Source: Campylobacterota bacterium (GTDB taxonomy: Bacteria; Bdellovibrionota; Bacteriovoracia; Bacteriovoracales; Bacteriovoracaceae). From it: a stretch of 64,000 nt of DNA. The notes under the pieces are model-generated. The model searched no databases and had not been told where the DNA came from. It was given only the letters and a program-made list of their open reading frames with translations. This document shows, piece by piece, positions 1 through 64,000 of this stretch (the stretch's first letter is position 1; every line of letters starts with the position of its first letter). Position numbers and translations under genes: made by a program. The stretch is from NCBI GenBank assembly GCA_003650125.1, contig QNFX01000002.1, positions 1-64,000 on the forward strand. Reading direction: 5' to 3'.

Positions 1-1646
1 GAGACTATATTGCCTCTTTTAAACCTGGCACATACTTTTTGTCTTAGATCCGTTAAGGCCGGAACCCCACCAGTATCTAAAATTTTATCCATAACCCCAT
101 CAATTGCATCGACAGTACCTAAACGAGTATCAAAAAGTTTTTTGGCCCACCACCTAGTTGCCATTAGATCCCTATTTGATGCCGAAGAGGTGGTTTGATC
201 TCCAGCGCTCCAATTACGGTTATTGGCGGAATTGATTTCAAAATCAACTCCGGTGAGAACTAGTTTCCCATTTTTAATTTCAAAAGTGGCCTTAACAGTA
301 TCTCCAATCTGCACCTTTGCTCTTGCGTTAAGATTTTGATCTACAATAGTGTTTTGAGAAAATCGACCGGTTCCAGTTACGTCTAAGGTGTATGCTGGGG
401 CAGCGTTACCTATACCAAGTCGACTATTTTGTCCGTGCATGACCGGGGAGTTTCCTAAAAACAATCTTCCTTGGGAAGAATCTGATCCACCTGGAATACC
501 AGATATGATTAATTCTTTTGTCACACCAGCATTCATCTGCACATCTTTAGCAGCGAGATCACCAAAGCTTAAAGCTCCATTAGTGATGGTTACATCGTCT
601 TTATTAGTGAAAGTATCTCCTATATTGGCATCTCCATTACTTGAAGGCCCTCCAGCATCAGATCCTACTATTAAATTTCCCATAACCACTTGGTCGCCCA
701 GTTGAGTGGGAGAGCCCATGCCATGTGCCGCTTGTACTTGAATATCTAAATCACCTTCTGTAGTTAGACTGACAGTTGGAGAAGTGGAGGTAGGATCGGG
801 ATAAATGGTGAGATTTTTACATTTAAGATTTCCTGCAGTGTCTAAAACACCCTCAAATAAATCCTTACAGGCGACATCAAAATAATCTTTTAATGTTGAT
901 GCGCAGTTAGTAATTCGATTATTGCTATCAAGAGAGACAGTAATAGGAATTCTTAAAGGAAATTCCAAAGTACCAATAGATATCTGGACTAATTTGCTCT
1001 TATCCTCTCGAGACATGGAATTTAAATCTTTTCCCATAGCAATGGATCTTCTGGCCCAAACTTCTACAGTCGCCTGATTTGGATCATTTTTATACGGACT
1101 TTTTTCCTTACCTGCCAAAGGATGGGAAGTTTCGTGGGCCAATATTTTAATGGAACGAATTAAAATAGCAGCAGGGGAACCAGCACCTAAAAGACATGGT
1201 CTTTGTTCGGGAAAACCTGGAGCTGTTCCAACTTCAGGACAGTCGGCCTTAATATAGGTGTTTTTCACTGGTAGTGCTTCAAAGGATGCATATTCATCAG
1301 AATCAATATCAGCAGAGGTCCCTTTCCAAATATTGATGGTATCTAAATCCTTCCTTTTAATTAGTGCTGGTATATTTTGTGGCCCACCATTAAAATCAGT
1401 TCCCTTTCCTATCGGGCTCATTCCCAAAAAGGTACTTCGGCAAATCTCACTGTCTCTTAAAAGGGATTCAAGTCTATAGGCGAATCGTTGAAATTCTAAT
1501 TCCTGGGATGCTCTTTTTGAAATTTTTGTGGAAGATTTGAAGGCCTGCATAACACCTAAAGAAACAGCACCAACCATTCCCATGGCCGCAATGACTATGA
1601 TCAGTGACACACCTTCTTGACCCAAAAACTTTTTTTTTACTTCCAT
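1..1646 (-). CDS. Pilin-like surface protein with tail-fibre-like segment (3' end outside window)
   Basis: The frame is open from ATG 1646 to the window edge (548 codons, no stop), so the C-terminus is missing. Residues 1-32 resemble a type IV prepilin: a short basic leader, Gly12 as likely cleavage point, then VSLIIVIAAMGMVGAVSL; the usual Glu at mature position 5 is Ile. Residues 35-280 hold a few scattered Cys. The later part is Gly/Asn/Asp-rich and carries a phage tail-fibre-like motif (LGIGNAAPAYTLDV, residues 410-423). I infer an exported pseudopilin-anchored adhesin or fibre. The pilin leader is the firmer half; the fibre similarity is by motif only. Confidence 0.7.
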   Translation of the reverse strand, partial: MEVKKKFLGQEGVSLIIVIAAMGMVGAVSLGVMQAFKSSTKISKRASQELEFQRFAYRLESLLRDSEICRSTFLGMSPIGKGTDFNGGPQNIPALIKRKDLDTINIWKGTSADIDSDEYASFEALPVKNTYIKADCPEVGTAPGFPEQRPCLLGAGSPAAILIRSIKILAHETSHPLAGKEKSPYKNDPNQATVEVWARRSIAMGKDLNSMSREDKSKLVQISIGTLEFPLRIPITVSLDSNNRITNCASTLKDYFDVACKDLFEGVLDTAGNLKCKNLTIYPDPTSTSPTVSLTTEGDLDIQVQAAHGMGSPTQLGDQVVMGNLIVGSDAGGPSSNGDANIGDTFTNKDDVTITNGALSFGDLAAKDVQMNAGVTKELIISGIPGGSDSSQGRLFLGNSPVMHGQNSRLGIGNAAPAYTLDVTGTGRFSQNTIVDQNLNARAKVQIGDTVKATFEIKNGKLVLTGVDFEINSANNRNWSAGDQTTSSASNRDLMATRWWAKKLFDTRLGTVDAIDGVMDKILDTGGVPALTDLRQKVCARFKRGNIV

Positions 1647-1676
1647 TAAAATTCCATTTTGGATAATCTTAGCTCC

Positions 1677-2642
1677 ATGAAAATAAAAAAAGCAAAAAAT
1701 TATTTATTTCTATTGGGATTATTGGTTTTTTCCCATGCTTTAGCAAAGCCCTTTAAAAAAGAATTTATTTTAAAGGGGCTCCATTTGAACCGAATTTATA
1801 AATCTATGGAAGGACCACTAGAAACTCAAGTGGGACTAGACTTTGGTTTAAAGAGTTCACCATTTATCTGGATTACCAAAATGACAGTAGAAATTTTAAA
1901 TTCTGATCATAAAGTGGGTTCTCAGGAGTTTTTATGCCACGCAGTGTTCAAGTATCCTGATAAAAATAATCACCAAGCTGCCTTAGGAGTGGCCCAAGGA
2001 TTAAAAACCATTCAATTTCCCCCAGGTCATGGTTTAAAAATACCAAATGTGAAAGATGATATTTTTATTCAGGCCCAGGCCTTAAATAACAATTACCCTG
2101 ATATTGATAAAACCGTTTATATTAGATTCACCTTTGAATATTATGATGACGAGACTGCTAAGAAAGAAAAATTAAAACCTCTTGGTATGAAATTTGTTGG
2201 TTCTCTATGTCCCTATAAAGAAAAAAATGGTTCTGCTGGATGTGAACCGGTATTTCCTAAGTATTATCATACAAGTCCTTCCGGGAAAAAGATGACTGAT
2301 CACTGGTTGGTTCCACCAGGCAAGCACGTATACAGCTCTTTGCAAGAAGGAGAGTTTGCCATTAAGCAAGATATAAAGGTCCACTATGTCTGGATGCATC
2401 TTCATCCCTATGGCCAATACATAGAACTTAAAAAGCTCGGGGAAGTAAAACCACTTTGGAAAGGAATGGCCCAGAATAATGCTAAGTTGGCCATTTTAGA
2501 AAAGGTGGAGTCTTATTCTAGTGTAAAAGGTTTCAATCTCTATAAGGATAATCAATACGAATTAGTAATGCTTTATGATAATCCTCGCAAAAAACCAGTT
2601 GATGCCATGGGATTTCTGTATATGTATTATACCCCCTTATGA
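1677..2642 (+). CDS. Secreted protein with Cu type II monooxygenase-like C-terminal motifs
   Basis: Starting at ATG 1677 gives MKIKKAKNYLFLLGLLVFSHALA, a clean signal peptide; an in-frame ATG at 1659 adds six residues. Neither start has a convincing ribosome site. The C-terminal half has VWMHLHPYG (His-x-His) and ends in DAMGFLYMYYTPL. In peptidylglycine and dopamine monooxygenases the catalytic CuM site uses a His-x-His pair and a Met in a similar D-x-M-x-x-x-Y stretch, so a copper site is plausible. No complete CuH half is obvious. First gene of a four-gene operon, with ATGA overlap to the next gene. Function inferred. Confidence 0.65.
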   Translation: MKIKKAKNYLFLLGLLVFSHALAKPFKKEFILKGLHLNRIYKSMEGPLETQVGLDFGLKSSPFIWITKMTVEILNSDHKVGSQEFLCHAVFKYPDKNNHQAALGVAQGLKTIQFPPGHGLKIPNVKDDIFIQAQALNNNYPDIDKTVYIRFTFEYYDDETAKKEKLKPLGMKFVGSLCPYKEKNGSAGCEPVFPKYYHTSPSGKKMTDHWLVPPGKHVYSSLQEGEFAIKQDIKVHYVWMHLHPYGQYIELKKLGEVKPLWKGMAQNNAKLAILEKVESYSSVKGFNLYKDNQYELVMLYDNPRKKPVDAMGFLYMYYTPL

Positions 2643-4126
2643 TTTTTAAAATATTAGCATTTTTTCTTATTTTTCAGACTGCTCAGGCCAGGCAGTTTAT
2701 TTTTGATCAAAGCTTAGAACAAGTTTATTCACCGTTTGATACGGGGTTTTCTGGTCTTTCCCAGTTTTATAAAAATCTTAAAAATTGGGCACCTTTGGTC
2801 TCTGTAAACTCAAGGCCCCTTGATAAGCTTCTCTATGATTTAGATGGCCCCGGAAATATTTTATTTTTAGGGGTGGCCATGAATCAAAAATATAATCAAC
2901 AGATCCTAAAGGCCTTGGATGATTTTTTAAAACGAGGGGGTGGAGTTTTAGTTTCTGTTGAACATGATGATTTATTTAAAAATGCCCAGTTTCAAAATTC
3001 TTTTATTCAAAAATATGGGATAACCGCTGTTAAAGAAAAGGCAGTTGCTAAAGAAAATTCTTGGAGAGATTCTATCTGGCCTTTGTGTTATTCCCCTTTT
3101 TTCAAGCTAGAGGATGTACGAGTTTATTTACCGGCCCCATTAAATATTGAGGGCGATGCAAAACCTCTTTTATATCTAAAGAATCCTTATAAAAAAGAAT
3201 ATAATTTAGTTGGTGCCTATAAAAAAGTAGGGAAGGGAATTTTGGTAGTACTTGGTGATGTTGAAATTTTTTGGAATATGAACCCTGATACAGGAGTCAG
3301 GGCGGGGAAAAACCTTATATTTATAAAAAAACTGGTCAACTTATTGGCCCCGGAGAGTAATAAAAAAAGCTATCCTAAATTTAAAAAAATTCTCTCTAAC
3401 AAAAAAAAAGTTTTATTTTATCAATCGGGAAAAGGATCAGGTCCTGATGTTTCTCTCTCAGGACTCTCTAAATTTGCCAGATATTTGAACATTCAAGGGT
3501 ATAATATTGAAATTAAATCAGAGGTTCAAGATTTCTTACAATATGACTTGGTTGTTATATCTACTCCATTAGAAACAGTGAAAAATATTCCAAAATTGGT
3601 AAAAGCAAAAAAGATTCTTTTAATTTCTGATGGAATGTCAAATATTTTGAGCTATCATTTAGATTTCACCAAAATCCTTAAAAATGATCTGGGACTTTCC
3701 TTTTCGACCAGTGACTATGCTAATCCGGCCAATGGAATTCTTAAATATTGGGGCCATAAGTTTTTTAAAGGAAGTTTGATTTCTAGGGAGAGGAATCATT
3801 TTTTTTCTACTAAAGGGGCCATTTACCGTGCTACCTTTGTGGAAAAGACAGACAAGGGGCCGACAGGAAAAAGTCTTTGGTCTGTTTCCCCAAAAGTTGT
3901 ATCTCCTATGAATTCTTTTGTTCCCGCCTCTGATGATGGAAGTAATGGTGAACCTTTTAAATTAAATTTAAATCAACAATATAAAGAAGATTTTCCCGTT
4001 GCCATGTATTGGAATAACTTACTTGCTTTAGGGGACCTAGAAATTTTATCAAATCAATTCTTTGGTAAAACTCAATCAGGTCAATTTTTATCCAAATTTT
4101 CAAACTGGTTAAAAAATTCACTATGA
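2639..4126 (+). CDS. Periplasmic glutamine-amidotransferase-fold-like protein
   Basis: 495 residues with an N-terminal signal peptide ending near TAQA. The first half has features of class I GATase-like/DUF4350-like folds: strand ILFLGV, then ALDDFLKRGGGVLVSVEH, and later GILVVLGDVEIF followed by NPDTGVRAGKN. The second half seems to repeat the pattern (DLVVIST, KILLISDGM, LLALGDLEIL), suggesting two related domains. No catalytic Cys-His-Glu triad is evident, so it may be a binding or structural protein. It overlaps both neighbours by four bases (ATGA), implying translational coupling with the copper-enzyme-like and FAD-oxidase genes. Confidence 0.5.
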   Translation: MIFKILAFFLIFQTAQARQFIFDQSLEQVYSPFDTGFSGLSQFYKNLKNWAPLVSVNSRPLDKLLYDLDGPGNILFLGVAMNQKYNQQILKALDDFLKRGGGVLVSVEHDDLFKNAQFQNSFIQKYGITAVKEKAVAKENSWRDSIWPLCYSPFFKLEDVRVYLPAPLNIEGDAKPLLYLKNPYKKEYNLVGAYKKVGKGILVVLGDVEIFWNMNPDTGVRAGKNLIFIKKLVNLLAPESNKKSYPKFKKILSNKKKVLFYQSGKGSGPDVSLSGLSKFARYLNIQGYNIEIKSEVQDFLQYDLVVISTPLETVKNIPKLVKAKKILLISDGMSNILSYHLDFTKILKNDLGLSFSTSDYANPANGILKYWGHKFFKGSLISRERNHFFSTKGAIYRATFVEKTDKGPTGKSLWSVSPKVVSPMNSFVPASDDGSNGEPFKLNLNQQYKEDFPVAMYWNNLLALGDLEILSNQFFGKTQSGQFLSKFSNWLKNSL

Positions 4127-5220
4127 GATATTTACTTTTATTTATTTTTTTTAGTTGTTCGGTAAAGACCCCTTTCAAAGATTATTCGGGCATTTATCAA
4201 AGCGCAAGAAATTATGAGGTTACAAAACCAAATGATATTGAAGAGGCCCGGAAAATAATAAAAATGGCCTATCAACAGGGGAGATATCTGCGCTTTTCAG
4301 GTTCAAATCATTCCCAAAATGGATTCTCATTACCAAAAGAAAATGAAGTACTCATCAAAACGAAAAACTTAAATAAGCTATCTTTTATAAATGAAAAAAA
4401 AATCAGAGTTGGGGCCGGGATTAACCTTTGGTATTTAAATGAATTTTTAAGACCTTATAACTTAAAGCTGCCTCTTATAAATGGAGGTGGTGCGGCCCCA
4501 GGACTTGGAGGTTTTATTTCGGCCGGAGGAATATCTCCTAATTCTCAAATCTATGGCGGTTTTTGGGAAAATGTGGAGGAGATTACTCTTATTGTTAAAA
4601 ATGGAGAACTTTTAAAGCTTAAAAGGAATGATTTTATTTTCCCTTGGATATTTGGCTCCATGGGACAACTAGGGCTTATAGTAAATGCGACACTCAGGAT
4701 AGTCCCCATTAACAAAAACATGAAAATCACTCTTCCAGAAAAAAGAAAAATGAACTTTGAATATTTTTATGATGGGAAACATAAAAGGCCACTTTATTGG
4801 TTTAATCTCTTTCTTGCTAAAAACCAATTAGAAAAAGGCAAGGCCGAACTCAATCAGTTTAAAAAAAATCATGCAAAATATTTCACTGATCTTGAACCCT
4901 ATAGATGGCCAATTAAATTTCACCAATTTAACCCACCTTTAATTTTTCCAAAAGATGAATCATTTTTTTGTCTAGGAGTATTCTCTGATTTGAAAAGATC
5001 TTATGGATTTAAGGAATTAAAAGAAATTGACCGGGCCTTTTCTGAGTTAGTTCAAAAGAATGGATTTGGTCGTTATATACAGTCAGAGCGAGATATCCGA
5101 CCAGAAGGGTTACGTTCGTTGTGGGGAGAAAAGTTATATAAGAGATTTTATGAACTTAAAAAATTATATGATCCTAAATTTCTTTTTAATCAAGATTCTG
5201 TATTTCCTAAGTTGCTATAA
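4123..5220 (+). CDS. FAD-binding oxidoreductase lipoprotein (lactone-oxidase / DprE1-like)
   Basis: The N-terminus LLLFIFFSCS is a lipoprotein signal with Cys as acylation site, so the enzyme is probably attached outside the cytoplasmic membrane. A PCMH-type FAD-binding domain follows: RFSGSNHSQNGFS (about residues 58-70; His could be the flavin-linked residue as in aldonolactone oxidases), GAGINLWYLNEFL, GGGAAPGLGGFISAGGIS and IFGSMGQLGLIVNATLRI. The C-terminus LFNQDSVFPKLL fits the vanillyl-alcohol-oxidase superfamily. Candidate substrates are sugar lactones or prenyl-linked sugars, suggested only by the UbiA-family gene next door. ATGA overlap with the preceding gene. Confidence 0.75.
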   Translation: MRYLLLFIFFSCSVKTPFKDYSGIYQSARNYEVTKPNDIEEARKIIKMAYQQGRYLRFSGSNHSQNGFSLPKENEVLIKTKNLNKLSFINEKKIRVGAGINLWYLNEFLRPYNLKLPLINGGGAAPGLGGFISAGGISPNSQIYGGFWENVEEITLIVKNGELLKLKRNDFIFPWIFGSMGQLGLIVNATLRIVPINKNMKITLPEKRKMNFEYFYDGKHKRPLYWFNLFLAKNQLEKGKAELNQFKKNHAKYFTDLEPYRWPIKFHQFNPPLIFPKDESFFCLGVFSDLKRSYGFKELKEIDRAFSELVQKNGFGRYIQSERDIRPEGLRSLWGEKLYKRFYELKKLYDPKFLFNQDSVFPKLL

Positions 5221-5253
5221 CATAACAACTAATTTTATAATTTTAAAATTAAT

Positions 5254-6813
5254 ATGAAGTTCTTGATAAAAAAAATAAATTCCTTTTTGCTAGAAGTTGA
5301 AGAATCACAAAGCTCTGTCTTAACTTTTTTACTCACCTTTTATTTAATCACTAATCTTCGAAATTTTATTGAAATTTTTTCCGATGGGACCTGCTTTGGT
5401 CTTAGGTGCTTCGCCCACTACCAATATGGTTATTTTTGGGTGGCAACCACATTAATTTTAATAGCTTATTTCTTTTTTGAAAAAAATATTGTTAAACACG
5501 CAAAGGTCATTTTTTTATTCTTTGCCTTTATTTGGCTGGCCCCCACTTTGGATTTATTAATCAGTGGAGGGAAGGATGAGATGCTTTATCTGCATCCTTA
5601 TATGCATTCTGAGATGCTCCAAAGATTTTTTTCTTTTTGGTCTATTGGAGATGATAGGCCGGGAGCTACTCCAGGAATAAAAATCGAAATTGCCATTATT
5701 CTCCTTTCTTTTTTTTATTTCTCATTCTTTTTTAAAAAGGCCTCTTTAAAAAAATCTCTCCTCTTTGTTTTTTTTATTTACGGGACTATCTTTTTATATG
5801 GAATGTTTCCTTTTTTATCTATAGGTTTTTTAGATGCCTTAAAACTTTATTGGGCCAGGATGTCTCCTAAGATGCATGCTGATTACTTCCTTTTACTTAT
5901 ATTTATAAATGGATTAGCGATTCTTCATTTACATAATCAAAAGTATTTTAAAGAGGTATTAAAGGATTTACGCTATCTTAGAATTGGGCATTTCTTAATG
6001 ATGCTGGCATGTGGCTATGCTCTTGGTTTTTACGAAGAGGGGGTTGATTTCTTTAAATGGGATCAAAGGATTTTTTTTGATACTATTCTAACTTGCCTGG
6101 CCATTGGCATGGCATGTCTTTTTTCCATTGTTACCAATAATATTGCTGACCTTGAAATTGATAAAGTAAGTAACCAGGGAAGACCTTTGATTAAAGGATC
6201 TATTCCCTTAGATTATTACAAGAAGATCGGAATCCTTTCCCTGGCATTTAGTTTAATTTATGCTGCTAATGTAAATTTTCAGACTTTTTATTGTATCTTG
6301 ATATTTATCGGGAATTATTATCTGTATTCCATGCCACCAATGCGTTTAAAAAGAGTTCCAGTTATTTCTAAACTTTTTATATCGATTAATTCTCTCGTGA
6401 TGCTCATCTTGGGAAAATTTACTCTGACGGGAAAATTTAGCATATCACCAGATTTGGCCATTTATTTTTTACTCTGTATTACCCTGGTTATTAACTTTAT
6501 TGATTTAAAGGATGTGGAAGGGGATAAGAAGGCCGGAATTAATACTATTCCGACTCTTTTAGGTTTGAAAATGGGCAAAAGAGTTATCGGGTTTTTCTTT
6601 ATAATATCTTATGTGCTTATCTATCCCATATTAAAAAAGAGATTAGAGCTAGCTGGTTGGGATATTATTCCATTTTTGATATGTGGACTGATTGCCTATT
6701 TTCTTATTAATAGAAAAAAATATTCAGAAAAACCTGTCTTTTTATTTTACCTTTCATCAATCGTTTTTCTCGGAGCATTCTTTATTTTGAGGCAAACGCA
6801 TAGCATCACATAG
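5254..6813 (+). CDS. UbiA-family prenyltransferase with extra N-terminal membrane domain
   Basis: A 519-residue polytopic membrane protein. The C-terminal ~280 residues are UbiA-like: the first Asp-rich motif is in NNIADLEIDKVSNQGRPL (about 302-319), then YLYSMPPMRLKR, and the second is DLKDVEGDKKAGINTIPTLLG (about 415). These Asp motifs bind Mg-diphosphate of a polyprenyl donor. The N-terminal ~230 residues add about six membrane spans and lack a family I recognise; typical UbiA proteins are ~300 residues, so this is a fusion or long variant. Lies 33 bases after the FAD oxidase and is probably co-transcribed. The acceptor is unknown. Confidence 0.8.
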   Translation: MKFLIKKINSFLLEVEESQSSVLTFLLTFYLITNLRNFIEIFSDGTCFGLRCFAHYQYGYFWVATTLILIAYFFFEKNIVKHAKVIFLFFAFIWLAPTLDLLISGGKDEMLYLHPYMHSEMLQRFFSFWSIGDDRPGATPGIKIEIAIILLSFFYFSFFFKKASLKKSLLFVFFIYGTIFLYGMFPFLSIGFLDALKLYWARMSPKMHADYFLLLIFINGLAILHLHNQKYFKEVLKDLRYLRIGHFLMMLACGYALGFYEEGVDFFKWDQRIFFDTILTCLAIGMACLFSIVTNNIADLEIDKVSNQGRPLIKGSIPLDYYKKIGILSLAFSLIYAANVNFQTFYCILIFIGNYYLYSMPPMRLKRVPVISKLFISINSLVMLILGKFTLTGKFSISPDLAIYFLLCITLVINFIDLKDVEGDKKAGINTIPTLLGLKMGKRVIGFFFIISYVLIYPILKKRLELAGWDIIPFLICGLIAYFLINRKKYSEKPVFLFYLSSIVFLGAFFILRQTHSIT

Positions 6814-6842
6814 ATTTTATTGGGAATTAGTACAGGGAGAAA

Positions 6843-6919
6843 TGGGGTGGCCGACCGGGCTCGAACCGGCGACAACCTGAACCACAATCAGGTGCTCTAC
6901 CAACTGAACTACGGCCACC
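6843..6919 (-). tRNA. tRNA-His (GTG)
   Basis: The minus strand folds as a standard tRNA: acceptor GGTGGCC pairs with GGCCACC, the anticodon stem CCTGA/TCAGG encloses TTGTGGT with anticodon GTG, and the T arm contains GGTTCGAGCC. The extra 5' G typical of tRNA-His and an encoded 3' CCA are present. Confidence 0.97.
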
Positions 6920-6935
6920 GCAAGAGGTATGGGTT

Positions 6936-6964
6936 TTTATAGTGTTCTAGGTGGTTTACGTCAA
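6936..6964 (-). promoter_or_regulatory. Sigma-70-type promoter of tRNA-His
   Basis: On the minus strand TTGACG (6959-6964) and TATAAA (6936-6941) are separated by 17 bases, about 17 bases upstream of the tRNA 5' end. Spacing and sequence are near consensus. Confidence 0.7.
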
Positions 6965-6975
6965 TAAATTTGATT

Positions 6976-7005
6976 TTGACGGACTTTCTATTTCTTCTCT
7001 AGAAT
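6976..7005 (+). promoter_or_regulatory. Sigma-70-type promoter of the beta-barrel gene at 7046
   Basis: TTGACG (6976-6981), an 18-base spacer and TAGAAT (7000-7005). The -10 lies inside a small inverted repeat, TCTCT-AGAAT-AGAGA. The predicted leader is about 35 bases. Confidence 0.55.
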
Positions 7006-7045
7006 AGAGAGGTATCGTGATTCTGGATATTTAATGGAGGAAAAC

Positions 7046-7654
7046 ATGCTGAGATCACTTATTATTATGGTGCTTTTTCTAAATACTAGTGGGGTCTGGG
7101 CCTCAGGAATGGGATGGTCTATGTATCCTATTTTAACGGATAAAAAACTGCTTTCAGCTGAAATCGTAGGAGACTTCACCGCAGGTGGTGGTGCCGGTTT
7201 TCAGGCCAGATATACCCAGAGACTAAATTCAAAAATGACTCTAGAGGGAGGACTCGCCTATACTAGTGGAGAGAGGGCAGGGAAACTCTTTTTAGGATTT
7301 GATTATGAGCTTTTTCCTGATTATCTAAAGCAACCAAGAATTTCTGTTAAGGGTAATTATTCCAACGGGAAAGAATACGAGGAAAGAGTTAATAGAATCG
7401 ATGCCGCCCCGATGGTTTCAAAAGGTTTTAATTTCTGGGGCAATGAGGCCTTTCCCTATTTAGCAATTCCTATGGGAGTTAATTTAAATAGCGCTTCGAG
7501 GACCTATGGGTTTTATTCTAATATAAACGTTGGGATAACTGGAAAAGTTCCTTGGGAAAAATATGAGCATCTTTTGACTCAGTTAGAGGCACAATTTAAT
7601 CTGAGCAATAGTTATTCAGGAATATTCATAGGGCTTTCATTCCCAATTAACTAA
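7046..7654 (+). CDS. Secreted outer-membrane beta-barrel-like protein
   Basis: An ATG at 7034 is in frame, but the GGAGG at 7036-7040 sits five bases before ATG 7046, so the latter is the likely start. It gives the signal peptide MLRSLIIMVLFLNTSGVWA. The mature part alternates short hydrophobic and Gly/aromatic-rich stretches (FTAGGGAGFQARYTQRL, LEGGLAYTSG, GKLFLGFDYEL) and ends in FIGLSFPIN, consistent with an eight- to ten-strand barrel though without a terminal Phe. No specific family recognised. Its 3' end overlaps the convergent RluA-type gene by 18 bases. Confidence 0.6.
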   Translation: MLRSLIIMVLFLNTSGVWASGMGWSMYPILTDKKLLSAEIVGDFTAGGGAGFQARYTQRLNSKMTLEGGLAYTSGERAGKLFLGFDYELFPDYLKQPRISVKGNYSNGKEYEERVNRIDAAPMVSKGFNFWGNEAFPYLAIPMGVNLNSASRTYGFYSNINVGITGKVPWEKYEHLLTQLEAQFNLSNSYSGIFIGLSFPIN

Positions 7655-8698
7655 ATTATCACTTAAAGTTTTCTTTAAATCCTCTAGATTGACAGAAAGG
7701 TTATCCCCCATCCAGGTATTTAAATCCTGGGGGATATCTGTCATAAATGTTCTTCTAGAGGAGTGGTGTTTTAGATTTATGGCCATAGAGTGCAGGGCAT
7801 GGCGAGGCATTTCCATAAAACTATGATCCTCTTCACTGGCCCTATTATCTTTAAATCGTTGAAACGTTTCATAATCGCCCAAATACAGTTTATCTCCTAG
7901 GAGAGGAAGATTTTTTATCATGGCATGAACTCTGATCTGGTGTTGTCTTCCAGTATGGGGGAAGGCCAGACCTAAAACATACCCTTTTTCCCGGTGGAGA
8001 ATTTTAAAGGTGGTCTTGGCCCTTTTTCCCTCTAGAGAGTCTTCTGGATAATGATTTATATAAACTCTTTTAAGGCCTGTCCCAGCGGCCCCAAGTCTTT
8101 CATTTACAACAAACGAATCCTCGTCTGGAGGATTTTCAGTTTTAGCAATGAAAAAATAACACTTCTTTACTTCGCCTTTTTCAAATTGAGGCGTCATGCT
8201 GGAAGCGATTTTAGGGTTTTTCCCCAGGAGTAAGATCCCGGAGGTTTCACGGTCTAGGCGGTGAATTGAATGGCAAGTGTGTCCAAGACTCGATTCAAAG
8301 AAGACGGTAGCGCAATTAAATAGATGTCGACCAGTAGGATGGGTGGACATAAATGGTGGTTTTGAAATGACTAGAAGATCTTTATCTTCATGGACGATTT
8401 CAGGAGTTTCAATGAGTTCAATTTGTTCACCTTTCCAGAATTCATCCTCTTGAAATGTTTTTGGAATTTCAATGGAGATTTTTTCTTTATATCTGACCTT
8501 GGTTGAAGGTCTTAATTTATGGTCTCGGCCGGTGATTTTAATCTCACCATCAGCGATTTTTTTCTTAAGCTGTTGGCGGGAAAAATTAGAGAGATAAATT
8601 TGGGTATACTGATCAAGCCGATAATTATCGTGGATTTCATCAACCAGATAGACCGCGAGGTAGCGGTCCTTTAAAAAGCTCTTCTCTAAAATGGGCAT
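7637..8698 (-). CDS. RluA-family pseudouridine synthase with S4 domain
   Basis: 353 residues. The N-terminal region (YRLDQYTQIYLSNFSRQQLKKKIADGEIKITGR) is an S4 RNA-binding domain, and the catalytic domain carries HRLDRETSGILLLGK with the essential Asp, then GRQHQIRVH near the C-terminal third. It should isomerise uridine in rRNA or tRNA; which site cannot be told. It starts three bases after the end of the PrkA-like gene, suggesting one transcript. The far C-terminus (about 20 residues after LNTWMGDN) overlaps the convergent barrel gene. Confidence 0.88.
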   Translation of the reverse strand: MPILEKSFLKDRYLAVYLVDEIHDNYRLDQYTQIYLSNFSRQQLKKKIADGEIKITGRDHKLRPSTKVRYKEKISIEIPKTFQEDEFWKGEQIELIETPEIVHEDKDLLVISKPPFMSTHPTGRHLFNCATVFFESSLGHTCHSIHRLDRETSGILLLGKNPKIASSMTPQFEKGEVKKCYFFIAKTENPPDEDSFVVNERLGAAGTGLKRVYINHYPEDSLEGKRAKTTFKILHREKGYVLGLAFPHTGRQHQIRVHAMIKNLPLLGDKLYLGDYETFQRFKDNRASEEDHSFMEMPRHALHSMAINLKHHSSRRTFMTDIPQDLNTWMGDNLSVNLEDLKKTLSDNLVNWE

Positions 8699-8701
8699 TT
8701 G

Positions 8702-10897
8702 TTAATAACGTTCTTTAATAATAAATTTCAAAGTAGTTGTCGCTCCCTTATGGGAGTGGCCGAAATTTTGTATCAGATTTGAAAAGATATGGGAAATCTG
8801 CTCTTTATCTTTTTCAGACAGGGACGAGGGAAGAGATTGATCACTATTTTTATCCATTTCAGATTCGTAAAAAACTAGGTTTTTGGAGACATTCTGGATG
8901 TATTTCTTTTGCTCATTTCTAAAGGATTCCTGTAACTTATGGATCACATCGGGAAAAACTTCCCCATAGGTGAAGTTTTTCCCAGGGTTATCAAGAGCAA
9001 AGGCCCCTAGTTTTGATATAAGATAAGATCTGAATTTTTTTGGCTGTTCAGTTAAATTAATGCTGGTCTCAAATTCTTTTATGAAATACTCATTGTAGTC
9101 TTCAAATTTATCGGTGATTTTATTATGAACTTTTTCACCTTTGATCATAGAATTGATGTGGGTAATGTATTTTTTGATGTGTTCTTCATAGGATCTGTCA
9201 TCAATCAGCCCTAAGCTATCTCTAAGTTCTCGATCAAAGCGATTAAGAGCATACTCCCTAAGTAGAGAGATGAATCTAATAGGATTATGATAGTCACCTT
9301 GAGGAGTCATATTTAAAAAATCGAATTCATTTTTTTCTTGAATCATTTTTTCTAAATTTTCTAAAACATCCATAAAAGTAACATTTTTGTGTTTTGCGGC
9401 CAACTTATAAATGATTTTCTTTAGATCTCTTGGTGAGAGTCCAAATTTTCCTTCGTAGAGGTTTTCATATCTAAATTCATCTTGAATTTGATCTAGTCCA
9501 TTGTTTAATATTTGTTGAGACTCAATATCAAGGTTTGGTAATTTAGGTTGCTCTGTTAGGAGTAGTGCTTTCTCTATGGGGTTTAAATTTGAGGCGATAG
9601 CAGAGAGATTTTTATCTGAGTAATTTTTGCTTTGGCAGGCACGAAGTCGGGTCATGACAGCAAAGAGACATAAAACTCTAAGCGCATAGGGTTCAAAAAA
9701 AGTTTTAAGTCTAAGACCTTTTATTTGGTTGAGATAAATTTTTGCTTCTTCCTTATAGTTTAAAAGGTAGGGGACTCTAATAAAGTTGAATCGTCCTTTG
9801 AAAGAATTATAATCAGGATGTTGTTTAAATCCCGCAAGATGGATCTCATTTGATGTTCCTATAAAAAAGATATCAAGTTCTGTTAAGATTCCACTTAGGT
9901 TGATAGTTCCTGTTTCCATGGTCATTAAAAGATATTTAAAAGCATCCAAAGGTCGTTTTAATAGATCGGAATATTCTAAAATGCCCCTATTGGCCAAAAC
10001 TACTTCTCCTTGCATAGAAAAGAGATTTAAAGATTGCAAACTTGGAGGAAGGCTTTGAAGTCTCTTATCCATAGTGATTTGTTGCATTTTTGCATCTACA
10101 TGGATTTGAGGTTCAATTGTAACCGCTCCAGTTGAATATCTGCGGCTTATGGTAAAGCGTTCGACTTTTATATGCTTTAAAACTTCTTTATGATCACCCT
10201 TGTAATTTTTGAGGAGAGCATCATAGATCATACGATTTCTTTTAGAGAGATCCCCTCTATAGAGATAAGATTTTTGTACTGATTCTAAGATTTTGGGATG
10301 ATCGATAAGTTTTGTATCAAGTAATTTTTGACGATAATTAAGGGGGATTAAAAGCAGTGGGTGATCTTTTAGTTCACTTGGTAAGATAGCAGAAATACTT
10401 TTATCATCTAAAGTTGCATAAGACTCTATATTCTCTGACTTGGACTGTGTGGAAAGGCCCATGACCCCCTTAAGGTAATTATCATTCGGAAACACCCAGC
10501 TAAAACTATAGAGAGAGCCTTCCTTAGTTTCTGAATACAGTTCGGCCCCTTTCATGAGTTTTTTGACTAGACTGGATTTAGATGATCCATTTGGCCCGAC
10601 TAAAAGGATGAACTTATTATTTATTCCTTCTTCAAAAAAATTTATTAAGTTTTCATACAGAGACTCTTGAGGCTTAAACTGGCCATACACTGCAGGGCAA
10701 TCTGGTTCTTCTTTTAAAAAAAGATTAAATCCATCATTTTCGTTTCTTCCAAAATGGTTGATCATATCAAGCAGATAACTAAAGGTAGGCCGGCACTCTT
10801 TTAGGGTATTTTTAGAGAAATACTCCATATAATTTTCAAAGGAGAGAACTTGGTTTTGTGGCCTGATATCTTCATTTGCTTTTTCAATCCATTCCAT
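8702..10897 (-). CDS. prkA: PrkA-type serine protein kinase / AAA ATPase
   Basis: About 731 residues from ATG 10897, which has GGA at a good distance; a TTG at 10909 is also in frame. The AAA domain holds a Walker A GPNGSSKSS near residue 101, in the PrkA context of a short N-terminal region followed by FILLVGPNG; the C-terminal half is long, charged and helical as in PrkA. PrkA proteins (YeaG in E. coli) act in stress and stationary phase, usually beside a YeaH-like partner, which is absent here. A perfect TATAAT (10924-10929, minus strand) lies 27 bases upstream of the start. Confidence 0.8.
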   Translation of the reverse strand: MEWIEKANEDIRPQNQVLSFENYMEYFSKNTLKECRPTFSYLLDMINHFGRNENDGFNLFLKEEPDCPAVYGQFKPQESLYENLINFFEEGINNKFILLVGPNGSSKSSLVKKLMKGAELYSETKEGSLYSFSWVFPNDNYLKGVMGLSTQSKSENIESYATLDDKSISAILPSELKDHPLLLIPLNYRQKLLDTKLIDHPKILESVQKSYLYRGDLSKRNRMIYDALLKNYKGDHKEVLKHIKVERFTISRRYSTGAVTIEPQIHVDAKMQQITMDKRLQSLPPSLQSLNLFSMQGEVVLANRGILEYSDLLKRPLDAFKYLLMTMETGTINLSGILTELDIFFIGTSNEIHLAGFKQHPDYNSFKGRFNFIRVPYLLNYKEEAKIYLNQIKGLRLKTFFEPYALRVLCLFAVMTRLRACQSKNYSDKNLSAIASNLNPIEKALLLTEQPKLPNLDIESQQILNNGLDQIQDEFRYENLYEGKFGLSPRDLKKIIYKLAAKHKNVTFMDVLENLEKMIQEKNEFDFLNMTPQGDYHNPIRFISLLREYALNRFDRELRDSLGLIDDRSYEEHIKKYITHINSMIKGEKVHNKITDKFEDYNEYFIKEFETSINLTEQPKKFRSYLISKLGAFALDNPGKNFTYGEVFPDVIHKLQESFRNEQKKYIQNVSKNLVFYESEMDKNSDQSLPSSLSEKDKEQISHIFSNLIQNFGHSHKGATTTLKFIIKERY

Positions 10898-10933
10898 TAG
10901 TAATTCCAAATTTTGAGTTTTTTATTATAAGAT

Positions 10934-12136
10934 ATGCTCTATATGGTAAAAAGGGAAATAGCTCTTTTAACTCTGATGACGGGAATCTTACTGATTCTTT
11001 CAGGAGTTTTAATTAAACATCGGATGGATCTGAGAAAGGTTGATAGAATCGTTCGGAAAAAAATCGCTTATGAGTCCTTTTTGAATGCTTCTATAAAAAT
11101 TCGTGATATTTGGTCTGAAGGAGATTTTAAGGGGTTGATAGCGAAGGAAAAACTTCAATGTGTTAAAGAATTTGGAAAAAATAAATCAATTGATCCTACT
11201 TTTTATAGATGTAATCCAGATTTTCTAAATTGTTTCATTAAAAAATTTAAAGATAAATTTGGCGCTCAAATTTCTATTTTACCTTTTTCCTCTGCAAAGT
11301 TTGTAAGCGTGTTATCCGGCGCATCAACAACCGGGGTCTTGGTAAATTTGGGAGTAGGGGAGTTTAATTTCCCTTTAATTTTAAAAGATTTCTGTCATGA
11401 AACTATTTTGCCACAAAGAATTTATGCCCATGGGCCCTATCAAAAAGGAAATATTGATTGGAGATGGGATAATTTTAACCGCTTAATTTTAATAGATCGG
11501 CACTTGGTCACTAAAAGAGATTACTTGGAATGGAAAAACTTAGAAAAAGAACCACAAAATGTTTCTGAGGATTTATCTATGCCTATAACGGATTTAATTG
11601 CGGAGGAAATGGCAGACTTTTGTGCTTTTAAGGGGAAGCAGGTAGCAACTTCATTGGTTTTTGATGCAGCTACTTTTTATCCAGGTGATTTAAAAAAACC
11701 AAAACCTTTTAAAAATTTCAGATCTTCCTATCCTTGGTCCAGGCAGCGGATAGATGCTTTTTTATATAGCGCTAAAAGGTACTCAGATTTTACTTTTAAA
11801 AAAGAATATTGCCTAAAGGCCTATACCCAAGAATGTTTAAAACTATCTAGTTATTCAACTTTTCAGTTTAAGTCGAATTCTTGGATCGGACTCTCTAATG
11901 TTTTAGGGGGTAAAATGCAATATATGAGAAATCCAATTACTCCTTCAAAGAATTTGTGGGTCTCAAGTTTTTACTTTCCAGTGGCCTCGGATTCTCATCG
12001 TCTTGGTTTTCGAGAATCGTGGGATGAAAGTGCTTTTGAACCAATTAATTTAAATTTGTTAGTTCGCCCGATTAAAGAACCTAAGACCTATGAGATTGGA
12101 TTTCGTTGTATGAGGTATTTGCCAAATGCTAAGTAG
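10934..12136 (+). CDS. Membrane-anchored SUMF1/formylglycine-enzyme-like protein
   Basis: 400 residues with an N-terminal membrane anchor (IALLTLMTGILLILSGVLI). The rest resembles the FGE/sulfatase-modifying-factor fold: NFNRLILIDRHLVTKRDYLEW, an AEEMADFCAFKGKQVATSLVFDAATF stretch where family members read exAe-aCe--G-RLPTe-eWE, and the typical ending IGFRCMRYLP. The catalytic Cys pair of true FGE is not clear, so a structural or binding role is possible. ATG 10943 is an alternative start. There is no ribosome site, and the start lies just downstream of a symmetrical TTATAA, so transcription may begin at or next to the ATG. Confidence 0.6.
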   Translation: MLYMVKREIALLTLMTGILLILSGVLIKHRMDLRKVDRIVRKKIAYESFLNASIKIRDIWSEGDFKGLIAKEKLQCVKEFGKNKSIDPTFYRCNPDFLNCFIKKFKDKFGAQISILPFSSAKFVSVLSGASTTGVLVNLGVGEFNFPLILKDFCHETILPQRIYAHGPYQKGNIDWRWDNFNRLILIDRHLVTKRDYLEWKNLEKEPQNVSEDLSMPITDLIAEEMADFCAFKGKQVATSLVFDAATFYPGDLKKPKPFKNFRSSYPWSRQRIDAFLYSAKRYSDFTFKKEYCLKAYTQECLKLSSYSTFQFKSNSWIGLSNVLGGKMQYMRNPITPSKNLWVSSFYFPVASDSHRLGFRESWDESAFEPINLNLLVRPIKEPKTYEIGFRCMRYLPNAK

Positions 12137-13052
12137 ATTAGTTTTTTTGTTATTTTTTATTTCTTGTAGCAAAGGAAGTAATCTAAAGCTTTTTGAAAGT
12201 GAGGCATATTTAAATTTGGCCTCGACTTATAAAGTAACTTTACTTAGCAAAAAAGTTATAAATTCAGGTAATCCTATAAAAAGACCAGCATCCACTTGGT
12301 GGCCATTAATTATTTTTGAGACTATGGATCAAAAATATTGTCTAGTATATAAAATTCCTCGAAAGAAAAATGGAGAGTTAAAGCTGATTAAACTCAATGG
12401 TAGTGATTGTCGTAAAGAGATGCTTAATCATTCGGGTCTTCATTTAAAAGCGATAGAGGGTTTAAAAGTTTATTTAACTGGAAAGAGTAAAAAGATTAAT
12501 AATCTCCCTCCCCTTCACTTAATTTTATTCTTTGAAAAAGATGGGAAAAAATATGAATTTAAATATCCTCTTTTAAATCTGGTAGAGGAAGAGATTAGGG
12601 AATTGGGAAATCACAAGTTAAAAAAGACTTCTTATAATAGGGGCCGGTTTTCTGTAGGCCTTAAACAATCCTTGATTCCTGGAGCAGTTTTTTTGCCCCA
12701 CTTAGAGGGCAAGAAAAGAGGCCTTTTAGGAAGCAAATCAGATGACTTTAGAGAAGGAACTGCTATTCGCTGTCATGAAGTAAATACTAAATGTGAGACG
12801 GTCGGAGAATATATTTGTGATAGGTGTCGCTTTGGTTGGTATGAGGTGGTTCCCACACAATGTCCACAAACAGGAGATAAGTTTTGTGGTGTCGAAAATT
12901 GTGGTGAGAAAGGCTTACCTGCATGTTATCGAGGATATGCCTATCAAAATAGAGAGATTAAATTTGGATGTTATAAAGGGAATCCTGCTGGTTTTTGCCA
13001 GCGTGGACTAACCGCTATGTGTGATGGAAAGGGTGTCTTAGTTTGTAACTAA
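12126..13052 (+). CDS. Cys-rich lipoprotein, unknown function
   Basis: 308 residues beginning MLSRLVFLLFFISCSKGS, a lipoprotein signal with lipobox FISC. The middle is basic and has no known motif. The last ~75 residues contain about a dozen Cys (CHEVNTKC, CDRC, CPQTGDKFC, CGEKGLPAC), suggesting a disulfide-rich surface or periplasmic domain. It overlaps the upstream SUMF1-like gene by 11 bases, so the two are probably translated together; the partner may bind or modify it. Its 3' end overlaps the convergent nucleotidase-like gene by 15 bases. Confidence 0.6.
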   Translation: MLSRLVFLLFFISCSKGSNLKLFESEAYLNLASTYKVTLLSKKVINSGNPIKRPASTWWPLIIFETMDQKYCLVYKIPRKKNGELKLIKLNGSDCRKEMLNHSGLHLKAIEGLKVYLTGKSKKINNLPPLHLILFFEKDGKKYEFKYPLLNLVEEEIRELGNHKLKKTSYNRGRFSVGLKQSLIPGAVFLPHLEGKKRGLLGSKSDDFREGTAIRCHEVNTKCETVGEYICDRCRFGWYEVVPTQCPQTGDKFCGVENCGEKGLPACYRGYAYQNREIKFGCYKGNPAGFCQRGLTAMCDGKGVLVCN

Positions 13053-14183
13053 ATTATCTGAAACAGGTATTGTTTTTCCCAGATAGGTTGCTGGAATTTT
13101 TTTATAAGATGACTTGCGAATAATCTCTATACGAGCATTTTCTTTGGAGAAATATGTTTCTCCTTCACCGAGATAACAATCTTTGGTGCTATTAAAAAAA
13201 CTATTACAAGTGAGGATCGGAGGGAGAATAAAAGATCTTTTCAGATCTAGTTTCTTGCTCTGAGGTTCTAAGTTTAAACGCACTCGGGCCAGATATTTCC
13301 CTTCTCCCGATGTTTGAATGATCGGAATGTTTTTTAAAAATCCTTGGGCCTGTATCTTATTATTAGTTAAAATTAAATCTACACTAGTTGGAGGAATCCT
13401 TTTTATAAATGTGTATAAGGGATCATTTGGAGGACATTTTAGTTGGTGTTTTTTAAAATCTTTAAAGGCTTTTGGAATCTGAATTAGTGTGGAAATACAT
13501 TTTGAATCAAAGTCTGCCATTAAGATGGTTATATCTACTTTCTTTTTTCTAAATACTTTTTTAATCTTAATGATGGTGAGAATAGGATCTTCCATATAGA
13601 GACCGGGTCTAAATCTTTTCATGGAGGTGATATTTATAATCCCAATCTTAAACGGGCCCTTGTTAATTATTCTATAAGGTATTACACCATTTTTTTTAAG
13701 CGGCCTCATTTTTTTGATGTCTACTACATTTGAAAGGAGGAAAGGTATTTCAAAATTCTTTTCTCCTACAAAAGGAGATAATTCTTTTATGTCTCTCCGA
13801 GATAAGGCGACCGCATCAAACCCAATCTTTTTATATAAGCTTATAACTTTTTGTATCTCTATTTCACTTGAACCAGTCTTAAATAGGTCGCCACTATCGA
13901 GTAAAAGAACTGAGTCCTTATATCTTTCTTTAGCAATTTTAAAATAGGAGTATAAGGCCTTCTCCCCTCCAATCAAAAGGGATGGAATATCTTTAAAATT
14001 GATCTTGCTACTTTTGATACTCTCTTGAGGGGCAAGTTTTCCTGAAAGGCCATTGGAAATTAATAAATTTAAATTTGCTTTTTGGTTTTTAAATTCGGGT
14101 TCACTGAAGATCTGTTTTATAGAACTTGGAGTGAAAAAACATGATGTTATTAAGAGGAGTACGCTAAGAACACCGATGTTCAT
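13038..14183 (-). CDS. 5'-nucleotidase/UshA-like lipoprotein lacking metal ligands
   Basis: 381 residues with lipobox ITSC. The layout follows the UshA/SoxB metallophosphatase domain: ISNGLSGKL where active enzymes have hTNDxHGxL, LLLDSGDLF where they have llDaGDlf, DAVALSRRDI where they have DAVaLGNHEF, and DLILTNNK where they have DlIigGHTH, followed by PIIQTSGEGKYLARVRLNL. Only the Asp of SGD remains among the usual ligands, so it is probably a catalytically dead binding protein. It overlaps the cysteine desulfurase gene by four bases (ATGA) and closes the NadA operon. Confidence 0.7.
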   Translation of the reverse strand: MNIGVLSVLLLITSCFFTPSSIKQIFSEPEFKNQKANLNLLISNGLSGKLAPQESIKSSKINFKDIPSLLIGGEKALYSYFKIAKERYKDSVLLLDSGDLFKTGSSEIEIQKVISLYKKIGFDAVALSRRDIKELSPFVGEKNFEIPFLLSNVVDIKKMRPLKKNGVIPYRIINKGPFKIGIINITSMKRFRPGLYMEDPILTIIKIKKVFRKKKVDITILMADFDSKCISTLIQIPKAFKDFKKHQLKCPPNDPLYTFIKRIPPTSVDLILTNNKIQAQGFLKNIPIIQTSGEGKYLARVRLNLEPQSKKLDLKRSFILPPILTCNSFFNSTKDCYLGEGETYFSKENARIEIIRKSSYKKIPATYLGKTIPVSDNLVTN

Positions 14184-15388
14184 GAATATGCCGCAACTTT
14201 GGAAAGTTTTAAGTAAGAATCTTTTAAACCTTCCAAAATTTTACCGTAGGCATTTTGGGATGAACATAAGCTTAAGCTTATTCTAATGACTCCTCTTCCT
14301 ATCGAATCATCGATTTTCATTTCTTTTAAAACTCGAGAAGTTTGAGGGTTGTTATCTGAGCAGGCCGAAGAAGTGGAAACAAAAATATTTCGAGACTCTA
14401 ATTCTATTTGTACGGCCTGGCCATGAATTCCTGGGTAAGAAATATAAGTAGTACTGGGAAGTCTTGGGGCCCCTTCACCAATAATTTTCACCTGAGGAAA
14501 TGTTTTTTTTATTTCTTTTTCAAAGTTAGTTCTTTTTTGGGCAAGTTCAATGAACTTATCCATCTTAGTGGGGATAGCATTTAAAGCAACCGCGATAGTT
14601 TCATAACCAAGATAGTTTTGAGTTCCCCCACGAAGCCCTCTTTCCTGTCCACCACCAATTAGTAGTGGTTTTAAAGTCATAGGATCTTTGGCCAAAACAA
14701 ACCCAGTTCCAGTCATCGCGCCAATTTTATGGCCTGAAAGAACAGCATAATCTATTCCAGATTCTTGGAAGTTGAAGGGGTATTTACCAAGGAGCTGTGT
14801 GGTATCAGAAAAATAAGGCACCTCACATTCACTACAGGCCTTAGCGATTTCTTTAAAAGGTTGAATTACTCCAGTTTCATTGTTGGCCGCCATAACACTG
14901 ACAAGGGCCAGACGATCTCCATATTCTGCTAACCATTTTTTTAAAGTATCTAAACAGATAACTCCATCTTCTGAGGTGGGGAGAACTTTTCCCTCAAAAC
15001 CATTATTGAGGTAATAGTTAAAAGTATTATAAACTGCAGAGTGTTCAATCCCTGAGATAATTAGAAAATCTTTTCCCTTCTCTTTTGCTCTTTGGATTAA
15101 GGAATGAAAAATCGTTGCTATACCTTCTGTTGAACCTGAGTTGAAAATTATCTGATTGGATTTTGCTCCTAATTTTTCAGCACAGATCTCTCGGGCCTTT
15201 TCCATACCCATCAAGGTTTTTCTACCAACTCGATGAATTGAATTTGGATTGGCAAAAGGCCCATCTTCAATTCTTTTAAGAAGGTAATTTTTTACTTCTC
15301 GGGCAAGAGGTGCACTTCCATTGAAATCAGCGTAAATCATTTCTACGGGTTGTACTTGTGTACTTTCTGTAATTTGTGAAACTTCCAT
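14180..15388 (-). CDS. Cysteine desulfurase (NifS/IscS-type, PLP)
   Basis: 402 residues, with GGAG ten bases before ATG 15388. PLP-binding Lys221 lies in SGHKIGAMTGTGF and catalytic Cys343 in STSSACSDNN; FANPNSIHRVGR and GGGQERGLRGGTQN are also typical. It converts cysteine to alanine and transfers sulfur to an enzyme persulfide for Fe-S cluster or thio-cofactor synthesis. It lies six bases after nadA, whose product needs a [4Fe-4S] cluster, so NadA cluster loading is a likely task. An extra ~16 residues precede the conserved IYADFNGSAP start. Confidence 0.9.
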   Translation of the reverse strand: MEVSQITESTQVQPVEMIYADFNGSAPLAREVKNYLLKRIEDGPFANPNSIHRVGRKTLMGMEKAREICAEKLGAKSNQIIFNSGSTEGIATIFHSLIQRAKEKGKDFLIISGIEHSAVYNTFNYYLNNGFEGKVLPTSEDGVICLDTLKKWLAEYGDRLALVSVMAANNETGVIQPFKEIAKACSECEVPYFSDTTQLLGKYPFNFQESGIDYAVLSGHKIGAMTGTGFVLAKDPMTLKPLLIGGGQERGLRGGTQNYLGYETIAVALNAIPTKMDKFIELAQKRTNFEKEIKKTFPQVKIIGEGAPRLPSTTYISYPGIHGQAVQIELESRNIFVSTSSACSDNNPQTSRVLKEMKIDDSIGRGVIRISLSLCSSQNAYGKILEGLKDSYLKLSKVAAYS

Positions 15389-15393
15389 GATAT

Positions 15394-16497
15394 TTAAATC
15401 TCCAACATATTATTTAGTGCCTTCATAGCATATTTAGTAGTGTCTTGATCAACTTCAATAACATTAATAGGTCTATTACTTTTTATTCCCCTAAAGCTAT
15501 TTAAAAGCCACCTGGGTCTGATCCGATACATGGTGGTACACAAGCACTGGTATGGAGCTAGGGAAATAATTTTTTTATCAGTGTATTTGGCCGCTAGGCG
15601 ATTTACAAGGTTAATTTCTGTACCTACCGCAAAACGAGATCCTGCAGGGGCCTTTTCAATGGTATCTATTATATAGGAGGTAGAGCCATTTAAATCAGCT
15701 GCCTGAACTGTTTCAAAGTTACATTCTGGGTGAACAATAACTATCGTTTCAGGTGAGCTTGCTTTGATATTTTTAATCTGACTTGCATTAAATCCTTGGT
15801 GCACCGAGCAGAAACCATGCCAAAGAATAATTTTTGCCTTTTTAATTTGTTCAGGAGTTAATCCGCCATTAACTAGATGAGGATTATAGACCACCATCTC
15901 ATCTAGGGAAATTCCCAGATCAAAACAAGTATTTCTTCCTAGATGTTGATCAGGAAAAAATAAAAGTTTCTCTCCTCTCTCTAATCCCCATTCGATAATT
16001 TTTCGTGCGTTGGAAGAAGTGCATATACTGCCATCATTTTTTCCTACAAAGGCCTTTAGTTCAGCGGTGCAGTTTATGTAGGTGATAGGAATAATTTTTT
16101 CTTCAGTATGTTGTTTTAAGGTTTCCCAACATTGCTCAATTTCATCACCAGTTGCCATATCGGCCATAGAACAACCTGCCATCAAATCAGGTAATATAAT
16201 TTTTTGCTTTTTCTTAGTTAGCATATCTGCCGTCTCGGCCATGAAATGGACGCCACAAAAGATGACATAGGGGATATCTGAAGTTTTGGCCTTTTTTGCT
16301 AGGGCGAGAGAATCTCCGGTGAAGTCAGTAAATTGAATTACCTCGTCTTGTTGATAGTGATGGCCAAGAATTAGAACTTGGTCTTTTAACTCTTCTTTTA
16401 ACTGCCAGATTTCTTCTATTACTTTTTCATCTGAAATTTCTTCAGGAGTAATCTGAGGAAGGTGTTCATTTTTATTTATTTCGTGCAGATTTATCAT
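15394..16497 (-). CDS. nadA: Quinolinate synthase NadA
   Basis: 367 residues, normal family length. It condenses iminoaspartate with dihydroxyacetone phosphate to quinolinate, the second step of de novo NAD synthesis. LGHHYQQDEV, TGDSLALAKKA and FCGVHFMAETADML are typical. Probable cluster ligands are Cys143 (INCTAELK), Cys230 (GFCSVHQ) and Cys318/320 (PYQCLCTTMYRIRP). No ribosome site is seen; the start lies two bases after the rhodanese stop, so reinitiation is likely. No nadB or nadC is in the window. Confidence 0.95.
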   Translation of the reverse strand: MINLHEINKNEHLPQITPEEISDEKVIEEIWQLKEELKDQVLILGHHYQQDEVIQFTDFTGDSLALAKKAKTSDIPYVIFCGVHFMAETADMLTKKKQKIILPDLMAGCSMADMATGDEIEQCWETLKQHTEEKIIPITYINCTAELKAFVGKNDGSICTSSNARKIIEWGLERGEKLLFFPDQHLGRNTCFDLGISLDEMVVYNPHLVNGGLTPEQIKKAKIILWHGFCSVHQGFNASQIKNIKASSPETIVIVHPECNFETVQAADLNGSTSYIIDTIEKAPAGSRFAVGTEINLVNRLAAKYTDKKIISLAPYQCLCTTMYRIRPRWLLNSFRGIKSNRPINVIEVDQDTTKYAMKALNNMLEI

Positions 16498-16499
16498 AA

Positions 16500-16868
16500 T
16501 TAAAAAAGATCAGGCATGGCCTTTAGATGGGAGGGAAGGATCTCTTGGGTTGGAGTCAATTTCAGCCCACTTTCGGCCCAACCTAACACGCCGCCATCAA
16601 AGTTGACAAGATTCTTATAGCCTTGGCCTTCTAGGAATATGGCAATAATCATGCTTCGACCACCACTCCTGCAAACTAGGATAATTTCTTCATCTTTATC
16701 TTGGAGGATTTCTTGATAATGCTTTTGAAAGCAAGTTACGGGCATTGATTCTGATTCTTCTAGGTGTGATGCATTAAACTCTTCAACCTCTCGGACATCT
16801 ACTAGACGCAGTTTGTCACCACTGGCCATTCTTTTCATGAGCTCTCCGGTCTTAATGCTTGAAATCAC
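16500..16868 (-). CDS. Single-domain rhodanese (sulfurtransferase)
   Basis: 122 residues: one rhodanese domain with LVDVREVEEFNASHL and the active-site loop CRSGGRS (Cys66). The GTG start has a strong TTAGGAGGATTAA ribosome site. It moves sulfur from persulfide or thiosulfate donors to acceptors. As first gene of the rhodanese-nadA-desulfurase-nucleotidase-like operon, it probably works with the desulfurase in sulfur relay to Fe-S assembly. Confidence 0.85.
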   Translation of the reverse strand: MISSIKTGELMKRMASGDKLRLVDVREVEEFNASHLEESESMPVTCFQKHYQEILQDKDEEIILVCRSGGRSMIIAIFLEGQGYKNLVNFDGGVLGWAESGLKLTPTQEILPSHLKAMPDLF

Positions 16869-16897
16869 TTAATCCTCCTAAGATTTTATTTCCCAGA

Positions 16898-16926
16898 ATA
16901 ATACTAACTAGAGCTTGGGAAATCAA
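16898..16926 (-). promoter_or_regulatory. Promoter of the nadA operon
   Basis: On the minus strand TTGATT (16921-16926), 17 bases, TATTAT (16898-16903), about 30 bases before the GTG. The promoter lies between the arms of an inverted repeat, TTTCCCA (16889-16895) and TGGGAAA (16916-16922), which may be an operator. Confidence 0.6.
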
Positions 16927-16969
16927 TTTAATTGATTGTTTAGGTTAGGTAACTATTTGACGATCATTT

Positions 16970-16997
16970 TTGACGTCCCCTTTCATATTTTTATAAA
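16970..16997 (+). promoter_or_regulatory. Promoter of parAB
   Basis: TTGACG (16970-16975) and TATAAA (16992-16997), spaced 16 bases, 34 bases before the parA start. A second TTTGACG lies 13 bases further upstream, giving a short direct repeat. Confidence 0.6.
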
Positions 16998-17030
16998 ATT
17001 TGGGGGAAAGTCATCAATAAGGAGTGAATC

Positions 17031-17804
17031 ATGGAAGTTATCACTATTGCCAATAACAAAGGTGGAGTAGGCAAGACAATGCAGTGTTTTCAACTAGCTT
17101 GTCATCTGGCCAATAAGGGAAATAAAATTTTGGTCATAGACCTGGATTCTCAGGCAAATTTAAGTTCAACCTTTGGAGTACAAATCCAAAGAACTTTGAT
17201 TCCGGAGTGGTTAATTGGAGATGTTGATTTTGAGGATGTGGTAGTTCAGGTTGAGGGTAAGGAAGACTTTTATAAAAATATTTCGATCATTCCTTCTAGT
17301 AGACATATGGCCAATTTATCGAAGCTTTTAATTCTCTCTGAAGCGGAGATTAGAAAAAGTGCTGGTAGAAAAGAAAGACTGCTAAAAAATAGAATAGACA
17401 AAATAAAAGAAAATTATGATTACGTCATAATTGATACTCCTCCCATGCTTGGAGATGAGTTAATTATGGCCTTGGTGGCAGCAGATAAGGTTTTAATTCC
17501 CACTCAAGCACAAGATTATTCCATCGATGGACTTGAAGAGTTGATGGATACCTTTGAGATTATTAAGGAAACAGAAAACCCTGATCTGGAATTCTCTATT
17601 ATTCCGTCTATGGTAAATAGAAGAAGAAAGATCGAACAGCAGAGATTGCATGAACTCTCTCAATCATTCCATATAACTCCTTCAATTCGTAACCTAGTTA
17701 ATATGCAGGAATCCATATCAACTAAAAGACCTATTTTCCTATTAGGAAAAAGGGCCAGAGGAAGAGAAGATTATGAGGCACTTTGGGAGGCCTTAGATCT
17801 TTAA
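17031..17804 (+). CDS. parA: ParA-family partition ATPase
   Basis: 257 residues with strong GGAG ribosome site. The deviant Walker A KGGVGKT (residues 10-16, with signature Lys10), DLDSQANLSSTFG and YVIIDTPPMLGDELIMALVAAD mark a ParA/Soj ATPase. ParA forms ATP-dependent DNA-bound dimers that move ParB complexes. It lies 34 bases upstream of a parB-like gene. No gidA/gidB neighbours are visible, so this may be a second chromosomal or plasmid-derived pair rather than the oriC-proximal copy. Confidence 0.9.
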   Translation: MEVITIANNKGGVGKTMQCFQLACHLANKGNKILVIDLDSQANLSSTFGVQIQRTLIPEWLIGDVDFEDVVVQVEGKEDFYKNISIIPSSRHMANLSKLLILSEAEIRKSAGRKERLLKNRIDKIKENYDYVIIDTPPMLGDELIMALVAADKVLIPTQAQDYSIDGLEELMDTFEIIKETENPDLEFSIIPSMVNRRRKIEQQRLHELSQSFHITPSIRNLVNMQESISTKRPIFLLGKRARGREDYEALWEALDL

Positions 17805-17838
17805 TACCTAATTCAACACAGGGAAGTGGAGAAAAATC

Positions 17839-18705
17839 ATGGGAAAGAAATTTGCCCCTAGGGTATCAAAGAAAAATCGTAAAACTATCTCACTCGAGAC
17901 AAAATATGAACTCTTTCGTGCCTCAGACCAGAAGCTTTTAAAAGGCGCTCAACTGGATGAAATTAACTTGGCGGATATTAAGGTCAAGGATCAAGTGCGG
18001 ACTAAATTTAATGATTCTTCTATTAAAGATTTGGGAGAAAATATTCGTACTAATGGTTTGATTCAACCTTTAGTTCTTCACCGTGAAGGGCACAAATTTA
18101 CTTTGATTTGCGGTGAGAGACGATTTCGGGCCATGTCATCAATTAACATGAAAAAGGCCCCTTGTTTTGTCCTTGAAAACAAGAGCAAAGAAGAGTTGAT
18201 GGCGATTCAGTTTTCAGAAAACTCTTCGCGAGAGGAGCTTCACTATGTGGATAAGGCCAATGGTATTCTTAATTATCAAAAGGCCACTAAGGCCTCAGAG
18301 AGAAAAATTGTCCAGGCCTTAGGTATTTCTAAAACTGAGGTTCATCGAAGTCTTTTGTTGGCCAAACTACCTAAAAAAATTAAAGAAGCGGCCAAGAAAT
18401 TTTCCATCGAAAAATATGTACTTTTAGAATTCTTTGCTCTTAATAAATCCGCCTTTAAGACAAAGGTCGAAAAGGAAATTTGTAAAGGTAATATTAGTAA
18501 ACGTGCAGAGCTTCGAAGGGCGTTGAAAAATGGTGGCATTGTTGTGGGGAAAGCAAGAGGAAAAGCTGCTCTTCCCAAAGGCATGACGGCGAATGCTTTT
18601 GTTAAGGCGCTAAAATCACAAACTAAAAATATGGAAATAGATGCCAAAACTAGAACCCTTCTAAACTCTTTGGTTGAAGACACAAAAGAGTTAATAAACG
18701 ATTAA
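17839..18705 (+). CDS. parB: ParB-family partition protein
   Basis: 288 residues. The N-terminal CTPase/ParB domain has GLIQPLVLH, the GERRFRA motif and FSENSSREELHYVDKA (family ENxxRxxL). A helix-turn-helix follows (KIVQALGISKTEVHRSLLLAKLP). It should load on parS and spread as a CTP-dependent clamp with the ParA encoded just upstream. The C-terminus is basic and Ala/Lys-rich. I found no sequence close to the common parS palindrome TGTTTCACGTGAAACA nearby. Confidence 0.88.
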   Translation: MGKKFAPRVSKKNRKTISLETKYELFRASDQKLLKGAQLDEINLADIKVKDQVRTKFNDSSIKDLGENIRTNGLIQPLVLHREGHKFTLICGERRFRAMSSINMKKAPCFVLENKSKEELMAIQFSENSSREELHYVDKANGILNYQKATKASERKIVQALGISKTEVHRSLLLAKLPKKIKEAAKKFSIEKYVLLEFFALNKSAFKTKVEKEICKGNISKRAELRRALKNGGIVVGKARGKAALPKGMTANAFVKALKSQTKNMEIDAKTRTLLNSLVEDTKELIND

Positions 18706-18823
18706 AATTTCAGTTATTATCTAATATTAAGTAGTTATCTATGTACCTTGATCATTTCTTACCATTTGAACAAAAAATAGACACGATAAATCATCTAAGT
18801 ATCCGTTATTAGGCATTCATTAT

Positions 18824-18839
18824 TGGCACGACCCATGCA
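18824..18839 (+). promoter_or_regulatory. Sigma-54 (RpoN) promoter candidate
   Basis: TGGCACGACCCATGCA matches the -24/-12 consensus TGGCACG-N4-TTGCA at all but one base, with GG and GC in exact spacing. Transcription would start near 18850, giving a leader of about 70 bases to ATG 18924. Confidence 0.7.
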
Positions 18840-18866
18840 TCCTTAAAGGTAGAAATTTAAAGTTTA

Positions 18867-18908
18867 CCAACTATGAGGGTATAATAATTTAAAACCCCCC
18901 TCTGTTGG
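18867..18908 (+). promoter_or_regulatory. Stem-loop in the 5' leader, abutting the ribosome site
   Basis: CCAAC (18867-18871) pairs with GTTGG (18904-18908) and GAGGG (18875-18879) with CCCTC (18898-18902), around an AT-rich loop. The Shine-Dalgarno AAAGGA starts at the next base (18909). The fold could govern translation or mRNA stability. Confidence 0.5.
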
Positions 18909-18923
18909 AAAGGATATCGACAG

Positions 18924-19655
18924 ATGAAAAATTTAGGAAAAATGAAAAATCTTTGGGTAATGGCAATCCTTTTTGTTTTATGTCTTCCAGCATTTGCTGG
19001 TAGAGCTCCTGCTAATTATTTTCCAAGTGATGACTTTGAAGTGGCCCCTATTGAACACAAAAGTTGGGTCCAATTTATTTCAGCGGAAGATGATAAGGGT
19101 ATCTTAAATGAGATGAGAAATACCTTTAGAAATTGGGAACAAAATGAAGAAATGGCCAGGTTGTATAACCTAAGGGGTGTTGTCGTATCTCCTAAAGAGA
19201 AGACCAAGTATTTAGGAAAATATTTTTTAAAATATCTTGATAGAAGAATCTCTCAAGAGGCAAAAAAATCTGATGCAGGATCTGGAGTTAAGAAACTATA
19301 TTCTGCTAAGAAGACACTAAATCCAAAATTACACATAGGATTTTCAAAAGATTTAAGAATTCGTTTTAAGGCAAGACCTTTAAAAGGTTATGGTTCAATG
19401 ATTTTTCAAAATCCTTGGATTGATTTTAAACTTCAAGCTGAAATCACGGGTAAGGCCTACCTTGAAGGGTTTAAAGATTTTTATGATTTTGATATGAATT
19501 CACGAGTAAATTACGATATTCAAAGTAGTACTGTTTTGGCCGAAATAAATAAAGAGATCATCGATGGCATGGTGGCCAATATTTCATATGAAAATCAACT
19601 CAAGGAAAAAGAAAATCAACTACAGCTTCAAATCAAATTTGCTCGTACTTTCTAA
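18924..19655 (+). CDS. Secreted protein of unknown function
   Basis: 243 residues; AAAGGA lies nine bases before the ATG. Signal peptide ends LCLPAFA. The mature protein has charged helices first, then alternating stretches (IGFSKDLRIRFKARPL, WIDFKLQAEITGKAYLEGF, VNYDIQSSTVLAEI, NQLQLQIKFARTF) that could be beta-strands of a small barrel or a membrane-bound sheet ending in Phe. No family recognised. It follows a sigma-54-type promoter and a structured leader, so it is probably made under specific conditions. Confidence 0.6.
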   Translation: MKNLGKMKNLWVMAILFVLCLPAFAGRAPANYFPSDDFEVAPIEHKSWVQFISAEDDKGILNEMRNTFRNWEQNEEMARLYNLRGVVVSPKEKTKYLGKYFLKYLDRRISQEAKKSDAGSGVKKLYSAKKTLNPKLHIGFSKDLRIRFKARPLKGYGSMIFQNPWIDFKLQAEITGKAYLEGFKDFYDFDMNSRVNYDIQSSTVLAEINKEIIDGMVANISYENQLKEKENQLQLQIKFARTF

Positions 19656-19659
19656 TAAA

Positions 19660-20142
19660 GTGATAAGACTGCTAAGTTTTATCGCTATTATCCATTCCTT
19701 TGCAACATTTGCAAAAATTAAAGAAATAAAAATCATTGAATCTTTCGATAAGATTTATGAGTTCTCTCGAATCTGTTCTTATAAGGGGATCAATCCAAGT
19801 CCTTTTATCGAGGTTAAAAATAGTCTGACGCTGGATTGTATGGGATTTGCCGTTAAGATAAATGATTTTTGCCAAGAAAAATCAAAAGGCAATTTAATCA
19901 AAAGCTTTATCGATATTAAAAATGAGAAGGTGGTTTGCCAAACTGGAAGAGGTGCAAAACTCAAAATTATTTGCGATAGAAAACATGAGCATTTTTGTGA
20001 TTCAAAAATTAAAGGATGTCAGAGTATTCACAAAGTCATCGCCAAAGATATTCCTCTAGTTCACAGTTCTGTTCTCAAGGAAAATGGAATTAAAACACTT
20101 AATTGCTATTTTTTAGATAGAGAGAGCACGGATAAGTTCTAA
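19660..20142 (+). CDS. Small secreted Cys-rich protein, unknown
   Basis: Start uncertain: GTG 19660, five bases after the upstream stop, gives a signal peptide (VIRLLSFIAIIHSFATFA) and 160 residues; the frame also has an ATG at 19588 inside the upstream gene. The mature part has about nine Cys (ICSYKG, LDCMGF, NDFCQEK, VVCQTG, IICDRKHEHFCDSKIKGC, LNCYF), suggesting a disulfide-bonded periplasmic or exported domain. Probably co-expressed with the upstream gene. The last 30 bases overlap pfkA on the other strand. Confidence 0.5.
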   Translation: MIRLLSFIAIIHSFATFAKIKEIKIIESFDKIYEFSRICSYKGINPSPFIEVKNSLTLDCMGFAVKINDFCQEKSKGNLIKSFIDIKNEKVVCQTGRGAKLKIICDRKHEHFCDSKIKGCQSIHKVIAKDIPLVHSSVLKENGIKTLNCYFLDRESTDKF

Positions 20143-21099
20143 TGCCTCTTTTTTAGGTTTCTTTTTAGTATCAAGACATTTTTTCAATGGGGCAATAGTA
20201 ACTCTACCATTTTTATAAATGGTAACCGATGGATAGTTTTTTGCTATTAAGGCCTTTACCGCCATAAATCCCATTTTAGAGGCCATAAAACGGTCAAATG
20301 CCGTCGGGCTACCTCCTCTTTGGATATGTCCTAAAATACAAACTGTGGAATCAATCTTATATTTTTCTTTTAGCTCTGCTTGAAGTGCATAGCTAAGGCC
20401 TGGCTCTTCTCCTTCGGCAACAATGATAATAGAGGATTTCTTTCCTCTTTTTATCCCTCTTTTTATATCTTTTACTACTTGATCAAGATCTTCTTCCTCT
20501 GGATTTAAAATAATATTTTCTGCTCCAGAGCAGACTCCAACTTTTAAAGCTATGGCCGGAGATTTTCTACCCATTACTTCAATTAAAAAATTACGGTTGT
20601 GAGAGAAGGCGGTATCTCTTATTTTATCTACGGCCTCCATGGCAGTTTGAATGGCAGTATCAAAACCAATTGAATATTCAGTACCCATGATATCATTATC
20701 AATGGTTCCAGGGATTCCAACGACAGGGATACCATGTTCCTGGTTGAAGATGTGGGCCCCGGCAAAAGTGCCATTTCCCCCCATGACCACTAAGGCGTCA
20801 ATACCATGTCGTTTTAAAATTACTGCGGCCTTTTTGCGAAAGGATTTTTCATGAAATTCCAGGCATCGGCTCGAGCGCAGAATTGTTCCACCCCGTTGAA
20901 TAATGTTTCCCACCGAGGAAATAGATAGATTTATGATGTTTTCTTTGAAAATACCGGCATAACCACCCTCAATGCCTTTTACGCGAATACCTTCACCTAT
21001 GGCGGTTCTAACTATAGCACGAATAGAACAGTTCATTCCGGGGCAATCACCACCACTAGTTAGAATGCCAATGGTTTTTAACGATTTTTTTTGTGTCAT
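20113..21099 (-). CDS. pfkA: 6-phosphofructokinase
   Basis: 328 residues, typical of bacterial ATP-PFK. TSGGDCPGMNCSIR binds nucleotide, GIPGTIDND holds catalytic Asp134, then MGRKSPAIAL and LGHIQRGGSPTAFDR. The phosphate-donor loop reads GGNGTFAGA: Gly110 points to ATP rather than pyrophosphate, but residue 109 is Asn where E. coli PfkA has the Mg-binding Asp103. It phosphorylates fructose 6-phosphate. gpmI lies 24 bases upstream in the same direction, so the pair is probably one glycolytic transcript. Confidence 0.9.
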   Translation of the reverse strand: MTQKKSLKTIGILTSGGDCPGMNCSIRAIVRTAIGEGIRVKGIEGGYAGIFKENIINLSISSVGNIIQRGGTILRSSRCLEFHEKSFRKKAAVILKRHGIDALVVMGGNGTFAGAHIFNQEHGIPVVGIPGTIDNDIMGTEYSIGFDTAIQTAMEAVDKIRDTAFSHNRNFLIEVMGRKSPAIALKVGVCSGAENIILNPEEEDLDQVVKDIKRGIKRGKKSSIIIVAEGEEPGLSYALQAELKEKYKIDSTVCILGHIQRGGSPTAFDRFMASKMGFMAVKALIAKNYPSVTIYKNGRVTIAPLKKCLDTKKKPKKEALELIRALSI

Positions 21100-21123
21100 A
21101 AAAAAATTTTACCTGTAAAATCC

Positions 21124-22656
21124 TTATTTAAAAATAGGTTTTCCAGAAAAAATATTAGGTATAGGTAGATCCATTAATTCAAGAATTGTAGGCGCCACAT
21201 CCTGTAAGGCCAGGTCACCTTCCTCTAATTGTAAAATTTTATTTTTGAGAGATTTATGAAAAAGAGAAAAAGGGACTAAAGCTGTGGTGTGGGCGGTATG
21301 AGGTGTTCCATCATGATGGGCCATCTGATCACTGTTACCATGATCAGATGTAAGGACTAGTGCAATATCTTTTTCTTCACATTTTTTCATGAGTTGCCCA
21401 ATACAATGATCTAGAGTCTCAATAGAAGATACTGCAGCTTTATAGTTTCCGGTGTGTCCGACCATATCTGAATTAGCGAAATTAACTAAGAAAAAATCGT
21501 ATTTATCCTGGTTGATAGTCTCAACTAGTTTATCTAAAACCAAAAGGGCACTCATTTCAGGTTTTTGATCATAGGTAGCTACTTCTCTAGGTGAGGGGAT
21601 TAAGATCTGATCCTCTCCATCAAAAGGATCTTTTTTTCCACCATTAAAGAAGAAGGTGATATGAGCATATTTTTCAGTTTCAGCTATTTTAAATTGTTTG
21701 AGATCTTTTTCAGCTAAGTATTCTGAGAGAACGCCACTTAGCATTTCTTTATTAAATAGAATTGGAAGCTTTATCTGATCTTCCACATAAGGGCCCATGC
21801 AAAGGTAATATTTTGGAATTACAGACCTTTCAAATTCATTAAACTCGGGAAGATTAAAGGCCAGCGATATTTGAATGGCACGATCGGGTCTATAATTTAC
21901 AAAGAAAACACAGTCATCAGCTCCTATGGCATAGTCCTGGTTAAAAAGCATGGGAGTAACAAATTCGTCATAAATTTCTTTTTTATATTCAGATTTTAAA
22001 TACTCCATAGGAGAAAGGTCCGTAACTTCTCCCTTTCCAGTAAAGGTGTCATAGGCCTTTTTAATTTTTTCCCAACGTCTATCTCTATCCATTCCCCAAG
22101 ATCTTCCCTGCATGGAGGCAAATGTAAAACCTTCAACTTTATTTATGCGCTTAAGATAATTTGCCCCACTTTTAGGAGGAGTATCTCTGCCATCCATAAA
22201 AGCGTGGAGGAAAACTTCAATATTATTACTTTTAAGCACTTTAATTATTTCTTCAATATGATCAATGTGGGAATGGACTCCACCATCGGATAAAAGGCCA
22301 AGTAAATGAACCCGGCCATTTGAGGCCTTGGCCTTTTCTATCAGTTCTTTTAGTTTAGGAAGGGTCGAAAAAGTCCCTTCTGTTATTGATTTATTTATTC
22401 TAACAAGGTCTTGGGTCACCGCTCTACCAGCACCTAAGTTCATATGTCCTACTTCAGAATTCCCCATTATTCCTTTTGGAAGTCCGACATGGACTCCACT
22501 GGCATTAATGGTGGTGGAGGGATAGCTCGAGAATAGCTCGTCAAAATGAGGTGTCTGGGCCCCTTCGATTGCATTTTTAGGGGAATCAGGGTTGATGCCA
22601 AAGCCATCTAAGACTACTAGAAGAACTTTTTTGCTAAGTCCTTTAATCGAATTCAT
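21124..22656 (-). CDS. gpmI: 2,3-bisphosphoglycerate-independent phosphoglycerate mutase
   Basis: 510 residues, normal length, with GGAG before ATG 22656. VVLDGFG starts the alkaline-phosphatase-type metal site, GIMGNSEVGHMNLGAGR carries the Ser nucleophile, and HAFMDGRDTPPKSG, NYRPDRAIQ, NFANSDMVGHTG and TSDHGNSDQM supply other ligands. It interconverts 3- and 2-phosphoglycerate using Mn ions. Followed by pfkA on the same strand. Confidence 0.96.
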   Translation of the reverse strand: MNSIKGLSKKVLLVVLDGFGINPDSPKNAIEGAQTPHFDELFSSYPSTTINASGVHVGLPKGIMGNSEVGHMNLGAGRAVTQDLVRINKSITEGTFSTLPKLKELIEKAKASNGRVHLLGLLSDGGVHSHIDHIEEIIKVLKSNNIEVFLHAFMDGRDTPPKSGANYLKRINKVEGFTFASMQGRSWGMDRDRRWEKIKKAYDTFTGKGEVTDLSPMEYLKSEYKKEIYDEFVTPMLFNQDYAIGADDCVFFVNYRPDRAIQISLAFNLPEFNEFERSVIPKYYLCMGPYVEDQIKLPILFNKEMLSGVLSEYLAEKDLKQFKIAETEKYAHITFFFNGGKKDPFDGEDQILIPSPREVATYDQKPEMSALLVLDKLVETINQDKYDFFLVNFANSDMVGHTGNYKAAVSSIETLDHCIGQLMKKCEEKDIALVLTSDHGNSDQMAHHDGTPHTAHTTALVPFSLFHKSLKNKILQLEEGDLALQDVAPTILELMDLPIPNIFSGKPIFK

Positions 22657-22685
22657 GCTGTTCTCCAGGATATGGTATTAAGTTT

Positions 22686-24509
22686 TTAATCATAGGTAGA
22701 GACCGGACCTAAGAATTTATAAGCATCTTTTGAATATTGATCGAGTATATTTTTTTGGACCTTTTGATCTTTTAAAGAGAGTTCTATCTTTTGATCTTCT
22801 AGATTAGTAACTTTATAGCTCTTTAGTGTATGAAGTTTTTTAGAGTTCTTTTTAAACCAATATTTTTTTTCTTCAGTAATGAGACAAATTTTATTTTTCT
22901 TGTAGGGAAAGAGTGGAGGAGTAACCACACTATAAAGTTTTTTGTTGGGGGAGAAAATATTTTGGCCATTGAAATATTGGGACCAAGATTTATCAGGATA
23001 TAAATTAGCTAAGATAGTAGGGATAATATCTACATGGGAGGTCAGCTTAATTTCATCTGTTGCCAACTTTTTTTCTAAATCACAGATGATAAAGGGAACT
23101 TGGATTTTAGGGTTTATGAAGTTGGTATTACTATGCCCGAGCAGGCCTTCTTCCCAAAATTCCTCACCATGATCTCCCGCAATAGCAATAATAGATTTCC
23201 CATTGGTTTTTTTTAGCGCTTCTCTGAGAAATTTTGCCAGCAGGTGGTCTACGTAGCGAACACTATTTTTATATTTATTGAAAAATTTTTCTTTAATCTT
23301 TGGTTTACCGGCAATTTTCAAATGATTAAAATCTTTTTCTATTACTGGTCGGTAAATTTCAAATTCTGGTGGATAGTAATAATTGTGATGGGTGCTATTA
23401 AAAAATAAAAATAAAAATTGCGATCGATCTTTTTTTATCTTGTCTAAGGCCCAATTAACCATATCTAGGTCATCGTTATATACAGCATTTCCTAAGAATT
23501 GTTCAAACTCATCAAATATTTCAAAAATATATCCAAGTCCGTTAAAGGATTTTAGCGATGAAGCAGAACCACCTAAAATATCATAACCACTTTCTTTTAA
23601 ATATTTAAGGCCTAGGGGGGGGAGATTTTTTACTCTGAAGTTTTGGAAGTGATAACCATTTAGGCCATAAATTGAGGTAAAAATTCCATGTTCAGTAGTG
23701 TGCCCACCAGAGTAGTGTCGAGGGGAGATAAAGCACCCATTTTTCTCAGCAAATTCATTCACAAGAGGCATTAATTCAGGAGTGAACATATCGCTTCTTA
23801 ATGATTCTGCCATGAGTAGGAAAACATGCTTATTTTCTTTTTCTTTATAGGTAGTATTTGGATATGAGTATTTTGCCTCGAGAGGCTCCTGTCCGGGAGA
23901 GTCATAAATTATATTATAAAAGGGGAATGAGCTTAATATTTCTCCTTTTTTTGGAAAATAAAATTGGTACCCGTAAACATTAGAAAAAGTTAAAAATAGG
24001 CCCAAGGAGATAATGGAAGGGATTGTAAGCTTTTTAATCATAGGCCTATTTAATTTTTTACTTAAAATTTTAAATAACCCTATTTGCAGGATAAAGAGTA
24101 CAAGAAAAAGCGAGATAAGTGAGATCCACACATTCCAGGTAATCTGTATCTCCCTATTCCAGTTAGGATTTGTTAAAAATTGTAAAACATGGCTGTCATA
24201 GAAGTGAAGGCCTTGGTTAAAAAATAGTATGTTATCAATAATAGATATAAAAATTAAAAGAGCTTCGCAAAAGGATAGAAAAATACCGGCAATGATCGGT
24301 TTTATTTTTTTAAGAATTAAATAAGGGAAAAGTAAAAAGGATCTAATAAAAAGAAAAATTCCAAATGAATATATAATAAAATAGAAGTGGTCTTGTGGGG
24401 TTATGGTGGTGTCATAAGTTAGAAAAACATCAGCTAAAAAATAGACTCCTATGAGGGTCTGGATACCTATGGAGATAAATATTTGAACAAAAAATGACAA
24501 TGGGTCCAC
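22686..24509 (-). CDS. Membrane sulfatase-fold protein (YejM/LtaS-like)
   Basis: 607 residues: five N-terminal membrane spans (about residues 5-180) and a periplasmic alkaline-phosphatase/sulfatase domain. Metal-site elements look intact: LLMAESLRSD (Glu), GGHTTEHGIFTSIYG (Thr nucleophile), AGDHGEEFWEEG (Asp-His) and GHSNTN (His). The layout fits YejM/PbgA, phosphoethanolamine transferases or LtaS; the HYSGGHTTEHGIF stretch and five spans favour a YejM-like protein, which in enterics senses lipopolysaccharide. The GTG start is uncertain. It precedes gpmI by 29 bases, possibly in one transcript. Confidence 0.72.
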   Translation of the reverse strand: MDPLSFFVQIFISIGIQTLIGVYFLADVFLTYDTTITPQDHFYFIIYSFGIFLFIRSFLLFPYLILKKIKPIIAGIFLSFCEALLIFISIIDNILFFNQGLHFYDSHVLQFLTNPNWNREIQITWNVWISLISLFLVLFILQIGLFKILSKKLNRPMIKKLTIPSIISLGLFLTFSNVYGYQFYFPKKGEILSSFPFYNIIYDSPGQEPLEAKYSYPNTTYKEKENKHVFLLMAESLRSDMFTPELMPLVNEFAEKNGCFISPRHYSGGHTTEHGIFTSIYGLNGYHFQNFRVKNLPPLGLKYLKESGYDILGGSASSLKSFNGLGYIFEIFDEFEQFLGNAVYNDDLDMVNWALDKIKKDRSQFLFLFFNSTHHNYYYPPEFEIYRPVIEKDFNHLKIAGKPKIKEKFFNKYKNSVRYVDHLLAKFLREALKKTNGKSIIAIAGDHGEEFWEEGLLGHSNTNFINPKIQVPFIICDLEKKLATDEIKLTSHVDIIPTILANLYPDKSWSQYFNGQNIFSPNKKLYSVVTPPLFPYKKNKICLITEEKKYWFKKNSKKLHTLKSYKVTNLEDQKIELSLKDQKVQKNILDQYSKDAYKFLGPVSTYD

Positions 24510-24568
24510 CTTGGCGTTTGACTACCCGGATAATTTATACCAGTCGCGCCAATTTTGGCAATGACTTA

Positions 24569-25219
24569 TTAGAGAAGATTATATCCTAGATAGAAGCTTA
24601 AAATCAGGATGAGAATGCCACAGAACTGATTAATTTTTATCATGAGTGTCTTGGTTATTTTGTGTTCAAATTTTTCGATAATAACGATTAGGGTATAAAA
24701 CCAAAGGACTGATCCGAAAGCAACGAATAAGGAAAATACAGCATTATTGGTCAAAGTGCTGGGGAAAAATGAAAAAGATTTTATAAAAGCACATAGGGTC
24801 GAGAGAGAAAAAAACATGGTTGGATTACCAATATAGATTAGTATTCCAAGTAGTAAAAATCCTTTTGATCCAAGCTTTCTATTATATTTAGGCCGCTCTC
24901 TAAGATCGACATGGACAAAGAATATTTCTTTGATTCCCAATAAAAAAAGTATGGCAGTACCAAGAATTTTAAATCCAAAGGAAATTTGGGGGTTAATGGT
25001 AAATAGAGAGAGACCTGAGAGGATGATAAAAAAATAGATAAAATCCATTATGGCGCCACCAACCGCTATGGACATGGCGGGGGCAATCCCTCTTTTTAAT
25101 TTGGTGTTAAAAATTAAAATATTTAAGGGCCCAATTGGTATGCACATTATGTAACCAGTAAGAAGACCTAAAAAAATGGGAATTAACATGATGCTTAGAT
25201 TATAGGATATATGGTGCAT
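24569..25219 (-). CDS. LysE-family exporter
   Basis: 216 residues with six hydrophobic segments. The first span and following loop (GYIMCIPIGPLNILIFNTKLKRG) match the LysE/RhtB amino-acid exporter pattern GxxPGPn, with the usual Gly-rich second span (AVGGAIMDFIYF). It probably exports an amino acid or related solute across the inner membrane; substrate unknown. An internal Met (25189) is an alternative start. It stands alone, divergent from the acyl-CoA dehydrogenase gene. Confidence 0.8.
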   Translation of the reverse strand: MHHISYNLSIMLIPIFLGLLTGYIMCIPIGPLNILIFNTKLKRGIAPAMSIAVGGAIMDFIYFFIILSGLSLFTINPQISFGFKILGTAILFLLGIKEIFFVHVDLRERPKYNRKLGSKGFLLLGILIYIGNPTMFFSLSTLCAFIKSFSFFPSTLTNNAVFSLFVAFGSVLWFYTLIVIIEKFEHKITKTLMIKINQFCGILILILSFYLGYNLL

Positions 25220-25277
25220 AGAAACTAGTTTTCCTACTAAATTTTAATTATATCTGAATTTTAAACGAGGGGATTTT

Positions 25278-26978
25278 ATGGCCGAATATAAAACGGATTT
25301 AGAAGACATCTATTTTAATATTTTTAATATACTTAAGGTTCAAGATTTAAGGCCTGATTATGGGCAAGAAGATCTTCAGGCCATTGTGGAAGAGTTTGAT
25401 CGTTTTACCAAAAATGAAATTTTTCCTATTCGAGAAGAGGGCGACCGAGTCGGCGTAAAAATGGTTGAAGGCCAGGTAAAAGTTCCAGAGTCCTATGTCG
25501 CCGCGAAGCAAAAGTTTTATGAAAACGGTTGGTTTGCCTTAGGTATGGAAGAGGAATGGGAGGGAATGCCTGCTACCAATGCTACTTATATGGCCTGTCA
25601 GTCCCTTTATATAGGAGCAAATGTCTCTTTCTCTATGTACCCAGGACTTACTAAAGGCGCACTAAATTGCATCAAGACCATTGGAAGTGAAGAGCAGAAA
25701 AATCTTTATATTCCTAAAATGATGGAAGGGACTTGGGGCGGAACTATGTGTCTTACTGAGGCCGGAGCAGGAAGTGACATTGGGGCGACAAGAACTACCG
25801 CTACTCCCACAAAGGATGGAAAGTATAAAATTAGTGGTGTTAAAATATTTATTTCTTCCGGAGAAAGTAATCTCTATGAAAATAACATTCATATGGTTTT
25901 GGCCCGAACCCCCGGGGCCCCAGAAGGGGTAAAGGGTATATCTCTATTTATCGTCCCTCGATTTAAAATAGAAAATGGTGAATCCAATGATGTGAAATGT
26001 ACAAAAATTGAAGAAAAGATGGGCATTCATGGTTCGGCAACTTGTGAGCTGACCTTTGGAGAAAATGGAAACTGTGAAGGATCTCTCATTGGTGAAGAAT
26101 TCAAGGGAATGTCTAACATGTTTTTAATAATGAATGAGGCCAGACTTCTTTGTGCCCTTCAAGGTGAGGCCCAGGCAAATTTGGCAACAATTCTTTCAAT
26201 TCAATATGCGAGAGAGAGAGAGCAATTTGGTAAAAATATTATTGAGCATCCCGATATAAAAAGAATGCTTTTAAAAATGCGGGCCATGTCTCGGGGAATG
26301 CGAGGGCTAGTCTTATATACCGCCAATTTATTTGATAATCCGGAAGCAGAGGATGAAATTGCTCTTTTGACTCCTCTTTGCAAAGGATTTTGCACTGATG
26401 CAGGGTTTGAGGTCTGTGTGGATGCAGTTCAAGTACATGGAGGTTATGGTTATTGTTTTGAATATGGCATGGAACAATTTATAAGAGATACTAAAATTGC
26501 CACTATCTATGAAGGAACTAATGGAATACAGGCGATTGATTTTGTTTTGAGGAAAATTTTTAAAGATGAAGGAAAAGAGTTTGCTAAATTAGGCCAAAAA
26601 ATTATGGCCACTTTGACACAAGACATTCCGGCGGAGTGGCAAAACGAAACTAATCTAATGAAAAAAAATATGGAAAAGTCCCAAGAGATTTTGGCCAGGT
26701 TTAAAGAATTTTACAGTAGTAAAAAGCTAGACCAAATTTTAGAAAATTCAACAGACTTTTTGACGTACTGTGGGAATCTAGTAGTTTCTTGGATTCTTTT
26801 AGGGCATGCACTGGAGGCACAAAAGCTTTTAAGTGATGAGAGCAGTGAGCAAAAAGAATTTTATTTATCCAAAGTAACGGACTTTAAAGTCTTTTGTGCA
26901 CATTACCTCACAAGGAATACTGCGATATCCCAAACAATTTTAAATTTTCCTGAAGGACTCTCAAAATTAGAGGTTTAA
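25278..26978 (+). CDS. Acyl-CoA dehydrogenase, long form
   Basis: 566 residues with GAGGGG before the ATG. FAD/acyl-binding motifs: MCLTEAGAGSDIGATRTTA, VKIFISSGE, and later VQVHGGYGYCFEYGMEQFIRD; the catalytic base is expected in IATIYEGTNGIQAID. The extra ~150 C-terminal residues place it in the ~590-residue class often found in beta-oxidation operons of proteobacteria. It oxidises acyl-CoA to enoyl-CoA, passing electrons to ETF. No other beta-oxidation genes lie nearby. Confidence 0.92.
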   Translation: MAEYKTDLEDIYFNIFNILKVQDLRPDYGQEDLQAIVEEFDRFTKNEIFPIREEGDRVGVKMVEGQVKVPESYVAAKQKFYENGWFALGMEEEWEGMPATNATYMACQSLYIGANVSFSMYPGLTKGALNCIKTIGSEEQKNLYIPKMMEGTWGGTMCLTEAGAGSDIGATRTTATPTKDGKYKISGVKIFISSGESNLYENNIHMVLARTPGAPEGVKGISLFIVPRFKIENGESNDVKCTKIEEKMGIHGSATCELTFGENGNCEGSLIGEEFKGMSNMFLIMNEARLLCALQGEAQANLATILSIQYAREREQFGKNIIEHPDIKRMLLKMRAMSRGMRGLVLYTANLFDNPEAEDEIALLTPLCKGFCTDAGFEVCVDAVQVHGGYGYCFEYGMEQFIRDTKIATIYEGTNGIQAIDFVLRKIFKDEGKEFAKLGQKIMATLTQDIPAEWQNETNLMKKNMEKSQEILARFKEFYSSKKLDQILENSTDFLTYCGNLVVSWILLGHALEAQKLLSDESSEQKEFYLSKVTDFKVFCAHYLTRNTAISQTILNFPEGLSKLEV

Positions 26979-27019
26979 GATAAAAAATGCTATGATTTCC
27001 AAGGATTATAGGAATTTAA

Positions 27020-27841
27020 ATGAAACTTGAGAACCTTTACAAGGAGATAGGGGGATTTTCAAAAGAAAATCAGGGAAGCTCAAATTATTATAATGAAGAT
27101 TTTTATGTACAAGGCCCTAAGGCCTTAGAGTTTGCCCCTCTTTCCTTGTTAAAAAAGAAATTTGCAAGCTTGAATAGTCCAAGTGAACTACTTGAACTCG
27201 GTTTCGTATACCAATCAATCGATTTTTTTGGAAGTGATAGCTTTGTTAAATGGTACGAGAAAAAGTTTGCCCGAAAGTTAAGTACGGCAACCTCTAATAA
27301 GATGACCATATTAAAAATTCCCAATAATAAATCAATCTTTGATTCCATCGAAAATATTGATAAGGCCTATAAAAATTTAAGAGCAAACAAAATTTTGTTA
27401 AATGGAAAAAATCTCCCCGTGCAACTTGGAGAATGGTATGCGCGGATTATTTTTGGACTTTATCAAAAAAAATCGTCTTCCCAGCGTGGCTTTGATTTCA
27501 AATTAGATGATAGATCAGTAGAAATTAAGGTTCATTGGGCAGATTCTTCTTCTCCTAAGGGCGTGAAGATCCGAAGGTCTTTGGTTCAATTAAGTGATTA
27601 TTGCATTATTATTTATATTCACAATAATTTTATGATTAGAGAGATTTGCTTTCTTGATTCAAAATTTATTACGCGTAAGTTTACAGAAAAAGGGCATACG
27701 ATATTTTTAAAGGATTCACAGGTTTCAAATTACTTCTTTTCAAAATCTTCAAAGCATGATGATAAAGTTATAAATCGTACTGCTCTTATGAAGTATTCGA
27801 GTCCGCAATTTGCTATTAAAATTGCTGACCGTTTTCAATAA
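27020..27841 (+). CDS. Orphan PD-(D/E)XK nuclease-like protein
   Basis: 273 residues, AGGA ribosome site. The central part reads LGEWYARIIFGLYQKKSSSQRGFDF then VEIKVHW: Glu138, Asp159, Glu168 and Lys170 form the E...D...ExK pattern of restriction-endonuclease-like folds, in the same order as in proteins where a GE-Y-A helix precedes GxD and QIK. The N-terminal 130 and C-terminal 80 residues have no recognised domain. It is 42 bases downstream of an acyl-CoA dehydrogenase, with no methylase or helicase partner, so a repair, defence or DNA-processing role is open. Confidence 0.6.
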   Translation: MKLENLYKEIGGFSKENQGSSNYYNEDFYVQGPKALEFAPLSLLKKKFASLNSPSELLELGFVYQSIDFFGSDSFVKWYEKKFARKLSTATSNKMTILKIPNNKSIFDSIENIDKAYKNLRANKILLNGKNLPVQLGEWYARIIFGLYQKKSSSQRGFDFKLDDRSVEIKVHWADSSSPKGVKIRRSLVQLSDYCIIIYIHNNFMIREICFLDSKFITRKFTEKGHTIFLKDSQVSNYFFSKSSKHDDKVINRTALMKYSSPQFAIKIADRFQ

Positions 27842-29034
27842 AGGTCATAGCGTACTAAGGTACAATCAATATTTCCATTTTTTAAAGAAACTCTACTAGA
27901 GGTGGAGAGAGAGATTCTTTTCCGCAATTCTTGAACAGTGAGTAAATAGGCACGAAATCCAGAGAAATTCTTTTTTAAATTTTCACCATAGTTGTACATA
28001 ACTTGTTCTAAGAATTTCTTTTCACCGATTCTTTCACCATAAGGAGTATTGCAGATAATAACTCCTGGAGGGTCAGCTGGAGGCATAAGTCTGGTGGAAT
28101 CAAGCCTTTTTAACTTTATAACGTTATCAAGTTTGGCATTTTTTAAGTTATTTCTGGCAGTATCAATATTTTCCTGGTCAATATCAAAACCAAAAAATTG
28201 GTGGTTGTGCAAATTATCTAACCCTTTTTTGGCGAGTTTTTTAACTTTATTTATTTCGCTTAGATAAAAATCTTGTAAAGACCCGTTTTTGGTAAACCAA
28301 ATTTGCTTTTGAAAAGCAAAATGAAATTTAGTAGATAAAAGACGAAAATAAGTAGGTGCGATTTTTTCTTTAATCATTGCTGCTTCAATAAGAATAGTTC
28401 CAGAACCACACATGCTATCAATGAAAATATCTTTTTCCGGATCCCAATCAGTTAGTAGTACCAAGGCCGCTGCTAGGTTTTCTCGCATAGGGGCCAAGTG
28501 GTGACCGGTTCGGTAAAATCGGTTTGAAAGTGGTGTGCCAACGAGGTCAAGAAGAATATTGACGTTATATTTTTCGTCTTCGGCCTGAGAAATTCTTAAG
28601 AGGAATAGATTATCAGGGTGTTTTATATCAACACTTGGTCTTTCACCAAACTTCTCGCGCAGCTTATCGGTGAGGGCGTCTTTTAAAAGTTGAGACAAGT
28701 AGAGTCCGCTTTTAAAACCTTGCTGTGCATCTCTATCCATTACACATTTGATCTTTAGAGTTTGTTTAGGAGTCATTACTTCATCCCAGGGATATTCTAG
28801 AGCTTTCTCATAGAGCTCTTTTTCATTGCTAATAGAAAAATCAGTAAGCTGTTTAAATACTCTACTAGATATTCGGGAACGGAGAATAAATCTTATTATT
28901 TCTTTTTCTGAGGTGGTAAATGAGGCCCCCCCTCGTTCCTCTTTGATATCATTTATCTCAAACTCTTTTAATTCATTTATTAAAAGTTGCTCTAGGTGAA
29001 TGGGGCAAGAGGCGAAATATTTAGTTTCAGTCAT
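27835..29034 (-). CDS. RlmL/Trm-type RNA guanine N2-methyltransferase with THUMP domain
   Basis: 399 residues. The first ~150 form a THUMP-like RNA-binding part; then RTGHHLAPMRENLAAALVLLTDW, DSMCGSGTILIEAAMI (SAM-binding motif I) and IICNTPYGERIGEKK. The last is motif IV, normally NPPYGER in RlmL; here the first Pro is Thr. The protein corresponds to the N-terminal (RlmL, 23S rRNA G2445) half of E. coli RlmKL. It overlaps the kinase-like gene upstream by eight bases and the convergent nuclease-like gene by seven. Confidence 0.88.
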   Translation of the reverse strand: MTETKYFASCPIHLEQLLINELKEFEINDIKEERGGASFTTSEKEIIRFILRSRISSRVFKQLTDFSISNEKELYEKALEYPWDEVMTPKQTLKIKCVMDRDAQQGFKSGLYLSQLLKDALTDKLREKFGERPSVDIKHPDNLFLLRISQAEDEKYNVNILLDLVGTPLSNRFYRTGHHLAPMRENLAAALVLLTDWDPEKDIFIDSMCGSGTILIEAAMIKEKIAPTYFRLLSTKFHFAFQKQIWFTKNGSLQDFYLSEINKVKKLAKKGLDNLHNHQFFGFDIDQENIDTARNNLKNAKLDNVIKLKRLDSTRLMPPADPPGVIICNTPYGERIGEKKFLEQVMYNYGENLKKNFSGFRAYLLTVQELRKRISLSTSSRVSLKNGNIDCTLVRYDLY

Positions 29035-29977
29035 TTTTTTTATACTCCAAAAGATTGAAAAAGTTTAAGGCCCGTGAGAGCAGTTCTTGGTAACTATCTG
29101 CTCGAGATGGGTCCAAGGTTCCCTCTTTAAATCTTTTTATTCTCCAAAGGCCAATGGAAAAAAGGCCCAATAAAATGGCCTGGTTTAAATAGTCCTTTTC
29201 CTTTGTTGGAAGAGGACGGATAGATTCATACCCCATTAAAAAAGACTCTATCAACATAATACCTATTGTTCCTTTTTCAAGGCAGGTTCCTGATATGGAT
29301 ATTCCTATATCAAAGAGAAGTTTCCCTCTCCCTGACTGCTCGAAATCAAGGAGAATATTAAGACGATTATTGTGAAATAAAGTGTTGTCATAATAGAGGT
29401 CTCCATGAATTACCCCCTCTTCAAAGTCCTCATTCTGCCAGCCTTTGAGCTCATCAGAGAAAATTTTATGAAAGAGTTGTTTAAAATCCTGAGGACAACT
29501 TTTCTCCTTTAGATAATTGATTACTCCAGTGGCACTAAAACCAACTTCTTGATGAGGTCTGAGCTCTAAATACATTTCATCTTTTCTAAGGGAGTGTAAA
29601 AGCGCCAATGCCTGGCCAATTTCGTAGCAAGTATCATCGGAAGGCCCTGGAGGGATTCCCTCTAAAAACTCAAATATAACTCCGATCATTCCCTTATAGT
29701 GATAGATCTTTTTTCCATTGCTCAAAGGGAGAGTACAGATAGAGTAGGGGTATCTCATATGAGCGAGATAATCGAGGATTTTTTGCTCTCCAATGAGCTC
29801 TTTTTCACCTTTATCATCAGATACTTTTAAAAGAATATATCTGTCTTTGAGCTCTACTTTGAAATTAGAATTAGAGATACCAAGACTTAAGGCCTTGATA
29901 GAGATTAAAGGGCCTAGGCCATAGAGAGATAGAATTTCATTGGCCTCATCGGAGGTCAGGTTGGTAAATGCACCCAT
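29027..29977 (-). CDS. APH-fold kinase, homoserine kinase (ThrB type II)-like
   Basis: 316 residues. The opening MGAFTNLTSDEANEILSLYGLG and ALSLGISNSNFKVEL resemble ThrB of the aminoglycoside-phosphotransferase class, and GVIHGDLYYDNTLF plus NILLDFEQSGRGKLLFDI are the catalytic and metal-binding motifs of that fold. Likely reaction is ATP-dependent phosphorylation of homoserine (threonine synthesis), but other small alcohols are possible. It overlaps the RNA methyltransferase gene by eight bases and is divergent from ahcY. Confidence 0.75.
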   Translation of the reverse strand: MGAFTNLTSDEANEILSLYGLGPLISIKALSLGISNSNFKVELKDRYILLKVSDDKGEKELIGEQKILDYLAHMRYPYSICTLPLSNGKKIYHYKGMIGVIFEFLEGIPPGPSDDTCYEIGQALALLHSLRKDEMYLELRPHQEVGFSATGVINYLKEKSCPQDFKQLFHKIFSDELKGWQNEDFEEGVIHGDLYYDNTLFHNNRLNILLDFEQSGRGKLLFDIGISISGTCLEKGTIGIMLIESFLMGYESIRPLPTKEKDYLNQAILLGLFSIGLWRIKRFKEGTLDPSRADSYQELLSRALNFFNLLEYKKND

Positions 29978-30039
29978 ACTTATGCCTTGTGTAAGACTCT
30001 TTCTATCATTTTAATATCCTGCGGGATAAGAATCAATCC

Positions 30040-30068
30040 TTGTTGGTAAGTCTTTCAAATGTTATACA
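30040..30068 (+). promoter_or_regulatory. Promoter of ahcY-rpiB with overlapping inverted repeat
   Basis: TTGTTG (30040-30045), 17 bases, TATACA (30063-30068). The -10 lies within AAATGTTATACATTT (30057-30071), a perfect six-base inverted repeat with a three-base centre, a candidate operator. Confidence 0.6.
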
Positions 30069-30109
30069 TTTGCACTGTTAAAACTAAATAAATTTTATGG
30101 GGGACAGCA

Positions 30110-31411
30110 ATGAATGAAGCTGCAGATTATAAAGTAAAGGATATTTCTTTGGCCGATTGGGGCAGAAAAGAAATACAAATCGCTGAAGTAGAAATGCCAG
30201 GACTAATGTCTATTCGAGAAGAATTAAAAGGTAGTCAACCACTAAAGGGCGCAAGAATTGCTGGTTGTATTCATATGACCATTCAAACAGCGGTTTTAAT
30301 TGAAACCTTGGTTGAGCTTGGGGCCGAAGTGAGATGGTCTTCTTGTAATATTTTCTCTACTCAAGATCACGCAGCTTCGGCCATCGCAGCTTCTGGAATT
30401 CCAGTTTTTGCTTGGAAAGGTGAAACTGAGGAAGAATATGAGTGGTGTGTAGATCAGACAATTAACTGGCCAGATGGAAAAGGGCCAAACATGATCTTAG
30501 ATGATGGGGGAGACCTCACGCTGATGATGCATGATAAATATTCCCAATTAATGGAAGCTGTTAAGGGGATTTCTGAAGAGACTACTACTGGTGTTCATAG
30601 ACTAGTGGAAATGGCAAAAAGTGGAAAATTAATGGTTCCCGCCATTAACGTAAATGATTCTGTCACTAAATCTAAATTTGATAACCTTTATGGTTGTAGA
30701 GAGTCACTTGTTGATGGAATTAAAAGGGCAACAGATACCATGGTTGCCGGAAAAATTTGTGTCGTTGCAGGTTATGGTGATGTGGGAAAAGGAAGTGCCC
30801 AGTCTTTTAAAGGACTCGGCGGTAGAGTAATTATTACTGAAATTGATCCGATCTGTGCTCTTCAAGCTGCAATGGAAGGATTTGAAGTTAGAAAAATGGA
30901 TGATGCTGCTAAAATTGGTGATATCTTTGTAACCACTACTGGAAACTTTAAAGTTATTAGTCAGGATCATATGGATTCTATGAAAGATGGTGCTATCGTT
31001 TGTAACATTGGTCACTTTGATAATGAAATTGATGTGGCCTGTTTAAGTCGAGATGGAATCACTAAATCTACTATCAAGCCTCAGGTTGACGAATATACTT
31101 TTCCTAATGGGAAAAAATTGATTCTTCTAGCTGAAGGAAGATTGGTAAATCTTGGATGTGCCACCGGACACCCATCATTTGTTATGAGTAATTCTTTTAC
31201 TAATCAAGTTATGGCGCAAGTTGAACTTTGGACTAATTCAAATAATTACGAGAGACAAGTTTATACTCTGCCAAAACATTTAGATGAAAAAGTGGCCTAT
31301 CTTCACCTGGCAAAAGTTGGAGTAGAGCTTGATACGCTGACTGCTGAACAAGCAGAATATATCGGAGTGAAAGTGGAAGGTCCTTATAAACCAGACCACT
31401 ATAGATACTAG
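30110..31411 (+). CDS. ahcY: Adenosylhomocysteinase
   Basis: 433 residues, GGGGGA before the [26 protein letters not shown], the NAD-binding [20 protein letters not shown] and the C-terminal KPDHYRY are diagnostic. It splits S-adenosylhomocysteine to adenosine and homocysteine, keeping methylation going. Homocysteine can pass to the CBS/CGL pair encoded at 48-50.7 kb. rpiB follows ten bases later and is probably co-transcribed; adenosine-derived ribose may link the two. Confidence 0.97.
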
Positions 31412-31420
31412 GAGTTTCAC

Positions 31421-31858
31421 TTGAAACTTATTCTTGGATGTGATCATGCGGCCTTTGATGCCAAGGAAGAGCTGAAGAAGCACCTTGCAACGTCACATGA
31501 GGTTATTGATGTGGGAACCTATTCCACCGAAAGATGCAATTATCCTGATTTTGCCACAAAGGTGGTAAAAAAAGTTCTTGAAGAGAACACCAAAGGAATA
31601 TTGATCTGTGGTTCAGGTATTGGTGTTTCCATGGTTGCCAACCGATATGCTGGTATCAGGGCAGCTCTTTGTAGATCACCTAAAGAAGCGGCCCTTTCCG
31701 TTGAGCATAACAATGCTAACGTGTTATGCTTGGGGGGTAGAATAAATACTTCGGACCAGCTAAGGGATATCGTAGAATCTTGGTTGAATGCTAAATTTGA
31801 GGGCGGCAGGCATAGTGAACGTTTGGCCCTCTTTGAGGATCTAGGTGAAAGATTTTAA
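31421..31858 (+). CDS. rpiB: Ribose-5-phosphate isomerase B
   Basis: 145 residues. The TTG start is supported by GGAG (31411-31414) six bases upstream and by the conserved beginning LILGCDHAAFDAKEELK. ILICGSGIGVSMVANRYAGIRAALC and NVLCLGGR are family hallmarks. It interconverts ribose 5-phosphate and ribulose 5-phosphate. It sits between ahcY and a membrane-protein gene that overlaps its end by 14 bases. Confidence 0.95.
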   Translation: MKLILGCDHAAFDAKEELKKHLATSHEVIDVGTYSTERCNYPDFATKVVKKVLEENTKGILICGSGIGVSMVANRYAGIRAALCRSPKEAALSVEHNNANVLCLGGRINTSDQLRDIVESWLNAKFEGGRHSERLALFEDLGERF

Positions 31859-32435
31859 ACTGGCACCTTCTGAAAAGTTCTTTTATCCCTTAATCTTACT
31901 TGTGATTTTTTTTGGGATGACAATATCTGAAAGTTATCCTCAGATTTTTAAAAACTATTACTTATTAATTCTTCCATGGCCTACTTTCTTGGCCCTGTTT
32001 TTATGTGGTCTCCTTTTTGTATATCGTGCTTTTATTCTCAGACCTTTTAGATTCGATGGTTTTTTCTACTCGTTGATTTTTCAAGGTGTGATATTTTTTA
32101 TTTTTTCCATGTTAAATGTGTTTTGGGGAATTGATGAACTTCGAAATGTGTACCAAGGCAATTTTAGAGGAGATTTGGTTCTTGTTATGGCCGTATATTA
32201 TCTGGGGACCAGGTTGAGTTATAAATTTTCTCCCAAAGTAAAATGTTTATTGGATAAATTCGGGTTTCCAGTACCAAAAACTTTTCAAATAATTCTTTTT
32301 GGGATTTCCGCCTTATTACCTCTTTGGGGCAATGGCTGGGAGATGTTTAAGTTTAGTGCCAGTTGGTTTTTATTTTTGATGACTTGGAATCCATTAAATA
32401 GAAAACTTTTTTCCCGCGCATCTCTTGAGCGTTAA
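31845..32435 (+). CDS. Polytopic membrane protein, unknown
   Basis: 196 residues from a GTG start inside rpiB. About five hydrophobic spans (FFYPLILLVIFFGMTI, LPWPTFLALFLCGLLFVY, FYSLIFQGVIFFIFSML, LVLVMAVYYLG, IILFGISALLPLWG). No family motif recognised. The overlaps with rpiB upstream (14 bases) and the convergent glycosyltransferase gene (four bases) suggest translation coupled to rpiB. Confidence 0.65.
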   Translation: MKDFKLAPSEKFFYPLILLVIFFGMTISESYPQIFKNYYLLILPWPTFLALFLCGLLFVYRAFILRPFRFDGFFYSLIFQGVIFFIFSMLNVFWGIDELRNVYQGNFRGDLVLVMAVYYLGTRLSYKFSPKVKCLLDKFGFPVPKTFQIILFGISALLPLWGNGWEMFKFSASWFLFLMTWNPLNRKLFSRASLER

Positions 32436-33157
32436 AGGGTTCCAAATATTTTTTTTAATCTTAAGAAAATAACGGCAAAAATCGCTTCAAAAATAATATT
32501 TTTATCCATTTTAGATTGTCCATCCCTTCTTTCATAAAAAATGATAGGGACTTCTTTAATTTTCAAACCTTGGCCCCAAATCTTATAATTAACTTCAAGT
32601 TGAAAGGAGTATCCATTAGAAATAATTTTATCAAAATTTAGCGCCTCTAAGGCCTTCCTGGTAAAACATTTAAATCCACCAGTGGTGTCCCTGAGGGGAA
32701 TTCTCGTTATAAAACGAGTATAGATAGAGGCAAAATAAGAAAGTAGCAATCTTTTAAAAGGCCAGTTAACAATAGATATCCCATCGATGTATCTTGACCC
32801 AATCACGAGATCATTGTTTTGGGCCGCTTCTAGTAATCTTGGAATATCTTTTGGGTCGTGAGAAAAATCACAATCCATCTCAAATATAAAATCATAATTT
32901 TTTTCTAGTGCCCATTTAAAGCCCGCGATATAGGCGGTTCCGATACCTTGTTTTTTTGCTCTCTCCATCAAATGAAGACCTGGGAATTCTCTTTGAATTT
33001 TTTTTATGATGTTTCCGGTCCCATCTGGAGATCCATCATCGATGATGAGAAGTGAAATATTTGGATAGGCCTTAAATATAGTACGGGCCATTCTTTCAAC
33101 ATTATCAGACTCATTATAAGTGGGAATTAAAATAACGGTTTTTTCATATGGGAGCAT
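32432..33157 (-). CDS. DPM1-like family 2 glycosyltransferase
   Basis: About 241 residues from ATG 33157, which has GAGG six bases upstream; a TTG at 33169 is in frame. ILIPTYNESDNVERMARTI, IIDDGSPDGTG and the donor/metal motif FEMDCDFSHDP match polyprenol-phosphate mannosyl- or glucosyltransferases; IPLRDTTGGFKCFTRKAL is typical too. There is no C-terminal membrane pair, so it is a soluble or peripheral DPM1-type enzyme making a polyprenyl-phosphate sugar for envelope glycans. Confidence 0.88.
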   Translation of the reverse strand: MLPYEKTVILIPTYNESDNVERMARTIFKAYPNISLLIIDDGSPDGTGNIIKKIQREFPGLHLMERAKKQGIGTAYIAGFKWALEKNYDFIFEMDCDFSHDPKDIPRLLEAAQNNDLVIGSRYIDGISIVNWPFKRLLLSYFASIYTRFITRIPLRDTTGGFKCFTRKALEALNFDKIISNGYSFQLEVNYKIWGQGLKIKEVPIIFYERRDGQSKMDKNIIFEAIFAVIFLRLKKIFGTL

Positions 33158-33180
33158 AAAATACCTCAAGTTAAGGTACT

Positions 33181-33546
33181 TTATTTACAATTATTGCAAT
33201 CTTTAATCAACCGTTTCCGGTAATTCTTGGCCACCTGATTAAAGTAGCTTAGGGCCTTTTGTCCCATATTACCTTCAATTAACCAGGAAATTTTTTTGAC
33301 TAGCGGAAACGCTATCATAAGCTGGGATAAAGCATCTTTACCAATATAGACTTCACCACTGGCATCGAGATAGTGCAACTCTCTCAAGGCCATCTCAGGG
33401 TCTATCTGGGGAAATTTAAGGTAAACTTCGTCATCATAGATGGAGGCAAAAGTGATATGAGAGGTACCAGGGATTCTTTCAAAGGCCTGCTTAAACCTTT
33501 TGCAGAGAGAACATTTTTCATCATGGAGAAGAATTGGTAGTTTCAT
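33181..33546 (-). CDS. DCC-family (DUF393) thiol-disulfide protein
   Basis: 121 residues opening LPILLHDEKCSLCKRFKQAF: the CxxC motif near the N-terminus with a preceding acidic residue is the pattern of DUF393/DCC proteins, thioredoxin-like proteins of uncertain redox role. The gene shares one base with the stop of the secreted Cys-rich protein before it (TAATG), so the pair is translationally coupled. Confidence 0.7.
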   Translation of the reverse strand: MKLPILLHDEKCSLCKRFKQAFERIPGTSHITFASIYDDEVYLKFPQIDPEMALRELHYLDASGEVYIGKDALSQLMIAFPLVKKISWLIEGNMGQKALSYFNQVAKNYRKRLIKDCNNCK

Positions 33547-35249
33547 TAATCTAGCTCATCTCTTGCAGGGGCCAACTTTTTATAACCACTTAATTGGTAT
33601 CTTCTAGAGATAACATTAAAGATACTATGATCTTTTCGCTTATTGATTTGTGCCTTTGCCTGGGCCATTTCGGCAAATTTTATTATATCACCAGAAGCAG
33701 ATGCCTTACCTCTTTGAAGTTTAGTTCTATCTTTAGGTTGTGCCCTAACCTGTCTTCTACTTTTTCTTTGAGGTTTAAAAGTAAGGGTTCTTACTGTTCG
33801 TCCTGATTTACCGGTGGTCATCCGAGGATTCTTTTTCCCTCCGGTAGCTCCCGCCATTAGCATTTTACCATTGGCCTTATCCTGGGCGGTTATAGGTCTT
33901 GAACTTAAATGTGCGGCCATTTCTTTGGGGATACCAAAATAGTCTTCGGCCATTTGTGCCCGCTTCATAGCATCGCTGGAGAGGTCACCCTTATATGGGT
34001 TTTGTAAGGCATATTGTTTGGCCAAAGATTTGCTTCTAACTGCATTTCTTCCAAACCCAGCTGAACCAACTCTTCCACCGATAAGCTCGCCTCTAGTCAT
34101 AGATCTAAAATCTGTAAGACCTGATTGAGCAAACATTTCAGGTGTTATGTCCGCTGCAAATTTCATGTATGCGGTGTCATAGCAGGAGTTACTTGTTTTA
34201 CAATGACAAAAGGGATCTAACCTCATCTTTTCATCTAAACAGGAAACTCTGATGGAATCATCAGCAACATTACTATCGTGTATTTCAGGCATACAGTACT
34301 TGGCCGCTCCTGCCTCGTCTATGATGACTACTTTATTAACATGTGTTTCTTTCTTTTTTTTCACCCCAAAAAAAGCAGCAACTTTGTCACCAGTACTTTC
34401 TTTTGCCGTATTTGCCGCCTTCGCTTCTTCTAAATTTCTTTTGTTTTCTTCTGCTAATTTTTCTTGATCTTCCTTGAGCTCTCGGTAGGTATCACAGTAA
34501 CATTGTCTGTCGGTGATAGGGTTACAGTAACCTCTGCCCGGCATTTTATCGGCGATATCTTTAACTTTATCAGCGATCTTTTTCTGTCTTATTGCATTGG
34601 TCGTGTGAAAGGCCGTAAGCAAGGCCGCGGCCGGCATTTTTATTACAATTGCTGTTACATCAACTCCAGCGGCGGCCACCATTCCTATATAACAGGCAGA
34701 AGTGGCACCATAACCACCGGCCTGAATAGCGGAAGTTTCTGATCGGGACTTATGTGAGGCCGATGCCTTAAGGAGTTCTTGTTTTTGAACGGTCTCACCC
34801 TCAGCAGGAAGATTTTTTAAGTTTTTTTGCTCACTGGTCTGTTTGAATTTCGCCAAAAGATTGGTGGCCATGGGAATTTTAGAACAATAATCTGGCTTGC
34901 TATCTCTTGCCATGGGGTCATTTTCTCGGGCCTTTTCCAAGGCCTTTTCAGATAGTTTCAATTCCCCCATCATTCCACCTGAGAGCATTGTATAGGCCTG
35001 GCCTACAAGTTCGATCATTTTATTGGGAATTCCTAAAAATGTGCCATCGTCATCTTTTCCCTTACATTCTGCTTCTATTCCCTCACATTCTTCTTGCATG
35101 ATTTTTTGGGCAATCCCTTCATGGACAAATTCCTGAGACAGCGTCTGCTCTTCATCGGTTAGCATTTGGTCGTCAGGGCCATAGGTCTGGATGACTTGGG
35201 CCCAGGCACCGAGGGAGAAAAGAAGGGGAAGAATAATTTTTAATTTCAT
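33546..35249 (-). CDS. Large secreted Cys-containing protein, unknown
   Basis: Starting at ATG 35249 (GGA upstream) gives signal peptide MKLKIILPLLFSLGAWA; an upstream in-frame Met at 35276 is less likely. About 567 residues. Features: scattered Cys pairs (CEGIEAECKGK, CYCDTY, CHCKTSNSC), a hydrophobic Ala/Val-rich stretch about residues 185-210 that may span a membrane, a charged coiled-coil region (ELKEDQEKLAEENKRNLEEA) and a strongly basic C-terminal quarter. No family recognised. The following DCC gene may serve its disulfides. Confidence 0.6.
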   Translation of the reverse strand: MKLKIILPLLFSLGAWAQVIQTYGPDDQMLTDEEQTLSQEFVHEGIAQKIMQEECEGIEAECKGKDDDGTFLGIPNKMIELVGQAYTMLSGGMMGELKLSEKALEKARENDPMARDSKPDYCSKIPMATNLLAKFKQTSEQKNLKNLPAEGETVQKQELLKASASHKSRSETSAIQAGGYGATSACYIGMVAAAGVDVTAIVIKMPAAALLTAFHTTNAIRQKKIADKVKDIADKMPGRGYCNPITDRQCYCDTYRELKEDQEKLAEENKRNLEEAKAANTAKESTGDKVAAFFGVKKKKETHVNKVVIIDEAGAAKYCMPEIHDSNVADDSIRVSCLDEKMRLDPFCHCKTSNSCYDTAYMKFAADITPEMFAQSGLTDFRSMTRGELIGGRVGSAGFGRNAVRSKSLAKQYALQNPYKGDLSSDAMKRAQMAEDYFGIPKEMAAHLSSRPITAQDKANGKMLMAGATGGKKNPRMTTGKSGRTVRTLTFKPQRKSRRQVRAQPKDRTKLQRGKASASGDIIKFAEMAQAKAQINKRKDHSIFNVISRRYQLSGYKKLAPARDELD

Positions 35250-35394
35250 ATGATGTTCCAGCAAATTCTTATTCATTATTTTACCACTTCTAGAAATCTT
35301 GGTGGAAACTCAAAAGGCCTATTTTTATAATCGAGTATTTTCAATTAGTTAGCTATTCTTTGAACTAGCATTTTTACAAAAATTCAGGCAAATT

Positions 35395-35423
35395 TTGACC
35401 CTAATTTGGATTTTTGATATAAA
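35395..35423 (+). promoter_or_regulatory. Promoter giving a leaderless DtxR-family mRNA
   Basis: TTGACC (35395-35400), 17 bases, TATAAA (35418-35423). The expected start site (about 35430) lies within a few bases of ATG 35433, and no ribosome site precedes that ATG. Confidence 0.65.
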
Positions 35424-35432
35424 CAGCTGCAT

Positions 35433-35954
35433 ATGGAAAAGGAAAATTTAGGCACACATAATCTATCCCACTCAATGGTTCACTACCTTCTAACTATCCA
35501 CAAGCTAAAGGAAGGAAGAGGGTTTGCCAGAGTTACAGATATTGCGAAAGAGCTCAATCTGACCAAAGGTTCAGTTTCAACAGCTCTTAATGGACTTAAG
35601 AAGAAAAACTTAGTTAAAGAAGAAGAAGATTGTAAGTTTTTAATATTAAGCGATGCCGGTCACGTAGAAGTGCATAGAATCTTATCTTCTAGAACTCTTT
35701 TATTTTATTTCTTGAGAGACTTTGTTGGGGTGGATGAAAAAACTGCAGAACTTGATTCATGTAAAATGGAGCATTTGTTAAGTGAAGAGACGGGTCTTAA
35801 GTTTTTTAATTTTATGAAAAAAATCGCATGTAGCTGCAATAATACGGAAGACGATAGACCCAATTTTTCAACCTCCTTAGACCTTTGTAATTTTAAAAAT
35901 GCCAAAGATTTCATGGCGGAACAAGTTGGTGATAAATATCTTCCTGCCAACTAA
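35433..35954 (+). CDS. DtxR/MntR-family metal-dependent repressor
   Basis: 173 residues. The winged helix reads HYLLTIHKLKEGRGFARVTDIAKELNLTKGSVSTALNGLKKKNLVKEE, as in MntR/IdeR. The metal-binding dimerisation part follows (LFYFLRDFVGVDEKTAELDSCKMEHLLSEET), with Cys and Glu where MntR has its metal ligands. The C-terminal tail has an extra Cys pair (ACSCNN). It probably represses metal uptake genes when Mn or Fe is plentiful. No transporter lies beside it. An M3 peptidase gene follows 33 bases later. Confidence 0.85.
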   Translation: MEKENLGTHNLSHSMVHYLLTIHKLKEGRGFARVTDIAKELNLTKGSVSTALNGLKKKNLVKEEEDCKFLILSDAGHVEVHRILSSRTLLFYFLRDFVGVDEKTAELDSCKMEHLLSEETGLKFFNFMKKIACSCNNTEDDRPNFSTSLDLCNFKNAKDFMAEQVGDKYLPAN

Positions 35955-35987
35955 TTCTTAAAAATATATTTTAAAAGGGGCCCACTT

Positions 35988-38024
35988 ATGAATCCTTTAC
36001 TGGATAAATTCGACACTAAATTTGAAACTGTACCATTTGATAAAATAAAAAATGAACATTTTCTTCCAGCTATTAAGGAGGCCATTAAAAAGGCCAAAGA
36101 AGAAATAGAAAAAATAAAACAAAATAAAGCTGACCCTGATTTTTATAATGTTCTAGTAGATATGGAAAACGCTTCAGAGAGGGTTTATACTATCTCAGGT
36201 GTGTTTTTCAACCTTCACTCGGCAGAAACTAATGATGAGCTGACTAAGCTTGCTAAGGATTTTTCACCCTTAGTTACAGAATTTGGCAATGATGTCATTT
36301 TAGATGAAGGACTCTTTAAAAAAGTTCAGGCAGTTTATGAAAAGATGGGTGAACTCGATCTATCTCTTGAGCAAAAAATGTTACTGGAAAAGACTTTTAA
36401 AGAATTTAAAAGAAACGGTGCCCTTTTAAATAGTGTTGAAAAAGAAAAGCTAAGAGAACTAGATAAAGAATTATCTAATCTTGGTCTTCTGTTTGGTGAT
36501 CATGTTTTAAATGATACCAATAGCTTTGAATTAATTCTTTCAAATATAGATGATCTTAAAGGTTGTCCGGAGTCTTATATTGAATCGGCCGCTCAGATGG
36601 CAGTGGATAAAGGTTACGAGGGGCAATGGCTCCTGACCCTTGATTATCCCAGCTATATTCCCTTTATGACCTATGCCGATAATAGAGAACTTAGAAAAAA
36701 AATGTATATGGCGTTTGGCTCAAGAGGATTTAAAAACGGAGAGAATGATAATAAGGATGTTGTTAGAAAATTAGTTGAGCTTCGTTACACGAGGGCGAAC
36801 CTTTTAGGTTATAATTCTCATTCAGATTTCATTCTTGAAGAGCGAATGGCCGGAAGTGCTAAAACAGTGATGGATTTTATTGATGAAATACTATCTTACG
36901 CAAAACCGGTAGCTAAAAGGGAGCTGGAAGAACTTTCTGAATTCTCAAAAGTAAATGGCGGCCCCGAGGCAATGCAAGCGTGGGACTTTGGTTATTGGAA
37001 AGAAAAACTCAAACAAGAAAAATTTGATATTAACGATGAAATGCTAAGGCCTTATTTTAAGTTGGAAAAAGTTTTGCAAGGAGCTTTTGATGTGGCCAAC
37101 AAACTATATGGTCTAAATTATAAAAAGGTCGATGGAGTTGCTGTTTATCACGCTGATGTTGAAGTTTATGATGTGACAGATAATGAAGGCAACCATATGG
37201 GTGTTTTTTATGCTGACTTCTTTCCTCGTGCAGGAAAAAGAGGTGGAGCATGGATGACCAGCTTTAGGGATCAAAGAACTAAAGATGGGGTAGATCAAAG
37301 ACCACATATTTCTATCGTCTGCAATTTTACCAAGCCAATTGGTGATAAACCTTCACTTTTGACTTTTAGTGAAGTGACTACTCTTTTTCATGAGTTTGGA
37401 CACTCATTACATGGGATGCTTTCTCATTGTAGTTATAGCTCAACTTCAGGAACTAATGTCTTTTGGGATTTTGTTGAACTTCCTTCACAAATTATGGAAA
37501 ACTGGGCCTTTGAAAAAGAATGTCTAGATATGTTTGCCAAGCATTATAAAACCGGGGAAAAAATTCCTGAAGAGCTAATTAAAAAGATTAAGGAGAGTGC
37601 TAGCTTTTTCGAAGGATGCGCTTCCGTTAGACAATCAAGTCTTGCCCTTTTAGATATGTCTTGGCACAAGGATGACCCTAGCGCTATTGATGATGTGGAT
37701 ACATTTGAAAAAGAGGTTACTGAAGTAACTAGGATTTTTCCTGCTGTTGCTGGAACCAATGTTAGTACGTCATTTAGTCATATTTTTGCCGGAGGTTATT
37801 CTTCTGGTTACTATTCCTACAAATGGGCCGAAGTTTTAGATGCCGATGCCTTTGAATTATTTCAAGAAAAAGGAATATTTAATTCTGAGGTTGCAGATAG
37901 CTTTAAGAATAATATCCTATCTAAGGGAGGCTCAGAGCATCCTATGGAATTATATGAGAAATTTAGAGGAAGAAAACCTTCTACACATGCTCTTTTGAAG
38001 CGGGGTGGTCTGCTTCCGCACTAG
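35988..38024 (+). CDS. M3-family oligopeptidase (Dcp/oligopeptidase A-like)
   Basis: 678 residues, no signal peptide, so cytoplasmic. The zinc site TLFHEFGHSLHGML has HExxH with downstream Glu in the WDFVELPSQIMENW segment. YADFFPRAGKRGGAWM is typical of the Dcp/PrlC branch. It cuts short peptides or dipeptides from peptide C-termini; this fits digestion of imported peptides (opp operon at 56.7 kb). The last 44 bases overlap the convergent flavin oxidoreductase gene. Confidence 0.92.
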   Translation: MNPLLDKFDTKFETVPFDKIKNEHFLPAIKEAIKKAKEEIEKIKQNKADPDFYNVLVDMENASERVYTISGVFFNLHSAETNDELTKLAKDFSPLVTEFGNDVILDEGLFKKVQAVYEKMGELDLSLEQKMLLEKTFKEFKRNGALLNSVEKEKLRELDKELSNLGLLFGDHVLNDTNSFELILSNIDDLKGCPESYIESAAQMAVDKGYEGQWLLTLDYPSYIPFMTYADNRELRKKMYMAFGSRGFKNGENDNKDVVRKLVELRYTRANLLGYNSHSDFILEERMAGSAKTVMDFIDEILSYAKPVAKRELEELSEFSKVNGGPEAMQAWDFGYWKEKLKQEKFDINDEMLRPYFKLEKVLQGAFDVANKLYGLNYKKVDGVAVYHADVEVYDVTDNEGNHMGVFYADFFPRAGKRGGAWMTSFRDQRTKDGVDQRPHISIVCNFTKPIGDKPSLLTFSEVTTLFHEFGHSLHGMLSHCSYSSTSGTNVFWDFVELPSQIMENWAFEKECLDMFAKHYKTGEKIPEELIKKIKESASFFEGCASVRQSSLALLDMSWHKDDPSAIDDVDTFEKEVTEVTRIFPAVAGTNVSTSFSHIFAGGYSSGYYSYKWAEVLDADAFELFQEKGIFNSEVADSFKNNILSKGGSEHPMELYEKFRGRKPSTHALLKRGGLLPH

Positions 38025-39009
38025 AAATATCTAGGGCCTTGAGATTTTTAAAGGCCCTAACATATTCATCAATAATTCTTTCAACAATTTTAGCAACAGG
38101 TTCCACTCCATGTGTAAATTCAATGGAAGGCCCGGCACACCATACTGTTTTATAAGTAGCACTAAAGGCAGCTTTCTCAATCGCTTTAGTCCCCAGATAC
38201 CAGGTAAGCATTTTTATATATTTTTTAATCTTTTGATTTTTTGTAAGCATAGATTCCACGATATTTTGCTTAGTACCTATTTTTTTTACGTAAGGAGTAT
38301 TTATCACCGTACAGGGACTTCCTGATATCTTAGTGGATAAAACGATATCTTCCGCTCCATATGTTACACAGGCCTTTTTATACTTTGTGCTGACCGGACT
38401 CTCTTTGGCGGCGATAAAGGGACTTCCTATAGAAGCTCCCGCGGATCCCATAGCGAGAATTGAAAGTAGTCCATCTCCAGTGCCAACTCCTCCAGCAGAA
38501 ATTATAGGAAGATCGCAGTTTTTTACCAGTTTAGGAATCAGAACACTGGCCGGTACTGGGCCTGCATGTCCACCGGCCCCTGAATTGACCGCCACAATAG
38601 CATCAGCGCCTAGTTGTTCTACTTTTTTGGCATATTCAAGGTCAACAACATCACAAAGTATTTTAGTCTTTTTATTTTTGAATCTTTGTATAGTCTCTTC
38701 AGGGCTTCCCAGGCTGGTAATAATAAAATCAGGTTCTATTTTCTCACAGACCTCAAGTTGTTTTTTTAGTTTTATATTGGATTTATTAACAATTAAATTT
38801 ACGCCAAAGGGCCCTGTTATATTTTTTTTAAGATCTATCATGGCCTCATGAAATTCCTCTGCTGTCCGCCAGTTAAGTGCTGGCACACATCCCATGATTC
38901 CCGCTTTGGCCGCTTCAAGTAGCATCTCCTTATTTGAAACCAAAAACATCGGTGCCATTATAATTGGATATTTGATCTTAAAAGTTTTAGTTAACCAGGT
39001 ATCTATCAC
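37981..39009 (-). CDS. Nitronate-monooxygenase-like flavin oxidoreductase
   Basis: GTG 39009 with a purine-rich site upstream gives VIDTWLTKTFKIKYPIIMAPM, where the TIM-barrel fold begins; a further 29 residues are open upstream. ADAIVAVNSGAGGHAGPVPAS and LPIISAGGVGTGDGL are FMN-phosphate-binding motifs, and GASIGSPFIAAKES is typical. The family includes 2-nitropropane dioxygenase and FabK-type enoyl reductases; the missing FabK Fe-S or monovalent-cation hallmarks cannot be judged. It is 343 residues. Confidence 0.82.
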   Translation of the reverse strand: MIDTWLTKTFKIKYPIIMAPMFLVSNKEMLLEAAKAGIMGCVPALNWRTAEEFHEAMIDLKKNITGPFGVNLIVNKSNIKLKKQLEVCEKIEPDFIITSLGSPEETIQRFKNKKTKILCDVVDLEYAKKVEQLGADAIVAVNSGAGGHAGPVPASVLIPKLVKNCDLPIISAGGVGTGDGLLSILAMGSAGASIGSPFIAAKESPVSTKYKKACVTYGAEDIVLSTKISGSPCTVINTPYVKKIGTKQNIVESMLTKNQKIKKYIKMLTWYLGTKAIEKAAFSATYKTVWCAGPSIEFTHGVEPVAKIVERIIDEYVRAFKNLKALDISSAEADHPASKEHV

Positions 39010-39156
39010 TCTTTCTCTCCCCTCTAATTTTTTGCGAAATAATATCCTTTGTCGCTTTAAAAGGAAAATCAAGCACACAGCATTATATGTAAGCAATTTT
39101 TAGACATAAGGTGTTAGAAGTTTGTTAAAATATATTAACGAAACGAGGAGGACAGG

Positions 39157-40335
39157 ATGTTTTTCCACTTAAAAGGAATGATTCTTATTTTATTTTTTAT
39201 GGCAGGAAATGCTTTTGCAAGCATGCCTAAAAAAGTATTTATTTCAGTTGATGCTGATACTTTATCCATTTTGAAAAAAAAGAAATTTATCTCTTACGTA
39301 CCTAAAACTAATAGCAAAATTTCCGTAGTTGAAGTTAACAAAGAAGATATAGAGAAGATATCTGAAGTTATGCATAATGAATTTCGCCGCTGTGGTGGAT
39401 TTATGTTTCATGAGAATTACTCTGATGCTAAAAAAGTTTTTGATCCCGTTTCTAAAAAAGTATCTTTATTTGTGGATTATGCCATTAATAGGGAGAGTGT
39501 GGTTGCTAACTACCTTGACCAAGTAGATGAGAAAAAAATTATTGAGGTGATCGAAAAGTTATCGAGCTTTCCCAATCGGCATTATCAAAATACAAATGGC
39601 GTAACATCTCAGCTATGGATAAAGTCCAATTGGGCCAGACTCGCTAGTGTCAGAAGTGATATCTCTGTTTCAGAGTTTAAGCATCGCTGGAAACAATCAA
39701 GTATTATTCTAACTATTAAAGGTAGTAAAAGGTCTGATGAAATTATTGTCTTTGGAGGACACGGAGATTCTATTGCCGGCTCAAGATATGGTAGGAGAGC
39801 AGGTAATAAAGCTCCGGGAGCAGATGATAATGCCTCAGGAATTGCCGTTATTACGGAGCTTATAAGACTTGTCGTAGATAATAATTATGTTCCCCAAAGG
39901 ACTTTAAAATTTATCTCTTATGCAGCAGAGGAAGTAGGGCTTAGAGGTTCAAGAGAGGTGGCAAATTCCTTAAAAGGTCAAAATGTAATTGGCGTAATTC
40001 AATTTGATATGACCAATTATAAGGGATCAAATAACGATATCACTCTAGTTTCTGATTATACTTCCAGCGAACAAAATGCCTTTTTGGCCAAGTTGATCGA
40101 TCGTTATGTAGGGGCAACTTGGAGTTATGGAAAATGTGGATATGCCTGTTCAGATCATGCCTCCTGGAATAGTGCTGGATTTGCGGCATCCTTTCCCTTT
40201 GAGGCCCATATTAGAAATGCCAACCCTCATATTCACTCGAGTAGAGATACTATCGATAAATCTGACTATGGGGCCAAGCATGCAGTTAAATTTGCCAAGC
40301 TTGGTATAAGTTACTTAATAGAGATGGATCAATAA
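39157..40335 (+). CDS. Secreted M28 leucyl aminopeptidase
   Basis: 392 residues with signal peptide ending GNAFA and a probable propeptide to about residue 130. Zinc-site residues in Vibrio aminopeptidase order: His202 (GGHGDS), Asp223 (GADDNASG), Glu258/259 (AAEEVGL), Asp284 (FDMTNY) and His358/360 (NPHIH). CGYACSDHASW matches the disulfide-containing segment of that enzyme. It removes N-terminal residues from peptides outside the cytoplasm, fitting a predatory lifestyle with peptide import. A strong GAGGAGGACAGG ribosome site suggests high expression. Confidence 0.92.
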   Translation: MFFHLKGMILILFFMAGNAFASMPKKVFISVDADTLSILKKKKFISYVPKTNSKISVVEVNKEDIEKISEVMHNEFRRCGGFMFHENYSDAKKVFDPVSKKVSLFVDYAINRESVVANYLDQVDEKKIIEVIEKLSSFPNRHYQNTNGVTSQLWIKSNWARLASVRSDISVSEFKHRWKQSSIILTIKGSKRSDEIIVFGGHGDSIAGSRYGRRAGNKAPGADDNASGIAVITELIRLVVDNNYVPQRTLKFISYAAEEVGLRGSREVANSLKGQNVIGVIQFDMTNYKGSNNDITLVSDYTSSEQNAFLAKLIDRYVGATWSYGKCGYACSDHASWNSAGFAASFPFEAHIRNANPHIHSSRDTIDKSDYGAKHAVKFAKLGISYLIEMDQ

Positions 40336-40371
40336 TATTTACGCCTTGAACAAGGTAGGGTAGATTAGGCC

Positions 40372-42942
40372 ATGGCCCATGAAAATCTGCCCCCTTTACC
40401 TCCTTTTCAAGAAATAAAGGAATTCCTCGATACTGAACGTGAAACCATCATTAAGGTTAATGCCTTTTCTGAAGAAGATGATTTTATACGGCCTGGGTCT
40501 CAGGCCCTGCAAGTTTTAGAACTATTAGAAGAGCTACAAACCAAGTTGTGGCAGTTTTTCAAAAAATTCCCCAATTTTATTTCTTATTTTGAAAAAGAGC
40601 ATATTCCTCTAATGGAATTTTTTAGACGGGAATATATCCTGGAAATTTGTTTTTTAGATGATTATTTATTCCCCGAGAGGGCCTTATTTTCTTTTGCCAA
40701 AGATGGAGCTGTAGAAGAAGAACTAGTTAGTGAAATTCATCGATTCTTTAGTGAGTGGGCAGAGAAAAAAGAATCAGCTCATAAAAAAAATCTAGATAAT
40801 TTAAAAGAAAATTTTTATTTAGATTTTTCTACTGATGAATTAAGCTGCGATTGCCGTATTTGTTTGGCCGATTATAAATCAAAAATCAGAGACACTTTAT
40901 ATAAAGAATGCACCGATAAATTGGAAAATACCAAAGAGGCCATTCGGGAAACCGTTGAAGATGGCATTCAAACAGTTAGTGGACTCTACTATTCGCTACA
41001 AAAAGATTTGGATAAGCTATTTTTTAGATTTAGAAAAAAATTAAAGAAATCGTCCCTAAATAGATTAGAATCTCAGATAAAGAATCAAATTAAAGATTAT
41101 TTCCATTATCCTAGTGAGTTAGCAAAAAGACATTCTTTAAATTTGGAGCAGCTCTTTCGACAAATTCTCAAAATGCAGGGATTAAAACAAGATTTGGTTG
41201 GCGAGAATGAATACGATAGATTTTTCAGGCAACTCTCTAGCAACCTTTGGAAAAATGAAAAGTATTTAGAACGAGAATTTAAAAAACTTTTGAAATCACT
41301 TTTAATCTTAAAAAGAAAAGATATCTCGGGAAAAATTCTTCAAGATTACCTAGGAGAGTTTTGGATCCACTCACTAGCTAGAAAGGTTAAAAGGAAAATT
41401 ATCTATCATGCTGGGCCCACAAATTCGGGTAAAACTTATTTTGCAGTAAAAAAATTGATGAAGGCCAAAAAGGGTTGTTACCTTGCACCTCTGCGGCTTT
41501 TAGCAGCTGAATTATACGATACGATGAACTCTCAGGGAGTCAGTACAACTCTTTTAACAGGTGAAGAAGTTATTGAAACTGAGAATGCTACTCATTACTC
41601 TTCCACTATTGAGATGGCCCGACTAGCAGAGGATTTTGATTGTTGTGTAATCGATGAAATTCAAATGATCACGGATACTCAAAGAGGTTGGGCCTGGACT
41701 CGAGCTTTGGTCAACATTATGGCCGATGAAATTCATATATGTGGAGATCCCTCAGTACTAGATTTAGTCCAGCAAATAGTTGATCTTTGCGGAGACACTT
41801 TAGAGGTAAAATACTACGATCGAATGACCAAGCTAGATCTATCGCCAAGGCCTTATAATGTAGGGGAACTTGAAAAATATGATGCTTTGGTGGTGTTTTC
41901 TAGAAGAAATGCCCTTAGGTATAAAATGGATCTTGAACGACTCGATTTTAAAGTTTCTATTGTCTATGGAAGACTAAGTCCTGAGGTAAGAAGAGAGCAG
42001 GCGAGAAAGTTTGATCAGGGAGAGACCGATATTATGGTGGCCACTGATGCCATCTCCATGGGAATGAACTTGCCGATTAAAAGGATCATTTTTTCTACTC
42101 TCTCTAAATTTTTTGATAATCAGGAACATGTCTTAACTAACAGTGAAATAAAACAAATTGCTGGTAGGGCCGGAAGATATCAAAGGTTTCCTGAGGGGGA
42201 AGTTTCTTGCCTTTCAAGAGTTGAAGGAGGCATGGATTTAATTAAACATGCTCTAGAATCAACTTTGGAACAAAAATCTAACTGTATGGTTGGACCTGAT
42301 TTAGAAATTTTCAGCCAGGTTAATACTGCTCTTAAGGGGCATGCACTGCCTATATTAAAACTTTCTGAGTTCCTACAACTATTTAACACTATGGAATTTA
42401 AGCATCCATTTTATTGTGTAGATTTAAAAGAGATGATTGAGTTGACCGAAATGGTGGAAAATGCTGATACCAACGATATGCTCTCCTCCTCAGAGATTTT
42501 TGGTTTCGCCTGTGCTCCTGTGAATTTAGGTCTTTTAGAACATGTTCAATATTATGTTTGGATTTTAAATCATTTTGTTAAAGGTGGCCCCGTAGTCAAC
42601 GAATCAATCTCTCATAAATCAGGAGATATTGATTATTTAGAAACGTCCATTAAATGTGTCGAACTTTTTCAGTGGCTCTCACGGCATTTTAATAATAAAC
42701 ATTTTGAGTTTGATGAAGAGGCCCTTTTAGAGAATAAAGGATTAGCAATAGAAAAGCTCAATGAATTGCTATCTGATAAGATTGTTCCGACATGTAATAG
42801 TTGTGGCAAGAAGTTACAAGAGAATTCAAGATTTGCGATATGTGAAGATTGTTTCAAGCAAAGAAAATTCTCGCGAAAGAGAAGAGCAATTCCCCGGAAA
42901 AAAGTAAGCAAGGGTAGATCGGTTAAAAGAAGAAAAAGGTGA
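40372..42942 (+). CDS. SUV3-type RNA helicase with long N-terminal region and zinc ribbon
   Basis: 856 residues. The helicase core begins near 340: HAGPTNSGKTYFAV (Walker A), DEIQM (motif II), VVFSRRNA, YGRLSPEVRREQARKFDQG, VATDAISMGMNLP and QIAGRAGRY, the last three diagnostic of SUV3, the mitochondrial degradosome helicase also found in some bacteria. The N-terminal 335 residues are charged and helical with CDCRIC near 158. The C-terminus has a four-Cys ribbon (CNSCGKK...CEDC, about 807-835) and a basic tail. Probably RNA turnover or ribosome work. Its stop overlaps the next start (TGATG). Confidence 0.88.
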   Translation: MAHENLPPLPPFQEIKEFLDTERETIIKVNAFSEEDDFIRPGSQALQVLELLEELQTKLWQFFKKFPNFISYFEKEHIPLMEFFRREYILEICFLDDYLFPERALFSFAKDGAVEEELVSEIHRFFSEWAEKKESAHKKNLDNLKENFYLDFSTDELSCDCRICLADYKSKIRDTLYKECTDKLENTKEAIRETVEDGIQTVSGLYYSLQKDLDKLFFRFRKKLKKSSLNRLESQIKNQIKDYFHYPSELAKRHSLNLEQLFRQILKMQGLKQDLVGENEYDRFFRQLSSNLWKNEKYLEREFKKLLKSLLILKRKDISGKILQDYLGEFWIHSLARKVKRKIIYHAGPTNSGKTYFAVKKLMKAKKGCYLAPLRLLAAELYDTMNSQGVSTTLLTGEEVIETENATHYSSTIEMARLAEDFDCCVIDEIQMITDTQRGWAWTRALVNIMADEIHICGDPSVLDLVQQIVDLCGDTLEVKYYDRMTKLDLSPRPYNVGELEKYDALVVFSRRNALRYKMDLERLDFKVSIVYGRLSPEVRREQARKFDQGETDIMVATDAISMGMNLPIKRIIFSTLSKFFDNQEHVLTNSEIKQIAGRAGRYQRFPEGEVSCLSRVEGGMDLIKHALESTLEQKSNCMVGPDLEIFSQVNTALKGHALPILKLSEFLQLFNTMEFKHPFYCVDLKEMIELTEMVENADTNDMLSSSEIFGFACAPVNLGLLEHVQYYVWILNHFVKGGPVVNESISHKSGDIDYLETSIKCVELFQWLSRHFNNKHFEFDEEALLENKGLAIEKLNELLSDKIVPTCNSCGKKLQENSRFAICEDCFKQRKFSRKRRAIPRKKVSKGRSVKRRKR

Positions 42943-43781
42943 TGGCCCCGGAAGATTTTGCTAGAAATATTTTATTAAGCTCTAAATTAGCTGATAAATT
43001 AAAACCTTTTGAGGGTTCTAACTTTGATATAGGAAAAGGAGAAAAAGTCCCTGATACTCCGGCGAGATCACACCTTTTAAAGTTTTCCTCTAAGAAAATA
43101 AAATTCCCTAAGGCCTCACAATTTCATCATCAAGATAAACGGGCCATGGCCTTGCATTTTTTTGCGAATCATGAGCTCCTAGCAATAGAAATGATGGCCG
43201 CCTTTCTCCTTAAATTTCCCACAGAAAATGAACAAGATATTAAATTGAAACTTGGAGTACTCTCGGCCCTAGAAGATGAACAAAAGCATTTGAAAATGTA
43301 TCTAAAAAGAATGAAAGAGCTCGGAACTGAATTTGGTGACTATCCTTTGAATGACTTTTTCTGGAAACAAATGAATTATATCGATAAGAAGGAAGAATTT
43401 CTAGCAGTAATGTCTTTAACCTTTGAGACAGCAAATTTAGATTTTTGCCTTTTTTACAGAGAGGTTTTTAATGAATGTGAAGACCTCGAATCCGCCAAGA
43501 TTATGGAAGTTATCTTTGAGGATGAAATATCCCACGTTAAACTTGGACTTAATTTTTTAAATAAATGGAAACAGGATCAGGATTTATTTGACTACTATAA
43601 ATCGCTGCTACCAGAGGGTCTCTCACCTAATAGATCAAAAGGGATTAACTTTAACGCGAAGCTTCGTAGAGAGATCGGCTTTGAAAAAAGCTTTGTGGAA
43701 AAGATAGAAAATTATCAGGAGAAAAATAGAATTTTTAATCGGAGAGATAATGTCCAGCGATCGAGTGAACATAGATTTTGA
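42942..43781 (+). CDS. DUF455 ferritin-like protein
   Basis: 279 residues from ATG 42942 (overlapping the helicase stop). RAMALHFFANHELLAIEMMA, EDEQKHLKMYLKRM and FEDEISHVKLGLNFL are the DUF455 pattern; the two ExxH motifs plus Glu in NHELLAIE and FETANLDF would form a diiron site in a four-helix bundle, related to MiaE-like hydroxylases. Substrate unknown. The gene sits between a SUV3 helicase and an ATP-grasp gene with overlaps at both ends, suggesting the three work together. Confidence 0.8.
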   Translation: MAPEDFARNILLSSKLADKLKPFEGSNFDIGKGEKVPDTPARSHLLKFSSKKIKFPKASQFHHQDKRAMALHFFANHELLAIEMMAAFLLKFPTENEQDIKLKLGVLSALEDEQKHLKMYLKRMKELGTEFGDYPLNDFFWKQMNYIDKKEEFLAVMSLTFETANLDFCLFYREVFNECEDLESAKIMEVIFEDEISHVKLGLNFLNKWKQDQDLFDYYKSLLPEGLSPNRSKGINFNAKLRREIGFEKSFVEKIENYQEKNRIFNRRDNVQRSSEHRF

Positions 43782-44847
43782 ACCTCAGCTATATGGCATA
43801 AATAGCAAGGCCAGTTTTAATGAGGAATTTGAATATATATATTTTTTCTTTAAAGATAAAAACCTTAAAAATATCAGAGCTTATCCAAAGGATTACCTTG
43901 GGTATCTACAAAAATTAGGACTTGAGCTGCCCAAGCTATCCCCACATGACCAAAATCAAAATGATTGGTGGGGAGAACTTAGTGAAAAAAGTAGAGTGCT
44001 AAACTCAAAAGTCACAGCGGTTGAAATAGGACTTCAAAATGGATTGTGTCCTGACAGCGTAAGGGTGGTCACAAAGATTGAAGAAGTTGAGAGCATTTTA
44101 GATGAGAATCCTCGTAAAGATTTTTTTATCAGAGATCCCTATTTGGCGGCAGGAAATAATAGTTTAATTTTTTCCCGTAAAAATTTTAAGAAAAAATTCA
44201 TCTCTAAGTTACTAAATGAAAGAAATCTAATCATGGCACCCTATTTTAGACGTTTGATGGATGTTGGCTTTGTTTTTAATCATGGAGAAATAGAACTTTT
44301 ATGGAATCTTAATTCTAAAGATGGAAAATTTAAAGCTGGGATAATTTATAGAGAAGAGAAGGATTTCTTTGACTTAATCGAGAGTGAATTTGGACTTAAA
44401 AGGAATGAGATATTAGGTATCCAAAATAAGATATACGGCCTTTATCAAAAAAAGGGAGCAGAGGGGATAATGCAAGTAGACTCTTTTTTTTATCAGGAAG
44501 AGGGACAAGTTAAGTATTACCCTTTAGTAGAAGTGAATTATCGCAAGACATTTGGTCTTTTCATAAATAGATTAAGGTTATTGTTAAAAGATGAGGAAGT
44601 AGGGATTTTTCTAAACTTTAACACTTCAGACTTACGGCCAATTGAAAATTTTAATCAACGTCTTGATCAAATAGGGGATTTAAGTGTTATTCCACTTTCG
44701 CCCCAGGATGGGCGATTTTCCTCTTTCTTTGCAACAAGCGATTCCCTCAGTAACTTGCATAATTTGATAAAAAAAACTTGGCAGAAATTGTCCACAGGAG
44801 AGGCCACTCTTTCACCCTCTCTAAATCTTGACCAATTTATATTATAG
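43750..44847 (+). CDS. ATP-grasp-like ligase
   Basis: 365 residues, GGAGAG before the ATG, overlapping the DUF455 gene by 32 bases. ATP-grasp features in order: FFIRDPYLAAGNNSLIFS where ligases have a Lys and a Gly-rich loop, LIMAPYFRRLMDVGFVF (metal/ATP-binding Glu position replaced by Ala-Pro-Tyr), GIMQVDSFFY and YPLVEVNYRKTFGL, matching the Mg-binding ExN region. Such enzymes couple a carboxylate to an amine through acyl-phosphate. The substrate is unknown; the context suggests a peptide- or amino-acid-type modification linked to the ferritin-like oxidase. Confidence 0.65.
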   Translation: MSSDRVNIDFEPQLYGINSKASFNEEFEYIYFFFKDKNLKNIRAYPKDYLGYLQKLGLELPKLSPHDQNQNDWWGELSEKSRVLNSKVTAVEIGLQNGLCPDSVRVVTKIEEVESILDENPRKDFFIRDPYLAAGNNSLIFSRKNFKKKFISKLLNERNLIMAPYFRRLMDVGFVFNHGEIELLWNLNSKDGKFKAGIIYREEKDFFDLIESEFGLKRNEILGIQNKIYGLYQKKGAEGIMQVDSFFYQEEGQVKYYPLVEVNYRKTFGLFINRLRLLLKDEEVGIFLNFNTSDLRPIENFNQRLDQIGDLSVIPLSPQDGRFSSFFATSDSLSNLHNLIKKTWQKLSTGEATLSPSLNLDQFIL

Positions 44848-44922
44848 TGTTTTGGTATCCTATTAAATAATTCTGATTATATTACTTAATAAAAAGTATT
44901 TTTTTTTCGATAGGTCTATCAT

Positions 44923-45756
44923 ATGAAATTCGATATAAACGCCCTAATTGAAAAGATCAAAGAAAAAATCCCCTTCGGTCAAAAGGAAGAAGAGGAAGTT
45001 GTAGAAGTACAAGAGGAAGTATCTGATGAGGGTGAAGAAACTAAAGTAGAAGAGATCGAAGAAGAAGATGATGAAGATGCCGCTGCAAAAAAGAAAAAAG
45101 GTCTTTATATAAAGATCCTCGCTGGAGTCGTTGTAGCATTTTTGGCGATTGATGAGTTTACCAAAGATAAAAAAGGTCCCCCTCCAGCACCCACCAAAAA
45201 GGTAAGAGCAAAAAAGAAAAAAGTGAAAAAAGCTAAAAAGGCACCCGTAAAAAAAGTCGCTAAAGAGAAAAAAGTAGAAAAACAAGTTAAAAAAGTTGCT
45301 ATGCCAAAGGTCGAACCCAAACCTGAGGTAAAACTTCCTACAATTACTAAAGAACCGATTAAACCAATAAAAAGAGAAATCAGTTCAGTTCCACCAATTC
45401 CTCCTAAAGAAGAACCAAAACAACAAGATCCAAAGGAATTGGCAATAGATGTAACTGAGATTGTGGAAGAGATTGGAACTCCAACTACAGAAGAACTAAA
45501 AGGACCTGCTGAATATGTATCCCCACCTGATTATACAGAAGTTGGAAGAGGCTTGGTCTATAACTGTAGAGGCAAACACTGGGCATGCGTAGATAAGAAT
45601 TCTTATTTTGCCTGTAGGGATAACCTTAAATGGTCAAAAGAAAATACTAAGGCCCCTGAATGTTTTACTAAAGATGTTTATAGAAATGAAAAAGATTGTA
45701 GGGTTATTCAAACCCATTTCGTAAATACTAATGAACAAATTGATTTTTGTAAGTAG
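44923..45756 (+). CDS. TonB-like envelope-spanning protein with Cys-rich C-terminus
   Basis: 277 residues in four blocks: a very acidic cytoplasmic part (about 18-55), one membrane span (IKILAGVVVAFLAI), a Lys-rich then Pro-rich stretch (about 80-165) resembling TonB or FtsN spacers, and a ~65-residue domain with eight Cys (YNCRGKHWACVDKNSYFAC...). I infer a cytoplasm-to-outer-envelope linker. No TonB C-terminal motif is present. A perfect inverted repeat, GATAGGTCTATC (44909-44920), covers the ribosome site two bases before ATG, possibly limiting translation. Confidence 0.55.
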   Translation: MKFDINALIEKIKEKIPFGQKEEEEVVEVQEEVSDEGEETKVEEIEEEDDEDAAAKKKKGLYIKILAGVVVAFLAIDEFTKDKKGPPPAPTKKVRAKKKKVKKAKKAPVKKVAKEKKVEKQVKKVAMPKVEPKPEVKLPTITKEPIKPIKREISSVPPIPPKEEPKQQDPKELAIDVTEIVEEIGTPTTEELKGPAEYVSPPDYTEVGRGLVYNCRGKHWACVDKNSYFACRDNLKWSKENTKAPECFTKDVYRNEKDCRVIQTHFVNTNEQIDFCK

Positions 45757-45758
45757 AT

Positions 45759-46478
45759 CTAGCTTGCTTTCTTATTAAAGTTTTTATCGATAATTTTTAA
45801 GAAGAAAGTAGACTCATTTTTCTTTTCTTCTTTTGCCATCGCTTTAATGAATAATTTAACTAACTCGGGATCAAATTGTGAACCAGAAAACTCTTGAAGC
45901 TCATCAAATGCCACCTGATAGGGGAGACCTTGTCTATAAGGCCTGCTAGAAGTCATGGCATCAAAAGTATCTGATATTAGAATTATGCGAGAGAACAGAG
46001 GAATTTCATCACTTTTTAGGCCATCAGGGTAGCCTCTGCCATCAAATCGTTCATGATGATGTTTAGATATTTTTGCCACTGTCTTGAAATCCTTAAATCC
46101 CGCTAAAATTTCAGCAGATTTTACCGGATGTTCCTTCATAATTAGAAATTCATCTTCATTTAATCTTGTGGGTTTGTTTAAGATAAAATCAGGAGTTCCA
46201 ATTTTTCCCACATCATGAAATAAACCTGCCATTTCGAGGTCATATAATTCACTTTCTTTAAAACCCATTTCCCGACCTAGATTCAGTGAATACCAGGCCA
46301 CTCTAGTACTGTGGTTGTAAGTGTAGTGATCTTTCGCGTCAAGTGCCTGAAGTATCGTTCTACAGGCCATTTCACAAGTTTTGCGATGTTCTTCTTTCAG
46401 ACTTCGAATTTCTTCACTTTGCTTTATAAGTGTTAACTCAGTGAGAGAAATAATATTATTTGAATCGCTTTTTCCCAT
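45759..46478 (-). CDS. HD-GYP domain phosphodiesterase
   Basis: About 239 residues from ATG 46478 (a TTG at 46490 is in frame). The HD-GYP domain has YNHSTRVAWYSLNLG, GLFHDVGKIGTPDFIL, KHHHERFDGRGYPDGL and ILISDTFDAMTSSRPYR, all metal- and substrate-binding residues of cyclic-di-GMP phosphodiesterases. The N-terminal ~40 residues look like a short coiled coil, without receiver or membrane domain. It probably degrades cyclic di-GMP, which in related predators controls motility and predation. Divergent from the PP2C-like gene. Confidence 0.92.
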   Translation of the reverse strand: MGKSDSNNIISLTELTLIKQSEEIRSLKEEHRKTCEMACRTILQALDAKDHYTYNHSTRVAWYSLNLGREMGFKESELYDLEMAGLFHDVGKIGTPDFILNKPTRLNEDEFLIMKEHPVKSAEILAGFKDFKTVAKISKHHHERFDGRGYPDGLKSDEIPLFSRIILISDTFDAMTSSRPYRQGLPYQVAFDELQEFSGSQFDPELVKLFIKAMAKEEKKNESTFFLKIIDKNFNKKAS

Positions 46479-46577
46479 TTTTTTACTCAAGTTTAAATTA
46501 TGAATACCTATCGGATTGATGTGAGGAGGGCCTTACCAGATTTCGCTTTGGACTAAAACGATGTAATCTTAAGTTCG

Positions 46578-47636
46578 ATGGCAAAATTACTAATCAATGA
46601 AAACGGTGGGATAATAAGGGATTTCATTAGTCCTATTAAGGAAATCTCAGAGTTTAGTACTCTGGAAATTAATTCCTATGTAGAGGGTGAAACTTCAAAT
46701 GAAGAAGTCGGATTGATTGTGGAATACGGGGAAGATATTGGTGATATTAAAAAATCTGGGCCAATTCTTCTCGCTTATAATCCCTCTGAAACAGATATTT
46801 CAAAATTAGAGCAGTTTTTGAAAGAAAATCCTGAGATTTATGGCCCGTTAGATTTAGATAAAAGTCTTCAATTACAAATTCCTGTAATAAGAGAATTTTT
46901 AAAAACATTAAAAAAAACATTAGAATTAAAAGGGTTAGAGCAAAAGGTTAACAAACTTAGAAAAGAGACAAAATCTCAACTTGATATTATTAAAAAAACG
47001 TTTGAAAAAATGGTTCCGGTAAGAAGTTCAAAAAATAATGGAATAAATGTTTATGTAAAGTTCGCCTCAGGTAGTTCTCAGGGAGGTGAGTTTTTCGATA
47101 TTGTAAATATTTCGATGCAGACACTTATTCTTTGGAATAGAAGTAATACTTATCAGGGATCAAATAATTTTTTAGATTCATTTCAGGCCTTTGAGAGCAA
47201 GAGCTACGTCCTTGAAGTCTTGGAGAAGTTTATTAGAGATTTAAAACCTGAAGAGGGTCAAGAGGTTTTTCTTGGACAGATAGATTTAAAAACTTTGACC
47301 TTCAGTGGATTTAATATTTCTAACTCTTTTTTTTACTTTGAAGATGATAAAAAAATTCCCAATTCTTCCTTTGAAACTTTAAGACCATTTAGTGTTAGGT
47401 TAAAAAGAGGTGAGAGATTTTTAATCTTATCATCAGGTGCCATGGAAAGCTTAAGAGAGTTAAACCCTGACCTGAATTTGAAAGTTAAATTGGATGAGTC
47501 GAGTTTGTTAAGTCCTAGAGAAGTATTAGATGAGATCTTTTTTGAATTAAAAAGAAATAGTAAGAAAAAGTTTCTTCCCAACGATTGTGTCATAATATTA
47601 GTAGAGGTGGATAAAAATGTTATCTTTCAAGTTTAA
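46578..47636 (+). CDS. Degenerate PP2C/SpoIIE-type phosphatase-like protein
   Basis: 352 residues. The first ~110 could be a degenerate receiver-like domain (VGLIVEYGEDIGDIKKSGPILLAYNP), then a coiled-coil linker (about 115-150). The rest follows SpoIIE/RsbU order: GSSQGGEFFDI where active enzymes have vGGDfyD, LKRGERFLILSSGAMESL where they have l-pGD-LllyTDGv-E, and LPNDCVIILVEV where they have DD-T-lvv. The key metal Asp residues are changed, so it is probably inactive and acts by binding. There is no ribosome site; a TAATCT ends nine bases before the ATG, so it may be leaderless. Confidence 0.55.
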   Translation: MAKLLINENGGIIRDFISPIKEISEFSTLEINSYVEGETSNEEVGLIVEYGEDIGDIKKSGPILLAYNPSETDISKLEQFLKENPEIYGPLDLDKSLQLQIPVIREFLKTLKKTLELKGLEQKVNKLRKETKSQLDIIKKTFEKMVPVRSSKNNGINVYVKFASGSSQGGEFFDIVNISMQTLILWNRSNTYQGSNNFLDSFQAFESKSYVLEVLEKFIRDLKPEEGQEVFLGQIDLKTLTFSGFNISNSFFYFEDDKKIPNSSFETLRPFSVRLKRGERFLILSSGAMESLRELNPDLNLKVKLDESSLLSPREVLDEIFFELKRNSKKKFLPNDCVIILVEVDKNVIFQV

Positions 47637-48207
47637 AATAGTTCTTTTATTCCTAATCCCCAGTCTAAGTTTTGGGTTTAATGACTTAACCTGTCTGAGC
47701 AATGGTTTTGAAACGACCGTTACCCACAAGGCAAAACCATTTGGCCTGATAGAGAACTTTTTAACCGTATCTAAAGATACCTGCGTTTTAGATATAAATG
47801 TTAAAAAATGGGAAGTTTGGAAAAGGAAATGGTCGGTAGATATTTGTCGCTTACCCGTTCATATTAAGTATGGGACTGGAGCAGTTGATATTTATAAAAG
47901 AAAAGGAAGTTGTCCTCCATATGCTTCAGATGCGGTTGGGAATGAGTATTGTCAAAAATTAAAAGAACTTGAAAAACTAATTCTAGATGAAGGGTTGATC
48001 TTTGCAAAAGGATTGAAGGAAGACTTAAACTCAGAACATGGCAAAGTTTATTGTATTTATTTACTTTTGCAGGGGTATTTAAGAGATGGAATTATATATG
48101 GCCCAGAGTCTAAGAGTATCTTTCCTGGAGTCGTGATTGAAAAAGTAGAAGTGGTTGAACCACTAAAAGAAGAGGAAAAGAGCGCAACACCCTCATCCTC
48201 TTTTTAG
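47617..48207 (+). CDS. Small secreted protein, unknown
   Basis: 196 residues with signal peptide MLSFKFKIVLLFLIPSLSFG and a GAGGTGGA ribosome site inside the upstream gene (20-base overlap). Six Cys in the mature part (LTCLSNG, DTCVLD, DICRLPV, GSCPPYA, EYCQKL, VYCIYL) suggest three disulfides in a periplasmic protein. The last 30 residues are charged and low-complexity. No family recognised. Coupling to the PP2C-like gene suggests a shared pathway. Confidence 0.6.
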   Translation: MLSFKFKIVLLFLIPSLSFGFNDLTCLSNGFETTVTHKAKPFGLIENFLTVSKDTCVLDINVKKWEVWKRKWSVDICRLPVHIKYGTGAVDIYKRKGSCPPYASDAVGNEYCQKLKELEKLILDEGLIFAKGLKEDLNSEHGKVYCIYLLLQGYLRDGIIYGPESKSIFPGVVIEKVEVVEPLKEEEKSATPSSSF

Positions 48208-49334
48208 CCGAGGGCCTTTTTTAGGTCACTTAAAAGATCATCTATATCTTCAATACCCACACTAAGTCGGATTAAGTTATCAGTAATACCCAGGTCTTCT
48301 CTTATTTTTTTAGGGATTGAAGCATGAGTCATAATTGCCGGGTGCTCAATTAAACTCTCAACTCCACCTAAACTTTCGGCCAGAGTGAAAAGTTTAACCT
48401 TCTTTAAGAAGGCACGAGATTCTTTAAGTCCCCCTTTGATATAAAAGGTAATCATTCCGCCAAACCCTGACATTTGAGCTCTAGCGATTTTATATTGGGG
48501 ATGGGATTTAAGTCCTGGGTAGATGACATTTTCAACTTTAGAGTGCGTTTTTAAAAAATTGGCAATTTTGATAGCATTTTTTTGATGTCTATCCATTCTT
48601 ACGCCAAGAGTTTTTAAGCCTCTTAGTACAAGCCATGAATCAAAAGGTGATTGGCTTGGGCCAATAGAGTTTTGCAGTACCCATAGTTTATCATAGAACT
48701 TTTTATCTTTTAAAATTAGACAGCCCCCTACAACATCAGAGTGACCATTTAAATATTTAGTCATGGAATGGAGAACAATATCCGCTCCGAGATCAAGAGG
48801 TTTTTGAAAATAAGGACTCATAAAAGTGTTATCAACTACAACTTTTGCCTTCCCTGCCATTTTAGATAATTTTTTTAGATCTGAAATCTTTAGCGTTGGA
48901 TTGGTCGGTGTTTCAAGCCATAACATATCAGGGTTATGTTCTTTTATAGCATTAGCAACTTTTTTGATATCAGTCGTATCAATGAAAATAAAATTGTGGA
49001 GCTGGTGAAAAACAGTAGTAAATAAACGATAGGTTCCACCATAGACATCATCACCACAAAGAACAGTTGAGCCAGGTTTTAAGGCATGCATGATGAGCAT
49101 TTCCGCAGACATTCCCGAAGAAGTAACCAAGGCATACTTACCATTTTCAAGAGATGCCAGGCATTCTTCTAGTCTGGTTCTCGTAGGGTTGTGACTTCTG
49201 GTATATTCATAACCTTTGTGTACCCCCGGAGAGGATTGAGCAAAGGTTGAAGTTTGAAAAATAGGAGGAATAACCGCTCCTGTTTCTTTATCTGGTTTAT
49301 TTCCTACATGAATAACTTTGGTACTTATTTTCAT
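48204..49334 (-). CDS. Cystathionine gamma-lyase/synthase (PLP)
   Basis: 376 residues of the Cys/Met-metabolism PLP family: YEYTRSHNPTRTRLEECLASLE, SSGMSAEM, DNTFMSPYFQKPLDLGADIVLHSMTKYLNGHSDVVGG with the PLP Lys, and SLGGVESLIEHP. Family members act as cystathionine gamma-synthase or -lyase. Because the gene directly follows a cystathionine beta-synthase gene, sharing one base (TAATG), I favour the lyase, releasing cysteine from cystathionine. Confidence 0.9.
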   Translation of the reverse strand: MKISTKVIHVGNKPDKETGAVIPPIFQTSTFAQSSPGVHKGYEYTRSHNPTRTRLEECLASLENGKYALVTSSGMSAEMLIMHALKPGSTVLCGDDVYGGTYRLFTTVFHQLHNFIFIDTTDIKKVANAIKEHNPDMLWLETPTNPTLKISDLKKLSKMAGKAKVVVDNTFMSPYFQKPLDLGADIVLHSMTKYLNGHSDVVGGCLILKDKKFYDKLWVLQNSIGPSQSPFDSWLVLRGLKTLGVRMDRHQKNAIKIANFLKTHSKVENVIYPGLKSHPQYKIARAQMSGFGGMITFYIKGGLKESRAFLKKVKLFTLAESLGGVESLIEHPAIMTHASIPKKIREDLGITDNLIRLSVGIEDIDDLLSDLKKALG

Positions 49335-50719
49335 TAATAACTCTGTTTTTCTGAGATGAATTTTAAAATATCTATGTTGGTTAAAATAGTGAGTACTTTA
49401 TCTTTTCTAGTAACTAGTAAAATATCTTTATTACTAACTAATGTTTCTGAGACGTTAGAAAGCAGCTCTCCACAGTCAACGATTTTAAATTTATCATCGT
49501 AGGCCAGGGTGACCGGATCACTGGGGGATATTTCCCCATCTAAAATAGGTTTTAAAAGCATTCTTTCTGTAACCACACCATTAATGGTTCCCTTACTAGA
49601 GACTGGAAGTTGCGATAGCGCTTTTTCATTCATTATTTCAATTGCCTCTCCAACAGTGGCATTATCATTAATGGTAATGAGCTCCTCTCTATCTTTTCCG
49701 ATAGAGGAGATTAATTCTTCTAAAGTAACGTTAAAAGATGGAGTAGTATAACCATTATCACTCATCCAATCGTCGTTATAAATTTTAGAGGTGTACCTAT
49801 TTCCAGAATCGGGAAGAATAACTAATATTTTTTGGGGTTCTTTTAAAGTTTTGGCATATTTAATGGCGCCAACTACCGCCCCACCGCCAGATCCTCCAGT
49901 ATAGATTCCCTCTTTACTAAGAAGTTTTCGGGTCATTATAAATGATTCTTTATCTCCAACAACTTCCCATTTATCGATAACATCAAAATCATAGTTTCCA
50001 GGAATAAAATCTTCTCCTATACCTTCAAGCACATAGGTATGGGCCTGAGTCATCTCTCCCGTCTCAGCGTAGTGGGCGAGAATGGATCCTTCACAATCCA
50101 CTCCAACAGTGGTGATTGATGGTTTTTTCTCTTTTAAATATTTTGAAATCCCAGTAATCGTTCCCCCGGTCCCAACAGTGGCAACGAAGGCATCAAATTC
50201 TCCTCCAGTCTGTTCGAGAATTTCCGGCCCTGTGCTGCTGTAATGAGCTTCCGAGTTCCAAAGGTTTTCATATTGATTTACGTAATAAGAATTAGGAATA
50301 GTCTGAGAAAGTCTCTCGGCCACACTGTAATAACTTCTTGGATCTTCTGGTTCTACATTAGTGGGGCAAATTACCACGCGGGCCCCAAAGGCCCTAAGGT
50401 TATTTATTTTTTCTCTTGATTGTTTATCTGCTAGAACAAATACACATTTATACCCATGAACCGCCGCATACATTGCAAGTCCTACGCCGGTGTTGCCTGA
50501 GGTTCCTTCAATGATGGTTCCCCCTGGTTTTAAAAGGCCGTCTTTAACCGCGTTATCTAGAATGTAAGCACCAATTCGTTCTTTAATAGAACCACCTGGA
50601 TTCATATATTCTAACTTGACGTAAATCTCAGAATCTACGCCAGATGCCACGTGATTTAGTTTAATTATAGGGGTATTTCCAATTGCTTCTAGAACATTTG
50701 CTTTTGCACCATGTAACAT
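49334..50719 (-). CDS. Cystathionine beta-synthase with CBS-domain pair
   Basis: About 461 residues from ATG 50719, with GGAG ahead; the frame stays open 12 codons upstream into the ATPase gene. The PLP domain holds LEAIGNTPIIKL, LEYMNPGGSIKERIG (PLP Lys) and EGTSGNTGVGLA, then VATVGTGGTITGISKYLKEKKP and the GSGGGAVVG loop. The last ~120 residues form two CBS repeats (ITINDNATVGEAIEIMNEKALSQLPV...), as in eukaryotic CBS, where they regulate activity. It joins homocysteine and serine, the first step of reverse transsulfuration. Confidence 0.93.
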   Translation of the reverse strand: MLHGAKANVLEAIGNTPIIKLNHVASGVDSEIYVKLEYMNPGGSIKERIGAYILDNAVKDGLLKPGGTIIEGTSGNTGVGLAMYAAVHGYKCVFVLADKQSREKINNLRAFGARVVICPTNVEPEDPRSYYSVAERLSQTIPNSYYVNQYENLWNSEAHYSSTGPEILEQTGGEFDAFVATVGTGGTITGISKYLKEKKPSITTVGVDCEGSILAHYAETGEMTQAHTYVLEGIGEDFIPGNYDFDVIDKWEVVGDKESFIMTRKLLSKEGIYTGGSGGGAVVGAIKYAKTLKEPQKILVILPDSGNRYTSKIYNDDWMSDNGYTTPSFNVTLEELISSIGKDREELITINDNATVGEAIEIMNEKALSQLPVSSKGTINGVVTERMLLKPILDGEISPSDPVTLAYDDKFKIVDCGELLSNVSETLVSNKDILLVTRKDKVLTILTNIDILKFISEKQSY

Positions 50720-50730
50720 TACTTTCTCCT

Positions 50731-51741
50731 CTACCAACTTTTGGCAAGCTGGCAAACCTGATCTTCAGGAAGTAGGCTAAATATTTCGCCGAACTGTAGG
50801 ATATTTATATAGTTTTTTTCCGCAAAGTCCATAATTTCCCTCTCTCTATTCCATAGAGTAGTCCTAATGTTTGCCATTTTTGACTCTTTAGGTTGCCACT
50901 TTGCAAGATGGGGGGACCAACTGCGATTTATAATAAAATAATTATCTTCATGCAGGAAAGAAGCAGCTTTAGACTTAATTTCAGCTGCCTCAGAGATTTT
51001 TTTATGATCTACGGAGGCAATCAAAAACCAATTGGAGAGTTCTTTGTTTTTTAAGGTCTCCTGGACTTCTAAGGCCTTGATGAAATCATCTTTATGATTG
51101 TAGACGATTCCAATGGTCTCTATGAATTCAGTTACAAAATGCGCCCCGGTAATACTTTCGAGGAGGTCCAATAACTTTTTTATTCCAGAGGATAGCAAGG
51201 TAGTGAAAAATTTTCTTTTCTTTCCTCCAGATTTTAAGTGTTGGAATATATCTAAATAAATCTTTTTAAAAAATAGTTTTATCTTCTTGGATGATTCTAA
51301 AAAATCAATAAAATGTTGACCGGGTGGAGTGTCTAAAATAATAGTTTCGTAATTATTTTGGGATAGATGGTGATCTACTTCCACTAAAGCAAGAATTTCA
51401 TTCATGCCACCATTAGGCCTGGTTAAGATTTTTAAGATGGGATTTTCAATAACTTTTTCGCCACCGATTCTTTTAAAAGTCTCTCTAGGAGACATTAAAA
51501 GGGCATCGAAAGAAAAATCGTCTTGCATATTTAAATGAACTTTAGAGCTGATCGTTTCAACTTTTCCTGCCCGGGCCTCAGATAATTTTAAGATTTCTTT
51601 CAACCTTTTGGCAGGGTCAATAGTTATTAATAAGACTTTATGTCCCTTTGAGGCCAAGGCCACGGCGCGCGAAGTGGCCAGGGTCGTTTTTCCGACACCG
51701 CCAGTGCCACAAAAAATTTCTAGTTTTTTTGGCCGGATCAT
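50731..51741 (-). CDS. ArsA/Get3-like ATPase lacking the signature lysine
   Basis: 336 residues. The P-loop reads GTGGVGKTT (residues 12-20): the conserved Lys of the deviant Walker A is Thr13, while the second Lys remains. ITIDPAKRLKEIL and IILDTPPGQHFIDFL match the switch regions of ArsA/Get3 ATPases. Its start overlaps the partner gene's stop by four bases (ATGA), suggesting a heterodimer. No arsenite pump gene is visible; an envelope or membrane-protein-targeting role is open. Confidence 0.82.
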   Translation of the reverse strand: MIRPKKLEIFCGTGGVGKTTLATSRAVALASKGHKVLLITIDPAKRLKEILKLSEARAGKVETISSKVHLNMQDDFSFDALLMSPRETFKRIGGEKVIENPILKILTRPNGGMNEILALVEVDHHLSQNNYETIILDTPPGQHFIDFLESSKKIKLFFKKIYLDIFQHLKSGGKKRKFFTTLLSSGIKKLLDLLESITGAHFVTEFIETIGIVYNHKDDFIKALEVQETLKNKELSNWFLIASVDHKKISEAAEIKSKAASFLHEDNYFIINRSWSPHLAKWQPKESKMANIRTTLWNREREIMDFAEKNYINILQFGEIFSLLPEDQVCQLAKSW

Positions 51742-52535
51742 AGGAGATTTTCCATATAAGGGGTTATTTGCGCCACAATATCTTTTGCTTTTTCTTCAAA
51801 AATATGAGGAATAGGATGTTTTAGTTCTCCCAAATCTTTTTCATACCAATTAACAACTTTTTCTTCTAATGCCAGCTTCTGTTTAAGAAATTCGGGTAGT
51901 CCATGCCAGTTTTTTAATTGATGGAAAAAGGAATTATTCATTACTAAATGAGGCGCACTATAATCCAGGGTTTTTATCTTGGTTTGTAATTCGATTCCTT
52001 CATTTAGCGCCATTAAAGTAGGCAAAAATAAGATAATGATTTTTAAAACGTTAGGATCTTTAGTCATTTTATTTATTTTCTTGATATCTTCGACTAAAGG
52101 GCCAGTTTTAAAAATATTTTTAAAATTTCTTGGAGTTTCAAAAAGGGTTAGAACATGACCTGATGAAGGAGAATCAAGAACTATGCTCAGTTCCGGATCT
52201 TCATTAAGCATATCAATTAAATGACCTAAAATTACGAGGTTTTTAAGTCCTGGAATAATATTAAATAAGGAGTGAAAAAAAGGAACCTTGACTACCCAGG
52301 AACCTAGATTTTGGGAATGCAATTTTTTTCCCACATAGGTTTTTAAACTCTCATCTTCTTCTAGCTTGAGAACGGGTATGTTCATCGCCGCACAAAGTTG
52401 ACTGGGAGGATCCTGGTCAAAATGGTTGTAGAGAACCTTTTTTCCCTTGGCGATAAGTTGCTTTGTAAGGGCCAGAGAAACAATCGTTTTTCCGACACCA
52501 CCCTTGCCTGTAATGATATAAAGTCTTTTATGCAT
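51738..52535 (-). CDS. ArsA/Get3-like ATPase with intact signature lysine
   Basis: 265 residues. P-loop TGKGGVGKTI has both lysines (Lys11, Lys16). NHFDQDPPSQLCAAM replaces the usual DPAHSL switch and IVLDSPSSGHVLTLFETP resembles the switch II region. Shorter than typical Get3 (about 320). Paired with the following ArsA-like gene (ATGA overlap), and two bases after the outer-membrane protein gene, so the barrel, both ATPases and the transsulfuration enzymes probably share a transcript. Confidence 0.8.
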   Translation of the reverse strand: MHKRLYIITGKGGVGKTIVSLALTKQLIAKGKKVLYNHFDQDPPSQLCAAMNIPVLKLEEDESLKTYVGKKLHSQNLGSWVVKVPFFHSLFNIIPGLKNLVILGHLIDMLNEDPELSIVLDSPSSGHVLTLFETPRNFKNIFKTGPLVEDIKKINKMTKDPNVLKIIILFLPTLMALNEGIELQTKIKTLDYSAPHLVMNNSFFHQLKNWHGLPEFLKQKLALEEKVVNWYEKDLGELKHPIPHIFEEKAKDIVAQITPYMENLL

Positions 52536-52537
52536 GC

Positions 52538-53188
52538 TTAGAAAGAGTAAAAGCTTGTGAATAATAGTTTGTAATAGGACCCTTCAATTTCGTCACCATT
52601 ATCTGATGTTACATCAAAAGGATTATGAAATTGAAATAGTCCTCCTACTGTAAAGTGACGATTTAACCTAAGATCAAGTCCTGCTCCAAAATTGAGCCCA
52701 AAAACAATATTTCTATCAGACTCATAGACTCCAGTAGAATAGTTTGAGGTAATTTTTGGGGCGTACATTCCCATTCCCCCTAAAGCAAAGGGAATAAAAC
52801 TATCAAAGTGAAAAAACTTTCCTTTTAAGGACGCGGCCAATCCAAATAGCGATACTTCATGGATATCCTGGCCATAAGAGTTGGCATGTAAGTCTATTAA
52901 AAGGTCAAAAGAATGGCTGGCAGAGTAATTGTAAAGAATATCCCAAGAGAGGTTACTAGAGCCGCTGCTCTCAAAATCTCCGCTCATATAGGCCTGGCCA
53001 ATACCGAGTCCTACAGAATGGATATTAATACCATCATTAGCTCTTTTAGGTTTGGGAAGATCTCCCGATTTATCACCGGTAGTCATTTGTTCCATTTTGT
53101 TTTTAGAGAAGGAAGGCGCACAAACAAAACTGGCCATCATAAAGACGGCCAGTGGATATTTTATAAATTTTATTAGGGAGTTCAACAT
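52538..53188 (-). CDS. Outer-membrane beta-barrel-like protein
   Basis: 216 residues; GGTGGG before ATG and signal peptide ending VCAPSFS. Mature sequence has alternating strands rich in Gly and aromatics (INIHSVGLGIGQAYMSGDF, FDLLIDLHANSYG, FIPFALGGMGMY, FGLNFGAGLDLRLNRHFTVGG) and ends ...LLFTSFYSF with a terminal Phe, the usual signal for the BAM machine. It resembles OmpA/OmpX-type small barrels. First gene of the operon with two ArsA-like ATPases. Confidence 0.72.
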   Translation of the reverse strand: MLNSLIKFIKYPLAVFMMASFVCAPSFSKNKMEQMTTGDKSGDLPKPKRANDGINIHSVGLGIGQAYMSGDFESSGSSNLSWDILYNYSASHSFDLLIDLHANSYGQDIHEVSLFGLAASLKGKFFHFDSFIPFALGGMGMYAPKITSNYSTGVYESDRNIVFGLNFGAGLDLRLNRHFTVGGLFQFHNPFDVTSDNGDEIEGSYYKLLFTSFYSF

Positions 53189-53226
53189 TACCCACCTAAA
53201 GACGTTAAGTTAGTATTTAATTTATA

Positions 53227-53610
53227 CTAGTTTAAAGTGCTTGGTGTTTCAACTGAAGAAGTACCCATTTCTGAGTTATTTCCCATAAAAGCTTGGAAAG
53301 ACTCTTCAACTGGAGTTTCCTCAGTTCCTTCTAGGCCTTTGATGTATCCAGTAAAAGTACCTTCAACACATCTGATAACTCTTTTAAGTAGGTCTACATT
53401 ACCTTCTCTAGTAGATTTTCTTTCTTGATCAAAAAGAAGTTGAATCTGTGTCATGTAAGTGATGTCATTTTTTGTTTTGTTATCAATTACTTTAATCTCA
53501 TTCCCTTCTCTAACGATCTGGGCGATTTCTTCCAAAGTTACATAACAGCTTTGGTGAGTGTCATAAAGTTTACGGTTTTGATACCTTTTGATGATTCTAA
53601 CGTCATTCAT
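53227..53610 (-). CDS. PhaR-like polyhydroxyalkanoate regulator
   Basis: 127 residues. The N-terminal ~60 residues (IIKRYQNRKLYDTHQSCYVTLEEIAQIV and VIDNKTKNDITYMTQIQLLF) are the PHB/PHA accumulation regulator DNA-binding domain. In PHA-producing bacteria PhaR represses phasin and related genes. No pha genes are near. In predatory relatives such proteins may serve broader regulation. The C-terminal part is short and lacks the full second PhaR domain. Confidence 0.85.
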   Translation of the reverse strand: MNDVRIIKRYQNRKLYDTHQSCYVTLEEIAQIVREGNEIKVIDNKTKNDITYMTQIQLLFDQERKSTREGNVDLLKRVIRCVEGTFTGYIKGLEGTEETPVEESFQAFMGNNSEMGTSSVETPSTLN

Positions 53611-54079
53611 TATTTATTCCCCTAATTTACTTCCAATTATCTTAGAATGTTTTTAATTTTTATATCACTAAATCATCAGTTTACGACGGCTCGTGTAAAA
53701 GTTTCTTGCCGCACATCAGCACTGGATTAGATTATGTAAAATCAAGTGCTTATGGTCTTTAAGGCCCTTGATGCTTTGCTCTTAAAGATTCTTGATAACT
53801 GAAATAGCAATTTTTTAGGGTTCATGTCAACAATTCAATTAACTCAAGTGTCAAATAAACGAGGTTAGTTCTTTTTTGAAATATCTGAGCAAAAAATGAG
53901 CTCATTTTAGCCGTCGATCTAAAGTTAATTAGCTTAATAAAATCAAGTGGTTAGACAAGGAAAATACTACCATGAGTACGCTAAATTCGAGGTCTTGGAA
54001 AATATTAATTTTTCCTAACAATTTTCACGAATAGAGAGGTTGTCAGGAAGATAACTCATCAAGGTCAGGAAGGCATTTA
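53611..54079. other. Intergenic region (469 bases) with perfect palindrome and direct repeat
   Basis: No coding frame is convincing. It contains a perfect 16-base palindrome, AAAATGAGCTCATTTT (53893-53908), and a 12-base direct repeat, TAAAATCAAGTG (53737-53748 and 53938-53949). Near the right end TCAGGAAG occurs twice, the second copy forming the ribosome site of the TPR gene. A small regulatory RNA or operator region is possible but not shown. Confidence 0.4.
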
Positions 54080-55909
54080 ATGAAATTTACTATCCATCTT
54101 TTAATTCTCAGCACTTTTTTAATTAGCTGCTCTTCAACCAAGAAGAAAAAAACTGCTCCCAAAGAGGAAGTGAAAATTAATATTGAAGAAAGGTTTGACC
54201 AGTTGATTAAGGCCATCAAGGGAAAAGGTGGTGAGATGGAGAGATTTGTAATTGATGACATGTATCTTAAGGCCTCTCACGCATCCATTAGGGGAGATAT
54301 TAAGTCAGCTCTTTTTTACTGGGAAAAAATTCTGCTTATAAAAAGTGATAATTCCTTTATCAATAAAAAATATGCAGTGGATCTAATCAGAGCAGGAAAA
54401 TTGGTCAAGGCAAAAACAGTTCTGGAAAAAATAGATAAAAAAAATGGTGCCAATAAGGATGAAAATCTGACGATGGTACTGGCAGGTCTTTATGTTTCAA
54501 CGGGAGAAAAGGAAAAGGCCAAGGAGATTTATAGATATCTAGTTAAAAATAATAATAACTCAGAGGCCTGTATCTTTTTAGGTCGTTTTTATGCTGAAGA
54601 AAAAAACTATTCTAAGGCCGAAAAGACTCTCAGGGATTGTGAAAAGAAAGATAAAAAGGCCATATTTGCTTTCTTTCGAGGTAAATTTGTTTTAGAGCAA
54701 AAAAAGAGAAAACAGGCAGTAAAACATTTTAAGAGAGCGCTTAAGATAGACGAAAGTTTTCAAGATGCGGCACTTGAATTGGGAAGGCTCTACGAGAGTG
54801 GTGAGAAACAAAAAAAAGCAGAAAGGATATACAAAAAGTTTTTGGAAAAAAATCCAGATAATTTTTCAGTCCTCTCCGCCCTAGTGAAAGGATTCTTTTC
54901 TCAAGGGGCGAAACCTGAAGTGATTCCCTATGTTGAGAAGTTATCCAGCCTTGATCAGGAAAATTTAAACTTAAAAGTTAGGCTAGGAATCCTTTATAGT
55001 GATGCTAAAAGATATGAGGATTCCATAGGTGTTTTTAGTGAGATATTAGAAATAGTTCCTGATTCTGAAAAGATTTTATATTACCTAGCTTCACTTTACC
55101 AGCAAGTTGAAAAGCTTGATACGTCAGTTGAATATTATCTAATGATTCCTGACTCTGGAGCACTTTTTAAAGATGCTCAAGTTCAAATTGCCAAAATTTA
55201 TAATGGAAAATCCTATACTCAAGACGGCAAAATAAATAAAGAGTTTGCTGATAAACTTATTAGATTTGTAGAGGAGAGGTCACTTAAATATCCCATAGTG
55301 GCATTTGATCTTAAAATTGTCTTGGTTGGCCTTTATGAAAATACTCAAGACTTTAACAAAGCAGTTGTTTTGATGAAAGATCTCAAGAGTAATGCTAAAT
55401 TTAAAGAAGAGCATGAGTATTATTTGGCATCTCTACTCGATAAAGATAATCGTTTTGAAGAGGCAAGGGAAATTCTGGAAGGAATATTGGCAAAAAATCC
55501 CAATAACCCCCATGCCTTAAACTTTTTGGCCTACTCTTATATAGAAAAGGATATAGAGTTGGATGAGGCGCTTAGACTCTTAAAAAAGGCCGTGAGCTTA
55601 AAACCAAATGATGGATATATAAGAGATTCTCTAGGTTGGTATTACTATAAAATGGGAGATCTCCAAAAGGCCTTGGTTGAGCTAAAAAAGGCATGGCAAA
55701 GAGAAAAATCTGATGTAGTAATTACCAAACATCTAGCAATAATCTACCAAGATTTAAAACGCTACCGCATGGCAGAGAAATATTTTTCGGAGGCCCTTAA
55801 AAATTGCAAACAAGATCACGAGCGAATGGCAGTTCTCCAAGCAATGAAAAATCTGGAAAAGGTCAGAGTCGCCGATATCAAAAGACGCTTACCCGCCTCT
55901 CTCAAATAG
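54080..55909 (+). CDS. TPR-repeat lipoprotein
   Basis: 609 residues with lipobox LISC after LLILSTFL, so membrane-anchored in the envelope. At least ten tetratricopeptide repeats run from about residue 65 to 595 (for example ALFYWEKILLIKSDNSFINKKYAVDLI, EAREILEGILAKNPNNPHALNFLAYSYIEK, ALRLLKKAVSLKPNDGYIRDSLGWYYYKMG). A protein-protein scaffold; homologues often assist outer-membrane assembly or secretion. AGGAAGG precedes the ATG. The next lipoprotein gene starts inside its last 106 bases. Confidence 0.85.
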   Translation: MKFTIHLLILSTFLISCSSTKKKKTAPKEEVKINIEERFDQLIKAIKGKGGEMERFVIDDMYLKASHASIRGDIKSALFYWEKILLIKSDNSFINKKYAVDLIRAGKLVKAKTVLEKIDKKNGANKDENLTMVLAGLYVSTGEKEKAKEIYRYLVKNNNNSEACIFLGRFYAEEKNYSKAEKTLRDCEKKDKKAIFAFFRGKFVLEQKKRKQAVKHFKRALKIDESFQDAALELGRLYESGEKQKKAERIYKKFLEKNPDNFSVLSALVKGFFSQGAKPEVIPYVEKLSSLDQENLNLKVRLGILYSDAKRYEDSIGVFSEILEIVPDSEKILYYLASLYQQVEKLDTSVEYYLMIPDSGALFKDAQVQIAKIYNGKSYTQDGKINKEFADKLIRFVEERSLKYPIVAFDLKIVLVGLYENTQDFNKAVVLMKDLKSNAKFKEEHEYYLASLLDKDNRFEEAREILEGILAKNPNNPHALNFLAYSYIEKDIELDEALRLLKKAVSLKPNDGYIRDSLGWYYYKMGDLQKALVELKKAWQREKSDVVITKHLAIIYQDLKRYRMAEKYFSEALKNCKQDHERMAVLQAMKNLEKVRVADIKRRLPASLK

Positions 55910-56541
55910 GTTTAATTTTTCTCTTATCCTGTGCTTCATCAAGTGTGAGGAAGACTCCAGATACATTATCTTCTCAATTTAAAAATCTTTGTCTTTCAGG
56001 GGAAGGACACGGAAGAATTTCCTTTTTATCAGGTCGTCATCTCTTTGATTATGAATCTATGACAACTCCTGAGAAAAAAGAATGGGCCTTGGCCTTTCAC
56101 TACCCGGCCATAGGGGAAAAATTAATTAAATTAGATTATGGCCAGACCTTTAAAGGCCCATTGGAAAGTCACTTCTTAGATAAGCTGTTACAAAATGAAA
56201 AACTATCCGAGCACTACCGCAAAGTTTTAAGGGAGTTTTTCCATCGTTTGGGCCTAATCATTAAAACTCATGAAGATTTTAGAGGTGGGGGAGAAAGTTT
56301 TTGGCAGTGTTTAGGTAGCGAATGCTCTTATCAAGATATCAAAATGACTTGGAGCTCAAGAAATGGAAAGTTCTTCCTCAAATTCCCCCTTTTCAATAAT
56401 TATGTTTTTCATCTAGCGGCCTTTTCGAAGGAAAAATATTTTAACCGCATGCGATTTTTTGTGCAGAATGAAAAGGATATTGGAATCAAAAGAAATCCAT
56501 TGGAAATGATACTATTTTTAAATGCCTGTTATCAGAAATAG
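55804..56541 (+). CDS. Lipoprotein of unknown function, unusual start
   Basis: Frame open from TTG 55804, which has GGAGG ten bases upstream but lies 106 bases inside the TPR gene; no other ATG, GTG or TTG precedes the lipoprotein signal IGLIFLLSCASSS (Cys near residue 43). The n-region would be unusually long (~34 residues, basic); the only alternatives are ATA or ATT starts. The mature ~200 residues have no recognised motif and few Cys. Coupled to the TPR lipoprotein, perhaps as its partner. Translation of this frame is well supported; the start is not. Confidence 0.55.
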   Translation: MQTRSRANGSSPSNEKSGKGQSRRYQKTLTRLSQIGLIFLLSCASSSVRKTPDTLSSQFKNLCLSGEGHGRISFLSGRHLFDYESMTTPEKKEWALAFHYPAIGEKLIKLDYGQTFKGPLESHFLDKLLQNEKLSEHYRKVLREFFHRLGLIIKTHEDFRGGGESFWQCLGSECSYQDIKMTWSSRNGKFFLKFPLFNNYVFHLAAFSKEKYFNRMRFFVQNEKDIGIKRNPLEMILFLNACYQK

Positions 56542-56561
56542 GTGCCTAAATGACCCTGGAG

Positions 56562-56592
56562 GTCAGAGAAATATCACATTTTTCTGACTTTT
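56562..56592 (+). terminator. Rho-independent terminator after the lipoprotein gene
   Basis: GTCAGAGAAAT (56562-56572) pairs with ATTTTTCTGAC (56578-56588), with one G-T wobble, followed by TTTT. It lies 21 bases after the stop. An outer stem, AATGACCCT (56549-56557) with AGGGTCATT (56612-56620), encloses it. Confidence 0.6.
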
Positions 56593-56683
56593 CCCCTATC
56601 ACCACTGCTTAAGGGTCATTATTAATGGAAATCTAAAGATTTTTTAGATATACATGCCTAGTCAATTTTAAAAGGAAATAATA

Positions 56684-58432
56684 ATGAGAATTTTAATTAT
56701 TCTTGCGGCACTTTTAGGTTTTTCTTGTACTAAAAAGATAGACCTAAATGAAAAAGTTTTAAACCTTTCGGTTACCGCAGAAATTAAAGGTATGGACCCC
56801 ATCTATGCCAACGATATGTATTCTTCAAACGAAGTCGCAAGAGTTTATGAAGGACTCTTACAATACCATTATCTAAAAAGACCCTATACTTTAGTTCCAA
56901 ACCTAGCAGATAAAATGCCAACAGTTTCTAAAGATGGGCTTACTTATACTTTTAAAATTAAAAAAGGTGTTCTCTTTCATGACGATGCTGCCTTTCATGG
57001 AGGGATTGGACGGGAGCTGGTAGCTGCAGATTTTGTCTATTCAATTAAAAGGCTGGCCGATCCTAAGCTGCAATCTCTTGGTTGGTGGCTTTTACAAGGA
57101 AAACTATTAGGTCTTGATGATTGGAGAAAAAAATATGCTGAAAAAGATAAGGTAGATTATACTGAAGCGGTTGCAGGAGTTAAAGCATTAGATAAATATA
57201 CCCTTCAATTTAAACTTAAAAAAAGCTTTCCTCAGTTCCTTTATGCTTTAGCGATGCCTTTTACTTATGCAGTATCAAAAGAAGTTGTTGCAAAATATGG
57301 GAAAGAGTTTTTAAACCATCCAGTTGGAACAGGAGCTTTTATACTTCCTGTTTTTACTCAGAGTAATAAAATCATCTATATTAAAAATCCCAAGTTTAGA
57401 GACAAGTACTATCCAACTGATGTCAGTGAAGAATTTAACACTCCATACTATCTAGCGGACGCAGGAAAGAAACTTCCCTTAGTCGAAAAAGTTGTTGTCA
57501 ATATTATGAAAGAGCAGCAACCTCGTTGGTTGAATTTTGGGAAAGGAAGAATTGATGTTATTGGAATTCCTAAAGACAACTTTGAAGCAGCGGTAACTCC
57601 CGATAGGAGTCTAACTGATGACATGGCCAAAAAAGGAATTACTTTAATCAAAAATGTAGCATTAGATGTTACTTATATTGCCTTTAACCATGATGATCCA
57701 CTTTTTAAAAATATTTATTTAAGAAGAGCAATGTCTTTGGCCTATGATCCCCATGCTTTTAACAAATTATTCAATAATGATTTGGCGATGGTCGCCCAGT
57801 CTCTTGTTCCTCCCGGTATTTCCGGATACATGCCAAGTTATACCAACCCATATGTAGGACCAAAAGTTGAAGAGGGCAAAAAGATGTTGGCCAAGGCCGG
57901 CTATGAAAATGGAGTAGGACTGCCAGAGATTATTTATGACACTTCCTCAGCAACTGTTAATAGACAGATGGGAGAGTTTTTTAAAAAACAAATGGCCAAA
58001 ATTGGAATTAAAATAAAAGTGGTAACTAACCCATGGCCGCAACTACAAGAAAAAATCACCAAAAGAAAAGTTCAAGTTTTTGGAATTGCATGGGGAGCTG
58101 ATTATCCTGATGCAGAAAATTTCCTACAACTTCTCTATGGACCTAACCGAGCACCAGGTGCAAATGGTTCAGGATACGATAACCCCGAGTTTAATCGACT
58201 GTTTGAAGTATCTTCTTTGATGCAGGATTCACCTGAGAGAACTGCTCTTTATGAGAAGATGTATCGTATCGCTGCTGAACAAGTACCTTGGATTTTTGGA
58301 GTGCATCGGCAAAACTTTATTTTACGTCATGGTTTCTTAAAAAATTATGTTGCCTCTGATTTTGACCAAGGATCTGCTCAATATTTAAATATTGACTTAA
58401 AGAAAAAAGCTGAGATTCTTAAAAAGCTCTAA
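56684..58432 (+). CDS. oppA: Oligopeptide ABC transporter substrate-binding lipoprotein
   Basis: 582 residues with lipoprotein signal (IILAALLGFSC). Family 5 solute-binding motifs: the N-terminal GMDPIYANDMYSSNEVARVYEGL, GLTYTFKIKKGVLFHDD, FVYSIKRLADPK and LRRAMSLAYD, spread over the usual OppA/DppA length. It captures peptides in the periplasm for the permease encoded next. AGGAAAT ribosome site. A TATACA (56649-56654) may be the -10 of its own promoter. First gene of oppABCDF. Confidence 0.92.
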   Translation: MRILIILAALLGFSCTKKIDLNEKVLNLSVTAEIKGMDPIYANDMYSSNEVARVYEGLLQYHYLKRPYTLVPNLADKMPTVSKDGLTYTFKIKKGVLFHDDAAFHGGIGRELVAADFVYSIKRLADPKLQSLGWWLLQGKLLGLDDWRKKYAEKDKVDYTEAVAGVKALDKYTLQFKLKKSFPQFLYALAMPFTYAVSKEVVAKYGKEFLNHPVGTGAFILPVFTQSNKIIYIKNPKFRDKYYPTDVSEEFNTPYYLADAGKKLPLVEKVVVNIMKEQQPRWLNFGKGRIDVIGIPKDNFEAAVTPDRSLTDDMAKKGITLIKNVALDVTYIAFNHDDPLFKNIYLRRAMSLAYDPHAFNKLFNNDLAMVAQSLVPPGISGYMPSYTNPYVGPKVEEGKKMLAKAGYENGVGLPEIIYDTSSATVNRQMGEFFKKQMAKIGIKIKVVTNPWPQLQEKITKRKVQVFGIAWGADYPDAENFLQLLYGPNRAPGANGSGYDNPEFNRLFEVSSLMQDSPERTALYEKMYRIAAEQVPWIFGVHRQNFILRHGFLKNYVASDFDQGSAQYLNIDLKKKAEILKKL

Positions 58433-58444
58433 AAAAGGCATAAA

Positions 58445-59386
58445 GTGAATTTGTACGTCTATACCCTTAGAAGACTCCTGTATATCATCCCAGTATTACT
58501 TGGGGTGTGTGCCATAGTCTTTTTTCTCTTCTCCGTTGTATCACCGGATCCTACTCTTATAATGCTTGGGAAGCATGCGAGCGTTCAGCAAATGGAAGAG
58601 CTTAGACGTGAGTTAGGTCTTGATAGGCCTTGGTTCATTCAATATTTAGATATTGTAAAATCGGCCTTTACTTTTGATTTTGGTAGATCTTGGTCCACCA
58701 AACAAGAAATCTTGACCATGATTAAACAGGGCGCGATACCTTCACTAACTTTATCACTTCCGGCCTTTATTCTCTCGTTTGTGATATCCATTACAATCTC
58801 ATTGTTTGTTGCTTTTTATAGAGGAAAAATCTTGGATAAAATTGCAATTTTTGGCTGTGTTTCCATGATGAGCATCTCTTCTTTGGCCTATATCCTTTTT
58901 GGCCAGTGGTTTTTTGGTTACAAACTAGGTCTGTTTGAAATCTCTGGATATGAGTATGGATTTCCTGATTTTGTTCCTTATGTTATCTTACCGGGCATAA
59001 TCTGGATTATTTTAGGACTTGGACCTGATGTTAGGTTCTATCGAACTATTCTTTTAGATGAAATTTATCAGGACTATGTGAGAACTGCTCGTGCTAAAGG
59101 TCTTGGGGAAAGTTTAATTCTTTTTAAGCATGTTCTTAAAAATGCCATGATTCCAATTATTACTTACCTTATTATCGCTATTCCATTTTTAATTTTAGGA
59201 GCGCTACTCCTTGAGAGTTTTTTCTCCATACCAGGACTTGGTGCCATGACCTTAAATGCGGTTAATGCATCTGACTTTCCAGTTATTAAGGCCATGACTA
59301 TTTTAACCTCGGTTGCCTATATTATTTTTAGTGTTATTACCGACATCTGCTACACCTTAGTAGATCCAAGAGTGAGGTTGAAATAG
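58445..59386 (+). CDS. oppB: Oligopeptide ABC transporter permease OppB
   Basis: 313 residues from GTG 58445 (AGG upstream). First span YTLRRLLYIIPVLLGVCAIVFFLF, LRRELGLDRPWFIQYL, and the ATPase-contact EAA loop YVRTARAKGLGESLILFKHVLKNAMIPI with ending LTDICYTLVDPRVRLK type (here ITDICYTLVDPRVRLK). Six spans. Pairs with OppC to form the channel. Confidence 0.94.
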   Translation: MNLYVYTLRRLLYIIPVLLGVCAIVFFLFSVVSPDPTLIMLGKHASVQQMEELRRELGLDRPWFIQYLDIVKSAFTFDFGRSWSTKQEILTMIKQGAIPSLTLSLPAFILSFVISITISLFVAFYRGKILDKIAIFGCVSMMSISSLAYILFGQWFFGYKLGLFEISGYEYGFPDFVPYVILPGIIWIILGLGPDVRFYRTILLDEIYQDYVRTARAKGLGESLILFKHVLKNAMIPIITYLIIAIPFLILGALLLESFFSIPGLGAMTLNAVNASDFPVIKAMTILTSVAYIIFSVITDICYTLVDPRVRLK

Positions 59387-60250
59387 ATGGCCACTGAGCA
59401 ACAATCAAAATCACTTTGGCAACACGCATGGGAAACACTTCTGCGAGATAAAATGGCCGTTGTGGCCATGATCATTATTTTTGTTTACATGGCAATGGCA
59501 GTTCTTTCAGCAACTGGAATTATTGTCTCCGATTGGGCCGCGGAAGTAGGACCTTCTTATGGAGCACCTTCGCTAGATCATTGGTTTGGTTTAGATATGT
59601 TTGGACGTAGTGTTTTAGCTAAAACTATTAAGGGTACGGAAGTAGCAATCTCTGTCGGGTTTATTGCTTCATTACTCTCGCTTGTAATTGGTGTTACGCT
59701 CGGTTCAATCGCTGGCTATTTCGGTGGTCGCGTAGATGAATTTATTGTTTGGTTTTACACCACCTTTACCTCTATCCCTAATATTATGCTTCTTGTGGCC
59801 ATTACCTTTATCTCTGGAAAAGGACTTAAGGCAGTAATTCTTGCTTTGGGCCTTACTGGCTGGGTTAGCCTTTGTCGTTTAATAAGAGGGGAGGTTATAA
59901 GGCATAAGGATCGAGAATATGTCCATGCCGCTTCTGCCATCGGTGGAGGAAATTATAGAAAACTAGTGAAACATATTTTACCAAATGTTACACATATAAT
60001 GATTATTAGCTTCTCGTTACAGTTTCAAATAGCAATTAAGTCAGAAGTCATTCTCTCCTACTTAGGCCTTGGAGTTCAAGGCAGACCTAGTTGGGGAATT
60101 ATGATTGATGATGCTAAGTTAGAACTGGCCAGAGGAGTTTGGTGGCAGCTAGGAGCGGCCACATTTGCTATGGCCTTAGTTGTTTTGGCCTTTAATATTT
60201 TAGGGGATGCTCTTAGAGATGCCCTAGATCCTAAACTTAAGGGTAAGTAG
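59387..60250 (+). CDS. oppC: Oligopeptide ABC transporter permease OppC
   Basis: 287 residues, starting at the base after the oppB stop. HWFGLDMFGRSVLAKTIKGTEVAISVGF and the EAA loop YVHAASAIGGGNYRKLVKHILPNV are characteristic of OppC/DppC, as is ILGDALRDALDPKLKGK at the end. Partner of OppB. Confidence 0.94.
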   Translation: MATEQQSKSLWQHAWETLLRDKMAVVAMIIIFVYMAMAVLSATGIIVSDWAAEVGPSYGAPSLDHWFGLDMFGRSVLAKTIKGTEVAISVGFIASLLSLVIGVTLGSIAGYFGGRVDEFIVWFYTTFTSIPNIMLLVAITFISGKGLKAVILALGLTGWVSLCRLIRGEVIRHKDREYVHAASAIGGGNYRKLVKHILPNVTHIMIISFSLQFQIAIKSEVILSYLGLGVQGRPSWGIMIDDAKLELARGVWWQLGAATFAMALVVLAFNILGDALRDALDPKLKGK

Positions 60251-60251
60251 G

Positions 60252-61247
60252 ATGAGTGAAGAAAAATTATTAGAGATTAGAAACCTTCAAGTTCAGTTTA
60301 ATACTGATCGAGGGCCTATTACCGCAGTGAAAGGAGTGGACCTTGATGTTTATAAAGGTAAAACTCTGGGAATTGTTGGAGAATCAGGTTCAGGAAAATC
60401 TGTTACAGCTCTTTCGATTATGAGGTTGATTCCGGATCCTCCTGGAAAAATCATTAATGGATATATAAAATTTAAGGGGAAAAACCTTTTAGATATGTCA
60501 CTTGGTGATATGAGAACCATTCGGGGAAATAAGATTGCTATGATCTTTCAAGAACCTATGACTTCTCTAAATCCAGTTTTTACGGTCGGTAATCAGATCA
60601 TAGAAGTGTTAGATCTCCATCAATCACATCTTTCCAAAGAAGAGAAAAAAAATAAAGCAATTAATATGCTTGATCTGGTCGGAATTCCCGCGCCGGAAAA
60701 AAGAATTAAGGAGTATCCTCATCAACTTTCCGGTGGGATGAGACAAAGGGTTATGATCGCCATGGCGCTTGCCTGTGAACCAGATATCCTGATCGCTGAT
60801 GAGCCAACCACAGCACTTGATGTTACCATTCAAGCACAAATCTTAGAGCTTATGAATAAGCTTAAAGAAAAATTGGGAATGGGAATTATCTTTATCACCC
60901 ATGACCTTGGAGTTGTCGCTGAAATGTGTGATGACGTTGCGGTTATGTATTGTGGCAGAATTGTTGAGGCATCAGATGTTTCAACGGTTTTTAAGCACCC
61001 CTTTCATCCTTATACTAAAGGGCTAATGGAATCTATTCCATCCTTTGATTCAACAGAAGATGAAACAAAAGCAAGACTTAAAACTATTGAGGGTATGGTT
61101 CCCTCACTTTTTGATTTACCAAAAGGTTGTAGTTTTCAAGACAGATGTCCTGAAGCAATTGATGAATGTAGAGGGAAAAAAGGGCCGCCCCTGTTAGAAG
61201 AACAGGCCCCAGGTCACCAAGCGGCCTGTTTCAATCCCTTAAAGTAG
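60252..61247 (+). CDS. oppD: Oligopeptide ABC transporter ATPase OppD
   Basis: 331 residues. Walker A GESGSGKS (about 39-46), signature LSGGMRQRV, Walker [14 protein letters not shown]-loop [11 protein letters not shown]. The C-terminal Cys-rich oligopeptide-transporter domain ([15 protein letters not shown]) is present and may hold an Fe-S cluster as in DppD. Works as heterodimer with OppF. Confidence 0.95.
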
Positions 61248-61256
61248 GAGTTAGTA

Positions 61257-62240
61257 GTGTCAGAAGTATTACTTGAAGTTAAAAACTTACATAAAAGATT
61301 TCCCATTAGAGGTGGAATCTTAGGTCGAGAAGTGGCCGCAGTAAATGCCGTTAATAATGTGAGCTTTAAAATCAATAGGGGAGAGACTCTAGGGCTAGTT
61401 GGAGAGTCCGGCTGTGGAAAAACCACACTGGGGAGATCCATCCTAAGACTTATCGAACCAACTTCAGGTCAGGTTATTTTCAATGGAAAAGATATAACTG
61501 CCATGAACTCTGATGAAATGCGGGTCATGAGACGAAAAATGCAGATCATTTTTCAGGATCCCTACGCCTCCTTAAATCCTCGGATGACGATTGGAGGAAT
61601 CCTCTCTGAGCCTCTAGATATTCATAAACTCTTTCGTGGTAAAGAAGAACGTAGAAAGAGACTCTATGAACTTTTAGATCAAGTTCAACTACCAAAAGAT
61701 ACTTTAAATAAATACCCCCATGAATTTTCTGGAGGGCAGAGACAGCGAATTTGCATTGCCAGAGCTCTTGCGGTTCAACCGGAATTTATCGTCTGTGACG
61801 AGCCGGTTTCAGCACTTGATGTCTCCGTTCAGGCACAGGTGGTAAACCTTTTAATGGATCTGCAAAAAGATCTAGGGCTAACCTATCTCTTTATCGCTCA
61901 CGATCTTAAAGTGGTTGAATATATTTCGACCAAAGTTGCCGTAATGTATCTTGGAAACGTAGTTGAAACTGCAGCAGCAGCTGAACTCTATGGTAATTCC
62001 AAGCATCCTTATACCAAGGCCCTATTTTCTGCCATTCCCATTCCGGATCCGGCGAGAAAAAGTGAGAGAATTCTACTTGAAGGTGATATCCCATCTCCTA
62101 TGAACCCTCCTTCAGGCTGTCATTTCCACCCTCGTTGTTGGAAGTGTACGGAAGAATGCAAAGTAGAATATCCAGGAATTACGAGTCTTTCAGGGACTCA
62201 TGACTTTAAATGTTACAACCCAATAGAAAAGGGACAATAA
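61257..62240 (+). CDS. oppF: Oligopeptide ABC transporter ATPase OppF
   Basis: 327 residues from GTG 61257 with AGGAG upstream. Walker A GESGCGKT, signature FSGGQRQRI, Walker [24 protein letters not shown], and the C-terminal [15 protein letters not shown]. Closes the opp operon; followed by tRNA-Leu 42 bases later. Confidence 0.95.
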
Positions 62241-62244
62241 TTAC

Positions 62245-62273
62245 TTGTCAGCTAATCCAAATATAAGTAAAAC
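62245..62273 (+). promoter_or_regulatory. Promoter candidate of tRNA-Leu
   Basis: TTGTCA (62245-62250), 17 bases, TAAAAC (62268-62273), ending ten bases before the tRNA 5' end. The -10 is weak; spacing is right. Confidence 0.45.
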
Positions 62274-62282
62274 ATCTCTCAT

Positions 62283-62367
62283 GCCCAGGTGGTGAAATTG
62301 GTAGACACGCTAGACTTAGGATCTAGTGCTTCGCGGCGTGGAGGTTCAAGTCCTCTCCTGGGCACCA
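62283..62367 (+). tRNA. tRNA-Leu (TAG)
   Basis: Acceptor GCCCAGG pairs with CCTGGGC; D arm, long variable arm (type II tRNA), T arm GGTTCAAGTCC and encoded CCA are all present. The anticodon stem CTAGA/TCTAG encloses CTTAGGA with anticodon TAG, reading CUN leucine codons. Its 3' end is a likely attachment site for the decayed island to the right. Confidence 0.97.
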
Positions 62368-62419
62368 TCACAAAAACCCCATCAACATTGAATTTCAGAG
62401 TTTGATCTTGAAAAAAACG

Positions 62420-62635
62420 CTAGATACCAACTGCACTTTTGCCTTCCGGGCGTGGATTAGGCGTGGATTCTAATTCGGAAAAAGATAAAACCTCACCAGG
62501 AGTGGAGGGCGTAAAAGTCACGAGCTTTGCCTGCTCCTGTAAATGTCCCGGAGAAAGGTGAGCATACCTCATTGTTGTTTCAACCGAGGCATGTCCAAGA
62601 AGCACCTTAAGATCGTAGATATCTCCACCCTTAAT
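62420..62635 (-). pseudogene. Tyrosine recombinase (phage-type integrase) C-terminal remnant
   Basis: On the minus strand the frame reads KGGDIYDLKVLLGHASVETTMRYAHLSP, the last conserved block of a phage-type integrase, including the catalytic Tyr of TMRYAHLS. Immediately upstream, after about eight non-family codons, there is a TAA and no trace of the HxxR motif or the N-terminal domains, so only the final ~70 codons survive. Lying 52 bases from tRNA-Leu, it marks a former integration event. A GGCGTGGATT tandem pair (62449-62469) lies within it. Confidence 0.8.
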
Positions 62636-62983
62636 TATACTATGAATGATGATTTTCTTTTATAAACAAAGGCATTTTTAAATAAGGGCCATTTAAAAAA
62701 TAAATAATTGGTATTGTTTTTTACACAAATACATCACTTCATATTTTTCTATGTTTCTTATAATTATTGAACTTCCTATGCTTAAATCCGATATTCAGAA
62801 TGAATTAATTCATCAACGGAGCCAGTTCATTTATTGGGGGAGGGTAAATAGGAAATGTTGGTTGTGTTCAATGTGAAGCAGTTATTGGTTTGATTTTGAC
62901 TCAGTGAGCAAGCTCATGATACCATTTAAGCATTCTTTTTTATCTCTAATTAAAGGGAACGAATTTTTACGGGTGGTAAATTA
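62636..62983. other. Gene-poor AT-rich stretch beside the integrase remnant
   Basis: No coding frame, tRNA or strong terminator is apparent in these ~350 bases. It is more AT-rich than the sequence to the left and nearly free of GGCC, consistent with acquired or decayed DNA. Confidence 0.5.
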
Positions 62984-63033
62984 ATGATACTAAAAACTAT
63001 TCAGACATTTTTTTCCTTTTAACTCTACTGATA

Positions 63034-63474
63034 ATGGTCAACTCAGCTATTGCAAATACTGTATGTACACCATTTGCTTATAATAAAAATCAATCAGGAC
63101 CAAAAACTAATCTAGCTTGTCAGGTGAAAAACCAAACGGGCAAAGTTCAAACATGTAGAGTAATAGTTAATACTAAGGTTGAAGGGGGAAAAAAGAAAAG
63201 GTTTCGGGGTGTTCTTGAAATAAATAAAGGTAGTGTAGGTGTTTTAATTCTTCGTGGTAACAAACACATTCTAAAAAAGGGCGATGTTAAAGGGAAAGCT
63301 TATTGCCAGCCATTGCCTGAAATTCCTGGGCAACCATATGAAGATTGGAGTTTCCCGCAATGTGAAAAATTCCTAGAGTTATGTGAGATGGCCCACCTCA
63401 CTTGGGCCTGTGAAAAACTAAAGCTAGAGTGCCCGCCTAATTTTAGAAGAAGGAATAGGCGACGTTACTGGTGA
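63034..63474 (+). CDS. Secreted basic Cys-containing protein, signal peptide probably frameshifted
   Basis: The open frame from ATG 63034 gives MVNSAIANTVCTPF..., beginning in the middle of what looks like a signal peptide. The in-frame codons just upstream continue FFLLTLLI, but the nearest good start, ATG 62984 with a GGTGG site, is one frame off; one extra T in the run of seven T at 63008-63014 would join them. The mature ~138 residues contain nine Cys and a very basic end (FRRRNRRRYW). No family recognised. The next lipoprotein gene begins 28 bases later. Confidence 0.5.
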   Translation: MVNSAIANTVCTPFAYNKNQSGPKTNLACQVKNQTGKVQTCRVIVNTKVEGGKKKRFRGVLEINKGSVGVLILRGNKHILKKGDVKGKAYCQPLPEIPGQPYEDWSFPQCEKFLELCEMAHLTWACEKLKLECPPNFRRRNRRRYW

Positions 63475-63502
63475 AAAATTATTTTAATAAACTGGGTGAA
63501 AT

Positions 63503-64000
63503 ATGAAATTATTATTGATGTATATTTTTTTGATATCATCATGTTCAAATATTGAACATGACGATGCTAGATCAAACGGTTCTTTAGCGGAAGATGTCTC
63601 TCCGTTAATTTTAAATACCAAGGTAGATTTATTAACAATACAAGCTGAAACTTTGAAAAATTGTAGCATGAAAGTAGTTTCATTTAAAAATCCAATAATC
63701 AATTTTCATACTAGGAAAGTTAAAGGTGAAACTTATGATATTCGTATCTGTGATGCATATACAAAAAGAGTACCTGTATTCACCAATAAAATAAAAATAT
63801 CTTCAAGTTTAATCAATAAGCTTAAAAAAGAATGCTCAAAAGGTGTAGATGAGTCATGTCTTAATTCTGGTAGATATTTATTGAACACAGGAAACCTTGC
63901 TGAAGGGTTTAGATTATTGAAGATAGGGTGTAAAAATAAAGAAGCAAACTCTTGTATGTATTTGGCACAACATCACAACTCTCTGAAACAAAGTGTTGTA
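63503..64000 (+). CDS. Lipoprotein with Sel1/Hcp-like Cys repeats (3' end outside window)
   Basis: Open from ATG 63503 to the window end, 166 codons without a stop. GGGTGAA lies six bases upstream. The start MKLLLMYIFLISSCS is a lipoprotein signal (Cys14). From about residue 110, KKECSKGVDESCLNSGRYLLNTGNLAEGFRLLKIGCKNKEANSCMYLAQ fits Sel1-like repeats of the Helicobacter Cys-rich protein type, with disulfide-linked helix pairs (C-x6-7-C). Such repeats bind other proteins. It probably forms a pair with the preceding secreted gene. Confidence 0.65.
   Translation, partial: MKLLLMYIFLISSCSNIEHDDARSNGSLAEDVSPLILNTKVDLLTIQAETLKNCSMKVVSFKNPIINFHTRKVKGETYDIRICDAYTKRVPVFTNKIKISSSLINKLKKECSKGVDESCLNSGRYLLNTGNLAEGFRLLKIGCKNKEANSCMYLAQHHNSLKQSVV

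Follow-up and report, generated by a model that had tools for sequence, protein, structure and literature searches.

The tRNA-(ms2io6A)-hydroxylase MiaE belongs to the diiron ferritin-like superfamily, whose members have a four-helix bundle and to which the proteins of DUF455 (PF04305, COG2833) also belong. The ATP-grasp peptide ligases of Streptomyces, represented by the structures 8ynd and 3wvq/3wvr, combine a pre-ATP-grasp region with an ATP-grasp domain; 3wvq/3wvr is PGM1 of pheganomycin. Diiron ferritin-like enzymes, like ATP-grasp ligases, are well known. The open papers searched, however, gave no account of a two-step enzyme that joins them, whether fused or split, and literature searches on DUF455, COG2833, and ATP-grasp with ferritin-like proteins returned nothing on such a module in those papers. 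A further clade of ATP-grasp ligases, R2K/CDC123, for which peptide-like bond formation has been proposed, is missing the usual linker lysine (PMC4431377).

The window analysed in this study is a stretch of 64,000 nucleotides (contig QNFX01000002.1) from a member of the Bacteriovoracaceae, in the phylum Bdellovibrionota. The original prediction had assigned three genes at 40372-44847 on the forward strand to a possible single pathway of RNA or ribosome modification that would unwind, oxidise, and ligate. Their layout agreed with that prediction in both coordinates and sequence. The gene for a SUV3-type RNA helicase (40372..42942, 856 aa) is followed by those for a DUF455 ferritin-like diiron protein (42942..43781, 279 aa) and for an ATP-grasp ligase of an unnamed family (43750..44847, 365 aa). 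The SUV3 stop codon and the ATG start of DUF455 at 42942 have one base in common in the overlap TGATG (42940..42944), and the DUF455 and ligase genes overlap by 32 bases (43750..43781). An alternative GTG start at 42939 would give a DUF455 protein of 280 aa.

This tight order recurred across the window's family, which is the entire class within the genome survey; gene calls in the related loci were mechanical. The spacing between SUV3 and DUF455 was -4 to +17 nt in 24 of the 32 same-strand loci, and DUF455 and the ligase gene overlapped or were in contact in 31 of them, whereas the median gap was 53 nt on the upstream side of the trio and 681 nt on the downstream side. The tight junctions inside the trio, compared with the larger flanking gaps, indicate an order beyond chance. 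An insert of 0.8-1.6 kb separated SUV3 from DUF455 in 7 of the 32 loci. No Rfam structured RNA came near significance in 38900-46600, and the counts of promoters and terminators around the trio were close to chance expectation, so that the operon ends could not be placed.

The DUF455 protein of the window matched PF04305 with an E-value of 5.7e-45 (154 bits against a gathering score of 34.3), and its six diiron ligands, E83, E113, H116, E162, E195, and H198 (E, ExxH, E, ExxH), were all invariant in an alignment of 23 sequences, in agreement with the diiron ferritin-like assignment. The relationship to MiaE that had been suggested for it was retained only at the level of the shared superfamily: the protein had no Pfam match to the MiaE family at E ≤ 1, and a PDB profile search returned MiaE (8fhc) weakly, with an E-value of 0.026, alongside aldehyde decarbonylase and EncFtn, that is, with a score similar to those of other ferritin-like enzymes. 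In the phylogenetic analysis, the ligase-linked DUF455 proteins, whose ATP-grasp partner is either fused or neighbouring, formed a single clade with full support (100/100), separate from the stand-alone DUF455 found in the phylum's other families. The two groups also differed in motif, NHELLAxE...(Q/T/A)ANLDF in the ligase-linked clade versus NIELQAxE...GSGLDA in the stand-alone clade.

The third ORF showed no Pfam or NCBIfam match, even to the curated ATP-grasp models, although Pfam ATP-grasp models gave sub-threshold matches in a few of its homologues; the window ligase on its own also retrieved nothing from PDB by sequence. Among 43 homologues, the conserved positions were K87 (in LNSK), K/R128, mostly an SGxG loop, D171, N186, D244, E261xN263, and R265. 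K87, D244, E261, N263, and R265 were invariant or nearly so, and of the residues expected to bind metal in an ATP-grasp site, D244 and N263 were present in 43/43 and E261 in 42/43. An AlphaFold2 model, which was built on an alignment of fusion homologues only and is of low confidence in its N- and C-terminal parts, had pLDDT values of mostly 70-95 over residues 80-296. When this model was searched with Foldseek, the 50 best PDB matches listed were ATP-grasp enzymes (best E 1.3e-9). Furthermore, the family profile of the window ligase aligned over 335 columns with the C-terminal ligase domain of the DUF455 fusions treated below (P 99.9%, E 4.5e-32). On the strength of the family motifs, the profile-profile comparison, and Foldseek on predicted models, the third protein is an ATP-grasp ligase, with a predicted core at residues ~80-296 (43987..44637, from AlphaFold2 confidence and conservation in the 43 homologues). 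The core, whose absence had been named as a point at which the original prediction could fail, was thus present. Membership in the R2K/CDC123 clade was ruled out because the window ligase family keeps the first lysine, K87; no match to DUF4343 was found for the family. The dN/dS of the ligase gene was ~0.14 between the window and the other species of the genus, with dS near saturation, and homologues were present in 101 of the 129 class genomes; accordingly, the third ORF is considered a real gene.

The co-occurrence of DUF455 and the ligase was nearly perfect. In the 129 class genomes, a sample that includes many incomplete MAGs, both genes were found in 100, DUF455 only in 2, the ligase only in 1, and neither in 26; weak, short DUF455-like frames of ~165-180 residues were left out of this count. 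Both DUF455-only cases were fragments, with matches of 58 and 103 positions. Eight of the 26 pair-less genomes also had no SUV3, and these assemblies were 59-87% complete, suggesting that some absences of the pair are assembly gaps. When DUF455 and the ligase gene were on the same contig, they were on the same strand in 98/98 cases and adjacent in 95/98. In other families of the phylum, the ligase domain made up the C-terminal half of DUF455 proteins ~600-800 residues long, which were found in at least 12 genomes, and the same fusion occurred in Myxococcota and in one planctomycete. Split DUF455/ligase pairs with a 4-base overlap and no SUV3 neighbour were also present in Myxococcota. The split-form DUF455 of the window's family was nested among the fusions in the tree, with moderate support for its own branch (92/36), and the simplest history suggested by these sequences is an ancestral fusion whose two halves became separate genes in the window's family.

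The structure model of a fusion protein (pLDDT 89.7, pTM 0.86) showed, in order, a four-helix bundle, a pre-ATP-grasp region, and an ATP-grasp domain. Foldseek of this model against PDB gave the ATP-grasp peptide ligases 8ynd (3.2e-12) and 3wvq/3wvr at the top, and the top 50 listed matches were ATP-grasp proteins. The module differs from the Streptomyces peptide ligases, to which it has ~13% identity, in carrying DUF455 as an N-terminal fusion.

Linkage, fusion, and conserved ligands are evident in the sequences themselves, and taken together with the folds predicted for both proteins, they suggest that DUF455 and the ATP-grasp protein are probably the two halves of one oxidase-ligase enzyme that acts on one substrate. 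The "oxidise" and "ligate" parts of the proposed pathway are thus well supported, as a two-part enzyme. In the mechanism that we propose, DUF455 would be a four-helix diiron oxidase or oxygenase that catalyses an O2-dependent oxidation of the substrate, and its partner would be a carboxylate-amine ligase of ATP-grasp fold, nearest by structure to the peptide-ligase group, that forms an acyl-phosphate with Mg-ATP and then an amide bond. We infer a shared substrate because the halves are fused in related bacteria; the two activities would act on it in succession, in either order. The two domains would reside in a single chain in most lineages, and in the window's family, where the ancestral fusion would have given way to the split form, in two translationally coupled proteins that most likely form a complex.

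A narrower form of this explanation is that the enzyme, in the manner of PGM1, would build or tailor a peptide or other small molecule of specialised metabolism, its target being neither a macromolecule nor a core cofactor. The closest structures are indeed peptide ligases, and in two genomes of the window's family a ligase paralogue was either fused with a carbamoyltransferase or located next to one, in place of DUF455; one of these paralogues belonged to an operon of overlapping genes that also includes a glycosyltransferase-like gene. Lone ligase homologues without a DUF455 neighbour were also found in Myxococcota, and together with the carbamoyltransferase-linked paralogues they indicate that the ligase domain is not tied to DUF455 alone. 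Nevertheless, unlike PGM1-type systems, the module had no natural-product tailoring or other biosynthetic genes beside it. Its neighbourhoods were housekeeping or variable, it stood in them as a single gene or pair, and most class genomes kept it. No precursor or substrate gene was visible near the module, in an inspection that did not include a dedicated scan for short precursor ORFs. A role in specialised metabolism is possible, and we regard it as tentative.

The helicase itself was as predicted, namely of SUV3 type with a long N-terminus and a zinc ribbon. PF22527 (DEXQc_Suv3) matched it with an E-value of 9.8e-64, the motifs GPTNSGKTY and DEIQMI were present in its translation, and its closest PDB relatives were SUV3/SUPV3L1 (E 4.5e-75 to 4.7e-70), with which it shares the DEXQ helicase core (approximately residues 335-700) and Helicase_C. 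These structures aligned from residue 316-335 onward, indicating that the N-terminal ~330 residues are an addition. Across the window's family, the identity was ~75-80% in the core and ~30-40% in the variable N-terminus. The N-terminal region contains a CxCxxC motif (C159, C161, C164; 40846..40863) that was kept in 100% of 40 class proteins, whereas the surrounding region was ~29% conserved. A C-terminal zinc ribbon (C808, C811, C824, C827; 42793..42852), each cysteine of which was ~95% conserved in 40 proteins, also sets the protein apart from SUV3/SUPV3L1. The SUV3 C-terminal domain, PF12513, scored 17.4 bits in the window protein, below the cut-off of 27, and above it in a relative (L197). 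A role of the locus in anti-phage defence was considered and rejected; PADLOC gave generic helicase-domain matches of SUV3 alone and none for DUF455, the ligase, or the fusion.

Whether this helicase belongs to the module bears on the reading in which RNA or the ribosome is modified by all three proteins in a single pathway, with SUV3 unwinding RNA, DUF455 oxidising either a nucleotide or a side chain of the ribosome, and the ligase adding a group to it. SUV3 was present in 73/73 good class genomes, and its co-occurrence with the pair therefore carries little information. It was kept in 18 class genomes without the DUF455-ligase pair; at several pair-less loci examined, the M28 peptidase gene, SUV3, and the next conserved gene closed up around the gap. 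In the survey that had been suggested for the three genes, the near-perfect co-occurrence applied to DUF455 and the ligase. Outside the window's family, no match to SUV3 was found in 22 ligase-matching genomes from other families of the phylum, and in the Myxococcota fusion genomes and related MAGs, SUV3-like genes were absent or on another contig and never beside the pairs. One Oligoflexia MAG was an exception, in which a 38%-identical SUV3 divergently adjoined the fusion. Some Myxococcota neighbours resembled acyl-CoA or fatty-acid genes by eye, which also does not favour RNA. Besides that MAG and the tight SUV3-DUF455 junction in the family, the RNA pathway is favoured by the sister stand-alone DUF455, which in several families of the phylum adjoins YebC/TACO1 as well as an S4-pseudouridine synthase and has a PTPS (QueD-type) gene in its vicinity, and by a lone ligase homologue that adjoins QueG in a Blastocatellia MAG. 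On balance, we consider the three-protein pathway unlikely. The "unwind" step and the RNA target are weakly suggested, by the gene order of one family and by faint hints, and a part for the helicase in the proposed sequence of reactions is not supported. Similarly improbable, in our estimate slightly more so, is a variant in which a widespread and hitherto unnoticed oxidase-ligase places a novel modification on RNA, the ribosome, or a translation factor, being coupled in the window's family to SUV3 as the protein that presents the RNA. The hints of translation (YebC, S4-pseudouridine synthase, QueG) and of small molecules (carbamoyltransferase) disagree, and we make no choice between them.

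SUV3 thus looks like a looser neighbour of the oxidase-ligase, with a tight order confined to one bacterial family, and elsewhere the module appears to work without it. We regard SUV3 as a core helicase of the family that lies in tight order with the pair, is perhaps expressed together with it, and would be dispensable for the module in other lineages. The genes flanking the trio were equally syntenic in the family, in the order M28 peptidase, SUV3, the pair, the f0 gene, and HD protein, and chromosomal inertia may account for the SUV3 linkage.

The ATP site of the window ligase differed from that of most homologues. K87 is kept, but the second lysine position is R128, the loop at 134-137 is AGNN instead of the SGxG that is canonical in most homologues, and Ala replaces the hinge Glu. 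The same three changes were present in the sister species of the genus and, in part, in some other members of the family. These substitutions suggest that the ligase activity of the window copy could be altered or lost, and in its extreme form this reading makes the ligase of the genus a pseudoenzyme whose role is confined to regulating or stabilising DUF455. However, D244, E261xN263, and R265 are intact together with K87, the gene is under purifying selection, and Arg occupies the second lysine position in 14 of the 43 homologues, all of which make a pseudoenzyme improbable. The ligase gene is maintained in the genus, and the nucleotide handling of the window copy may differ. That the linkage reflects only inertia of the chromosome in one family, the three genes being functionally unrelated, is very unlikely despite the syntenic flanking genes, as DUF455 and the ligase are fused in several phyla, overlap as split pairs in Myxococcota, and are absent as a unit.

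These findings separate the real half of the operon, DUF455 with the ligase as a probable oxidase-ligase, from the local gene order that brings SUV3 beside it. They also reveal an ATP-grasp family, predicted from motifs and models, that is missed by Pfam and NCBIfam. As a single protein of ~700 residues, the fusion offers a simple experimental entry to the module, and it provides one clade of the DUF455 family, which has no assigned function, with a partner.

The N-terminal region of the SUV3 helicase was poorly conserved among 40 SUV3 proteins of the class except for an invariant CxCxxC motif (residues 159-164, window 40846-40863), which was kept in 40 of 40 proteins and is possibly a metal site.

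A class II aldolase/adducin-like gene on the opposite strand lay directly 3' of the ligase gene, or of the SUV3 gene, at locus L123 (188-883) and at about 19 further loci of the window's family, f1. This neighbour was present in approximately half of the class loci and absent from the window.

In f1 genomes there were also frames with weak similarity to DUF455, each roughly 165-180 residues long, for example in G084 (C96, 3981-4424) and G096 (C108, 6069-6515); these frames perhaps represent a different ferritin-like family. At loci L153-L172, from other families of the phylum, the separate-clade stand-alone DUF455 gene was adjoined in many genomes by YebC/TACO1 and S4-pseudouridine synthase genes, with PTPS and SufE genes close by.

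Carbamoyltransferase-associated paralogues of the ATP-grasp ligase were present in genomes G028 and G029 (loci L195, 4022-9001, and L116, 3335-5974). The carbamoyltransferase gene of G028 adjoins the paralogue in an overlapping operon that also contains a glycosyltransferase-like gene; in G029 the two form one fused protein. In a Blastocatellia metagenome-assembled genome, a QueG gene was divergent from a lone ATP-grasp homologue (L152, 4480-6540).

In genome G352, DUF455 and the ligase were encoded by two overlapping frames (L101, 3923-6134, corresponding to the L143 region), which look as if a fusion gene had been frameshifted or newly split. In genome G044 (L130 and L131), the ligase gene adjoined SUV3 and the DUF455 gene was located on a different contig, the clearest example of DUF455 departing from the cluster.
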